From NCBI GenBank assembly GCA_002779995.1, contig PEWX01000088.1:1-47083 (forward strand): 47,083 bases of DNA. Direction: 5' to 3'. A model generated the notes under the pieces. The model saw only the letters and a list, made by a program, of their open reading frames with translations, ran no database searches and was not told where the DNA came from. The position numbers were made by a program, and so were the translations under genes. Position 1 is the stretch's first letter; every line of letters starts with the position of its first letter. The DNA comes from Piscirickettsiaceae bacterium CG07_land_8_20_14_0_80_44_28 (GTDB lineage: Bacteria; Pseudomonadota; Gammaproteobacteria; Thiomicrospirales; Thiomicrospiraceae). Shown piece by piece: positions 1-47,083 of the stretch.

Positions 1-18
1 GCGGAACTTATCGCTCAT
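1..18 (-). CDS. possible 5' end of a gene running off the left edge
   Basis: On the minus strand an ATG at 18-16 opens six codons (Met-Ser-Asp-Lys-Phe-Arg) before the window ends. A purine-rich stretch lies upstream on the same strand (GAGAAAG, about 13 bases from the ATG), which is too far for a good ribosome-binding site. If real, the gene would be divergent from phnA and share the 19-238 intergenic region. Six codons are not enough to name it. Confidence 0.25.
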
Positions 19-238
19 GAATTTTTCACTTTCTCGGGGATTTTAAATACCTAGCGAGTTTAACATTTTACGGTCGGAAAGTCCGACAAGCTGCTAGCCT
101 AGCGCTATAAATTCGACTTATAAAAACCTTTTACACGAGATGGGAACAAGTCTTCTCTTATTTTTACGGAGAAACCAGACCTTTAAATTTTAGTGATTTT
201 GTGCATAATAAGTGCGCTTCACTTAAAGGAAAAAAGCC
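19..238. other. intergenic region upstream of phnA
   Basis: There is no convincing ORF here. It holds a short inverted repeat (GTCGGA at 73-78, TCCGAC at 82-87) and another, TAAGTG at 209-214 with CACTTA at 220-225. The second one abuts the AAAGGA ribosome-binding site of phnA (225-230). No clear promoter could be assigned by eye. Confidence 0.4.
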
Positions 239-808
239 ATGTCTATTACTCAAAAGTTATTAGAAAGAAGTCAACACAAATGTGAACTTTGCGGATCAGA
301 TCAAAATCTATCTGCGATCGAAGTGCCGCCATCAGATGGTTCTGACGACCAAAGCATTGTGGTTTGTGAAACCTGTCGTAGCCAAATTGAAGCGCCGGAT
401 ACCATGGATGCGAACCACTGGCGCTGTTTAAACGACAGCATGTGGTCACAAGTGCCGGCGGTTCAAGTGATGGCATATCGTCTATTGCATGCCTTACGTA
501 CCGAAGGTTGGCCACAAGATTTACTCGACATAATGTATATGGAAGACGACACTAGACAATGGGCTGAAGCCGGATTAGCAGCCGACGATGAGGATAACAT
601 CATTCACAAAGACAGTAATGGTACGATCTTAAGTGAAGGCGATGATGTCACATTAATTAAAGATTTAGACGTTAAAGGCGCAGGCTTTACCGCTAAGCGT
701 GGTACTTTGGTTAAAAACATTCATTTAACTGACAACCCTTTGCACATCGAAGGCAAAGTCAATGGAACGCAAATTGTCTTAGTAGCAGCCTTTTTAAAGA
801 AAGCTTAA
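239..808 (+). CDS. phnA: PhnA/YjdM family zinc-ribbon protein
   Basis: The 189-residue protein has the two-part architecture of the PhnA (YjdM) family. An N-terminal zinc ribbon carries two Cys pairs (CELC at about residues 15-18 and CETC at about 43-46), and the C-terminal part is a compact beta domain (about residues 120-189, with DSNG, GDDV and KGAGFTAKRGT motifs). The family was named for its place in the E. coli phosphonate region but is not needed for phosphonate use; its true role is unclear. No phosphonate genes are nearby. The start follows AAAGGA by 8 bases. The gene converges with serS, and both end at the palindromic terminator at 834-857. Confidence 0.88.
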   Translation: MSITQKLLERSQHKCELCGSDQNLSAIEVPPSDGSDDQSIVVCETCRSQIEAPDTMDANHWRCLNDSMWSQVPAVQVMAYRLLHALRTEGWPQDLLDIMYMEDDTRQWAEAGLAADDEDNIIHKDSNGTILSEGDDVTLIKDLDVKGAGFTAKRGTLVKNIHLTDNPLHIEGKVNGTQIVLVAAFLKKA

Positions 809-833
809 CCCCCTACAGAGCATTTAATCACTC

Positions 834-858
834 AAAACCGCCAGGCCTGGCGGTTTTT
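834..858. terminator. bidirectional terminator built on a CCAGGCCTGG palindrome
   Basis: A 24-bp perfect palindrome (arms AAAACCGCCAGG and its complement, 834-857) lies between the convergent stops of phnA (808) and serS (876). The A-tract on one side and the T-tract on the other let it work in both directions as a rho-independent terminator. Its core, 841-850, is the decamer CCAGGCCTGG that recurs nine times in this window. Confidence 0.85.
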
Positions 859-875
859 GGGTTTATAGGGCAAGA

Positions 876-2171
<1,296 letters not shown>

Positions 2172-2221
2172 TTACTCTTTTGTTTTGACGCCATTGCGAA
2201 TACTGCAAAATTGCCGTCCTA

Positions 2222-2239
2222 AAAATAATCGATTATTTT
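2222..2239. promoter_or_regulatory. 18-bp AT-rich perfect palindrome upstream of serS
   Basis: AAAATAATCGATTATTTT is a perfect palindrome about 60 bases before the serS start. It could be an operator for a dimeric regulator or simply AT-rich promoter DNA. A second, weaker inverted repeat (TCTGAAT near 2246 and ATTCAGA near 2274) lies between it and the ACT gene and may end the gcv transcript. Confidence 0.3.
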
Positions 2240-2282
2240 AACAGTTTCTGAATGGCTCCGCAGGCGGTTGGTTATTCAGATG

Positions 2283-2525
2283 CTAGAAATTCAATATCCA
2301 CAATCCGTTCATTTGTAATGGTTTCAATTGCTTAGGTAATGACAAAACCTGATCAACCGGTAAATCAACTGCAAATTGCCCCACTAAACTGGCCATGCGA
2401 CTTTCTACCCAGTCTCCCTGGTGTGCGACCATCCGTTTTGATAAAGATTCGACCAGGCCTGGTGAATCTTCACCCAAAACACGAATGACGATAGCCTGTT
2501 TTATATCATCTCCTTTGCAGCCCAC
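2283..2525 (-). CDS. short GcvR-like single ACT-domain protein
   Basis: The 80-residue product matches the first ACT domain of GcvR-type regulators (VIRVLGEDSPGLVESLSKRM, then a helix and an ESRMASLVGQFAV strand). GcvR represses the glycine cleavage operon through GcvA in enterobacteria and is normally about 170-190 residues with two ACT domains; the second is missing here. The assigned GTG start directly follows the gcvP stop (TAAGTG), implying translational coupling. An AAAGGAG farther in would suit a slightly later start, but no ATG is in frame there. Placement behind gcvP supports a role in glycine regulation, which is inferred. A CCAGGCCTGG hairpin lies inside the gene at 2444-2470. Confidence 0.65.
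   Translation of the reverse strand: MGCKGDDIKQAIVIRVLGEDSPGLVESLSKRMVAHQGDWVESRMASLVGQFAVDLPVDQVLSLPKQLKPLQMNGLWILNF
2453..2462. repeat. CCAGGCCTGG palindrome, copy inside the ACT gene
   Basis: This perfect copy is flanked by extra complementary arms (AAGATTC at 2444-2450, GAATCTT at 2464-2470), giving a long hairpin inside coding sequence. The gene reads through it as Ser-Pro-Gly-Leu-Val, which is a natural ACT-domain motif. Confidence 0.85.
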
Positions 2526-5378
2526 TTATTCGGCATAATCGGCCATAGACGGGCAATGACAGATTAAATTTTTATCACCATAGACATTATCTACTCGGCC
2601 GACTGGTGACCAATATTTGGCTTGGCGCAAACTGTCTAGCGGATACGCCGCCAATTGACGAGAATAAGGATGTGACCATTCATCGCTCATCACTTCTTGC
2701 GCGGTATGGGGGGCGTTAATTAAAGGGTTATCGGCTTCATCCAGACGACCGGCCAACAGCTCATTGACTTCTTGCTTAATCTGAATCATGGCATCACAAA
2801 AACGATCTAATTCCTGCTGCGATTCCGATTCGGTGGGTTCAATCATTAAAGTGCCTGCCACGGGGAAAGACATGGTCGGGGCATGAAACCCATAATCAAT
2901 CAAACGCTTTGCCACATCATCAACCGTAATACCCGATTCAACCTTCAGCGGTCTTAAATCAATAATACATTCATGCGCAACCCAGCCAGATTTTGAACGA
3001 TATAAAATCGGAAAATGTTCAGCCAATCGGTGCGCGATGTAATTCGCATTTAAAATGGCGTTGGCAGTGGCCTGATAAAGCCCTTCACGCCCCATCATCA
3101 CAATATACATCCAACTAATTGGCAAAATACTGGCACTTCCCCAAGGCGTTGCACACACAGCACCCACCGGCGAATCTTGTATCGGCGTTCTGGGTAAAAA
3201 TTCTGCCAAATGGCTGGCAACCGCGACCGGCCCAACACCCGGCCCGCCGCCGCCATGGGGAATGGCAAATGTCTTATGCAAATTCAAATGTGACACATCG
3301 CCGCCAAATTGCCCAGGTGCGGCAACCCCAACCATCGCATTCATATTGGCACCATCAATATACACCTGCCCACCATGCTGATGCACCCAGTCACAAACGG
3401 TCTTCACGCTTTCTTCAAAGACGCCATGCGTTGAGGGGTAAGTTATCATCATGGCCGCTAAGGTTTGTGAATATTTTTCACACTTAAGCTTGAGATCAAC
3501 TAAGTCAATATTGCCGAATTCATCGGTTTTAACCACCACCACTTTCATCCCCGCCAAATGGGCTGACGCGGGATTGGTTCCATGGGCTGAAGCCGGAATT
3601 AAACAGATATTGCGCTGAGATTCATTGCGACTTTGATGATAATGTTTTATCGCCAATAATCCCGCATACTCGCCTTGTGCGCCAGAATTCGGCTGCAAAG
3701 AAACCGCTGCATAACCGGTGGTTTCACACAGCATCTGTTCCAACTCTTGAATCAGCTGTTGATAACCTTTGGCTTGATCGAGTGGCACAAACGGATGCAG
3801 CCCTGACCAAGCAGACCAAGAAATCGACATTAATTCTGCGGCAGCATTCAGCTTCATGGTGCAGGAGCCTAATGGAATCATGGCACGATCCAATGCCAAA
3901 TCCTTATCCGCTAAATGGCGCATATAACGCATTAATTCAGTTTCAGAGCGATACCGGTGAAAGACATCATGAGGCAACAAAGGCGCTTGACGTTTAAGCG
4001 ATGATGGCAAATCAAACTGGGTTGCAGCGTAAAGTTGCTCGGCACTGAATGAAACGTCAGGGTTAAATATCTGCCAAAGTGTTTCCAACTCGGCAAGCTC
4101 GGTGGTTTCATCAAATGAAACAAAAATACGTTCATTCCCTGCACGCAAATTAAACCCTGCTTGCTCAGCCAGTGCTAGTCGATCTGAGACGGCCGTTTCA
4201 GGAATTTCAAGCGTGTCGAAAAAGACTTGATGAACCACCTCTATGCCGAGTTTTTTTAATCCATATGCAAATAAAGCGGTTAGCTGAAAAACGCGATTGG
4301 CAATTTGCGTTAATCCCTCGGGGCCATGATAGACAGCATACATGCTGGCCATCACCGCCAGTAACGCTTGTGCTGTACAGATATTGCTAGTGGCCTTTTC
4401 ACGGCGAATATGTTGTTCTCGCGTTTGCAACGCCAAGCGATAAGCACGATTGCCGTGGCGATCTAAAGACACCCCAATTAATCGCCCTGGCATAGCGCGT
4501 TTATAGTCATCTTTGGTGGCCATATAAGCAGCATGCGGGCCACCGTAACCCAGGGGAACACCAAATCGCTGAGTATTGCCAACCGCCACATCAGCGCCCA
4601 TTTCTGCAGGCGATTTTAAAACCGTTAGCGCTAAAATATCCGCACAAACGGCCACAACCGCTTTCTGCTGATGGAGCTGCTCAATCACTTGCGTATAATC
4701 TTCAATCACCCCGTTGCTTCCCGGCAAGGCCAATAAAGCACCAAAAACGTCCAGGCCTGGCAGTTCTTCAAATGGATGACCAACGACCACTTCAATATCC
4801 AGCGAAGCAGCACGGGTTTTGACCACTTCGATATTTTGGGGATGACATTGCTGAGACACAAAAAATGTTTGGCTTTTGGATTGACTCACCCTTTGGCAGA
4901 GGGTCATGGCTTCGGCACAAGCATTGGCTTCATCCAACATAGATGCATTGGCTAAGGCAAACCCCGTCAAATCGGCTATCATCGTCTGAAAATTTAACAG
5001 GGCTTCCAATCGCCCTTGCGAGATTTCAGCTTGATAAGGCGTATAGGCTGTATACCAGGCTGGATTTTCTAAAATATTGCGCTGAATCACTGCGGGTGTA
5101 AAGGTGTTATAGAACCCCAAACCAATATAGGATTTTAACAGGGTATTTTGCTCTGCTATATTGGCCAAACGACTTAATGCTGCTTGTTCGGACAGTCCAT
5201 TGGGCAATTGCATGGGTTGGCGAAGCCGAATTGATTCCGGTACCACCTGATCCAACATTGCTTCCAAGGAATCCACCCCAAGCGTATGGAGCAGATGGTT
5301 TTGCTGCTGGTCATTCGATCCGATATGACGCTTGGCAAACACGTCATGATTGATCAGTTTTTGCAAAGATTGGGTCAT
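2526..5378 (-). CDS. gcvP: glycine dehydrogenase (decarboxylating), glycine cleavage P protein
   Basis: This PLP enzyme decarboxylates glycine and passes the aminomethyl group to the lipoyl arm of GcvH. At 950 residues it is a full-length, single-chain P protein carrying both the catalytically degenerate N-terminal half and the active C-terminal half. The PLP-lysine motif [20 protein letters not shown] is present at about residue 700, as is [10 protein letters not shown], typical of the active half. It lies 44 bases after gcvH and runs straight into the ACT gene. The start has AGGTGA upstream. A CCAGGCCTGG copy at 4751-4760 is read as Leu-Pro-Gly-Leu-Asp. Confidence 0.97.
4751..4760. repeat. 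CCAGGCCTGG palindrome, copy inside gcvP
   Basis: A perfect copy. On the minus (coding) strand it is followed by ACGTTTTTGG, so the T-rich tail of the wider consensus is on the coding strand here. Confidence 0.85.
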
Positions 5379-5422
5379 GCTTTTTCACCTAAAAATTCAA
5401 ACGGGGATGATGTGAGACGTCC

Positions 5423-5794
5423 TTAATCAAGACAGGCTTGATAGGCCGCTTCGTCCATCAGATCATCTAATTCGCTGACATCTGACATTTCGACTTTGAT
5501 AAACCAGCCAGCGCCCATTGCATCATCGTTGACTTTTTCAGGCTCATCTTCTAACAGACTATTAACATCAATAATGGTTCCAGAAACGGGGGCGACCAAA
5601 TCTGAGGCGGCTTTGACGGATTCAATCACTGAGACATCTTCCCCTTTAAAAATCTCCGTTCCCACTTCTGGAATTTCAATATAGACCAGATCCCCTAATT
5701 GCTCTTGAGCAAAGTCGGTTATGCCAATCGTCGCAGTCCCATCTCCATGGACTTCAATCCATTCATGATCTTGGGTATATTTGATTTCACTCAT
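5423..5794 (-). CDS. gcvH: glycine cleavage system H protein
   Basis: This small lipoyl carrier shuttles the aminomethyl intermediate between GcvP, GcvT and the L protein. Its 123 residues are close to the family norm of 125-130. The lipoylation site is Lys61 in the ESVKAAS motif, set in the expected beta-hairpin. The N terminus (KYTQDHEWIEV) is also typical. GAGGA precedes the ATG. It sits between gcvT and gcvP on the same strand, with 87 bases upstream to gcvT, so the three are very likely one operon. Confidence 0.97.
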   Translation of the reverse strand: MSEIKYTQDHEWIEVHGDGTATIGITDFAQEQLGDLVYIEIPEVGTEIFKGEDVSVIESVKAASDLVAPVSGTIIDVNSLLEDEPEKVNDDAMGAGWFIKVEMSDVSELDDLMDEAAYQACLD

Positions 5795-5881
5795 TGTTTG
5801 TTCCTCAATTGTTATTTAAACCCTGGCAAGCCTTAGTACTTGCCGCTTTGTAATGAGATTAATCGCTATCGATAAGCGGGG

Positions 5882-7003
5882 TTAACCTCGATAATAATTT
5901 TGTTTGACAAAAGGTAAAGCGACCACGCTAACAGCCACTTTTTTATTGCGAACCGATGCATACAATTTGGTTGCTACAGCGGCAGCGTCGCTGTCCACTA
6001 ATGCCACTGCAATCGGTCTATTCAGCGTTGGGCTAAACCCCCCACTGGTGACGACCCCCACGACTTCGCCACTGCCATTTTGCAAAACGGCACCCGCTCT
6101 AACGGGCATTTTCCCTTCTGGCTGAATCCCCACCCTTTGTCGAGCAACGCCATCCTGAAATTGTTTCATAATGGTCTCTGCACCCAAGTAACCGCCAGCA
6201 CGAATACCATTAGCGCGTCTTGCAGGGGAGAGTGCCCAGTTTAATTTTGCTTCAACAGGAGTGATATCGGGCGAGAGTTCATGCCCATAAAGGCATAACC
6301 CCGCTTCCAGCCTTAATGAATCTCTCGCGCCTAACCCGATCCATTCAACATCGGATTCAGCTAAAAAGTGCTGTGCGAGTTCCTTTGCCTTTAAAGCTGG
6401 CACGGAGATTTCAAAGCCATCTTCACCAGTATAACCTGATCGAGTTACCAAGCAATCAATCCCCGCAAGGGTTAGGTTTTTCGCTGTCATAAAAGTCATG
6501 TCGGCTACGTCCGGTGCCAACTTTTGCATGACGGTTTTTGCCTCTGGTCCTTGCAAAGCTAACAAGGCTCGATCATCCAAAACTTCAATTTTACACTGCT
6601 CAGATAAATGTCTTTGCAAATGCGCTATGTCTTGTGATTTACAAGCGGCATTGACGACTAAAAACAGCCCCGTTTCAAGCCGAGTCACCATCAAATCGTC
6701 TAAAACCCCGCCCTGCTCATGGGTAAAAAGCGCATAACGTTGCTTCATGCGGGGTAAATCCACTATATCGACCGGAACCAGTTGCTCTAATGCAGCAGCG
6801 GCATCTGCGCCTTTTAAATGGATTTGTCCCATATGCGAAACATCAAACAACCCCGCTTTTTTTCGGGTATGTAGATGTTCTTTCAGTATCCCCATGGGAT
6901 ATTGAACAGGCATCGCATAGCCTGCAAAAGGCACCATCTTTGCTCCGGCGGCAAGATGCAACTCATATAAAGGTGTGGTTAATAGATTGGCATCATCAGA
7001 CAT
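5882..7003 (-). CDS. gcvT: aminomethyltransferase, glycine cleavage T protein
   Basis: The T protein transfers the methylene group from the H-protein arm to tetrahydrofolate and releases ammonia. The 373 residues span the folate-binding GcvT domain (FDVSHMGQI near residue 53; RSGYTGEDGFEISV near 188; GLGARDSLRLEAGLCLYGHEL near 220) and the C-terminal barrel (GVVTSGGFSPTLNRPIAVALV). AAGGA precedes the ATG. It is the first gene of the gcv set. I looked in the 112 bases upstream for a glycine riboswitch and saw none of its conserved blocks. Confidence 0.97.
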   Translation of the reverse strand: MSDDANLLTTPLYELHLAAGAKMVPFAGYAMPVQYPMGILKEHLHTRKKAGLFDVSHMGQIHLKGADAAAALEQLVPVDIVDLPRMKQRYALFTHEQGGVLDDLMVTRLETGLFLVVNAACKSQDIAHLQRHLSEQCKIEVLDDRALLALQGPEAKTVMQKLAPDVADMTFMTAKNLTLAGIDCLVTRSGYTGEDGFEISVPALKAKELAQHFLAESDVEWIGLGARDSLRLEAGLCLYGHELSPDITPVEAKLNWALSPARRANGIRAGGYLGAETIMKQFQDGVARQRVGIQPEGKMPVRAGAVLQNGSGEVVGVVTSGGFSPTLNRPIAVALVDSDAAAVATKLYASVRNKKVAVSVVALPFVKQNYYRG

Positions 7004-7115
7004 GATGGGATTCCTTAATTAAGTGACAACGAGACTTTTGTACAGGTCTGTCTATTCAGGTTATTAGCGAATCTGAGTTCATTCAGACAACCAAGATGAT
7101 GTTGCCGCTTCTTGA

Positions 7116-7517
7116 TTAAGCGGGCAGTTCAAATTGACGCCCAACCCAAAATCCAAACCAAACCATCGTCAACGTTAAAAGTACATTCGCAAAAATATTA
7201 ATCAGCGCCTTTTCCGGCTGTCCCTGCTGCAAATACAGCAATGTTTCAAATGCAAAGGTCGAAAAGGTTGTAAAAGCGCCCAAAAATCCCACAATCAATA
7301 ACGCTCGCATTTCAATGCCCAAGTGGACTTTATCAATCATTAACAAGCTTAGCAGCCCCATTAAAAAGGAACCTAACACATTGACCGTTAAGGTTCCCCA
7401 GACGAAGTCTCGCCCTAACCAAACGTACATTTGATTGGAAAGCCAAAATCGGCTCATCGCGCCAAAAGCCCCCCCCACACCGACTGCGGCTATTTGTGCA
7501 AAATGAAATGAAAACAT
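7116..7517 (-). CDS. crcB: fluoride channel CrcB/Fluc
   Basis: This four-helix inner-membrane protein works as a dual-topology dimer that exports fluoride. The 133 residues show the family landmarks: GGAFGAMSRF in helix 1, GTLTVNVLGSF in helix 2 and GFLGAFTTFSTF in helix 3, which holds the pore-lining Phe and polar residues. An AAGGAG precedes the ATG by 7 bases. Only 14 bases separate it from rarA, so there is no room for a fluoride riboswitch. It is cotranscribed with rarA and the genes before it. Confidence 0.95.
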   Translation of the reverse strand: MFSFHFAQIAAVGVGGAFGAMSRFWLSNQMYVWLGRDFVWGTLTVNVLGSFLMGLLSLLMIDKVHLGIEMRALLIVGFLGAFTTFSTFAFETLLYLQQGQPEKALINIFANVLLTLTMVWFGFWVGRQFELPA

Positions 7518-7531
7518 TTATAACTCCTTAA

Positions 7532-8878
7532 CTAACGAGAGGTTGGATCGGTTCGTCTTTTATAAATCGCTTGTTTATCCAAGGTTTTTAATCGGTGTAT
7601 TTTTTCTGCAATCTTAATTTCCAAACCCCGGTTTACAGGTTGGTAATATTCACGAACCGGCATATCATCCGGGAAATAGCACTCTCCTGCCGCGTAAGCA
7701 TCGGGTTCGTCATGGGCATAGCGATAACCTTCTGCATACCCCAGCCCTTGCATTAACTTTGTCGGGGCATTGCGTAAATGTAAAGGCACGTCTTCTGTTC
7801 CTTGGGTTTTAACCTCTTTTAAAGCCGCTTTATAAGCCCTATAAACCGCATTGGATTTGGGTGCCACCGCTAAATAAACAGCGGCTTGCGCTAAGGCCAA
7901 ATCCCCTTCCGGGGACCCTAATCGGTCATAGGCTTCAGCAGCATGGATGGTCACCTCTAACGCTTTTAAATCAGCATTGCCAATTTCTTCACTGGCCATA
8001 CGGATGAGTCGTCTGGCTAAATAACGTGCATCGACCCCGCCATCCAGCATACGGGTTAACCAGTACAAGGCGGCATTCGCATCGGATCCTCTTACCGATT
8101 TATGTAAAGCGGAGATTTGGTCATAGAAAGCCTCTCCGCCTTTATCGAAGCGTCGCGTCCCGCCTTGAATCACTTCTTTACAGTTCTGAGCGGTTAAAAC
8201 CGCCAGGCCTGGTTGTTTTTCCGGCCATTCAATGAAATCAACGGCCTGTTCCAACACATTTAAAAGCCGTCTTGCATCGCCATCTGCATACTGAATAAGG
8301 GCTTGTTGTGCTTGAGGTTCCACGGTAATTTCATGCGGTTGAGATTCGTTTAATAATCCCACGCCACGCGCTAACACCTGTGCCAAATCTTCCTCTTCTA
8401 AATCACGCAATACATAGACCCTGGCACGAGACAATAAAGCATTATTGAGTTCGAAAGATGGATTTTCAGTGGTCGCACCGATAAAAATAAAAGTGCCATC
8501 TTCAACATAAGGCAAAAAGGCATCCTGTTGCGCTTTATTAAACCGATGCACTTCATCCACAAATAGCACGCTACCTTGTTGAAATTGTTGACGCTGCAAC
8601 TTGGCTTGCTCAACTGCGGCACGCACTTCTTTCACACCATCTAATACCGCCGACAAACTTAAAAACTGCAAATTAGATTGATTGGCAATTAATCTGGCCA
8701 AGGTGGTTTTTCCAGTCCCCGGCGGCCCCCAAAAGATCATAGAATGCAGCCGCTTTGATGCAAACAACTTGGACAGGGCACGCCCTTCCCCCAAAAGATG
8801 AGTTTGCCCGACAAACTGATCGAGCGTTTGTGGTCTCAACCGATCGGACAAAGGTTGGTATTGGTTAATTTCTGTCAT
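7532..8878 (-). CDS. rarA: replication-associated recombination protein A (MgsA/RarA AAA+ ATPase)
   Basis: This AAA+ ATPase, related to the clamp loader and RuvB, acts at stalled replication forks. The 448-residue protein has Walker A (GPPGTGKTTLARLIA, about 51-65), Walker B (LFVDEVHRFN, about 104-113), sensor 1 (FIGATTENPSFELNNALLSR) and the C-terminal tetramerisation region ending in KLMQGLGYAEGYRYAHD. The gap to lolA is 15 bases and to crcB 14 bases, so it belongs to the ftsK-lolA-rarA-crcB transcription unit. A CCAGGCCTGG copy at 8203-8212 encodes Pro-Gly-Leu in the middle of the gene. Confidence 0.95.
   Translation of the reverse strand: MTEINQYQPLSDRLRPQTLDQFVGQTHLLGEGRALSKLFASKRLHSMIFWGPPGTGKTTLARLIANQSNLQFLSLSAVLDGVKEVRAAVEQAKLQRQQFQQGSVLFVDEVHRFNKAQQDAFLPYVEDGTFIFIGATTENPSFELNNALLSRARVYVLRDLEEEDLAQVLARGVGLLNESQPHEITVEPQAQQALIQYADGDARRLLNVLEQAVDFIEWPEKQPGLAVLTAQNCKEVIQGGTRRFDKGGEAFYDQISALHKSVRGSDANAALYWLTRMLDGGVDARYLARRLIRMASEEIGNADLKALEVTIHAAEAYDRLGSPEGDLALAQAAVYLAVAPKSNAVYRAYKAALKEVKTQGTEDVPLHLRNAPTKLMQGLGYAEGYRYAHDEPDAYAAGECYFPDDMPVREYYQPVNRGLEIKIAEKIHRLKTLDKQAIYKRRTDPTSR
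8203..8212. repeat. CCAGGCCTGG palindrome, copy inside rarA
   Basis: A perfect copy with imperfect complementary flanks (AAAACCG before, TTGTTTT after), almost reproducing the terminator stem at 834-857 inside a coding sequence. It is read as Gln-Pro-Gly-Leu-Ala-Val. Confidence 0.85.
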
Positions 8879-8893
8879 CGCATTTCCAATGAA

Positions 8894-9526
8894 CTAAGGC
8901 AACGGTTGGCCAATGACATCCACCCCTTTAGGGGGGGTAAATTCAAACTGCTGTAAATCGACCGGTTGGTTTTGGCGGATATCGTTAAAAGTCACTTTGG
9001 TGACATTATCGGCATTTTGATACATCCAAATTTGCACCAACCTACCATGACTGATGGCAACTTCTAAACTTTGAAAAAAAGTACCCTGCTTAGGCTTGAG
9101 ATTGTACCAGCTTACCCCGGTTTTTTTCTCACCAACAATAATATCAAAACGCTCTGACAAGGGTTGTTGATACAATAACCAACTGAGCGGGAAATCGGCT
9201 TCAACCCGGTCAAGCGACTGAACGGTCACCTGATCAAGGTCTTCATCGTAAACCCATACATTTCTGCCATCAGAAACAATCTTTTGCCGTTCTGGTGTTT
9301 TATAAACCCAGCGTAGAAGTCCAGGCCTTTGCATCACAAAATCCCCTGTGGAAAGGTTTTTTTGGAATAGGGTTTCATCCGGCTGAATCTGTTCAAAACT
9401 GGCACTAAAGGTTTGTAGATTATTCACAAAATCCGTTAAATCGGCCAATTCTGCTTTGGCACTCAATGCAGGCCAACTAACCCCCCAAATCACCATTGCA
9501 ATGACTATTTTTTGAAGATTTAACAA
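8894..9526 (-). CDS. lolA: outer-membrane lipoprotein carrier protein LolA
   Basis: LolA ferries mature lipoproteins across the periplasm from LolCDE to LolB. I place the start at the TTG at 9526, which follows a strong AAAGGA (9533-9538) by 6 bases. It gives a 210-residue precursor with a clean signal peptide (LNLQKIVIAMVIWGVSWPALSA), close to the E. coli length. ATGs further upstream (to 9613) would add a basic, unneeded extension overlapping ftsK. The mature part shows LTDFVNNLQTFSASFEQ, RPGLLRWVYKTPERQKIVSDG and DEDLDQVTVQ, all typical. It lies between ftsK and rarA in one operon. Confidence 0.9.
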   Translation of the reverse strand: MLNLQKIVIAMVIWGVSWPALSAKAELADLTDFVNNLQTFSASFEQIQPDETLFQKNLSTGDFVMQRPGLLRWVYKTPERQKIVSDGRNVWVYDEDLDQVTVQSLDRVEADFPLSWLLYQQPLSERFDIIVGEKKTGVSWYNLKPKQGTFFQSLEVAISHGRLVQIWMYQNADNVTKVTFNDIRQNQPVDLQQFEFTPPKGVDVIGQPLP

Positions 9527-9569
9527 TTTATTTCCTTTGTTTTTAAGCCTGAATCTCATCGGATTACGC

Positions 9570-12062
9570 CTAGTCATCATGCATTTTTTTTGCCAATACA
9601 TCTCGATTGCCATTGGCTTTCATGGGAGAAACCACACCTGCAGACTCCATCGCCTCGACAATTCGTGCGGCTCGATTGTATCCAATTTTAAATTGACGCT
9701 GAACCAATGAAACTGAAACCCGTTGATTTTCTACAACAAACGCAACAATTTGATCATACAATAGATCTTGTTCAGCATCTTCTTCTAGGGTGTTATTGGC
9801 CTTATCCGCCTGATTGGCTTGTGTGACACTTTCAAGGTATTGTGGCTCGCCTTGAGATTTAACAAAACTGACCACAGAATGCACTTCTTCATCTGACATA
9901 AAAGCTCCGTGAACCCGTTTTGGGCTTCCGGTACCCGGTGGCATAAATAACATATCCCCCATTCCCAATAACTGCTCTGCGCCGCCTTGATCGAGAATGG
10001 TACGCGAATCTATTTTGGTATTCACCATAAATGAAATTCGCGTGGGGATATTGGCTTTGATTAAGCCGGTAATGACGTTAACGGAAGGCCTTTGGGTTGC
10101 CAAAATCAGATGAATTCCGGCGGCTCTGGCTTTTTGAGCGATTCGTGCAATCAGTTGTTCGACTTCTTTACCCACCACCATAATCATGTCAGCAAATTCA
10201 TCCACAACCACCACAATATAGGGCAAGGGTTCCAGAGTTGGCGGCGGTTCAGACATTTCATGACCAAAATTCGCTGTTTGTTGATAGAGGGGATCAAGCA
10301 ATGGCTCACCCTTGTCAATCGCACCTTTTACTTTGGCATTGTATCCAGCGATATTACGCACACCCAATTTAGCCATTAATTGGTAGCGCCGATCCATTTC
10401 AAAAACACACCAGCGTAAGGCATTTGCGGCCTCCGACATGTCAGTCACCACCGGCGTTAGCAGATGTGGAATATCTTCATAAATCGATAATTCCAGCATC
10501 TTTGGATCAACCATAATCAGACGAACTTCTTCCGGGGTACTCTTATACAGCAAGCTTAATATCATGCTGTTAACCCCAACAGACTTACCGGAACCGGTTG
10601 TCCCTGCGACTAATAGATGCGGCATTTTACCAATATCAGCCACAACCGTTTTCCCACCGATGTCTTTACCCAAAGCAACGGTCAATGGCGATTTGGATTG
10701 TTGAAATTCTACAGAGGAAATGACTTCACGAAAACTCACTATTTCGCGCTCTTCATTGGGAATTTCAATCCCAACAACCGACTTCCCGGGAATAATATCG
10801 ACAACTCTAACCGATTTTACTGACAGGACTCTGGCAAGATCTTTGGATAGATTATTAATTTGACTGACCTTAACCCCCGGTGCAGGTAACACTTCAAATC
10901 GCGTTACGACTGGCCCAGGTTGCACAGCTTCGACTTTTACCGTTACCCCAAATTCTTTTAAACGCTGCTCCAACAACAACGATAAAGCGGTTAATTCATC
11001 TTCTGAAAACCCCTCTTCATATTCTGGAACGGGCGCTAATAGCTCAACACTCGGTAACTCCCCCGAGCTGACCACTTGCGCTTGCGCTTTATAAACCGCT
11101 TTTTTCCCAACCTTAACGGAATGCGATTTTGTCTCTACCCGGTCAGATTGTTCTGCATCCTGATCGAATGATAAGCTTTGTGCAGCTTCGCCTATTTTTG
11201 GTTCGGTTTTTGGCGTCTGTTCATGCGCTTGGCTAAGCTTTTTGGCTTTCATTTTATTGGCCAAGGCGCTGAGAATTTTTGGCTGTTTTTCGGGTTGTTT
11301 TGAAAGCATTTTAGCGTGTGACGTTTCGGCAGCCATTGGCTTAGAAGCATTAGACATCGCAGAGTTGTCCTTCGATTTTTTCAGCGTTAAAGCGGGTAAT
11401 TTAGGTTGAATACTACGCCCCCCTTTGATGAGTTGATCCAATAAACGCCAAATAACTAGGCCTGTGGCATCCATAATGGTCAACCAAGAAAAACTCGTCA
11501 TTAAACTAAACGCCAGTGCAAAAACCACCAATAGGATCAGGGTCGCGCCGAGTAGATCGACCGCAGAGACTAAAAATTGGCTAATTTCATAGCCGACAAC
11601 GCCGCCCCCGGAATAAGGGAGCTGAATCACTTGCTGTTCAGGTTCAAGATATAAAGTAGCTAGTCCTGCGCCGCTTAAAATCACCATCACCAAACCCAGC
11701 AAACTGAAACCAAAATGGAATAAATCCAATTCTAAATCTTCACGAATTTTTAGCGTGACAATGCCGGCGAATAGTAACCCGAATGGAATCATAAAACCGA
11801 ACACGCCAAATACATAGAGTACAAAAGAGGATAACCATGCCCCTGTTGCCCCACCATAATTGTGTGGTTGCTGATCCTTGCCAACGGTTTCAAATCCAGG
11901 ATCAGATGGATCATAACTAAATAAAACAACAAACAAAAATATTGATAACCCAACGCATATCAATAAGATAGCGTCTTTTATAATCCAATCGTACTGTCGC
12001 TTAGCAGACATATCTGACTGAGAGGAAACAGGAGCGGACGACTTGGCGACTTTAAACGACAT
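9570..12062 (-). CDS. ftsK: DNA translocase FtsK
   Basis: FtsK anchors at the septum and pumps DNA toward dif for chromosome dimer resolution. The N terminus has four or so membrane spans (between about residues 30 and 180). A Lys/Pro/Gln-rich linker follows, short for the family. The RecA-like motor has Walker A (AGTTGSGKSVGVN) and Walker B (YIVVVVDEFADM). The C-terminal gamma winged helix (YDQIVAFVVENQRVSVSLVQRQFKIGY region) reads KOPS. The chosen ATG (MSFKVAKSS) gives 830 residues; an upstream ATG at 12125 adds 21 unlikely hydrophobic residues. Its stop overlaps the longest possible lolA frame. It diverges from trxB. Confidence 0.95.
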   Translation of the reverse strand: MSFKVAKSSAPVSSQSDMSAKRQYDWIIKDAILLICVGLSIFLFVVLFSYDPSDPGFETVGKDQQPHNYGGATGAWLSSFVLYVFGVFGFMIPFGLLFAGIVTLKIREDLELDLFHFGFSLLGLVMVILSGAGLATLYLEPEQQVIQLPYSGGGVVGYEISQFLVSAVDLLGATLILLVVFALAFSLMTSFSWLTIMDATGLVIWRLLDQLIKGGRSIQPKLPALTLKKSKDNSAMSNASKPMAAETSHAKMLSKQPEKQPKILSALANKMKAKKLSQAHEQTPKTEPKIGEAAQSLSFDQDAEQSDRVETKSHSVKVGKKAVYKAQAQVVSSGELPSVELLAPVPEYEEGFSEDELTALSLLLEQRLKEFGVTVKVEAVQPGPVVTRFEVLPAPGVKVSQINNLSKDLARVLSVKSVRVVDIIPGKSVVGIEIPNEEREIVSFREVISSVEFQQSKSPLTVALGKDIGGKTVVADIGKMPHLLVAGTTGSGKSVGVNSMILSLLYKSTPEEVRLIMVDPKMLELSIYEDIPHLLTPVVTDMSEAANALRWCVFEMDRRYQLMAKLGVRNIAGYNAKVKGAIDKGEPLLDPLYQQTANFGHEMSEPPPTLEPLPYIVVVVDEFADMIMVVGKEVEQLIARIAQKARAAGIHLILATQRPSVNVITGLIKANIPTRISFMVNTKIDSRTILDQGGAEQLLGMGDMLFMPPGTGSPKRVHGAFMSDEEVHSVVSFVKSQGEPQYLESVTQANQADKANNTLEEDAEQDLLYDQIVAFVVENQRVSVSLVQRQFKIGYNRAARIVEAMESAGVVSPMKANGNRDVLAKKMHDD

Positions 12063-12166
12063 AAATAACCATAAACCTTTGCGGACTTCTCCGAAAAAAC
12101 AGTACAAAATTAAACTGCAAAACATTTGGAAAATTGCTAGAATTTTAGCACATTAATTTAAGGCAA

Positions 12167-12247
12167 GGGAGTGGGTTCGATGCATCTTTATCAAGGTGCG
12201 ACCACGATAGACACCAAATTTACTGAGTGAGAAATTGCCCCACTCCC
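12167..12247 (+). promoter_or_regulatory. trxB leader with long-range inverted repeat
   Basis: GGGAGTGGG (12167-12175) and its exact complement CCCACTCCC (12239-12247) are 63 bases apart in the region just before trxB. The left arm contains the likely ribosome-binding site of the leader mini-ORF at 12180-12230, so pairing would hide it. The trxB ribosome-binding site (AAGGA about 10 bases before its ATG) lies outside the structure. A regulatory role is inferred. Confidence 0.45.
12180..12230 (+). CDS. possible 16-codon leader peptide upstream of trxB
   Basis: ATG at 12180 opens MHLYQGATTIDTKFTE and stops at TGA 12228-12230. AGGGAG (12166-12171) lies 8 bases before the ATG, which is an ideal spacing. 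The ORF sits entirely inside the inverted repeat described for the leader. It has no run of one amino acid that would suggest classical attenuation. It may be chance, but the good start site and the position are notable. Confidence 0.35.
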   Translation: MHLYQGATTIDTKFTE

Positions 12248-12271
12248 AAAAAGAACGCATACCGATTATAA

Positions 12272-13243
<972 letters not shown>

Positions 13244-13269
13244 TCATCGTGCCCCTATAGAACCCCTTA

Positions 13270-13291
13270 AAGTGGCCAGGCCTGGTCACTT
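13270..13291 (+). terminator. trxB terminator built on CCAGGCCTGG
   Basis: AAAGTGGCCAGG (13269-13280) pairs with CCTGGTCACTTT (13281-13292) with one G-T pair, and T residues follow. The core 13276-13285 is a perfect copy of the dispersed decamer, with the tail TCACTTTT on the plus strand. Confidence 0.75.
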
Positions 13292-13331
13292 TTGGCATTT
13301 CTACTCTTTTAAATTAAATTTGAGAATTTTT

Positions 13332-14039
13332 ATGAATAAAAAAATCTTAGCCATATTCATCAGCACCGGTATCGCCAATATGGCATTTGCTGATGCCGCT
13401 TCACTCAGTACCCATGAACAAAAAGCCAGTTATGCATTGGGAGCCGATTTAGCCAACAACTTCAAGCAGCAAGGTGTCCAAATTGACATTCCAGCCTTAA
13501 CACAAGGCATGCAAGACACCTTCTCAGGCAATAAACTCAAACTAAGTCAACAACAGATGAAGGAATCCGTTGAGGTAATCAAACAAAAAGTGATGGCTAA
13601 GCAAGCAGAAGAACGCAAAAAACTGGCCGAGACCAATGCCCAAAAAGGCCAGGATTTTTTAGCAAAAAACAAAAATAAAGAAGGCGTCAAAGTCATGCCT
13701 TCAGGGTTGCAATACAAAGTTATTGAATCTGGAAAAGGCGAATCGCCTTCACCCGAAGATAAATTGATTGCACACTACCGTGGCACCTTAATTGATGGAA
13801 CCGAATTCGACAGCTCTTATAATCGCGGTTCACCACTTGAATTTAAAATGACCGATGTCATTAAAGGTTGGCGTGAAGCGCTACTGAAAATGAAACCTGG
13901 TGCAAAATGGGAAATTTACATCCCCCCCGCTCTAGCCTATGGCTCTCAAGGGGCTGGTAAGGTAATCGGACCGAATGAAACATTAATATTCACTTTGCAT
14001 TTAATAAAAGTTGAACAATCATCAAACCCAGAAAAATAA
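13332..14039 (+). CDS. periplasmic FKBP-type peptidyl-prolyl cis-trans isomerase
   Basis: The product resembles FkpA/Mip-type chaperones that speed proline isomerisation of envelope proteins. From the ATG at 13332 it has 235 residues: a signal peptide (MNKKILAIFISTGIANMAFA), an N-terminal helical dimerisation domain (SYALGADLANNFKQQGVQID to about residue 110) and a C-terminal FKBP domain (LIAHYRGTLIDGTEFDSSYNR, then FKMTDVIKGWREALLKMKPG and YGSQGAG). An upstream in-frame start at 13272 would overlap the trxB terminator and spoil the signal peptide, so I rejected it. It stands alone downstream of trxB. Confidence 0.92.
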   Translation: MNKKILAIFISTGIANMAFADAASLSTHEQKASYALGADLANNFKQQGVQIDIPALTQGMQDTFSGNKLKLSQQQMKESVEVIKQKVMAKQAEERKKLAETNAQKGQDFLAKNKNKEGVKVMPSGLQYKVIESGKGESPSPEDKLIAHYRGTLIDGTEFDSSYNRGSPLEFKMTDVIKGWREALLKMKPGAKWEIYIPPALAYGSQGAGKVIGPNETLIFTLHLIKVEQSSNPEK

Positions 14040-14061
14040 TTTTTAGGTCTCTTTTAGATAT

Positions 14062-14095
14062 AAAAAACCCCGGCACTCAATTTGATGTGTCGGGG
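14062..14095 (-). terminator. hairpin terminator in the gap after the FKBP gene
   Basis: CCCCGGCAC (14068-14076) pairs with GTGTCGGGG (14087-14095) across a 10-base loop with one G-T pair. The A-tract before it reads as a T-tract on the minus strand, so it best ends minus-strand transcription from the YqfO/NIF3-like gene. It may also end the FKBP transcript. Beyond it, to 14233, I see only an AT-rich inverted repeat (14128-14145). Confidence 0.6.
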
Positions 14096-14233
14096 CTGTA
14101 TTACAATTGAATACCAAATAGGAGGATTAGTTAAAAAATTAACTAGGCCACAGTTTAACAAAAATTCTATCGTTAATAATTCATTGTTTTTATATAATCA
14201 GATAGTACTATTTAATCAGCCTTCAAAATCACT

Positions 14234-14566
14234 TCATGGATCAATACTCAAATCTGCTACCTCAAACATTTTAAAAACTTCATAAGCTGGCTCTTCGTAT
14301 GGATGGGCGCTTCGTAAAGCTTGAATCACGGCTGATAAGCAACCCGCTTCCAGTACCATTTCTACTCGGTATTCCTCAACAACTTCAAGTTGATTTTGCT
14401 TGCCTAGATACGGCTGACTACCCGCTAAAGGACGGAACTGTCCTTCCCCTTTGACTTGCCAACAGCACTGATCATATTGGCCGATCTTTCCCGCGCCTGC
14501 TGTAAATACCGCTAATTTAACATCCTCAAGATGACTTTCTGGTACAAAAAAACATAATTTCAACAT
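14234..14566 (-). CDS. small YqfO/NIF3-like domain protein
   Basis: The 110-residue product (from MLKLCFFVPESHLEDVK) matches the stand-alone form of the domain inserted in YqfO/NIF3-type proteins. It shows the landmarks FVPESHLEDVKLAVF, AGAGKIGQYDQCCW, GQFRPLAGSQPYLG and the C-terminal AHPYEEPAYEVF. The biochemical role of this single-domain form is unknown. The start at 14566 follows GGAGAG closely; an upstream ATG at 14599 is less likely. It diverges from the small membrane protein gene. Confidence 0.75.
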   Translation of the reverse strand: MLKLCFFVPESHLEDVKLAVFTAGAGKIGQYDQCCWQVKGEGQFRPLAGSQPYLGKQNQLEVVEEYRVEMVLEAGCLSAVIQALRSAHPYEEPAYEVFKMFEVADLSIDP

Positions 14567-14639
14567 TTCCACTCTCCAAACGACTAAAATATTTTGCACT
14601 TCTTCTATGCAGTCAACATTAAAATTTGAGATCTACTTT

Positions 14640-14921
14640 ATGAAAAACATTTTAATCACTTATTTAATTATTCTAACCTTGGGCATTGCTTCTATGTTAA
14701 CGGGCATTCATTATTTTGCCAATATTGCCGGGTTTATTTCAGCCATTGGCTTTATGATTATTTTCTTTAAAGAAACCCCTGATACTGAATCCTTAACAAA
14801 AGAAGCTATCGAGAAGGACAATAGACTGCGTCGTTATTGGTATATTGTTTTTGCTACAGGTCTTTTCTTTAGCTTGGTTTTTGGCAGTTTCTGGAATAGT
14901 GAAATGGGGAATATGGCTTAA
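14640..14921 (+). CDS. small membrane protein of unknown function
   Basis: From the ATG at 14640 (MKNILITYLIILTLG) the product has 93 residues. Hydrophobic segments at about 3-22 and 24-40 are followed by a charged stretch (PDTESLTKEAIEKDNRLRRY) and a third hydrophobic segment at about 65-84. I do not recognise the family. It lies between a divergent YqfO/NIF3-like gene and a convergent MCP gene, with a shared terminator at 14942-14970. Confidence 0.6.
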   Translation: MKNILITYLIILTLGIASMLTGIHYFANIAGFISAIGFMIIFFKETPDTESLTKEAIEKDNRLRRYWYIVFATGLFFSLVFGSFWNSEMGNMA

Positions 14922-14941
14922 AAATCGCTTATTTTTTATAT

Positions 14942-14970
14942 AAAAAAAGCACCTAAACGGTGCTTCTTTT
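14942..14970. terminator. bidirectional terminator
   Basis: AAGCACC (14947-14953) pairs with GGTGCTT (14959-14965) over a 5-base loop. It has an A-tract before and a T-tract after, so it can serve both the small membrane protein gene and the convergent MCP gene. Confidence 0.75.
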
Positions 14971-14998
14971 ATGGCCTTTTGATTTGATACGGCTTCAC

Positions 14999-16219
14999 TT
15001 AGAACAAATCAATATCGCCCTCCTCCATTGAGCTAGAAGAAACCCGCTTCATTCGACGTGATTCGATTGATTGACGCTCTTGATGAATGCTATTTCTAAA
15101 GCTGCCTAAACGCTCTTTATGCTCTTCTACTGACTGAACAGGATCGTTTTTACTTTGCTCAATAAAACGACTGATTTCGTGAGAAAAACCACTCAAGTTT
15201 TCTAAGTGATTCAGCACCTGCTCAACTAACTGACGAACAATATCTTCGAACTGTAATGAGCGCATTGCATTTGAGACACTTACTTCAATCTCAGAGATAA
15301 TGCCGGAAACATCACCCAGTTTATGTGAAATGCCTTCATTCATATCTTCTAAGTCTTGGATTAAACCCGTGACTTGATCTTGTGACGTATTTGCTTCTCT
15401 CATGTCTTTTGCGGCTGTATCACTGACAAGCTGTCGAACATGATCAACTGTATGCTTGGCTTTTTCCGCCTGCTTGCGGATTTGTTCATTTAATTGATTT
15501 GAATTCAATGAAAGTTTACGAACCTCATCTGCAACCACAGCAAAGCCTCTTCCGGCTTCCCCGGCTCTTGCCGCCTCAATTGCCGCATTTAAGGCCAATA
15601 AGTTGGTTTGATCAGCAATCCCCTTCACATCTTCTAACAAAGTAAAGATAGATTCTATTTGATTGACCATATCATCGATTTTATTAACCGTTTCGTTACT
15701 GCGTTGACTTGAATTTTTTAACAAGGTAATCAGCGTACTCAACACCGTTTTAATTTCCGATGAAAACTTCTGAATACTCATACCTTCGCCCGATCCGCCA
15801 AGGTTATCTAATAAAGAAACAACCAATTGGTACTCAGCTTGGGTTTGGCTATGAAGACCGGAAAAGCTATTATTTAAGGTATCAATAGCTTCAGCAATCA
15901 GCTCTTTTACCTGAAGCAATTCGCCACGAACTACTTCGACTTCTTGATCAACGACTGCATCAATATCATTCATAATCACTTGTAAAGAATCGTCAATGAT
16001 CGTCGCATCAAAATTGGAAGTCATTGGGTCTTTTACAGGGGCACCCGTTACCTGAGGTTGAGTATCATGTCGAGCTAACCTTGCTACGATCAAAGACCAG
16101 ACAATCGACACCACCAATATGGCTATGACGTCAATATAGGGAATTTCAATAAAGACTGTCCCTGCCCCAACCAATGTAACCAGCCAAGCTGACCAGTAAT
16201 GCTTAATGATATGCAACAT
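14999..16219 (-). CDS. methyl-accepting chemotaxis protein without a periplasmic sensor domain
   Basis: The 406-residue receptor starts with two close hydrophobic segments (about residues 9-25 and 29-46) with almost no loop between them, so no periplasmic ligand domain exists. The long coiled-coil signalling domain follows, with the conserved tip [37 protein letters not shown] at about 200-236 (given here in part by position). The C terminus ends EGDIDLF, and no NWETF-like CheR tether is visible. AAGGAT precedes the start. It follows cheR and cheB on the same strand. It may sense an internal or membrane cue, which is inference. Confidence 0.92.
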
Positions 16220-16344
16220 ATCTTTTATCCTTAATCGAAAAATTTAAAAATATTAAGCATTTTATATGCCAATAGAAAAATCACAATGCCATGCACTTAT
16301 TTCACAGACTCGTTCAATAAGTTATGGGAAGCGGCTTTGAGTAT

Positions 16345-17478
16345 TTACTTTTTGACAAGATCAAGGATCTTAGCGGGAACCTGCTCCAAAGACAAGACAT
16401 AATCTGCAGCGCCTAACTTAACCGCTTCGCCTGGCATTCCCCAAACAACACTGGTTTTTTCATCTTGCGCAATGGTAGGGACGCCGATTTCTTGTAATTC
16501 TTTTAATCCCTTAGCACCGTCTGCCCCCATACCTGTCAATAAAATGCCAACGGCATTCTTGCCATGACTTTGCACGACCGTTCGAAACATGACATCTACA
16601 GAAGGTTTATGACGGTTTACCGGTGGGCCATCATTTAAGCGGCAAATATAACCTGATCCCGTGGCTTCTATCAGAAGATGTTTATCGCCTGGCGCGATAT
16701 AAACATATCCAAATTGAATGGGTTGACGATCTTCAGCTTGTACGACTGTCATTTCGCTGACAGTATTCATACGTTGCGCAAACGGCAAGCTAAAAGCGGC
16801 AGGAATATGTTGAGTAATGACGATAGGCGGCGTTTCTTTTGGCAAACGCATCAGAACCTCTTTGATGGCTTCCGTTCCACCCGTCGATGCCCCTAAAGCA
16901 ATAATCACATCTGAGTGGTTTATGGCTTTTCCTGGCGCTTTTTTCTGCACGATGACGTCAGCGGTATATTTTTCACTCACCCTTGTCGTCTGTGTTTGTT
17001 CAGGCGCTGACAACACAGTTGGCGCGTGTTTTTTATTGGCAACATAACGTTCGTATTGCCTTTCCAATTGATCCTTAGAAACTTTTGCGGCGGTTTTTAC
17101 CTTGTGACGAATTTCTGCTGCATAAGACTCAAAGGTATTACGTAGATTAATTTTGGGCTTGGTAACAAAATCTACCGCGCCTAAATCTAGCGCTTCAAAG
17201 GTAATGCCGGCGCCTTTTTCTGTTAGCGTCGAGACCATCACAACCGGCAACGGATGCAAGCGCATAAGGTTTTTCAAAAAAGTAACGCCATCCATCTTAG
17301 GCATTTCAACATCCAGCGTCAGAACATCTGGATGTAATTGTTTTACTTTTTCTCTGGCATCATAAGGATCAGACGCAGTACCAACGACTTCTATATCAGT
17401 ATCTTCACCCAACATTTCTTGTAACATTTGCCGAACCAAAGCCGAGTCGTCAACAATCAGGACTTTTATCTTGGCCAT
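16345..17478 (-). CDS. cheB: protein-glutamate methylesterase/deamidase CheB
   Basis: CheB removes methyl groups from receptors when its receiver domain is phosphorylated by CheA. From the ATG at 17478, after a strong GGAGG, the protein has 377 residues. The receiver domain has Asp10-Asp11 and phospho-acceptor Asp56 (LTLDVEMPKMDG). A linker leads to the catalytic domain with the Ser (ALGASTGGTEA), His (ITQHIPAAF) and Asp (GMGADGAKG) triad. An upstream in-frame ATG at 17526 adds 16 residues before the ribosome-binding site and is unlikely. It lies 70 bases after cheR. Confidence 0.96.
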   Translation of the reverse strand: MAKIKVLIVDDSALVRQMLQEMLGEDTDIEVVGTASDPYDAREKVKQLHPDVLTLDVEMPKMDGVTFLKNLMRLHPLPVVMVSTLTEKGAGITFEALDLGAVDFVTKPKINLRNTFESYAAEIRHKVKTAAKVSKDQLERQYERYVANKKHAPTVLSAPEQTQTTRVSEKYTADVIVQKKAPGKAINHSDVIIALGASTGGTEAIKEVLMRLPKETPPIVITQHIPAAFSLPFAQRMNTVSEMTVVQAEDRQPIQFGYVYIAPGDKHLLIEATGSGYICRLNDGPPVNRHKPSVDVMFRTVVQSHGKNAVGILLTGMGADGAKGLKELQEIGVPTIAQDEKTSVVWGMPGEAVKLGAADYVLSLEQVPAKILDLVKK

Positions 17479-17548
17479 ACCGCCTCCTCTTTCATGGATT
17501 TCTTTGTCATCATTTTTTATGGTCATTCATGGCAACATACGTTGTATT

Positions 17549-18376
17549 TTATTTTATTTTTTGGTAAATCGTTTGCCCAAGCAATTTAAAACGGTCCGAT
17601 ACTTTGTATAAAGACTCTGAATGACCCACTAATAAATGGCCGTTTTCAGACAATAAATTAGCATAACGATCAAAGAGTTTTGATTGAGTGGGCTTGTCAA
17701 AATAAATTACAACATTCCGACAAAAAATAACATCCACTGCATCCTTAATAGGCCATTCATTCATTAAATTAATCTGGCCGAAATCAATAATTTGCTGCAA
17801 CTCTGACTTCACTTTAACGAAACCATCTCGGCTGCCACTGCCTTTCATAAACCACCGTTTTACGCGTGCCTCGGAAACCCCTTTCAAACGGTCAATTTTA
17901 TAAACACCCTCTTGTGCTGTTTGAACCACATTAGTGTCTAGGTCTGTGGCAAGCACCCGTGCATCCCAATCACCGGGCACGGTCTCTTTCAAGACAATTG
18001 CAATCGAATAAGGTTCCTCTCCGGTAGAACAACCCGCTGACCATATCCGAATTTTGCGCTTGGTTTGATTTGTTTTCAACAATCCAGGAATAATGGTATT
18101 GGCTAAATATTCAAAATGATGATTTTCACGAAAGAAAAACGTGAGATTGGTGGTAATGGCATTAATAAGATGAACAAACTCAGCTTCGCCTTGTGCTTTT
18201 ACAAAGCGAAGGTACTCAGAAAATGAATTCATTTCCAAAAAACGAATCCGTTTAGCTAAACGATTATAGACCAGGTTTTTTTTGGAATCGTTTAAATCTA
18301 TTCCCGCGAAATCGTAAACCAGCGTTTTGACTTGCGCAAAATCATTATTGGTAAAATCGAACTCTTTTTCACTCAC
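17549..18376 (-). CDS. cheR: chemotaxis protein methyltransferase CheR
   Basis: CheR methylates receptor glutamates using S-adenosylmethionine. Its 275 residues include the N-terminal helical domain (YNRLAKRIRFLEMNSFSEYL) and the methyltransferase fold with RIWSAGCSTGEEPYSIAI and FCRNVVIYFDKPTQ. The start is GTG at 18376, with GAGGAAT upstream at normal spacing. It is divergent from the fliK-like gene, and it heads the cheR-cheB-MCP set. Confidence 0.96.
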   Translation of the reverse strand: MSEKEFDFTNNDFAQVKTLVYDFAGIDLNDSKKNLVYNRLAKRIRFLEMNSFSEYLRFVKAQGEAEFVHLINAITTNLTFFFRENHHFEYLANTIIPGLLKTNQTKRKIRIWSAGCSTGEEPYSIAIVLKETVPGDWDARVLATDLDTNVVQTAQEGVYKIDRLKGVSEARVKRWFMKGSGSRDGFVKVKSELQQIIDFGQINLMNEWPIKDAVDVIFCRNVVIYFDKPTQSKLFDRYANLLSENGHLLVGHSESLYKVSDRFKLLGQTIYQKIK

Positions 18377-18405
18377 GCAGCCTATTCCTCAATCTATTGA
18401 CTTGT

Positions 18406-18421
18406 CACCTAAAGTTAGGTG
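18406..18421. promoter_or_regulatory. short inverted repeat in the cheR/fliK-like divergent region
   Basis: CACCTAA and TTAGGTG are separated by two bases, in a 180-base region that must hold the promoters for both directions. It could be an operator. No sigma-28 or sigma-54 promoter of good quality was visible near it. Confidence 0.25.
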
Positions 18422-18556
18422 GAACTGAATTATAAAGCGCTTTGGCCAAAAAAGGAACCGAAGCTGTCGGTAAAGTCACCCCCCAAATGTTGCTTCCCTC
18501 ATAACTAGGGTTTAAGATGTTAAGGCTAGATAAAACAATTCAGGGTTCCTTTAATT

Positions 18557-19603
18557 ATGGCAGTTTCACCAACATCGTCAGCCACAATCTCATCACAAGG
18601 CACCACCCTAAATAATGCCTCTGCACAAGGGCTTAAACTGTTACTTGGCAACACTTATACCATTAGTATTAATAAAGTCGTCGGCAACCAGGTTCACTTT
18701 TCACTGGCCGGTAATGCCTTAACGGCCACCAGCCCACAAAACCTGGAGGGTGTTAAACAACTTGATGTTAAGGTAACCCAGCTGACCCCAACCTTGACGC
18801 TTCAAGCTCAAGCCAAATCGCCATCAACCGCCAATTTAGAACAAAAGAACCAAGCAGTCGTTCAGGCGGCATACCGGCAATTGCTGCCTAACCAAATACC
18901 CGTTAACCAAGGATTACAACAACTTTTTCAACTCAGTCAGACGGCTAACCTGCCTGCTGCCATTCAAACACATCTAAGTCAACTCTTTGAACAACTTTTC
19001 AGGCCTAATGGTCAGATGACAGCCAAAGACCTCAAAAACCAACTTCAAGCCAGCGGTCTATTCCTGGAAAATAATTTGGTTAAACAAGGGAAACCCGTCA
19101 AAGGGGATATCAAAGCAAAACTGCTACAGCTGCTCGCTTTAACGCAACAACAATCTCCCAACACCGAAACCGACCTCCTTAAGCTTTCCAAAGCGATTCA
19201 CCAAACCTTAAATAAATTAACCTTACAACAATTACAAATCTCTGAAAACCCGAGTATGGTGAGCATCCAGTTGCCACTTCAACCAAACCGACAATTTCAA
19301 GAGATATCCATGGACATTCGAAAACAAAAGACTGATACAGAACCTGTTTGGGAGACACTGCTTAATATACAGCTCAACGAAGGAGAAATGGCCACAAAAA
19401 TATCTCTCCAAAATGAAAGCTTATCCATGCGTTTTTGGGCAGACAATCAACCACTTGAAAAAAAAATTGAAGCCGGCTTTGCAAATTTAAGAAATGCACT
19501 TGAAGAGATTGGCCTGACGGTCTCCCAACTGTTAATCTCAAAGCAAAAGCCCACCAATACAGTGACTGCAAAAAAAATCGCTTTAATAGATATTCACATA
19601 TAG
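18557..19603 (+). CDS. flagellar hook-length control protein FliK-like
   Basis: FliK measures hook length and switches export specificity through FlhB. The 348-residue product is Gln/Leu-rich with a low-complexity N-terminal two-thirds. It ends in a conserved FliK C-terminal type domain (VWETLLNIQLNEGEMATKI near residue 260, then FWADNQPLEKKIEAGFANLRNALEEIGLTV). Hits to known FliK proteins would mainly rest on that C-terminal domain. The flhB-C-like gene in the same block fits a role in export switching. The start codon follows AGGG at a rather long spacing. Confidence 0.7.
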   Translation: MAVSPTSSATISSQGTTLNNASAQGLKLLLGNTYTISINKVVGNQVHFSLAGNALTATSPQNLEGVKQLDVKVTQLTPTLTLQAQAKSPSTANLEQKNQAVVQAAYRQLLPNQIPVNQGLQQLFQLSQTANLPAAIQTHLSQLFEQLFRPNGQMTAKDLKNQLQASGLFLENNLVKQGKPVKGDIKAKLLQLLALTQQQSPNTETDLLKLSKAIHQTLNKLTLQQLQISENPSMVSIQLPLQPNRQFQEISMDIRKQKTDTEPVWETLLNIQLNEGEMATKISLQNESLSMRFWADNQPLEKKIEAGFANLRNALEEIGLTVSQLLISKQKPTNTVTAKKIALIDIHI

Positions 19604-19767
19604 AGAAACTCAATTAACCCAAAAAATAACAGCCACACAAAAATTATGACTGAAATTCGATAAAAAATTAAAAATCGGTTTGATTATCGCTAGACCTTTT
19701 AAGCTAAATAGGGTAAGTTATTTGCCATATTGAAGGATAAGCAAATCATTCCTAATGAGGCCATTAT

Positions 19768-20298
19768 ATGAGCGAAAACATTGAATCCGTTCAAGAACAA
19801 ATTAACCAACAAAGCGATGCTGACAATCAAATTTTAAGTTTTTTGCTTGGCGATGAGCAATATGGCGTAGACATTCTCAGAGTTCAAGAGATTAAAGGCT
19901 GGGAAAGAACGACTGAAATCCCAAATTCTCCCGATTATGTTATGGGGGTGATTAATCTTCGCGGCGCAGTTGTACCGGTAATCGATTTGCGTGTACGTTT
20001 TGGTCTTGATAAGATCACTTACGACGAAAGCACGGTAGTGATTATCCTTCGTGCGGCTGACGAACAAACCGGTATACAAAAAATCATTGGCATCGTCGTT
20101 GATGGTGTATCGGACGTACACACAATCGACTTAAACACATTACAAATCTCTCCCGAGATCTCTGGTAACATTCATACAGAATACGTCAGAGGGTTAGCAA
20201 CTTTTGAAGATAAAATGGTTATTGTGCTGCATATTGATCAGCTCGTCAGCAATGGCATTTTGAAAGAAATCAAAAAAAGCTTAATAATAGATGAATAA
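19768..20298 (+). CDS. cheW: chemotaxis coupling protein CheW (copy 1)
   Basis: CheW links receptors to the CheA kinase. The 176 residues cover the two beta-barrel subdomains, with FLLGDEQYGVDILRVQEIKGW near residue 25, then PDYVMGVINLRGAVVPVIDLR and IIGIVVDGVSDVHTID. It is the first of a tight plus-strand set with cheY (64 bases on) and the STAS gene. It differs in sequence from the two other CheW-like genes in this window. Confidence 0.93.
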   Translation: MSENIESVQEQINQQSDADNQILSFLLGDEQYGVDILRVQEIKGWERTTEIPNSPDYVMGVINLRGAVVPVIDLRVRFGLDKITYDESTVVIILRAADEQTGIQKIIGIVVDGVSDVHTIDLNTLQISPEISGNIHTEYVRGLATFEDKMVIVLHIDQLVSNGILKEIKKSLIIDE

Positions 20299-20362
20299 TT
20301 GTATAATTATATAATTATTGGAAATTTTAAAACATTGTTTAATGAAATATTGAGAGGAAAAA

Positions 20363-20725
20363 ATGTCTAAAATTCTTGCAGTTGACGACTCTAAATCTAT
20401 GCGACAAATGGTTAGTATGTCACTCAAATCGGCAGGACATGATGTCACTGAAGCTGAAGATGGTGCGATTGCTTTAGACATTGCCAAAAGAGAACAATTT
20501 GATTTAGTTGTCACTGACATTAACATGCCAAATATGAATGGTATTGAATTAATTCAAGCACTTCGCTCAACTTTACCCAATTACAAATTTACACCGATTT
20601 TATGCCTGACCACTGAATCTTCAGGCGACATGAAAACGAAAGGAAAAGAAGCAGGTGCGACTGGCTGGATTGTTAAACCTTTTAGCCCAGAAAAATTATT
20701 ATCTGTTATTAGCCGTGTTTTATAA
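20363..20725 (+). CDS. CheY-type single-domain response regulator (copy 1)
   Basis: The 120-residue receiver has Asp8 and Asp9, phospho-acceptor Asp52 (VVTDINMPNMNG), Thr83/Thr84 and Lys105 (IVKPF), all as expected for CheY-like proteins. It lies between a cheW and a STAS gene, a set-up seen in chemotaxis clusters that signal to other outputs. It is clearly different from the CheY at 24886-25299. Which of the two binds the flagellar switch cannot be told from sequence alone; the other lies next to cheZ and is the likelier one. Confidence 0.92.
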   Translation: MSKILAVDDSKSMRQMVSMSLKSAGHDVTEAEDGAIALDIAKREQFDLVVTDINMPNMNGIELIQALRSTLPNYKFTPILCLTTESSGDMKTKGKEAGATGWIVKPFSPEKLLSVISRVL

Positions 20726-20761
20726 CGAATGACAACCAAACAAACCTGATTGAGGGTCGAA

Positions 20762-21043
20762 ATGAGCGAAAACATCATCGAATTGCCTGAGAACCTAACC
20801 ATTCACCATATTGAAGAGCAATTTAGAGAGCTCAAATTGGCTTTTCAGTCCGATTCCGACACCTACAAGATTATCGCCTCCAAGGTTGAATCAGTCGATA
20901 CTTCTGGACTTCAGGCACTATTAACACTGATTAAACATGCTCAGAACAATCAAAAAAACATTGTTTGGGAGGGTGTCAAAGATGAGTTGCGCAATGGTGC
21001 CGCCAAAATTGGCTTAATTGATAAGCTATTATTAGCGAGTTAA
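20762..21043 (+). CDS. STAS-domain protein in the chemotaxis block
   Basis: The 93-residue product has the STAS (anti-anti-sigma-like) fold with the typical DTSGLQALL motif (Ser48 is the usual phosphoserine position). A stand-alone STAS gene beside cheY and cheW is a recurring arrangement in chemotaxis clusters; its mechanism there is not settled. The ATG at 20762 follows GAGGG; the in-frame TTG at 20750 is less likely. The flhB-C-like gene starts 12 bases after its stop. Confidence 0.85.
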   Translation: MSENIIELPENLTIHHIEEQFRELKLAFQSDSDTYKIIASKVESVDTSGLQALLTLIKHAQNNQKNIVWEGVKDELRNGAAKIGLIDKLLLAS

Positions 21044-21055
21044 TCCGCTCATCTT

Positions 21056-21343
21056 ATGGCAACCCCTGCTATCACCCTTGATAAAAAAGTTGCCATTACC
21101 CTCCAGTATGATGGTCAATCCGCACCAATAGTAACGGCAAAAGGCTCTGGCGCACTTGCTGAGCAAATCATTAAAATTGCTGAAGAAAATAACATCCCTA
21201 TCAAAGAAGATCATCATTTGGTGGAGTTGCTTTCACAGGTTGAGTTAGATCATGAAATTCCAGAATTGCTGTACGAAGCGGTCGTTCAGGTATTAATCTT
21301 CGCTTATCAGCTTTCTGACAAACCCATTCCTGAACGAAAATAA
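21056..21343 (+). CDS. FlhB C-terminal-domain-like protein (FhlB family)
   Basis: At 95 residues the product resembles the cytosolic C-terminal domain of FlhB (ITLQYDGQSAPIVTAKGSGALAEQIIKIAEENNIPIKEDHHLVELL, seen as a run from about residue 12 to 55). It lacks the NPTH autocleavage motif and the membrane part, like the family called FhlB or YlqH. Such genes commonly sit beside fliK, as here. It may tune substrate switching by the export gate, which is inferred. The full FlhB is at 30211-31359. Confidence 0.85.
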   Translation: MATPAITLDKKVAITLQYDGQSAPIVTAKGSGALAEQIIKIAEENNIPIKEDHHLVELLSQVELDHEIPELLYEAVVQVLIFAYQLSDKPIPERK

Positions 21344-21382
21344 ACAAATATCCCCCCTATATCGCTATGGTTAAGAAACAAA

Positions 21383-21402
21383 AACGACCAGGCCTGGTCG
21401 TT
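21383..21402. terminator. bidirectional terminator built on CCAGGCCTGG
   Basis: AACGACCAGGCCTGGTCGTT is a perfect 20-bp palindrome flanked by an A-tract (plus) and TTC-rich DNA. It lies between the convergent fhlB-like and cheW genes. The core is 21388-21397, with TCGTTCTTC as the tail on the plus strand and TCGTTTTTG on the minus strand. Confidence 0.85.
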
Positions 21403-21448
21403 CTTCGAGGAGCTTATAGCTTATACATTGACTTGGTGTTTGATAAGC

Positions 21449-21961
21449 CTAAACTTTTCCGGAAAACATACTATCGACATCAATCAATACAATGACATCA
21501 CCTTTATAATGAGCAATCCCTTGTAGATAACGTGAGGCGCCTTCTTTAGTAGTTGACATGGCTTCAAATTGTTTTTCGGGAATGTCTTTCACTTCCTCCA
21601 CAGAATCCACCATCATCCCAACAATATTATCGGTATCCAGTTCAACAATAATGATTCGTGACAAATCATCAGCCGGTTTAGAAGGAAGCCCATAAGTCAT
21701 GCGTGTGTCCACGACCGTTACGATCACACCTCGAACATTAATCACACCCAAAACATTGAATGCTGACCCCTCTACACGCCTTATATGACCAACTCTTAAT
21801 ACTTCACGAATCTTTCTGACATTGATGCCATAAATTTCGGAGTCGAGATTAAATAATACGCAACGAATGCTTGGACCAGAATATTTTTCATCCTCATCAT
21901 CACTCAATGAAAACGCTTCCAACTGATGGTTATTGGATTGCAAATTGGATTGAACTGCCAT
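21449..21961 (-). CDS. cheW: chemotaxis coupling protein CheW (copy 2)
   Basis: This 170-residue CheW ends the long minus-strand flagellar-chemotaxis operon, 18 bases after cheA. It has the CheW landmarks IRCVLFNLDSEIYGINVRKIREVLRVG, ALNVLGVINVRGVIVTVVDTR (AFNVLGVINVRG in this copy) and IVGMMVDSVEEVKDIP. Neighbouring cheA makes it the probable main coupling protein. It ends at the 21383-21402 palindrome. Confidence 0.95.
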   Translation of the reverse strand: MAVQSNLQSNNHQLEAFSLSDDEDEKYSGPSIRCVLFNLDSEIYGINVRKIREVLRVGHIRRVEGSAFNVLGVINVRGVIVTVVDTRMTYGLPSKPADDLSRIIIVELDTDNIVGMMVDSVEEVKDIPEKQFEAMSTTKEGASRYLQGIAHYKGDVIVLIDVDSMFSGKV

Positions 21962-21979
21962 TAAACCAGTCTCCCTTAC

Positions 21980-24019
21980 TTATTGAAAACGCTCGACCAC
22001 ACCAGGCAAGTCTAAAATTAAGGCAATATTGCCATTTCCAGTAATGGTTGCGCCTGCATAGCCTTGTAAATGTTTCATCATAACCCCAAGTGGTTTAATC
22101 ACAACCTCTTCTTGACCATCTACTTGATCAACGACTAAGCCAGCACGTTGATTACCAACGGAAACGATGATGACCTTATCTCCCAAATAATTTTCTTTTG
22201 CAGAATCAGGGTTTAACCATTCTTGCAGAAACAACAATGGAATACTTTTTTCACGTAACCGTACCATCATTTGGCCATCTATTCGATTGGTCAAATCTGC
22301 ATCATAATCAAAAATTTCTTGAACACTGGTTAATGGAATCGCGTAACTATCCTCATCAAAAGAAACCATTAAAGTTGGTAAAATCGCAAGTGTCAGAGGA
22401 ACTCGAATCTTAATCTGTGTGCCTTCGCCTAAAACAGAGTGAATATCAATACTCCCATTGAGCTTGGTAATCATACTCTTGACGACATCCATCCCCACAC
22501 CGCGGCCAGAAATGTCGCTAACTTGCTCTGCCGTCGAAAAACCGGCAGACAAAATTAGCTCAAATGCCGCCTTATCATCAAGTTGACTGGCACTGACTTC
22601 ATCCATCATCCCTTTTTCGACTGCTTTACGGCGCAATATATCCGGATCCATGCCTTTGCCATCGTCGGTAATCGATAACAGGATATGATCCCCTTCTTGC
22701 TCAGCAGCCAAGATAACTGTGCCTTTTCGAGGTTTATTATCCTGTTCACGATCATCAGGCATTTCAATACCATGATCGACAGAATTTCGAACTAAATGCA
22801 CCAAAGGATCAGCTAAAGCCTCAACTAAATTCTTATCGAGGTCTGTATCTTCTCCTTTTAACTCCAGTTCAATTTCTTTACCTAATTTGCGGGCAAGATC
22901 TCGTACCACACGAGGGAAGCGACCAAAAACTTTTTTGACAGGTTGCATCCGCGTTTTCATCACTGAGGATTGTAGATCCGTTGTGACATGATCAAGATTC
23001 GCAACCGCATTTGATAAGTCTTCCTCTGACTGTTTACTCCCTCTTAAAGTCAGTAAACGATTACGAACCAATACCAACTCTCCAACGAGATTCATAATTT
23101 CATCTAGGCGGCGAGTATCAACACGAACGGTTGATTCAACATTTGCCTTGGCCTGAACCTTATCATCCTTGGCGTTATCCTTCCCTGCTGTTGTTGCTGG
23201 TTTAGCAGAACTGGCAGGTGCAGGTTTATCAGCCGGCTTCGGTGGCTTTTTCGGTGTTGGTTCAGCGGCAGGAGTATCCAGCGTTAAGCTATCACGTTGC
23301 TGCAACAAAGCCTCAAATTCATCATCTGAAATTTCACCATCCGGATCGACCCCTTCTGGGAGCTTCAACTTAGGTTCATCAGCTTCCCCCCCTGATAAAG
23401 CATCACGTTGATTTAAGAGCGCCTCAAATTCATCATCTGAAATTTCACCATCTGGATCAACGCCTTCGGGCAGTTGCAGCTTAGGCTCATTTCCCCCATC
23501 AGCTGATAAGGCATCACGTTGACTTAAGAGTGCTTCAAATTCATCATCTGATATTTCGCCATCCGGATCTACGCCCTCTGGTAATGAAAGTTTCGGTTGA
23601 TCAGTTTGCGCGGGTTCTTCTGTGCTAGTGACTGCTTTGCTAGGTTTCCATAATTGATCTAATTCAGCCAGCAAGCTTTGATCTGCATCACCAAGCTCTC
23701 TCTCTCCATCATTGAGTTGTCCGATATAGTCAGAAATAACATCAAAGGCTCGCATTATGACATCTGCAGCGGTTGCATCATAAGAAACATCACCATTTCG
23801 AATCTTGTCAAATACATTTTCTGCTCGGTGACACACTTCTATTAAAGGTGTGACCCCTAAAAATCCAGCGCCACCTTTAATTGTATGAAAACCGCGAAAA
23901 ATGGCATTTAGTAAATCAGCGTCAGTTGGTGCATGCTCTAACTCAACCAATTGCTCATCAAGCCGCTCGACAAGCTCTCCGGCTTCGACTAAAAAGTCCT
24001 GTAAGATTTCTTCATCCAC
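21980..24019 (-). CDS. cheA: chemotaxis histidine kinase CheA with three linker repeats
   Basis: CheA phosphorylates CheY and CheB in response to receptors. The 679 residues hold the HPt domain (His45 in FHTIKGGAG), dimerisation (ESTVRVDTRRLDEIMNLVGEL), the ATPase (HLVRNSVDHGIE, DDGKGMD, GRGVGMDVV) and the C-terminal CheW-like domain. No CheY-binding P2 domain is visible between HPt and dimerisation. Instead, three exact 37-residue units (residues 142-178, 179-215 and 216-252) share PEGVDPDGEISDDEFEALL, followed by a Pro/Ala/Lys-rich tract. It lies between cheZ and cheW. Confidence 0.95.
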   Translation of the reverse strand: MDEEILQDFLVEAGELVERLDEQLVELEHAPTDADLLNAIFRGFHTIKGGAGFLGVTPLIEVCHRAENVFDKIRNGDVSYDATAADVIMRAFDVISDYIGQLNDGERELGDADQSLLAELDQLWKPSKAVTSTEEPAQTDQPKLSLPEGVDPDGEISDDEFEALLSQRDALSADGGNEPKLQLPEGVDPDGEISDDEFEALLNQRDALSGGEADEPKLKLPEGVDPDGEISDDEFEALLQQRDSLTLDTPAAEPTPKKPPKPADKPAPASSAKPATTAGKDNAKDDKVQAKANVESTVRVDTRRLDEIMNLVGELVLVRNRLLTLRGSKQSEEDLSNAVANLDHVTTDLQSSVMKTRMQPVKKVFGRFPRVVRDLARKLGKEIELELKGEDTDLDKNLVEALADPLVHLVRNSVDHGIEMPDDREQDNKPRKGTVILAAEQEGDHILLSITDDGKGMDPDILRRKAVEKGMMDEVSASQLDDKAAFELILSAGFSTAEQVSDISGRGVGMDVVKSMITKLNGSIDIHSVLGEGTQIKIRVPLTLAILPTLMVSFDEDSYAIPLTSVQEIFDYDADLTNRIDGQMMVRLREKSIPLLFLQEWLNPDSAKENYLGDKVIIVSVGNQRAGLVVDQVDGQEEVVIKPLGVMMKHLQGYAGATITGNGNIALILDLPGVVERFQ
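23264..23596 (-). repeat. three 111-bp tandem repeats inside cheA
   Basis: Three direct repeats of 37 codons each (23596-23486, 23485-23375, 23374-23264) are highly similar at the DNA level and nearly identical in the PEGVDPDGEISDDEFEALL core. The DNA similarity suggests recent expansion, or strong constraint, of a linker motif. Confidence 0.85.
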
Positions 24020-24157
24020 AATAAAACCCTCTTCATTTTTCAGTGTTAACCAGACCTGTCAAAAAGCCATCACTAAAAATCGTTATTACGTCTATAGCAA
24101 GAGTTTAGCAAGGTTCATGCCACAGAACATAAACCTCAACTTTAAGATGAGATTAGA

Positions 24158-24811
24158 CTAAATCCCTAAATCGTCTAGTAAATTGTCTACATCCTGCTGA
24201 GATTGAGCGAACTGTTTCTGGCTAGATTGCGTTACATTAGGACCTAGTCCCTTCATTTCTTGAGCTTTCTGTGCTTCTTTTGATTGCTCAGGCAAGGTAA
24301 TTTCATCTAACGAAATACCCGACTTTTCAATCAACTCCACCAAGCTTTGCTCAACACTGCCAACCAACATGATCACTCTATTTAAAACCTGACCGGTCAG
24401 ATCCTGATACGATTGTGCCATCATAATTTCTGTGATTTCGTTTTTGGCTTCTTCAAGCAATTTACGCTCCGACGCGCCTTCAATCGAATCGGCTAGCGTC
24501 TCTAATAAAGCGCTGATATTCTCAGCTGAAGACAAGGTTTTGTTACTGGCTTGTTCCGTCGTCTCAATGACATACTGCAACCGCTCTGTGGTGTCGGGTA
24601 AATCCTGCTTAGTATGCTGCAATAATTTTGCATCCTCCCCAAAACCATCCAGTGTTTCATGCAAATTATCGGCAATCTCTTCAACTTGATGTAACAAATC
24701 TCTATTGCGACTGGCAACAATCAAATCTAGCACGTCGGATGCCTCGTCATATTTTTCGGATTCAAGTGCGCTTAATAGCTGTTTGACATGCTCTAAATTA
24801 ATCTCTTTCAC
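24158..24811 (-). CDS. cheZ: CheY phosphatase CheZ
   Basis: CheZ dephosphorylates CheY-P. The 217-residue protein is almost all helix. The active-site region shows MMAQSYQDLTGQVLNRVI (Gln residues near 145, with the adjacent Asp). The C-terminal CheY-binding helix is SQQDVDNLLDDLGI. The start is GTG at 24811, after AAGGGGAAG. It follows cheY by 74 bases, a gap that holds a terminator-like hairpin. Confidence 0.96.
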   Translation of the reverse strand: MKEINLEHVKQLLSALESEKYDEASDVLDLIVASRNRDLLHQVEEIADNLHETLDGFGEDAKLLQHTKQDLPDTTERLQYVIETTEQASNKTLSSAENISALLETLADSIEGASERKLLEEAKNEITEIMMAQSYQDLTGQVLNRVIMLVGSVEQSLVELIEKSGISLDEITLPEQSKEAQKAQEMKGLGPNVTQSSQKQFAQSQQDVDNLLDDLGI

Positions 24812-24825
24812 TGACTTCCCCTTAC

Positions 24826-24860
24826 AAAAAAAGCTTTACCCTCAGAAAGAATAAAGCTTT
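24826..24860 (-). terminator. terminator-like hairpin between cheY and cheZ
   Basis: On the minus strand AAAGCTTTA (24860-24852) pairs with TAAAGCTTT (24838-24830) across 13 bases and is followed by a run of T. The stem is AT-rich, so it may only attenuate. It lies between cheY and the cheZ start and could lower downstream expression. Confidence 0.45.
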
Positions 24861-24885
24861 ACCATTTATGATCACTTACGCTCTG

Positions 24886-25299
24886 TCAACGGCCAGAGGC
24901 TTTTTTTCGTTCAGCAACACGTTCAAAGATTTTCTGAATTTTGCCATTTAGCGTCGCGGCAGTAAAAGGTTTTACAATATAGCCGTCAACGCCCGCTTCC
25001 GCTGCTTCTAAAATTTGCGAGCGTTTTGCTTCAGCAGTAATTAATAAAAAAGGTGTGTCTTTTAATTTTTCATGCTTTCGGACATTCCTAAGCAAATCTA
25101 TCCCGGTCATTTGCGGCATATTCCAATCGCTAACAATAAAATCATACTTACCACTTTGAATCATCGGCCAAGCTGTCGAACCATCGTCGGCCTCATCAAA
25201 CTTACTGAATCCGAGTTCTTTCAGTAGGTTTTTAACAATTCTTCGCATGGTTGAAAAATCATCAACCACTAAAATATTCATATTTCTATCGATTTGCAT
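24886..25299 (-). CDS. cheY: chemotaxis response regulator CheY (copy 2)
   Basis: The 137-residue receiver includes Asp13/Asp14 (VVDDFSTMRR), phospho-acceptor Asp58 (SDWNMPQM), Thr88 (LLITAEAK) and Lys110 (IVKPF), all the canonical CheY residues. It is between fliA and cheZ, so it is the likely regulator of the flagellar switch. The start (MQIDRN) follows GAGGA; Met7 is an alternative. Confidence 0.96.
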   Translation of the reverse strand: MQIDRNMNILVVDDFSTMRRIVKNLLKELGFSKFDEADDGSTAWPMIQSGKYDFIVSDWNMPQMTGIDLLRNVRKHEKLKDTPFLLITAEAKRSQILEAAEAGVDGYIVKPFTAATLNGKIQKIFERVAERKKASGR

Positions 25300-25318
25300 T
25301 TCTTTTCCTCAAATCACT

Positions 25319-26044
25319 TTATATCCAATCTTTAAGTCGTGCCTTTAAGCGTTTAATTGCCTGACTATGAATCTGACTAACGCGAGATTCACTGACTTCT
25401 AATACTTCACCAATTTCTTTTAAGTTAAGCTCTTCATCATAATATAGCGCCATAACTAACTTTTCTTTTTCAGGTAATTGTTCAATTTGAGTGGCTAATG
25501 CACCTTGAAAATCTGATTCTAAAAGTTCTGCAATCGGTGTTTTGATTTGCCCAATCATCCGATCTTCGGCTAATTCATCATGATCCGGTTGGTCGATTGA
25601 AAGTAGCTGTGTGGCGTTAGTATCTTGTAAAATATGAAAATACTCTTGCAAGGTCACTTCCATCATCTCAGCCACCTCTTCATCTCTCGCCTCACGGCCT
25701 TTTGTGGCCTCAACCTGAGCAATCGCATCCGAAACCTCTCTAGACTTACGATAAACAGACCGAGGCGTCCAATCTCCTTTTCGAATCTCATCCAACATAG
25801 CACCCCGTATCCGTATCCCGGCATAGGTCTCAAAACTGGCACCTTGTGTTGCATCAAATTTTTGTGACGACTCAATCAGACCAATCACACCCGATTGAAT
25901 CAAGTCATTAACCATCACACTATCCGGCAGACGTCCCTTTAAGTGATAAGCAATGCGCTTCACCAAAGGTAAAAACGCTTCAATATCAATCACTTCACCC
26001 GCAGTGTGTTTATGAATATTTGCGTAAGCCTGTGTGCCTGTCAT
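25319..26044 (-). CDS. fliA: flagellar sigma factor FliA (sigma-28)
   Basis: FliA directs transcription of late flagellar and chemotaxis genes after hook completion. Its 241 residues span regions 2 (LVKRIAYHLKGRLPDSVMVNDLIQSGVIGLIES), 3 (GIRIRGAMLDEIRKGDWTPRSV) and 4 (EKLVMALYYDEELNLKEIGEVLEVSESRVSQIHSQA). It follows flhG by 18 bases. I could not find a clear sigma-28 promoter in the che intergenic regions. Confidence 0.97.
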   Translation of the reverse strand: MTGTQAYANIHKHTAGEVIDIEAFLPLVKRIAYHLKGRLPDSVMVNDLIQSGVIGLIESSQKFDATQGASFETYAGIRIRGAMLDEIRKGDWTPRSVYRKSREVSDAIAQVEATKGREARDEEVAEMMEVTLQEYFHILQDTNATQLLSIDQPDHDELAEDRMIGQIKTPIAELLESDFQGALATQIEQLPEKEKLVMALYYDEELNLKEIGEVLEVSESRVSQIHSQAIKRLKARLKDWI

Positions 26045-26062
26045 AGAGAACTCATTCCTTAT

Positions 26063-26956
26063 CTACTCAGAAGGTGTTTGAAACAAACTTTCCACAAAAA
26101 ACTGTAAATATCCCGTAACCCCTGTTGGAATAGGCCAGTTATCAATATCTTGAGCGATTTTTCTAAACGCTTTTGCCGATTCACTCATCGGATTCGCAAT
26201 CGTAACCGGTGATTGCTTTTGAATCGATTGTCTTAAGTCATGGTCAAATGGAATGGTTCCTAAATATTCGATGGAAACCTCTAAAAACTGCTCACAAACT
26301 TGTGAAAACTTATCGAACAGCATCTTACCATGTTTTTCTGACCGTGCCATATTGGCTAATAGTTTAAAGTTATTGAGCTTGTACTCTCGACTCAAGACTT
26401 TTATTAAAGCATAAGCATCTGTCATTGAAGCCGGCTCATCGGTTACCACCACCACAACTTCTTGTGAGGCACGACAAAAACTGACCACACTATCAGCAAT
26501 ACCCGCTGCTGTATCGACAATCAATACATCCAGAATACCATCCAACTCTGAAAAAGCGTTAATAATCCCAGCATTTTCCATCGGTGTCAATTGCGCCATT
26601 CTTTTAACACCCGAAGCAGCCGGAATCACTCTGAGCCCGCCCGGTGCACTCACCATAATTTCTTTCAGTGTTTTTTCGCCGTCTAACACATGAGATAGAT
26701 TATACTTGGTTTGTAAGCCCAGCATGATATCAACGTTGGCCAACCCCATATCTGCATCCATTAATAAAACTCGATTGCCTAGCTTACTCAAGCCGACACC
26801 CAAATTAACAGAAACATTGGTTTTGCCCACGCCGCCTTTACCACTGGCAACAGCAATCACCCTAACCGGCTTACTTTTACGCGCTGAACTCACTTTTGAC
26901 TCACCATGATTTTTCATTTGCATTGCTCTTAATCCAGCTGCTTGATCATTGTGCAT
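26063..26956 (-). CDS. flhG: flagellar number regulator FlhG (FleN, MinD-like ATPase)
   Basis: FlhG limits the number of polar flagella, opposing FlhF and the master regulator. Its 297 residues have the MinD-type deviant Walker A (SGKGGVGKTNVSVNLG), the switch region LLMDADMGLANVDIMLG and a basic N-terminal extension (HGESKVSSARKSKPVRV). Its start overlaps the end of flhF by 11 bases. Confidence 0.95.
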   Translation of the reverse strand: MHNDQAAGLRAMQMKNHGESKVSSARKSKPVRVIAVASGKGGVGKTNVSVNLGVGLSKLGNRVLLMDADMGLANVDIMLGLQTKYNLSHVLDGEKTLKEIMVSAPGGLRVIPAASGVKRMAQLTPMENAGIINAFSELDGILDVLIVDTAAGIADSVVSFCRASQEVVVVVTDEPASMTDAYALIKVLSREYKLNNFKLLANMARSEKHGKMLFDKFSQVCEQFLEVSIEYLGTIPFDHDLRQSIQKQSPVTIANPMSESAKAFRKIAQDIDNWPIPTGVTGYLQFFVESLFQTPSE

Positions 26957-28106
26957 CAGACATTTCCTTCCCCATCCCTAATCGAAACGCATCCTCATGA
27001 TGCTCTGACGTATTTTGCTGACCCAACACCAAGGCTTTATCCAATAAATCTCTCACTCTAACAGGCTCCAAATCTTCGGGGACTCTTTGTCCACCGGATA
27101 AATACGAAAGGGACAATTGATGCTCAATTAATACCGTTAGGACATTCCCGAGTTGTAAAGCTTCATCCACCTTCGTTAAAATACAGCCTTTTAACCCGAC
27201 CTCGCCAAAAGACTTCACAATATCATTCATCACACTTAACTGAGTGGCTGCAGAAATCACCAAATAGTTCCGTATATGTGTCACACCAGCACGTTGTTTA
27301 GTTAGCTGCTGACTTAAACGAATATCTTTCTGACTAATCCCCGCTGTGTCAATCAAAATCAATTTCTTTGATGCCAAAGCACTTAATAAACTTAACATCT
27401 CTCCATCTGAACTGACAACGTGAACCGGCACCCCCATTAATTCTGCAAAGGTTTTCAATTGCGCCTGTGCACCAATTTTATAACAGTCCGTCGTCACCAA
27501 TGCGATTTGATTTGGGCTATTACGCATAACAAAACGGCTGGCTATTTTGGCAATGGTCGTTGTCTTACCAACGCCTGTGGGTCCCACCAATGCAATGGTT
27601 CCGCCCGATTCAATAATATCTTTTTCATCAATTGGCACCATTAACTCAATATGCGCCAATATTTCTCGCCAGGCCTGGTCATTTTTTGCATCCACCTTAC
27701 TCACGAGTTTTTGTGCAAGATCCCAGCCAATGCCAATTTTAACCAACCGTTTAATCAGCGCAATTTTATTTGGATCTTGATTTTCTGTTTGATTCCATGC
27801 CAAGCCGGATAGTTGATTTTCCAGCAACTGCTTTACCGCTTTTAACTCATCTGCCATTTTAGCCATTTCACCATGGCCTCTCATACCGGCATCCGAACTC
27901 AATTCGGAGGACACATAACTTGATCGAGTCGTCGAAAGCTGCGAGGCTTCTTTATATTGTTGTGCTTCAGGATCAATTGCCGCCACCAATTCAACCCCAT
28001 CAGGGGTATTACGTGTTGACATAATAACCGCATCATCCCCCAACTCATCACGAACCAAGATCATTGCTTTTCGCATAGTAGGCGCAAGATATCGCTTCAG
28101 CTTCAT
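26946..28106 (-). CDS. flhF: flagellar placement GTPase FlhF
   Basis: FlhF, an SRP-type GTPase, marks the pole for flagellum assembly. The 386-residue protein has an N-terminal B domain with KRYLAPTMRKAMILVRDELGDDAVI, then the NG domain with G1 (GPTGVGKTTTIAKIA), the DTAG box (LILIDTAG) and TKVDE. Polar flagellation is the inference. GGGAGG precedes the ATG. A CCAGGCCTGG copy lies at 27669-27678 and is read as Asn-Asp-Gln-Ala-Trp. Confidence 0.96.
   Translation of the reverse strand: MKLKRYLAPTMRKAMILVRDELGDDAVIMSTRNTPDGVELVAAIDPEAQQYKEASQLSTTRSSYVSSELSSDAGMRGHGEMAKMADELKAVKQLLENQLSGLAWNQTENQDPNKIALIKRLVKIGIGWDLAQKLVSKVDAKNDQAWREILAHIELMVPIDEKDIIESGGTIALVGPTGVGKTTTIAKIASRFVMRNSPNQIALVTTDCYKIGAQAQLKTFAELMGVPVHVVSSDGEMLSLLSALASKKLILIDTAGISQKDIRLSQQLTKQRAGVTHIRNYLVISAATQLSVMNDIVKSFGEVGLKGCILTKVDEALQLGNVLTVLIEHQLSLSYLSGGQRVPEDLEPVRVRDLLDKALVLGQQNTSEHHEDAFRLGMGKEMSDAQ
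27669..27678. repeat. CCAGGCCTGG palindrome, copy inside flhF
   Basis: A perfect copy. The plus-strand tail is TCATTTTTTG. In the coding frame it is Gln-Ala-Trp, in a helical part of the NG domain just before the GTPase core. Confidence 0.85.
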
Positions 28107-30200
28107 TTATCCTCCCTGCCCAACATTTGCAACAACACTGATTTGACGGTTTTCTGGCACTTCAGAATAAGCCAATACATGTAAATTTGACAGACTGAAC
28201 CTAAACAACCGAGCCAATTGTGCTCGAATCTGTGGAGCGACCAATAAAACAGGGGCCTGTCCATCCATCTCTAACTTTTGTGCCTCTGCCTTTAGGGTTG
28301 TATGCAAGCGTTCTGCTAGGCTAGGTTCAATGGCTAACTGCCCTTCTGGTGAACCTTGCGTAGCTTGAAGCAACAACTGTTCCAATCCAGGTTCTAAGGT
28401 AATGACTTTTAAATCTTCATCTGCTGAGACAATCCCTTGGATAATAGACCGCCCTAATGCCGCACGGACATACATCGTTAAATCCGCTGCGTTTTGAGTC
28501 ACCGCAACCTTTTCAGTCAAGGTTTCTAAAATGGTTCTTAAATCACGAATCGACACTTTTTCTGTCAATAAGTTTTGTAGAACCTTAACCACCACAGCCA
28601 GTGTCATCTTATCCGGCACCAACTCCTCCACCAATTTTGGTGAAGTTTGTTTAATTTTATCCAATAGAGTTTGTGCTTCATCATGCCCTAAGAGTTCAGC
28701 TGCATAGTCTTGAATCACTTGACTGATATGGGTTGCCACCACGGTACTGGAATCGACCACCGTATAACCCAAAGCTTGGGCTTGCTCTCGATCGGAAGGC
28801 ACAATCCAGACTGCATCCAATCCAAACGTAGGATCTTGTGTTGGCACCCCGGCAATATCACCAAAAACCTGACCGGGGTTAATCGCAAGCTCCTTATCCG
28901 GGAAAACCTCTCCCTCACCTGAAATAACGCCCATTAGCATAATTCTATATTGATTGGGCTTTAAATCCAAATTATCGCGGATATGGACAGGCGGCACCAA
29001 AAAGCCGAGTTCTTGAGATACTTTTCGGCGAACACCTTTAACCCTTTCTAGCAACTGGCCACTTTGTGCTTGATCCACCATTGGAATTAAGCGATAGCCA
29101 ACTTCTAAGCCGAGAATGTCAACATTTTGCACATCATCCCAACTTAACTCTGGAGATTTTTCTTCCGTTTCTTCAGTCGCTTCAGACAAGGCTGCTTCGG
29201 CAGCGGGTTTTTGTTGTGATTTACGATGGATCAGATAAGCACCGGCTCCAGCAATACCAGAAAACGTTAAAAAAGCTAAGTTGGGCATCCCCGGAATTAC
29301 CCCAAACACGCCGACAATCACCGCAGTCATCCCCAAGGCTTTGGGGTTGGTAAACATTTGAGTTTGGACTTGTTGCGCCATATCTTCTTTATCACCCGAA
29401 ACACGAGTCACAATAATGGCTGTGGCAGTTGATAATAGCAAAGATGGAATTTGTGCAACCAAACCATCACCCAGTGTCAACAGGGTGTAGACCTCTATCG
29501 CATCTGAGAACGACAAATCATGTTGCCCCATGCCGATGGCAAAACCACCAATTAGGTTAATAAACAGAATTACAATCCCGGCGACCGCATCCCCCCGAAC
29601 AAACTTACTGGCACCATCCATCGAACCATAAAAATCGGCTTCCGATGTGACATCTATACGTCTTGCCTGTGCTTGCTCTTGGGTGATCAGCCCCGCATTG
29701 AGATCCGCATCTATCGCCATTTGCTTACCCGGCATTGAATCCAAGGTAAACCGAGCGCTGACTTCGGCCACGCGGCCGGCACCTTTAGTAATAACCACAA
29801 AATTAATGACCACAAGAATGGCAAAGACCACCAACCCCACAGCGAAATTTCCGCCAATCACAAAGGCGCCAAAAGCTTCAATGACATTCCCTGCCGCAGC
29901 GGGTCCGGTATGGCCTTCTAATAAAATGACACGGGTTGAAGCAATATTAAGCGCCAGTCGAAACAGAGTAGTTAATAGAATAATGGTTGGAAAAACTGCA
30001 AAATCAAGGGGGCGCTTTGCATAAAGCGAGACCATTAATACCACCAGAGAAAGTGCAATATTAAAGGTAAAGAAAACATCCAGTAAGAAAGGGGGTAACG
30101 GAACCACCACCATTGCCAAAAGCGCCAATATAGCGATAGGAATCCCGATACCACTTTTCATGGAATGCTGTATTTGGCTGAGTAGTTGATTAAAATCCAT
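28107..30200 (-). CDS. flhA: flagellar export gate protein FlhA
   Basis: FlhA is the large export-gate subunit that couples the proton force to protein export and binds chaperone complexes. The 697 residues have the N-terminal membrane region of about eight spans (about 20-315) with the conserved FHIPEP-family cytoplasmic loop (TKGAGRVAEVSARFTLDSMPGKQMAIDADLNAG). The C-terminal cytosolic domain follows. It sits between flhB and flhF. Confidence 0.98.
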   Translation of the reverse strand: MDFNQLLSQIQHSMKSGIGIPIAILALLAMVVVPLPPFLLDVFFTFNIALSLVVLMVSLYAKRPLDFAVFPTIILLTTLFRLALNIASTRVILLEGHTGPAAAGNVIEAFGAFVIGGNFAVGLVVFAILVVINFVVITKGAGRVAEVSARFTLDSMPGKQMAIDADLNAGLITQEQAQARRIDVTSEADFYGSMDGASKFVRGDAVAGIVILFINLIGGFAIGMGQHDLSFSDAIEVYTLLTLGDGLVAQIPSLLLSTATAIIVTRVSGDKEDMAQQVQTQMFTNPKALGMTAVIVGVFGVIPGMPNLAFLTFSGIAGAGAYLIHRKSQQKPAAEAALSEATEETEEKSPELSWDDVQNVDILGLEVGYRLIPMVDQAQSGQLLERVKGVRRKVSQELGFLVPPVHIRDNLDLKPNQYRIMLMGVISGEGEVFPDKELAINPGQVFGDIAGVPTQDPTFGLDAVWIVPSDREQAQALGYTVVDSSTVVATHISQVIQDYAAELLGHDEAQTLLDKIKQTSPKLVEELVPDKMTLAVVVKVLQNLLTEKVSIRDLRTILETLTEKVAVTQNAADLTMYVRAALGRSIIQGIVSADEDLKVITLEPGLEQLLLQATQGSPEGQLAIEPSLAERLHTTLKAEAQKLEMDGQAPVLLVAPQIRAQLARLFRFSLSNLHVLAYSEVPENRQISVVANVGQGG

Positions 30201-30210
30201 TAGCGTTTAA

Positions 30211-31359
30211 TTATGACTCATTTTGTGTAGGGACTTCATCGACCTGCATCTCTTTTGGTATCGGTAAATCTTTAAAATCGACGGCTTTTGCTTGTTTGCC
30301 TTCTTTTAACTGATATACATAAGCCAAAATTGCGGCAACGGCACGAAATAAATTATAAGGGATTGGCCGGTCAACCTCCGCATTATAGTATAAAGCACGA
30401 GCCAAAGGGGGCGCTTCAATAATGGGGATTTTATGTTCATTCGCCAGCGTTCGAATTTGCACTGCCATGAAATCTGATCCCACTGCAATCACCATAGGTT
30501 CTGACATTTCATCAGGAGAATATTTTATTGCCACCGCGAAGTGTGTTGGGTTGGTAATCACCACATCCGCTTCAGGCACTTTTTGCATCATCCGTTTTTG
30601 AGACATTTCTCTCTGTAACTGACGAATCCGACCTTTTACTTCCGGACTCCCCTCTTGTTGCTTATGTTCTTCTTTGACTTCCTGTTTAGTCATTTTCAAC
30701 TGAGTGATGTGTTGGTGCATTTGAAAAGGCACATCTATTGCCGCCACCACTAATAATGATAAGGTCACAAAAATAAAGGCTTCAATAATTAATTGCGCAG
30801 AATGTGCCAACGCTTGCTTGGTTGGCTCCATACCGATACTCAAAACCTCTTCATAAGAATGCCATAAAAAATACCCTGCAACCACCGACACCAATACAAA
30901 TTTCGCAAACGCCTTTGACAACTCCATTAACGCATTCATAGAAAACATTTTTTTAATGCCTGAAACCGGGTTTAACTTACTTAACTTAGGCGCCATGGCT
31001 TGGGTGCTAAAATTCCAGCCCCCCAACAACATCGGTGAAATAATCGCGATGAAGACCATTAGCGATAAAAAAGGCAAAATCATCATAATGGCGTGTACAA
31101 CCATCCCTAAAATCAAATTGGTAGCCATTTTGATATCATACGCATGAGAACGATCAAAACTCAGCCCTTGGGTAAAAATAATTGAAAAATCTCTAATAAT
31201 AAGATCGCCAAATAGATACAGAAACACCGCCGCACCCAACGTCATTAATAGCGTTGTTAATTCTTTTGAACGAGGAACCTGACCCTTCTCTCGAGCTTCT
31301 CTAAGCTTTTTGTCGGAAGGTTCTTCAGTTTTTTCGGTACCGTCTTCGTTTTCAGCCAT
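30211..31359 (-). CDS. flhB: flagellar export switch protein FlhB
   Basis: FlhB controls the change from rod/hook to filament export. Four membrane spans lie in the first 210 residues. The cytosolic domain has the NPTH autocleavage site (ADVVITNPTHFAVAIKYSP, about residues 265-283). Its 382 residues are typical. The gap to flhA is 10 bases. Confidence 0.98.
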   Translation of the reverse strand: MAENEDGTEKTEEPSDKKLREAREKGQVPRSKELTTLLMTLGAAVFLYLFGDLIIRDFSIIFTQGLSFDRSHAYDIKMATNLILGMVVHAIMMILPFLSLMVFIAIISPMLLGGWNFSTQAMAPKLSKLNPVSGIKKMFSMNALMELSKAFAKFVLVSVVAGYFLWHSYEEVLSIGMEPTKQALAHSAQLIIEAFIFVTLSLLVVAAIDVPFQMHQHITQLKMTKQEVKEEHKQQEGSPEVKGRIRQLQREMSQKRMMQKVPEADVVITNPTHFAVAIKYSPDEMSEPMVIAVGSDFMAVQIRTLANEHKIPIIEAPPLARALYYNAEVDRPIPYNLFRAVAAILAYVYQLKEGKQAKAVDFKDLPIPKEMQVDEVPTQNES

Positions 31360-31364
31360 AACTG

Positions 31365-32141
31365 CTACGTCGTTAGTTCAAGTTTAGATAGCAATTCTAC
31401 CAGGGTATTCATCAGCAACACGAGGTTTGGTAACACTAACGGCGTGATAAACAACAACATAATAAGCCCAACCAACAAGGTAACGGGAAAGCCCACTGCA
31501 AAGATATTTAATGCGGGTGCAGCTCGGGCAATCACCCCAAAAGAAATATTCACCAATAACAATGCCGTCACCAAAGGGAGTGCAATTGCAACACCCGATT
31601 CAAACATTTGCGCACCAAAGTTAAAAATTAATTTTAAACTGTCTTGCGTAAAAAAATGTAATCCTATTGGCAAGGTCTCAAAGCTTTGCACGATCGCTTT
31701 AAACACTAGCACATGACCGTTCATCAGCAAAAATAACAAGGTCGCAATAATAGTGAAATAACGACCAATAATGGGGGTATTCACGCCCGTTGCAGGATCA
31801 ACCATACTGGCCATTGCCAGCCCCATTGCCATCGAAGCCAAATGCCCGGCAATAACAAAAGCCTGAAAAACCACGGTAAAAATCAGACCGATGGCAACCC
31901 CAATACCCAACTGTTGCATAATTAACAAAATACCATGCCAGGTAAACGGATCAATCGGCGGGGGGAGCGTTAAGGACGGGGCAACCGCTAGGGTAATAAA
32001 AACCGCTAAAAACAAGCGAATGCGCATTGAAACATAAGTGCCCGAAAATAACGGCACCATTAGCAGTAGACCGGATAAGCGCACAAAAGGCCAAAAATAA
32101 AGACCTAACAACTGCATAAATTCCGTGTAACTAAAGGTCAT
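31365..32141 (-). CDS. fliR: flagellar export gate protein FliR
   Basis: FliR joins FliP and FliQ to form the core export channel. The 258-residue protein is very hydrophobic with about six spans. It carries the family segments FWPFVRLSGLLLMVPLFSG and VAIALPLVTALLLVNISFGVIARAAP. It ends 5 bases before the flhB start. Confidence 0.97.
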   Translation of the reverse strand: MTFSYTEFMQLLGLYFWPFVRLSGLLLMVPLFSGTYVSMRIRLFLAVFITLAVAPSLTLPPPIDPFTWHGILLIMQQLGIGVAIGLIFTVVFQAFVIAGHLASMAMGLAMASMVDPATGVNTPIIGRYFTIIATLLFLLMNGHVLVFKAIVQSFETLPIGLHFFTQDSLKLIFNFGAQMFESGVAIALPLVTALLLVNISFGVIARAAPALNIFAVGFPVTLLVGLIMLLFITPLVLPNLVLLMNTLVELLSKLELTT

Positions 32142-32175
32142 ATTGCTCGCCTATGCGTTTTCAGAGCCAGCCAGA

Positions 32176-32445
32176 CTAGCCAATAAAATTAGGAATGTTC
32201 TCAATTAACTCTCGTGAAAAAGAAATCAATGTCGTCAGCATCCAGTTGCCTCCAAGAACCAAAGCCAAGCCCACTATGGCGACTTTTGGAATAAAACTTA
32301 ACGTCATCTCATTGATCTGAGTGGCTGCTTGAAACATCCCCACCAACAACCCGACCGCCAAGGCAGGTAACAACAAGGGTGCAGCCAGCATCATCACCAC
32401 TTCAAGCATTTTTTGACCAATACTCAAGACCAGTTCAGGTGTCAT
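32176..32445 (-). CDS. fliQ: flagellar export gate protein FliQ
   Basis: The 89-residue protein has two membrane helices and the family signature MFQAATQINEMTLSFIPKV. Its ATG overlaps the fliP stop (TGATG), indicating translational coupling. It forms part of the FliPQR pore. Confidence 0.97.
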   Translation of the reverse strand: MTPELVLSIGQKMLEVVMMLAAPLLLPALAVGLLVGMFQAATQINEMTLSFIPKVAIVGLALVLGGNWMLTTLISFSRELIENIPNFIG

Positions 32446-33200
32446 CAGATACTGCCTCCCGAAACCACAAAGCTATTCGCCAGAGTTCCCATAATGAGTG
32501 CCCAACCATCAATTAAGACAAACAACATAATTTTGAAAGGTAACGAAATAATCATCGGCGACAACATCATCATCCCCATCGACATCAACAAAGTCGCTAC
32601 CACCAAATCAATAATCAAAAAAGGAATAAAGATTAAAAACCCAATTTGAAAAGCTGTTTTTAATTCACTGGTCATATAGGCGGGAATGAGCACTTTAAAC
32701 GGTACCGATTCAGGATCGGTTAACTGAATGTCGGCCATTTCAGCAAACATACCTAAATCATCGGCACGAGTTTGTTGAATCATAAACTGATGAATTGGAA
32801 TTGACCCCAGCTCGACAGCTTCTTTAAAAGGTAATTGTTCATCCAAATAAGGACTCACTGCTGTATCGTAAATTTTGTCTAAAACCGGTGACATAATAAA
32901 AAGCGTTAAGAATAAAGCCAAACCGATTAATACTTGGCTAGACGGGGTCTGCATGGTACCCAGCGCCTGACGCAACAAGGCCAAGACCACAATAATCCGC
33001 AAGAATGACGTCATGGCAATTAACGCCGCCGGCAACAGCGTCAGCCCCGTCATCAATAATAAAATTTGAATGGTTAACGTATAGTCTTGATTGCCTTGCG
33101 CATCGGTTTCAACCGTAAAGGCGGGAACGCCTGGTTGAGCCAATGCCCACAAAGGCAATAACAACAATGCCAAACTCACAAAAGCTTGAAGCCTTTTCAT
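32445..33200 (-). CDS. fliP: flagellar export gate protein FliP
   Basis: FliP is the main pore subunit. The 251-residue protein has a cleavable signal peptide ([22 protein letters not shown]) and four spans, with the family motifs [27 protein letters not shown] and [28 protein letters not shown]. Its ATG overlaps the fliO end by 4 bases. Confidence 0.98.
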
Positions 33201-33670
33201 ATAGACGTCTCTTCAACCGGCGTGGTTTTTTTGCGACTCATTGCTTCTTCAAGCCTAGCTGCAAAAGCGCCCCTAACAGGTTTTTCGGATTCAATATCAA
33301 CAGGCTCCTCAAGCTCATAAAGCAATGAAACTCGGCTGGCAGTCACCCCAATCAAAAGTTGCTGTTTACCCACTGACATTAATACCACCCTTTCTCTTTG
33401 ACCCAGCGTCATCACGCCTAATATCTTCATTTGCTCCCCCGCAACCCCATTGACTTTACCAAATCGCTTTAGCATCCAAGCTGCAGCAAAAATAATCAAT
33501 AGAATAAAGATAAGAGACATGGCGATTTGCCCCAGATATTGACTGGGTTCTAACGAGGCTGCTGCACTGGTGGTATTGGCTTCAGAAGTCGCAGCAAAAC
33601 CTTGCAGCGAACAACAAAAAAGCCCCAAAAACAGCCAGGCCTGGTGGTTTTTAAGATTAAAAAAGTTCAT
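33197..33670 (-). CDS. fliO: flagellar assembly protein FliO
   Basis: FliO helps FliP assemble. The 157-residue product has an N-terminal signal-like segment ([19 protein letters not shown]), one main membrane helix ([26 protein letters not shown]) and a small cytosolic SH3-like region ([33 protein letters not shown]). It is the first gene of the fliOPQR-flhBAFG run here; fliM and fliN, which usually precede it, are absent, and acpS is next. A CCAGGCCTGG copy lies inside the signal region. Confidence 0.9.
33635..33644. repeat. CCAGGCCTGG palindrome, copy inside fliO signal region
   Basis: A perfect copy with T-rich DNA on both sides (TGGTTTTTAA on the plus strand, CTGTTTTTGG on the minus). 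It encodes His-Gln-Ala-Trp within the hydrophobic N terminus of FliO. Confidence 0.85.
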
Positions 33671-33740
33671 GGGGATTTATTGTAATGGATAACACTGAAA
33701 AGTGTAAGCAATTCAGAAGGGATAATCACTTAGCACAATT

Positions 33741-34136
33741 TTAGAGGGGATTCGATGCGCCCTTTTCAGCAATCACAAAGGCTAACGCATAATGCTTTTC
33801 ATCACTCAAGCTGATTGACCAATGATGAATGCCTTGGTTGTGAGCAATTATAGCTGTTTCCCCTGATAATTGAATCAGTGGCTGACCCAATGGAGAATGA
33901 GAAATCGTCATATCCATAAAACTGACACCTTGACGAAAACCGGTTCCTAAAGCTTTAGAGATGGCCTCTTTCGCTGCCCAACGTTTCGCTAAAAAATGGA
34001 CGGGCTGGGCATGACCTGAAAAGTCGACTAATTCTTGCGATGACAACACCCGCCGTGCAAATGCAGACGGGTGTTTTTGATAGAGGACTTCAATGCGTGC
34101 TATTTCAACCAAATCGGTCCCAATCCCCACCACCAT
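33741..34136 (-). CDS. acpS: holo-[acyl-carrier-protein] synthase
   Basis: AcpS attaches 4'-phosphopantetheine from CoA to ACP. The 131-residue protein has the metal/CoA-binding GIGTDLVEIARIE motif and FLAKRWAAKEAISKALGTG. It closely follows pdxJ (5 bases) as the last gene in the lepA-to-acpS unit. Confidence 0.97.
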   Translation of the reverse strand: MVVGIGTDLVEIARIEVLYQKHPSAFARRVLSSQELVDFSGHAQPVHFLAKRWAAKEAISKALGTGFRQGVSFMDMTISHSPLGQPLIQLSGETAIIAHNQGIHHWSISLSDEKHYALAFVIAEKGASNPL

Positions 34137-34141
34137 GCGAT

Positions 34142-34888
34142 TTATCCTAAATAACTCTGGCGACGGGCTTCAACCATTAAGCGTTTCATTTCTGCAACAG
34201 CCTGGGGTAATCCAGAATAAATAGCTTTCGCAATAATGGCGTGACCAATATTAAGCTCCTCAATGGATTGAATTTCTGCAATGGCTTGTACATTATGGTA
34301 ATGCAACCCGTGTCCTGCATTAACGGTTAATCCTAGCGAAACTGCCAAATCGGTAGCTTGGCGAATCCGTTGCAGTTCAGCCGCAATCTCGTCGGCTTTC
34401 GATAATTCGGCATAATGACCCGTATGGATTTCAATCACTGGGGCACCCACCGCCTCAGCGGCACGGATTTGCGTTTCATCGGCATCAATAAACAAGGAAA
34501 CCCGCGTGCCAATATCCGCCAATTTAGCACAATACTCTGTCAGCCAAGGCTGTTGAGACGCAACATCCAAACCGCCTTCGGTCGTGAGTTCTTGACGTTT
34601 TTCAGGAACCAAACAAACATCTTCAGGCTGGCATTTTAATGCAATCTCCAACATTTCAGTTGTGGCTGCCATTTCCAAATTAATCTTAGTTTGTCTTAAT
34701 GCCGTTAAGTGAAAAACGTCTGCATCTTGTATATGGCGACGATCTTCACGCAAATGTAAGGTAATACTATCCGCACCCGCCATTTCAGCATCCAATGCTG
34801 CTTTGACCGGATCTGGATAGCGGGTGCCACGTGCTTGTCTCACAGTGGCAACATGATCAATATTGAGTCCCAAAAAAATTGGATTCAT
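34142..34888 (-). CDS. pdxJ: pyridoxine 5'-phosphate synthase
   Basis: PdxJ condenses 3-amino-2-oxopropyl phosphate with deoxyxylulose 5-phosphate, the last ring-forming step of vitamin B6 synthesis. The 248 residues contain [39 protein letters not shown] and [18 protein letters not shown]. It lies between recO and acpS, a common gammaproteobacterial order. Confidence 0.98.
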
Positions 34889-34977
34889 GTTGTTTCCTTT
34901 GTTGAAAAACCTCCACGCGAGTCCCGCAAAGATTTTATTAAATTAAAATAACCATCAAATGAATAGGTTAGAGCGGC

Positions 34978-35712
34978 TTACATCTCACGTTGAAACAAAG
35001 CTCTGGCTTGGATGGGCGACTTTCCTAAAAAAGGCGACAAGCAATAACGCAATAACGCTTTCCACTCTTTTAAACAAGATTCGCAATAGTGTCTGTTTGC
35101 AAACTGTTGTAAACACCGCCCTGAAACCACCAAACCTTCTTGTGTGTCCTTAAAGGGTTCGGGGAAAAACCCCAGTTCTATATGAAACAAATAGCGTTTA
35201 TTCGTTGAAATGGGTTGACCATAATAATCAACTTTCAAATCTAACGCTACCCCCAAGTCAGTTAACAATGAGAATTCAAATTTTCGCAGTGCCCAGGCCT
35301 GGTCATTTCTAGTCTGAGAAACCGCTAAATCATACAATGCTTGCTGGTAGGCTTGAAATAGCTCAGTGGTTTCAATCGAAGGATACAAGATGCGATACAG
35401 CAATTCATTCAAATACAAGCCACACAAATTGCTTTCCCCCATCAAGGGAAAACGCGTTGGCACTGACTCGAAGTCATAAAGCGTTATTAAGTCGTGATTC
35501 GCCGAGGCTTTTTCCCGCCAACGCAGTTGTAGCCCTTGGAAAGGTTGCAGCCAAGCCTGTTTGGCCTGTGACGATTTTGAAGCGCTGCGCACCCCTTTTA
35601 TAATCGCATTTTGTTTACCATATCGTTCGGTAAAAAACGTCACCAATAAACTGGTTTCTCGGTAAGCGCGTCGGTGTAACACAAAAGCCAGTTGTTCAAT
35701 ATGCTCACCCAA
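34978..35712 (-). CDS. recO: DNA repair protein RecO
   Basis: RecO loads RecA onto gapped DNA with RecR. The 244-residue protein has the N-terminal OB fold (AFVLHRRAYRETSLLVTFFTERYGK) and the helical C-terminal part with CESCLKEW. The start is TTG at 35712, since an in-frame stop lies just before it; its ribosome-binding site is weak, and coupling to era is likely. A CCAGGCCTGG copy is inside. Confidence 0.95.
   Translation of the reverse strand: MGEHIEQLAFVLHRRAYRETSLLVTFFTERYGKQNAIIKGVRSASKSSQAKQAWLQPFQGLQLRWREKASANHDLITLYDFESVPTRFPLMGESNLCGLYLNELLYRILYPSIETTELFQAYQQALYDLAVSQTRNDQAWALRKFEFSLLTDLGVALDLKVDYYGQPISTNKRYLFHIELGFFPEPFKDTQEGLVVSGRCLQQFANRHYCESCLKEWKALLRYCLSPFLGKSPIQARALFQREM
35293..35302. 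repeat. CCAGGCCTGG palindrome, copy inside recO
   Basis: A perfect copy with TCATTTCT on the plus side. The coding frame reads Asn-Asp-Gln-Ala-Trp-Ala, the same short peptide as in flhF. Confidence 0.85.
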
Positions 35713-35718
35713 ATGAAA

Positions 35719-36651
35719 TTACCGGTGATCTTCTGTATAACCCAGACTGGCCAAAGCGCGCTCGTCATCCGACCAATTTTCTTTCACTTTAACCCAAAGT
35801 TCCAAATGGACTCGACCCTCTAATAACTGGATTAAGTCTTTGCGTGCCTGAATCCCCATTTGCTTTATTTGCTCACCACTTTTACCAATCACAATTTGCT
35901 TTTGACCCGGGCGCTCAACCAAAATAAGCGCGTTAATATGCCAACGATTTTCATCTTCATCAAACTTTAACTGCTCAATTTCAACCGTCGCACCATAAGG
36001 CACTTCTTCCCCCAAGGTTCGCATGAGTTTTTCACGGACAATTTCTGCTGCTAAAAACCGGGTAGAACGATCGGTGATATAATCCGCTGGGAAAATCGCA
36101 GCTTGCCTTGGTAAATGCTTTAATATTTCAGAGACAATCGCATCAAATCCCGATTTGGTATAGGCCGAAATCGGAATCAAAGCTTCAAACGTCACTTTTT
36201 CACCGACTTTTTGCAAGAAAGGGAATAAAGTTTCTTTGTTTTTAAATTTATCAATTTTATTAATCAGCACAATAATCGGAATATCCGATTTTGTGCACTT
36301 ATCAGCCACAGCCTGATCTTCTTGAGACCACCGACCCGCTTCAACCACAAACAAAATCACATCCACATCGCCAAAGGCACTGTTTGCAGCACGATTCATG
36401 TAACGATTAATGGACTTAGAAGCCCCCAAATGCATACCTGGGGTATCTACAAAAACCATCTGAGCCTGATCGGTGGTATGAATACCATGAATTCGATGAC
36501 GCGTTGTTTGTGGTTTTGCTGAAGTAATACTGAGCTTTTGCCCCAAGAGGCCATTCATAATGGTTGATTTACCAACATTTGGTCGACCAATCACCGCAAT
36601 AAAACCCGCTTGGTAATTTATCTCAGACTGGGATTGAGTATCCTGACTCAT
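35719..36651 (-). CDS. era: GTPase Era
   Basis: Era binds 16S rRNA and helps 30S maturation. The 310 residues have G1 (GRPNVGKSTIMNGLLGQ), the switch QTTRHRIHG, DTPGMH, NKIDK and a C-terminal KH domain (GKSGEQIKQMGIQARKDLIQLL). Its ATG overlaps the rnc stop (ATGA), so the two are translationally coupled. Confidence 0.98.
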   Translation of the reverse strand: MSQDTQSQSEINYQAGFIAVIGRPNVGKSTIMNGLLGQKLSITSAKPQTTRHRIHGIHTTDQAQMVFVDTPGMHLGASKSINRYMNRAANSAFGDVDVILFVVEAGRWSQEDQAVADKCTKSDIPIIVLINKIDKFKNKETLFPFLQKVGEKVTFEALIPISAYTKSGFDAIVSEILKHLPRQAAIFPADYITDRSTRFLAAEIVREKLMRTLGEEVPYGATVEIEQLKFDEDENRWHINALILVERPGQKQIVIGKSGEQIKQMGIQARKDLIQLLEGRVHLELWVKVKENWSDDERALASLGYTEDHR

Positions 36652-37343
36652 AGATTGCCCTCTAAAACCGACAAGGCCTCTTCAGCAGCAAGCTGTTCTG
36701 CTTTACGTCGATTGGTGGCAACTGCTTCAAACTTTCGATTTAAGGTTTCCACATAGCAACTGACCGTAAACTCCTGCGCATGAGCAGGCCCATTCACACT
36801 GATAACCGTATATTCCGGCAGGTCTTGTCGGTTTGACTGCAACACCTCTTGTAACCGTGTTTTAGGATCTTTACCAATCATCGCTGGATCCAGCTTTTGC
36901 AATCGATCATGATACAACCTCATGACTAACGCCCGACATGCCTCTAAGCCTCCATCTTCATAAACCGATGCGATAATAGCCTCTACGGTATCTGCGATAA
37001 TTGAGGTACGACGATAGCCACCACTTTTTAACTCGCCCGGCCCCAGCATGAGATAATCTGATAATAAATATTCCTTACCGATTTTCGCAAGGGTTTCTCC
37101 CTTCACTAAAAAAGCACGAATGCGACTCAAATCCCCTTCAGAAATATTCTTAAATTGATGGTAAAGCGCATCCGCAATAATAAAGTTAACCAAACTATCG
37201 CCCAAAAACTCTAATCGCTCATTATTTTTAGCGCCCATACTTCTGTGTGTCAGTGCTTTCTTAAGGTGTTCAATATCTCGATATTGATATCCCAACCCTT
37301 TTGCTAAACGGTGAAGCTTTAGCTTTTTCTCAATGTCTGACAT
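36648..37343 (-). CDS. rnc: ribonuclease III
   Basis: RNase III cuts double-stranded RNA in rRNA and mRNA processing. From the ATG at 37343, one base after the lepB stop, the protein has 231 residues. The catalytic domain carries NERLEFLGDSLVNFIIADALY and the C-terminal dsRNA-binding domain has KTRLQEVLQSNRQDLPEYTV. The longer frame to 37373 overlaps lepB and is less likely; AAGGGATC precedes the chosen start. Confidence 0.97.
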   Translation of the reverse strand: MSDIEKKLKLHRLAKGLGYQYRDIEHLKKALTHRSMGAKNNERLEFLGDSLVNFIIADALYHQFKNISEGDLSRIRAFLVKGETLAKIGKEYLLSDYLMLGPGELKSGGYRRTSIIADTVEAIIASVYEDGGLEACRALVMRLYHDRLQKLDPAMIGKDPKTRLQEVLQSNRQDLPEYTVISVNGPAHAQEFTVSCYVETLNRKFEAVATNRRKAEQLAAEEALSVLEGNL

Positions 37344-37344
37344 C

Positions 37345-38118
37345 CTAGTTGATCCCTTGTCCAATGCGACCAAAATTTAACCCCTGATCCCAGTTCATCC
37401 AGATACCAAATGCCTTACCTTTCAAGTTTTTTTCAGGGACAAATCCCCAAAAACGGCTATCGTTACTGTGATCACGATTGTCTCCCATCATAAAATAGTG
37501 CCCCTCCGGCACCACCACGGTCATTAAATCCTGACCGGACTTTTCCTGATCAATTAAAATTTGATGGGGCTGATCTGAATTGGCAAAAAACTCATCAATC
37601 AAAGATGCGCCAGTCATCATTTTGCCGGATGCCTCACCATGATAGACCCCCTGGTAAACCTGTTTAACAGCTTTACCATTGATATAGAGCAATTTACCTA
37701 AATAAGCGATTTCATCGCCAGGCAACCCAACCACCCGTTTGATATAGTCAACATCCGGATCGTTTGGATATTTAAAAACGACCACATCCCCTCTTTCCGG
37801 CAAGTCTATCGACAAAACCTTGGTTTGCGTAACAGGCAGTTTGACGCCGTAAGCAAATTTATTGACGACGATAAAATCACCAATTTCTAAGGTGGGATAC
37901 ATAGATCCGGATGGAATCCGAAAGGGTTCTATCACAAAGGAACGCAAGACTAAAACAATCAAAAAGACCGGAAACAATGACCGCGCATATTCAACAAATA
38001 TCGGCTCTTTTTCTGTGGTCACCGACCGTTCACGTTTCGGCCGCCAAACACTGCGGTCAATATAGACGATTACCCCGGCAATCGCTGTAATGATGACTAA
38101 AATTAATTCAAAGGTCAT
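37345..38118 (-). CDS. lepB: signal peptidase I
   Basis: LepB removes signal peptides at the inner membrane. The 257-residue protein has an N-terminal membrane segment followed by a second one (FPVFLIVLVLRSFVIEPFRI), then the catalytic Ser in IPSGSMYPTLEIGD, the Lys in YIKRVVGLPGDE and the MGDNRDHSNDSRFWGFVP box. It lies 13 bases after lepA. Confidence 0.98.
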   Translation of the reverse strand: MTFELILVIITAIAGVIVYIDRSVWRPKRERSVTTEKEPIFVEYARSLFPVFLIVLVLRSFVIEPFRIPSGSMYPTLEIGDFIVVNKFAYGVKLPVTQTKVLSIDLPERGDVVVFKYPNDPDVDYIKRVVGLPGDEIAYLGKLLYINGKAVKQVYQGVYHGEASGKMMTGASLIDEFFANSDQPHQILIDQEKSGQDLMTVVVPEGHYFMMGDNRDHSNDSRFWGFVPEKNLKGKAFGIWMNWDQGLNFGRIGQGIN

Positions 38119-38130
38119 TAGAAAGGTCTC

Positions 38131-39936
38131 TTAATCTTCATCTGAGGTACTGAGTACCGCTAAAAATGCTTCTTGTGGCAATTCAACACTCCCAATTGAT
38201 TTCATGCGTTTTTTACCTTCTTTTTGTTTTTGAAGTAGCTTTTTCTTACGAGAGACGTCGCCCCCATAACATTTTGCAGTTACATTTTTTCGTAACGCTT
38301 TCACATTACTGCGGCCGATAATTTTAGCACCAATTGAGGCTTGAATGGCGACATCGAACATTTGTCGAGGAATAATTTTACGTAATTTCTCAATCAAGAC
38401 CTTGCCTCTTTGAACGGCAGTTGCCCGATGAACAATAATGGCCAGTGCATCAACAGCTTCCCCATTGACCAAAAACTCTAGCTTAACTAAATCATCTGCC
38501 TGGAAGCGTCGGAACTCATAATCCATCGAAGCATAGCCCCGGCTAGTCGATTTCAAACGATCAAAGAAATCTAAAACCACCTCATTCAATGGCAATTCAT
38601 AGACCATAGAAACCTGATTACCCAAATACTGCATATCTTTTTGAAAGCCTCGTTTTTCCAAGCACAGCTTCATCACGGCTCCCACATGCTCATTGGGCAC
38701 CAAAATATTAGCCTGAATAATCGGTTCACGAATTTCTTCAATATAGGTTTGGTCTGGCAAACTGGACGGGTTATCAATTTCAATCAACTCACCTTTTTTG
38801 GTGAGCACTTGATAAATGACCGTTGGGGCAGTGGTAATTAAATCCAAATGATACTCGCGCTCTAAGCGTTCTTGGATGATTTCCATATGCAGCATACCCA
38901 AAAAGCCACACCGAAATCCAAACCCTAACGCATCAGAACTTTCGGGTTCAAAATACAAAGCCGCATCATTTAACCGTAGCTTACGAAGCGCTTCTCGTAG
39001 ATCTTCAAAATTTTCAGAACTAATGGGAAACAAGCCGGCAAAAACACGAGGCTGAACAGGCTTAAACCCTGGCAAGGGATCTGTTTCAAAACCTGAAGCG
39101 GTAATGGTATCCCCCACTGGCGCACCATCAATATCCTTGATACCCGCAACCACATAACCGACTTCACCGGCAGATAAAAACGCTTTCGGCGTTCTTTTTG
39201 GGGTAAAGATACCGACATCATCAACCATAAACTCTTCTTTGGTTGATAAAATTTTCATCTTGATTTTTTTGCTAATTTTGCCATTAATAACCCGAACCAG
39301 CGAAACAACCCCTAAGTAATTATCAAACCATGAATCAATAATTAATGCCTTTAAAGGTGCCTCTAAATCCCCTTGTGGGGGTGGAATTTTTCGCACGATC
39401 TCTTCCAGGGTTTCTTTAATGCCGATTCCTGATTTCGCACTGGCATGAACCGCATCATGCGCCTCTATGCCAATAATCTCTTCAATTTCATCCACCACTC
39501 TTTCAGGATCTGCCGCAGGTAAATCAATTTTATTTAACACCGGTAAAACTTCTAAACCCTGTTCTATGGCGGTATAACAGTTCGCAACGGTTTGCGCCTC
39601 AACCCCTTGCGACGCATCGACAACCAGCAATGCGCCTTCGCAAGCCGCTAAGGAACGCGACACCTCATAAGAAAAATCGACATGACCTGGGGTATCAATA
39701 AAATTAAGTTGATAGGTCTTACCATCATCCGATAAATAATTTAAGGTGACGCTCTGTGCTTTAATCGTAATACCACGTTCTTTTTCAATATCCATTGAAT
39801 CAAGCACTTGCTCGGCCATTTCTCGATCAGTGAGACCGCCACAAAGATGAATAAAACGATCTGCAATTGTCGATTTACCATGATCAATGTGCGCAATAAT
39901 AGAAAAGTTACGGATATGTTCAAGCTGGTTTGACAT
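38131..39936 (-). CDS. lepA: elongation factor 4 (LepA)
   Basis: LepA is a ribosome-bound GTPase of the EF-G family involved in initiation or back-translocation. Its 601 residues match the family. It has G1 ([15 protein letters not shown]), [14 protein letters not shown] and the basic C-terminal tail motif ([20 protein letters not shown]). GAGGC precedes the ATG. A terminator separates it from mucD upstream. Confidence 0.98.
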
Positions 39937-39976
39937 TCAAGCCTCAATTTAAAAAATAACAGTCATCAAAAGTTAC

Positions 39977-40001
39977 AAAAAAAGGGTGCCTAAAGACACC
40001 C
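39977..40001 (-). terminator. terminator between mucD and lepA
   Basis: On the minus strand GGGTGTC pairs with GGCACCC over a TTTA loop (stem 39984-40001), followed by a run of eight T. It is a good rho-independent terminator for rseC-mucD. Farther upstream, 40010-40060 holds another inverted repeat (AAATAGC and GCTATTT). Confidence 0.85.
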
Positions 40002-40067
40002 CTTATTCAAAAAACCGGGAAATAGCAATCGCGGTATTTTACGCTATTTGGATCAAAATCTCACGGC

Positions 40068-41498
40068 TTAGTTAAGCACCAAAGGCAAAAAGACCGAACG
40101 ATTACCTCGAACAATCCGCACAGGGATTGATCGCCCTTTCGGAGCTGCTTCAATAATGTCCAATAAATCGGCGATTGATTTAGCAGGTTTAAAATTGACT
40201 GTCACCAAAATATCCCCCGGCAAAATGCCTGCTTTATGCGCTGCACTGTCTTTTTTAACTTCAGCCACCCCAACGCCAAAAGGGAGATTAAGTTTGCTAA
40301 GCGTTTTAGACGGAACCTCTTCTAACACAACACCCAGTGTTTTGCTTTGCATTTCAGCCTCATCCATGGCCAATTGCGTTTCATCCAGTGACTTCAATTT
40401 TACCGTCAATACTTTATAGTGACCATTTCGTAACACCTTTACTTTTAAAGGTTTATTCACTGGCGAAGCACCTACTACAGGGGGCAGATCCGCTGATCTA
40501 TCAATGGTTTTTCCATCAAACTCAACGATAATATCGCCTGGCTCAATCCCCGCTTCAGCTGCGGCCGAATTTTTCCCCGTCGAGGTGACTAAGGCACCCA
40601 TCGGCCGTTCCATGTTAAAGGACTTGGCTAAATCGCCAGACACTTCCTGTACCCCGACACCCAAGAAACCACGTACAACACGACCTTTTTCTTTCAGTTG
40701 CTCTGCAACATCCATGGCAATATCGATCGGAATCGAAAAGGATAGGCCAACAGACCCGCCACTACGACTATAGATTTGGGCATTCACACCAACGACCTCG
40801 CCCTTCATATTCAACAAAGGCCCGCCGGAGTTACCCGGATTAATTGGCACATCCGTTTGGATAAAAGGCACATAAGTATCATCTGGTAATGCGCGCCCTA
40901 AGGCACTGACAATACCATGTGTTACGGTGTAATCAAGACCAAAAGGCTCGCCTATCGCCATGACCCACTGCCCTACCTTTAAGGTTTCAGATGAACCGAT
41001 TTTGGCAACCGGTAGGTCTTCTGCTTCAATTTTTAACAATGCAATATCAGAACGCTCATCAGAACCGACCACTTTTGCTTTTAATTCTCGACGATTATTT
41101 AATTTCACAATCACATCATCTGCATCGGCGACAACATGATGGTTGGTGATAATATAGCCGTCTTCAGAAATGATAAATCCAGAGCCGAGCGAACTGACTT
41201 GTTCTCTAGGCATCTGACCATGAGGAGATTGGCCATCGCCATTAGGAATGCCAAAAAAGTAACGTAACATTTCTTCAGGCATGCCTCTAAATTGAGGCGG
41301 TATGGTTGGTTGTTTTATTTTTTTTAAGGTACTGATATTGACAACCACCGGGCTATTTTCTTCGGCAAGTTGTGAAAAATCAGGCAATGTGACCGTGGGT
41401 TGCAATGTGGCCGATTGCGCTGAAACATTAGACAGCGCCAACACCAATAATAAACACACCCCCAAAACACCAACATTTAATTGCTGTCTAACCTTCAT
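40068..41498 (-). CDS. periplasmic serine protease, MucD/DegP family
   Basis: This HtrA-type protease degrades misfolded envelope proteins. The 476 residues have a signal peptide (QLNVGVLGVCLLLVLALSNVSA), the catalytic His (YIITNHHVVADA), Asp (ERSDIALLKIE) and Ser (PGNSGGPLLN), then two PDZ domains. Its start overlaps the end of rseC by 4 bases (GAATGA), so both are coupled. It is named here by family, as MucD and DegP cannot be separated by eye. Confidence 0.95.
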   Translation of the reverse strand: MKVRQQLNVGVLGVCLLLVLALSNVSAQSATLQPTVTLPDFSQLAEENSPVVVNISTLKKIKQPTIPPQFRGMPEEMLRYFFGIPNGDGQSPHGQMPREQVSSLGSGFIISEDGYIITNHHVVADADDVIVKLNNRRELKAKVVGSDERSDIALLKIEAEDLPVAKIGSSETLKVGQWVMAIGEPFGLDYTVTHGIVSALGRALPDDTYVPFIQTDVPINPGNSGGPLLNMKGEVVGVNAQIYSRSGGSVGLSFSIPIDIAMDVAEQLKEKGRVVRGFLGVGVQEVSGDLAKSFNMERPMGALVTSTGKNSAAAEAGIEPGDIIVEFDGKTIDRSADLPPVVGASPVNKPLKVKVLRNGHYKVLTVKLKSLDETQLAMDEAEMQSKTLGVVLEEVPSKTLSKLNLPFGVGVAEVKKDSAAHKAGILPGDILVTVNFKPAKSIADLLDIIEAAPKGRSIPVRIVRGNRSVFLPLVLN

Positions 41499-42016
41499 TC
41501 CTGCTCCTTTTTCTGATCTTTAATCCTGTGTATTACTTTGTGAAGTCTAGGCAATTGTGGCCGATAATAGCGACGAGTCATCCACCAACCTGACAGTAAC
41601 CCGAGTAGCGAACCTATCAGCGCATACCCATCCGCAGCCGCATCTCCTTCGCCGTTACCCAGCCACTGAAAACTCAGTGCGCCCACAAAAAGCCCCAATA
41701 ATGGTAGTCCATAGGCCATCAGAGAATGATGAATTAACCGTGACTCATCCATTGAGAGTTCAACTTCATCTCCTGCCTTCACATCTAAGGTATTTTCGAC
41801 GTCAATTTTCGAACCATTTGCAGGGGAAAACAATTGAGCCAGTACAGAAGTACCACAACTTTTCTGAGAATCGCAACTCTGGCAACCGTTGGATCTTTGG
41901 GTCACCACATATGCCCGATCTTTGTCAACCGATTCTACCCATCCGGTTGCAATGCGCAGTGAGGTTGAATCCAAGTCATCCTGCGCGGATTGATTGGACA
42001 GACTTTTCTGATTCAT
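41495..42016 (-). CDS. rseC: RseC-like membrane regulator (SoxR-reducing system/MucC family)
   Basis: RseC-family proteins act with the RpoE regulon or the SoxR-reducing complex at the inner membrane. The 173-residue product has Cys residues in the order GCQSCDSQKSCGTS at about 44-57 (likely a redox or metal site), and two adjacent membrane helices (LMAYGLPLLGLFVGALSF and ALIGSLLGLLSGWWM). AGGA precedes the ATG. Its place before mucD is classical, but rpoE, rseA and rseB are not here; nadB follows directly in the other direction. Confidence 0.9.
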   Translation of the reverse strand: MNQKSLSNQSAQDDLDSTSLRIATGWVESVDKDRAYVVTQRSNGCQSCDSQKSCGTSVLAQLFSPANGSKIDVENTLDVKAGDEVELSMDESRLIHHSLMAYGLPLLGLFVGALSFQWLGNGEGDAAADGYALIGSLLGLLSGWWMTRRYYRPQLPRLHKVIHRIKDQKKEQE

Positions 42017-42096
42017 GCGAAATCCTATTTATTCTTTACGGCAAAGATTATGGTAACATTATTTTTATTTTCAAGCTGTCCACGCAACTGATCTTA

Positions 42097-43728
42097 ATGA
42101 CGAATGGAACTCTTTTGACACAACACCTTCAGCACAACTCCGATATTTTAGTCATTGGCAGTGGCATCGCAGGATTATCCATTGCATTAAAATTAGCACG
42201 CCACTATCGCGTCACAGTGATTGCCAAAGCATCGCTAAATGAGGGCAGTTCAGTTTATGCCCAAGGCGGCATTGCTGCTGTTCTCGATCCCTTCGATTCT
42301 ACAGAATCCCATATTAAAGATACCATGGATGCGGGGGCGGGGCTCTGTGACCCTGACACGGTAAAACAAGTTGCTGAAAATGCAGCCGATGCCATTTATG
42401 AACTCATTGAAATGGGTGTTGCTTTTAGCAAGCAAACACAAGGCGATGCCTACCACCTAACCAAAGAAGGGGGTCATAGCCACCGCCGAGTCATTCACGC
42501 CGCCGACCATACAGGGAAAACCGTTACCAAAACATTACTCGACTTGGTACAGGCATCTCCAAATATCACGCTTTTACCCAACCATATGACCGTTGATTTA
42601 ATTTTATCTAAATCAAAGGAACATTGTTTGGGCAGTTATGTTTTAGATCAGCACACCAATCAAGTGAAAACGCTAATTTCCCGTTTTACCGTACTCGCCA
42701 CAGGCGGTGCCAGCAAAGCCTATCTCTATACCAGTAACCCTGACACCTCAACGGGCGATGGCATTGCCATGGCTTGGCGAGCCGGCTGTTCCGTTACCAA
42801 CTTAGAATTTAACCAATTTCACCCAACCTGTTTATACCACCCACAAGACCGTTCTTTTTTAATCTCAGAAGCGGTAAGAGGTGAAGGTGGCATTTTAAAG
42901 TTGCCTTCCGGCGAAGCGTTTATGTCTCGTTATGACGCTAGAGCGGATCTTGCCCCCAGAGATATTGTCGCAAGAGCCATTGACCAAGAAATGAAAAAAC
43001 ACGGCATTGATTGTGTTTTTTTAGATATATCCCATAAACCTACAGATTTTATTATTCATCATTTCCCGACGATTTATGCACGCTGTTTAAAGGTGGGGAT
43101 AGATATTACCCAACAAGCCATACCGGTTGTACCCGCAGCACATTACACCTGTGGCGGTATCACCACCAATCAGGTTGGACAAACTGATATCTCCCAACTT
43201 TTTGCTATTGGAGAAACCGCCTATACCGGATTACATGGTGCCAATCGACTCGCCAGTAATTCACTGGTTGAAGGGCTGGTTTTTGCCGAATTGGCCTATC
43301 AGGAAATTAAACGTCAATTTAACCGACCCACCCAAATATTAGAAACGGAGTTGGTACGCGATTGGGACGATCGCTACGTTACCACGCCCAAAGAAAAAGT
43401 GCTGATTAGCCACGACTGGGACGAAGTGCGTCGTATTATGTGGGATTATGTCGGTATTGTCCGCACAGACAAACGTTTAAACAGAGCGCTGAAAAGAATT
43501 GAAGTGTTAAAAATTGAAATTGAAGAATATTATCGCGCTCATACCTTAAATGCCGATTTACTAGAACTGCGTAACCTAGCTCAAGTAGCGGAATTGATTA
43601 TCAAAAGCGCATTGAGCCGCAAAGAAAGCCGTGGGCTCAACTACAACCTAGACCACCCTCAGCGCCAAGAACCAACTTCGCCAACCCGGTTAGTCCCGCC
43701 TAAGCTTTCCCTAAAACCAAAACCCTAA
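42097..43728 (+). CDS. nadB: L-aspartate oxidase
   Basis: NadB oxidises L-aspartate to iminoaspartate, the first step of NAD synthesis. From the ATG at 42097 the protein has 543 residues: FAD-binding DILVIGSGIAGLSIALKLA, YAQGGIAAVLD, GHSHRRVIHAADHTG, EFNQFHPTCL and AIGETAYTGLHGANRLASNS. The frame is open back to 41557, but that part overlaps rseC and has no family similarity. No clear ribosome-binding site precedes the chosen ATG; TTG at 42115 is possible. Its end overlaps the convergent cheW end by 4 bases. Confidence 0.95.
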   Translation: MTNGTLLTQHLQHNSDILVIGSGIAGLSIALKLARHYRVTVIAKASLNEGSSVYAQGGIAAVLDPFDSTESHIKDTMDAGAGLCDPDTVKQVAENAADAIYELIEMGVAFSKQTQGDAYHLTKEGGHSHRRVIHAADHTGKTVTKTLLDLVQASPNITLLPNHMTVDLILSKSKEHCLGSYVLDQHTNQVKTLISRFTVLATGGASKAYLYTSNPDTSTGDGIAMAWRAGCSVTNLEFNQFHPTCLYHPQDRSFLISEAVRGEGGILKLPSGEAFMSRYDARADLAPRDIVARAIDQEMKKHGIDCVFLDISHKPTDFIIHHFPTIYARCLKVGIDITQQAIPVVPAAHYTCGGITTNQVGQTDISQLFAIGETAYTGLHGANRLASNSLVEGLVFAELAYQEIKRQFNRPTQILETELVRDWDDRYVTTPKEKVLISHDWDEVRRIMWDYVGIVRTDKRLNRALKRIEVLKIEIEEYYRAHTLNADLLELRNLAQVAELIIKSALSRKESRGLNYNLDHPQRQEPTSPTRLVPPKLSLKPKP

Positions 43729-44285
43729 CCATTCCGCATGGGTAAACCATCTTCTTCACCCTGAGTAATCTGTTCAATCAACCCTTCTGAAGCCAATTTA
43801 TCCAAATCAATCACGATCACCATCTTACCTTTGTTACTTTTGGCTTCGCTAATGTCCATCGACTCATTATTCTGTGCGTCTTTTTGATTTTGATCAAAAA
43901 TGGTGGTTAAACCTTGGATATATTGGCTATCAATGGTATTTGAAATATCGGGTGGTGCTTGTAAATTATTCAAATCAAACTGTTGCACATCAGACACCGC
44001 ATCCACCACCAAGCCAACTATTCGTTCACTGTTTTGCGTGATCACATTCACAACAATCACAACCGTTGTCGCGCTGAAATCCGTTGGTAATTTAAAACGC
44101 TCTCTTAAATCAATAATCGGCACCACTGACCCACGAATATCAATGACCCCTTTAACAAAGGAAGGCACATTCGGTAGCGGGTTGGGTGTTTGCCACCCGC
44201 GAATTTCCTGCACCCGATCAATGGCAATGGCAAACTCTTCTTTTTTTAACCTAAATGTTAAAAACTCTTTCAATAATTTCGACAT
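43725..44285 (-). CDS. stand-alone CheW-domain protein (copy 3) with an insert
   Basis: The 186-residue product has the CheW landmarks (EEFAIAIDRVQEIRGW, FVKGVIDIRGSVVPIIDLRERF, IVGLVVDAVSDVQQFDL). A charged insert of about 25 residues (QNQKDAQNNESMDISEAKSN) lies before the final strand MVIVIDLDKL. It resembles copy 1 (19768) more than copy 2. No kinase or receptor gene is beside it, so it may serve a separate receptor set. The ATG follows AAGGA; TTG at 44291 is less likely. Confidence 0.9.
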   Translation of the reverse strand: MSKLLKEFLTFRLKKEEFAIAIDRVQEIRGWQTPNPLPNVPSFVKGVIDIRGSVVPIIDLRERFKLPTDFSATTVVIVVNVITQNSERIVGLVVDAVSDVQQFDLNNLQAPPDISNTIDSQYIQGLTTIFDQNQKDAQNNESMDISEAKSNKGKMVIVIDLDKLASEGLIEQITQGEEDGLPMRNG

Positions 44286-44433
44286 GAGCAATCCTTATGA
44301 ATAACGCTTATGAGAGAGATATTACAGCCTCAACCCCAGTTTATCAATCCTTAATTGAAAGTGTTCCCCACAAACCAATCGACCCAAACTTCAATGTATA
44401 ATACACACCAACATCAAATGGAAAGGAAGCAAC

Positions 44434-45501
44434 ATGAACGCAGATTGGAAAACTTTTTTGACCGATGCCGGCGCCCAACTTAACGATCAAGATGAAATCA
44501 CCACCTTCGGTCAACCCGATATTGAACGATTTATGATTAAAAATGGCCCCGTGATTACCAGCCTGTCGCATCAAGCCATAATCAAGGTGAGCGGAAAAGA
44601 CACCTTTGATTTTTTACAAGGACAACTCAGCAACGATTTAAGCGAAGTCACCAACCACCAAGCGCAATTAACGAGTTATTGCGAACCGCAAGGAAAAGTG
44701 CTGGCAATCATAATGATTTTCAAACAAGCGGATGACTTTTACCTCAACTTTGATGGCTCTTTAACAGAAACCATTTTAAAACGACTCAGCATGTTTAAAA
44801 TGCGCTCAAACGTCACCCTAGAAAACCTGTCGGACGAATGGATTCAAATAGGCTATGCAGGGGAATTTGCCGACTTAGATGTGCAACGCCTGCTTTCAAC
44901 CAAAATCAAAAACATCTATGAAGTGCAGCCGCTCCAATCAGAAGACTTGTCCGACATTCTTGCCGTCAAAATTCCGGGGCCTTACCACTGCTATCAGTTT
45001 TTTGGCACCATTGAACAAAGCAAATTACTTTGGAAACAACTGAAAAACAATGGTGAATACACCAATAACCAAGACTGGAAACTCATTCAGATTGTCAGCG
45101 GCCAACCCCAAGTCAACCAAGCCACCTCAAATGAATTTATTGCTCAATTTTTAAACCTAGACAAACTCAACGCCATCAACTTCAAAAAAGGCTGTTTTCC
45201 AGGACAAGAAACCATTGCCAAAATGCACTACCGTGGCAAAGTCACCAAAAGAATGCTACGGATTCGCTTTGAAAAAGTGGTTGCACTGCAACCCGGTGAA
45301 CCCTTTAAATTAACCGATGAGGCAGGCCGAAATTATAAATTCACCACCATTCTGTCGGCAGAAGACATAATGAAAGGCTCGATTTGTTTAGCCGTCACCA
45401 CCTTAAAACCCTTAGAAGCCGCCCAAGGCCAACTCAAAACCGAATCCGGTGTCGAAGCCCATTTAGAACCGCTGCCCTACCCAATTACCGACCAAGAATA
45501 A
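44434..45501 (+). CDS. ygfZ: folate-binding Fe-S cluster protein YgfZ
   Basis: YgfZ helps maintain some iron-sulfur enzymes and is related to GcvT. The 355 residues carry the signature KKGCFPGQETIAKMHYRGKV, with its conserved Cys, at about residues 247-266. The N-terminal folate domain is consistent (FLQGQLSNDLSEV). AAGGAAG precedes the ATG by the usual spacing. It diverges from the cheW gene and ends at a hairpin. Confidence 0.95.
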   Translation: MNADWKTFLTDAGAQLNDQDEITTFGQPDIERFMIKNGPVITSLSHQAIIKVSGKDTFDFLQGQLSNDLSEVTNHQAQLTSYCEPQGKVLAIIMIFKQADDFYLNFDGSLTETILKRLSMFKMRSNVTLENLSDEWIQIGYAGEFADLDVQRLLSTKIKNIYEVQPLQSEDLSDILAVKIPGPYHCYQFFGTIEQSKLLWKQLKNNGEYTNNQDWKLIQIVSGQPQVNQATSNEFIAQFLNLDKLNAINFKKGCFPGQETIAKMHYRGKVTKRMLRIRFEKVVALQPGEPFKLTDEAGRNYKFTTILSAEDIMKGSICLAVTTLKPLEAAQGQLKTESGVEAHLEPLPYPITDQE

Positions 45502-45511
45502 TGTAAACCCC

Positions 45512-45543
45512 GCCCAAAACGCCCAGACCTGATCATTTTGGGC
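45512..45543 (+). terminator. hairpin after ygfZ with a decayed CCAGGCCTGG core
   Basis: GCCCAAAA (45512-45519) pairs with TTTTGGGC (45536-45543). The loop contains CCCAGACCTGATCATTTT, which matches the dispersed decamer and its tail except for two G-to-A changes. It likely served as, or derives from, a terminator of the same design as those at 834, 13270 and 21383. Confidence 0.6.
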
Positions 45544-45566
45544 TATCAAGCTCGACCTAAAGCGCA

Positions 45567-45621
45567 GCTACCCGCGTTCCCAGGTTCCGCGCTACCCTCG
45601 TTCCCACGCTCTGCGTGGGAA
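45567..45621. repeat. REP-like palindrome with a 24-bp tandem unit
   Basis: Two 24-bp direct units (45567-45590 and 45591-45614, about 20 of 24 matching) end in a perfect hairpin, TTCCCACGC-TCT-GCGTGGGAA (45601-45621). Hairpins of this GTTCCCACGC type occur as dispersed repeats in many proteobacteria. The IS110-type element lies just downstream; some of its relatives insert at such palindromes. Confidence 0.6.
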
Positions 45622-45623
45622 TG

Positions 45624-45659
45624 CCATACCAGCAGAATCAATCGAGTCTGATGGTATGG
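45624..45659. repeat. inverted repeat just left of the transposase gene
   Basis: CCATACCA (45624-45631) and TGGTATGG (45652-45659) pair across 20 bases. It may be part of the target repeat or of the left end of the insertion sequence. Confidence 0.4.
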
Positions 45660-45741
45660 ACACGCCCGATCATACAAAACGGCTTTACGTTATGCATTGA
45701 GCCAGTATGATTAATGTATTAACTCAAAAAGGAGCGTGCCC

Positions 45742-46758
45742 ATGACTAATGATATTACTACTATTGGTGTTGATATTGCAAAACATACTTTTCATTTAGT
45801 CTTTGCCAATCAACAGGGTAAACCGATTCAGCGTAAGCAATTGAATCGTTCGAAATTTAAAGAACTCATCCAAACGCTTGAGATAACCACCTTTGCTCTT
45901 GAAGCTTGTGGTACCAGCCACTATTGGGCAAGAACCATTCAACAAGCTGGCTATAAAGTAAAGCTCATTAACCCAGCTTTTGTAAAACCGTTTGTGATGT
46001 CGAATAAAAATGACTTTAATGATGCCACGGCGATTGTAGTAGCGGCGACTCAACCGACCATGCGTTATGTTTCTCCTAAATCTACTGAACAACAAGATGT
46101 TCTAATGCTACATCGCATTCGTGAGCGCCTAGTTCATCAGAAAACGGCACTCATTAACCAGATTCGAGGGTTATTGGCTGAATTCGGTATAGTGATAAAA
46201 GGAGGCGCTAAAAACCTGATTAATGAACTGCCCTTTACCTTGGAAGATGCTGAAAACGGTTTATCACCTTTAGGTCGAGAACAATTTTATTTGCTTTATC
46301 AAGACTTAAAACAGATGGATCAACGTCTCAATGAGCAAAGCCTCAAGATTGAAATGCTTGCCAAACAAAACCCCGTGGCCTCAAAACTGCAAAAACTCCC
46401 TGGAGTGGGATTTTTAACCGCATCCGCCATTACCGCTTCCGTTGGCGATCCGCTAGAGTTTAAAAATGGTCGCCAGTTTTCCGCTTGGCTCGGGTTAGTG
46501 CCAAGGCAGAATTCTACAGGTGGTAAAAATATTCTGCTTGGCATCTCTAAGCGCGGAGACAGTTATTTAAGGCGGCTTTTGGTACAAGGTGCTTTAACCG
46601 CGATTGCTCGAACTAAAGGCAATGACAGTCAAGTGACTTGGGCTAAAAAATTACGGCAAGCCAAATGTACTCAAGTTGCGGCGGTGGCTTTAGCCAATAA
46701 AACAGCCAGAATCATGTGGTCATTAATGGCACACGACAAAGAATATCAAGTGATGTAG
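45742..46758 (+). CDS. IS110-family transposase (DEDD type)
   Basis: The 338-residue transposase has an N-terminal RuvC-like domain with the Asp/Glu/Asp/Asp set (Asp11 in GVDIAK, Glu54 in LEACGTSHYW, Asp91 and Asp94 in KNDFNDA). The C-terminal domain has the helix-hairpin-helix (KLPGVGFLTASAITASVGDP) and the serine motif QNSTGGKN, with Ser258 the likely catalytic residue. The ATG follows AAGGAG by 7 bases; an upstream GTG at 45736 is less likely. The gene looks intact. Confidence 0.94.
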   Translation: MTNDITTIGVDIAKHTFHLVFANQQGKPIQRKQLNRSKFKELIQTLEITTFALEACGTSHYWARTIQQAGYKVKLINPAFVKPFVMSNKNDFNDATAIVVAATQPTMRYVSPKSTEQQDVLMLHRIRERLVHQKTALINQIRGLLAEFGIVIKGGAKNLINELPFTLEDAENGLSPLGREQFYLLYQDLKQMDQRLNEQSLKIEMLAKQNPVASKLQKLPGVGFLTASAITASVGDPLEFKNGRQFSAWLGLVPRQNSTGGKNILLGISKRGDSYLRRLLVQGALTAIARTKGNDSQVTWAKKLRQAKCTQVAAVALANKTARIMWSLMAHDKEYQVM

Positions 46759-47083
46759 TTCAAACACAATTAAAACTACTTCACTTTAAACGCTTACCTT
46801 GAAAGCCAAAGCTCATGGTAAAACGGGTTAATCCCACCTTAGCAAGACCTGAAACTGGGGTCAGGGCTTTAAAAGCCCGTGAGTCTGAAGAGGTGCTAGG
46901 GTGCGGATAACATGATGGCTAGTCGGGCGCCTTAAGCCCGACACTTAAGAGCCGAATATACGACCGCTTAACTCGCTTTTAACCCAAGCCAATAGCAGTG
47001 TGAAAAGGTAATCACTAACTAAAAAATGCTGAAAAATGCATTAACGAGACCTTTGCACGAGAACCCTTTGAAAAATGCAAAAT
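46759..47083 (+). other. non-coding right end of the insertion sequence and flank
   Basis: No gene is supported in these 325 bases. The stretch carries two clear hairpins (GGGCT-AGCCC at 46864-46878, GTCGGGC-GCCCGAC at 46922-46942). Beyond about 46990 the sequence turns AT-rich and contains an 11-base direct repeat (TGAAAAATGCA at 47030-47040 and 47069-47079). It then has GAGACCTTTGCACGAG (47046-47061), possibly the tip of another insertion sequence. Confidence 0.5.
46800..46990 (+). ncRNA. candidate bridge RNA of the IS110/IS1111-type element
   Basis: Bridge RNAs are encoded in the non-coding end of IS110-family elements, and in the IS1111 subgroup in the 3' end. This region is in that place, is G-rich and has two consecutive hairpins (46864-46878, 46922-46942) with loops that could hold target- and donor-binding sequences. 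The assignment rests on position and structure only. Confidence 0.3.

What the first reader, a model, noticed from the sequence alone, without database searches (positions are those of the whole stretch)
45742..46990. IS110-type transposase with structured 3' non-coding end: a possible new bridge RNA
The transposase is intact with the DEDD set and the catalytic Ser motif. Downstream lie about 200 bases with two hairpins in the place where IS1111-type elements encode the bridge RNA that sets target and donor choice.
Basis: partly seen in the sequence, partly recalled or inferred. Interest (0 to 1): 0.6.

Follow-up and report, generated by a model that had tools for sequence, protein, structure and literature searches.

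The report
Jumping gene with its guide RNA
This is a new example of a known kind of bacterial jumping gene that carries its own guide RNA for choosing where to insert, and here the guide can be read off the sequence and matches the repeated DNA motif in which the element sits.

Summary
From about 45649 lies an IS1111-group element: an intact 338-aa DEDD/Transposase_20 protein, then a non-coding region whose RNA fold is shared with relatives. A covariance model built without the window finds it at 46798-46970 (68.3 bits, E 1.5e-17; only window hit up to E 10). The two hairpins are target- and donor-binding domains of a bridge RNA/seekRNA.

The right end is not in the window. Another mobile element interrupts the tail at 47045/47046, the contig stops, and the end lies on contig C34 of the same genome.

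The flanks together give AATCAATCGAGTC|TGACCCTATTGATT, an imperfect palindrome. It occurs uninterrupted, with up to 3 mismatches, 16 times in 6 of the 11 genus genomes searched (own included; none in its own). The RNA's two target guides pair with it (8/8, and 8 of 9 plus a wobble; 0 of 200,000 random window sites do as well at both). Guide-to-DNA matching holds in 25 elements and, in six of eight tests, in 9 more.

So: a new, palindrome-targeting member of a kind described in 2024. No RNA was measured. My early 'handshake' idea largely fell once the ends were corrected.

The parts
45636..45648 (+). left half of the target site, AATCAATCGAGTC (half of a 27-bp imperfect palindrome; 11 of 13 arm positions pair)
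   Evidence: with L055 141-154 it gives AATCAATCGAGTCTGACCCTATTGATT; 16 matches with 0-3 mismatches in 6 of 11 genus genomes searched
45649..45655 (+). left terminal extension (7 bp, TGATGGT); its first two bases TG are the proposed core shared with the target. The exact border can slide within the shared TGA
   Evidence: empty sites in sister genomes; core sharing across 33 elements
45656..45666 (+). left subterminal inverted repeat ATGGACACGCC, perfect partner GGCGTGTCCAT at L055 127-137 on contig C34 (12 bp if 45655 is counted too)
45742..46758 (+). tnp: IS1111-group DEDD recombinase, 338 aa (alternative GTG start 45736)
46798..46970 (+). bridge RNA / seekRNA, whole conserved region
   Evidence: model R2 built without the window: 68.3 bits, E 1.5e-17; covariation
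46835..46844 (+). 5' strand of the target-loop stem (CACCTTAGCA)
   Evidence: helix 2: 8 of 8 pairs with changes on both sides
46856..46864 (+). T guide UGGGGUCAG, pairs with top strand CTGACCCTA of the target
46864..46878 (+). apical hairpin of the target loop (GGGCTTTAAAAGCCC)
   Evidence: the T. heinhorstiae copy has different arms that still pair
46881..46888 (+). B guide GAGUCUGA, same letters as the top strand of the target (pairs with the bottom strand)
46894..46903 (+). 3' strand of the target-loop stem (TGCTAGGGTG)
46908..46914 (+). donor guide D5 (UAACAUG against reverse complement of the left end, UACCAUC; 5 of 7)
46923..46941 (+). second hairpin, between the two donor guides
46957..46963 (+). 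donor guide D3 (UAUACGA against right end + core TATATGA; 6 of 7)
47040..47045 (+). ATTAAC, repeated at L055 97-102: direct repeat on either side of the nested element
47046..47083 (+). end of a nested mobile element (GAGACCTTTGCACGAG...), reaching the contig end; same end near the starts of contigs C92 and C96

Best explanation
An IS1111-group insertion sequence whose recombinase binds an RNA transcribed from its own 3' end. Shown from sequence: the RNA's first loop carries two guides, one complementary to the top strand on the right of the site (46856-46864) and one to the bottom strand on the left (46881-46888), overlapping in TGA at the insertion point; the second domain carries two segments matching the element's own left and right ends. 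Inferred: the recombinase-RNA complex joins the circular form (right end + left end) to the target at a shared two-base core (TG here), inserting the element in one orientation at the centre of an imperfect palindrome that is repeated in this genus. Inferred: joining the ends makes the promoter TTGAAA-17-TATGAT that transcribes tnp and the RNA. A second mobile element has since inserted about 40 bp from the right end; the RNA region, both repeats and the joined promoter are kept, so the IS may still be able to move.
For: Protein families. Covariation in 24 sequences. Leave-out model hit in the window. Right end on C34: perfect repeat, ATTAAC on both sides of the nested element, and a tail nearly identical to that of T. 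heinhorstiae. Uninterrupted target in sister genomes: 16 matches in 6 of 11 genomes searched, 0 for the reversed control pattern. Window guides: B 8 of 8, T 8.5 of 9; 0 of 200,000 random window sites as good at both. Own guides against those of other elements: discovery n=25 (window included), all eight tests 0/20,000 permutations; validation n=9: B with core 0, T 0 and 1 (two forms), core in D3 2 and 7 (two forms), D5 12, each of 20,000. Junction promoter spacing 17.
Against: No RNA or transposition data. In validation two of eight tests were not significant: the six-base left flank alone (4456/20,000) and the near-invariant right-end tail (2240/20,000). D5 matches only 5 of 7 in the window and D3 has one mismatch in the core. 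Only one tnp copy exists in the assembly, so no second insertion shows the target. The right end is on another contig, and the pattern search that led to it was not beyond chance by count (8 places with up to one mismatch, 10 for the reversed control). The empty sites alone leave the border free to slide within TGA. Permutations do not correct for relatedness of the elements.
Confidence: 0.93

Rival explanations
1. The hairpins are ordinary regulatory structure (3' UTR, attenuator or terminator) of the transposase gene and do not guide insertion.
For: No RNA was measured; regulatory RNAs of such elements are known (two small RNAs of ISPpu9, PMC8450116, search listing and start of abstract only).
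Against: No terminator-like site was found at 45500-47083. Loops vary with the flanks of each element while stems covary, which a terminator does not explain.
Confidence: 0.04
2. The element is a dead relic: the nested insertion and the single copy mean the RNA is no longer used, and the guide match only records the last jump. (Not exclusive with the best explanation, which concerns how it works or worked.)
For: Another mobile element interrupts the tail; single tnp copy in the assembly; the relative in T. heinhorstiae is decayed.
Against: tnp is intact; RNA fold and both target guides are intact; both repeats and the junction promoter remain. For ISEc11, cargo put after bp 1397 of 1443 was still moved (PMC11187229, parts 3 and 4 of 9).
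Confidence: 0.4
3. C34 carries the right end of a different copy, so the right-hand flank and guide match are not from this insertion.
For: The two pieces are on separate contigs; the repeat pattern also matches exactly once elsewhere (C80), in unrelated sequence.
Against: Only one tnp copy in the assembly; ATTAAC on both sides of the nested element; left and right flanks together give a palindrome found uninterrupted in sister genomes.
Confidence: 0.04

Closest known systems
IS1111-group elements with seekRNA (ISEc11, ISKpn4, ISPst6, ISPa11; PMC11187229)
   Same: RNA region downstream of tnp, subterminal repeats, 7/3 bp extensions, T guide before B guide, overlapping matches in the target, promoter made by joining the ends, no target duplication
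   Different: new sequence, new host lineage (family of Thiomicrorhabdus heinhorstiae), new target palindrome, nested element in the tail
ISPa11, which targets REP sequences of Pseudomonas aeruginosa (PMC11187229; REP targeting in general PMC1525189, search listing and start of abstract only)
   Same: inserts into a short palindromic repeat of its host group
   Different: its target and RNA were not compared with this element here
Bridge RNAs of the IS110 family (IS621; PMC11208160, PMC11208158)
   Same: two-domain RNA with target and donor guides around a shared core
   Different: RNA is in the right end, the order of the guides is reversed, long subterminal repeats are present, and the core varies between elements (TG here), where IS621 and its orthologues have a highly conserved CT (GT, AT and TT also worked)

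Membership tests
IS1111 group of the IS110 family | DEDD RuvC-like domain plus Transposase_20 domain, about 330-350 aa | tested here: met
   338 aa; both Pfam families over cut-off; DEDD residues aligned to IS621
IS1111 group of the IS110 family | subterminal inverted repeats of usually 11-13 bp with 7-bp left and 3-bp right extensions (occasionally 6 and 3) | tested here: met
   perfect 12-bp repeat; taken as 11 bp, as in the relatives, it leaves TGATGGT and ATA outside and restores the empty site; the border can slide within TGA
IS1111 group of the IS110 family | long non-coding region downstream of tnp | tested here: met
   46759 to the nested element at 47046, then L055 97-140
IS1111 group of the IS110 family | insertion without target duplication into one specific site | tested here: met
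   flanks give the uninterrupted sequence seen in sister genomes; single insertion only, in a different species from the empty sites
IS1111 group of the IS110 family | circular intermediate whose junction makes a promoter | tested here: inconclusive
   sequence would give TTGAAA-17-TATGAT; circle not observed
Bridge RNA / seekRNA | conserved structured RNA with an internal target loop and a second domain | tested here: met
Bridge RNA / seekRNA | two target guides, top-strand complement before bottom-strand complement, overlapping in the target | tested here: met
   T 46856-46864, B 46881-46888; 0 of 200,000 random sites
Bridge RNA / seekRNA | donor guides matching the element's ends | tested here: met
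   across elements: D5 0/20,000 (n=25) and 12/20,000 (n=9); weaker in the window itself, 5 of 7 and 6 of 7
Bridge RNA / seekRNA | RNA bound to the recombinase and needed for movement | not testable with these tools
   needs experiment
Rfam families | match at gathering score | tested here: not met
   no family matched in the window

The most novel reading that the evidence does not exclude
In this clade of IS1111 elements the two-base core varies between elements, and is written twice in the RNA: in the bottom-strand target guide and in the donor guide D3. If so, both target and core can be predicted from raw sequence and the core may be re-programmable. A remainder of the data hints that D3 follows the target's second core base over the element's own where they differ (12 against 3, neither 2, in the 17 of 33 elements where they differ), which would be a one-base cross-reading like the IS621 handshake but on the other strand.
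Probability: 0.4. Interest if true: 0.5.

Novelty: new member of a known kind. Interest (0 to 1): 0.32.

Why it matters
It is a clean natural case in which ends, uninterrupted target and guides of an IS1111 bridge RNA can be read from genomes alone. Its host is in the family of Thiomicrorhabdus heinhorstiae (a sulfur-oxidiser genus, from memory); in the one search that named Thiomicrorhabdus, none of the 20 papers listed of 273 mentions it. The model made from 24 sequences has matches in 83 of 369 genomes of the class (some of these supplied its sequences), so it is a practical way to annotate these RNAs and predict targets; Rfam gave no match for this one. IS1111 recombinases are of interest as small programmable DNA-insertion tools (PMC11187229).

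Tried and rejected
1. Reciprocal 'handshake' reading. With the ends set one base off on each side, D3 seemed to read the target's right flank and the B guide the left end. The joined flanks then had two bases more than the empty sites in sister genomes, and the published 7/3 rule with an 11-bp repeat removes one from each side. With that, most of the signal is a shared core: LF[-1] equals RF[1] in 25 of 33 elements, 12 expected. What is left is 12 against 3 at one base.

2. Anchor-free guide scan over whole non-coding regions: weak (left flank: own 6.44 against others 5.94 of 8), because the search space was too wide.

3. First try at the empty-site pattern, with the two extra bases: no match in 11 genomes.

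4. Rfam with a loose threshold: three hits at E 1.4-2.8, far below gathering score. Viral contigs: four stretches matched a pattern, none encodes a relative. Plasmids: at least 5000 records with relatives, all of the 5000 kept below 60% identity; not pursued.

5. Target = the GTTCCCACGC...GCGTGGGAA palindrome at 45600-45621: rejected; the element starts 27 bases downstream, in another palindrome.

6. Another exact match of the right repeat on C80: unrelated sequence around it.

Rows dropped. Discovery: of 39 oriented relatives, 26 had usable ends, picked by eye from the candidates listed (one, L003, added); with the window and L094, L097, L106 and L108 this made 31, of which 26 had both anchors and 25 a long enough right flank. 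A1 used 24 sequences: 23 of these 26 (L087, L090 and L097 left out) plus T. heinhorstiae. Validation: of 52 fetched loci, 42 could not be scored (no anchors or no repeat found by my script), 10 could, and one (L177) was dropped as a false repeat pair, leaving 9; L189 and L190 are copies of the family of L097, so they are not independent of the discovery set. Anchors and window sizes were set after looking at the discovery set.

Full report
WHAT IS THERE. The window is the whole of contig C10 of a 2.28 Mb genome in 122 contigs. Its last 1.4 kb hold an IS1111-group element. The protein (45742-46758) is intact, matches DEDD_Tnp_IS110 and Transposase_20 and aligns to the solved recombinases ISCro4 and IS621 at E 2.4e-12 and 3.2e-12. 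D11, E54, D91 and D94 stand at the DEDD positions; T259 in NSTGG stands where IS621 has S241 (residue names of IS621 from PMC11208158). The IS1111 consensus there is SG or TG (PMC11187229). It is the only tnp copy in its assembly and none was found in the ten other genomes of the genus searched. There the RNA and right end survive, but no left repeat was found with up to 2 mismatches in the 13.2 kb fetched.

THE RNA. The 3' region folds better than shuffles (z -3.58). Aligned with 23 relatives, RNAalifold gives 24 pairs, 17 with changes on both sides. The named-structure count gives 93.6% of cells paired (shuffles 71.6%) and covariation score 0.600 (shuffles 0.171; slid versions at most 0.126); pairs with changes on both sides 17 (shuffles 12.8, 1 of 500 as high). 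A model made from 22 relatives, without the window and T. heinhorstiae, finds the window at 46798-46970 with 68.3 bits, E 1.5e-17, and nothing else in the window up to E 10. The fuller model has matches in 83 of 369 genomes of the class (some of these supplied its training sequences). No Rfam family matches at gathering score.

THE ENDS. The left repeat ATGGACACGCC is at 45656-45666. Its partner is not in the window. A pattern search listed 8 places in the genome with up to one mismatch (10 for the reversed control, so the count alone means nothing); one exact match lies at the very start of contig C34. Its setting makes the case: C34 begins inside another mobile element whose end is followed by ATTAAC and by 38 bases nearly identical to the T. 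heinhorstiae right end, while the window ends ...ATTAAC GAGACC.... So a second element, with ends GAGACCTTTGCA, lies in the tail, and the assembly probably broke there because that element is repeated (the same end near the starts of C92 and C96). The other exact match (C80) is in unrelated sequence.

THE TARGET. The joined flanks were sought in the genus. Sister genomes hold an uninterrupted site: AATCAATCGAGTCTGACCCCATTGATT three times without change in one genome, and 16 matches with up to 3 mismatches in 6 of the 11 genomes searched (own included), 0 for the reversed control pattern; the window's own genome has no other copy. The 27 bases are an imperfect palindrome (11 of 13 arm positions pair), cut by the element at its centre. 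As joined the flanks had two bases too many, which shows that my first ends were off. The published 7-bp left and 3-bp right extensions outside an 11-bp repeat give GAGTC|TGACCC with no duplication. The repeat is in fact perfect over 12 bp here, and the border can slide within the TGA that both junctions share.

THE GUIDES. Against this site the RNA has B = GAGUCUGA (8 of 8) and T = UGGGGUCAG (8 of 9 plus one G-T wobble). Of 200,000 random window sites 37 reach B and none reaches both; 62 of 40,000 reach T. The order T then B and the overlap at the insertion point are as reported for IS1111 seekRNAs (PMC11187229). Across 25 elements, the window's included, each element's guides fit its own flanks and ends better on average than those of the others: B with core 6.50 against 4.71 of 8, T 7.08 against 5.99 of 9, D5 5.58 against 4.79 of 7, core in D3 1.68 against 0.93 of 2, all eight tests 0 of 20,000 permutations. 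In 9 further elements six of eight tests hold: B with core (0/20,000), T (0 and 1), core in D3 (2 and 7), D5 (12); the left flank alone (4456/20,000) and the near-invariant right-end tail (2240/20,000) do not. Two of the nine belong to a family already in the discovery set, and relatedness is not corrected for.

HOW IT LIKELY WORKS. Joining right and left end would give TTGAAA-17-TATGAT, the kind of junction promoter reported for ISEc11. From the circle, tnp and RNA would be transcribed together; the RNA-loaded recombinase would pair the target through T and B and the circle through D5 and D3, and exchange strands at the core. All of this after the sequence matches is inference from the studied members. 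The nested element lies 38-44 bp from the right end; ISEc11 still moved with cargo placed after bp 1397 of 1443 (PMC11187229), so the element is not necessarily dead.

WHAT IS KNOWN. Durrant et al. predicted bridge RNAs in 93.0% of the IS1111 elements of ISfinder, apparently within the right end (PMC11208160, section 12 and passages read). Siddiquee et al. showed seekRNAs for four IS1111 elements, among them ISPa11, which targets REPs (PMC11187229, parts 1-5 of 9 and passages read). The IS621 structure paper was read in passages only (PMC11208158). Figures are not held here, so I cannot say that the variable core is unreported. This is therefore a new member of a known kind.

A CORRECTION OF MY OWN. 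I first read the data as guides that spell the product junctions. That came from ends set one base off; see Tried and rejected. Only a weak remainder stands (12 against 3).

Noticed in passing
window 45600-45621: A second palindrome, GTTCCCACGCTCTGCGTGGGAA, lies just upstream of the target; three similar copies on contigs C83 (two) and C36.
   Followed up: partly
window 47046-47083; L048, L049, L050, L041: Ends of a repeated mobile element (GAGACCTTTGCACGAG). On C11, and with a diverged end on C80, there is a short stretch of roughly 100-150 bases with such an end at one side and an inverted one at the other, perhaps a non-autonomous relative. Family not determined.
   Followed up: partly
L097-L101, L189, L190 (genome G185): An IS1111 relative whose RNA is found in seven places. 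In 5 of 5 copies listed the left flank ends in (G/C)AG and an ATG begins 9-10 bases into the right flank, as if it targets a ribosome-binding site plus start codon.
   Followed up: partly
L188 (G214:C164): Two equal-scoring weak matches of the RNA model (40.8 bits) about 840 bases apart downstream of one tnp match: perhaps an RNA-plus-ends derivative without tnp.
   Followed up: no
L036 (G000:C58): A second, different IS110-family transposase gene in the same genome, beside genes that look like an ABC transporter and a cyanate hydratase-like protein (names from reading the translation).
   Followed up: no
L006, L008, L009, L011: Relatives whose flanks read like attC sites of integron cassettes (motif CTAAC/GTTAGGC recalled, not from a call), as known for an IS1111 subgroup (sequences).
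   Followed up: no
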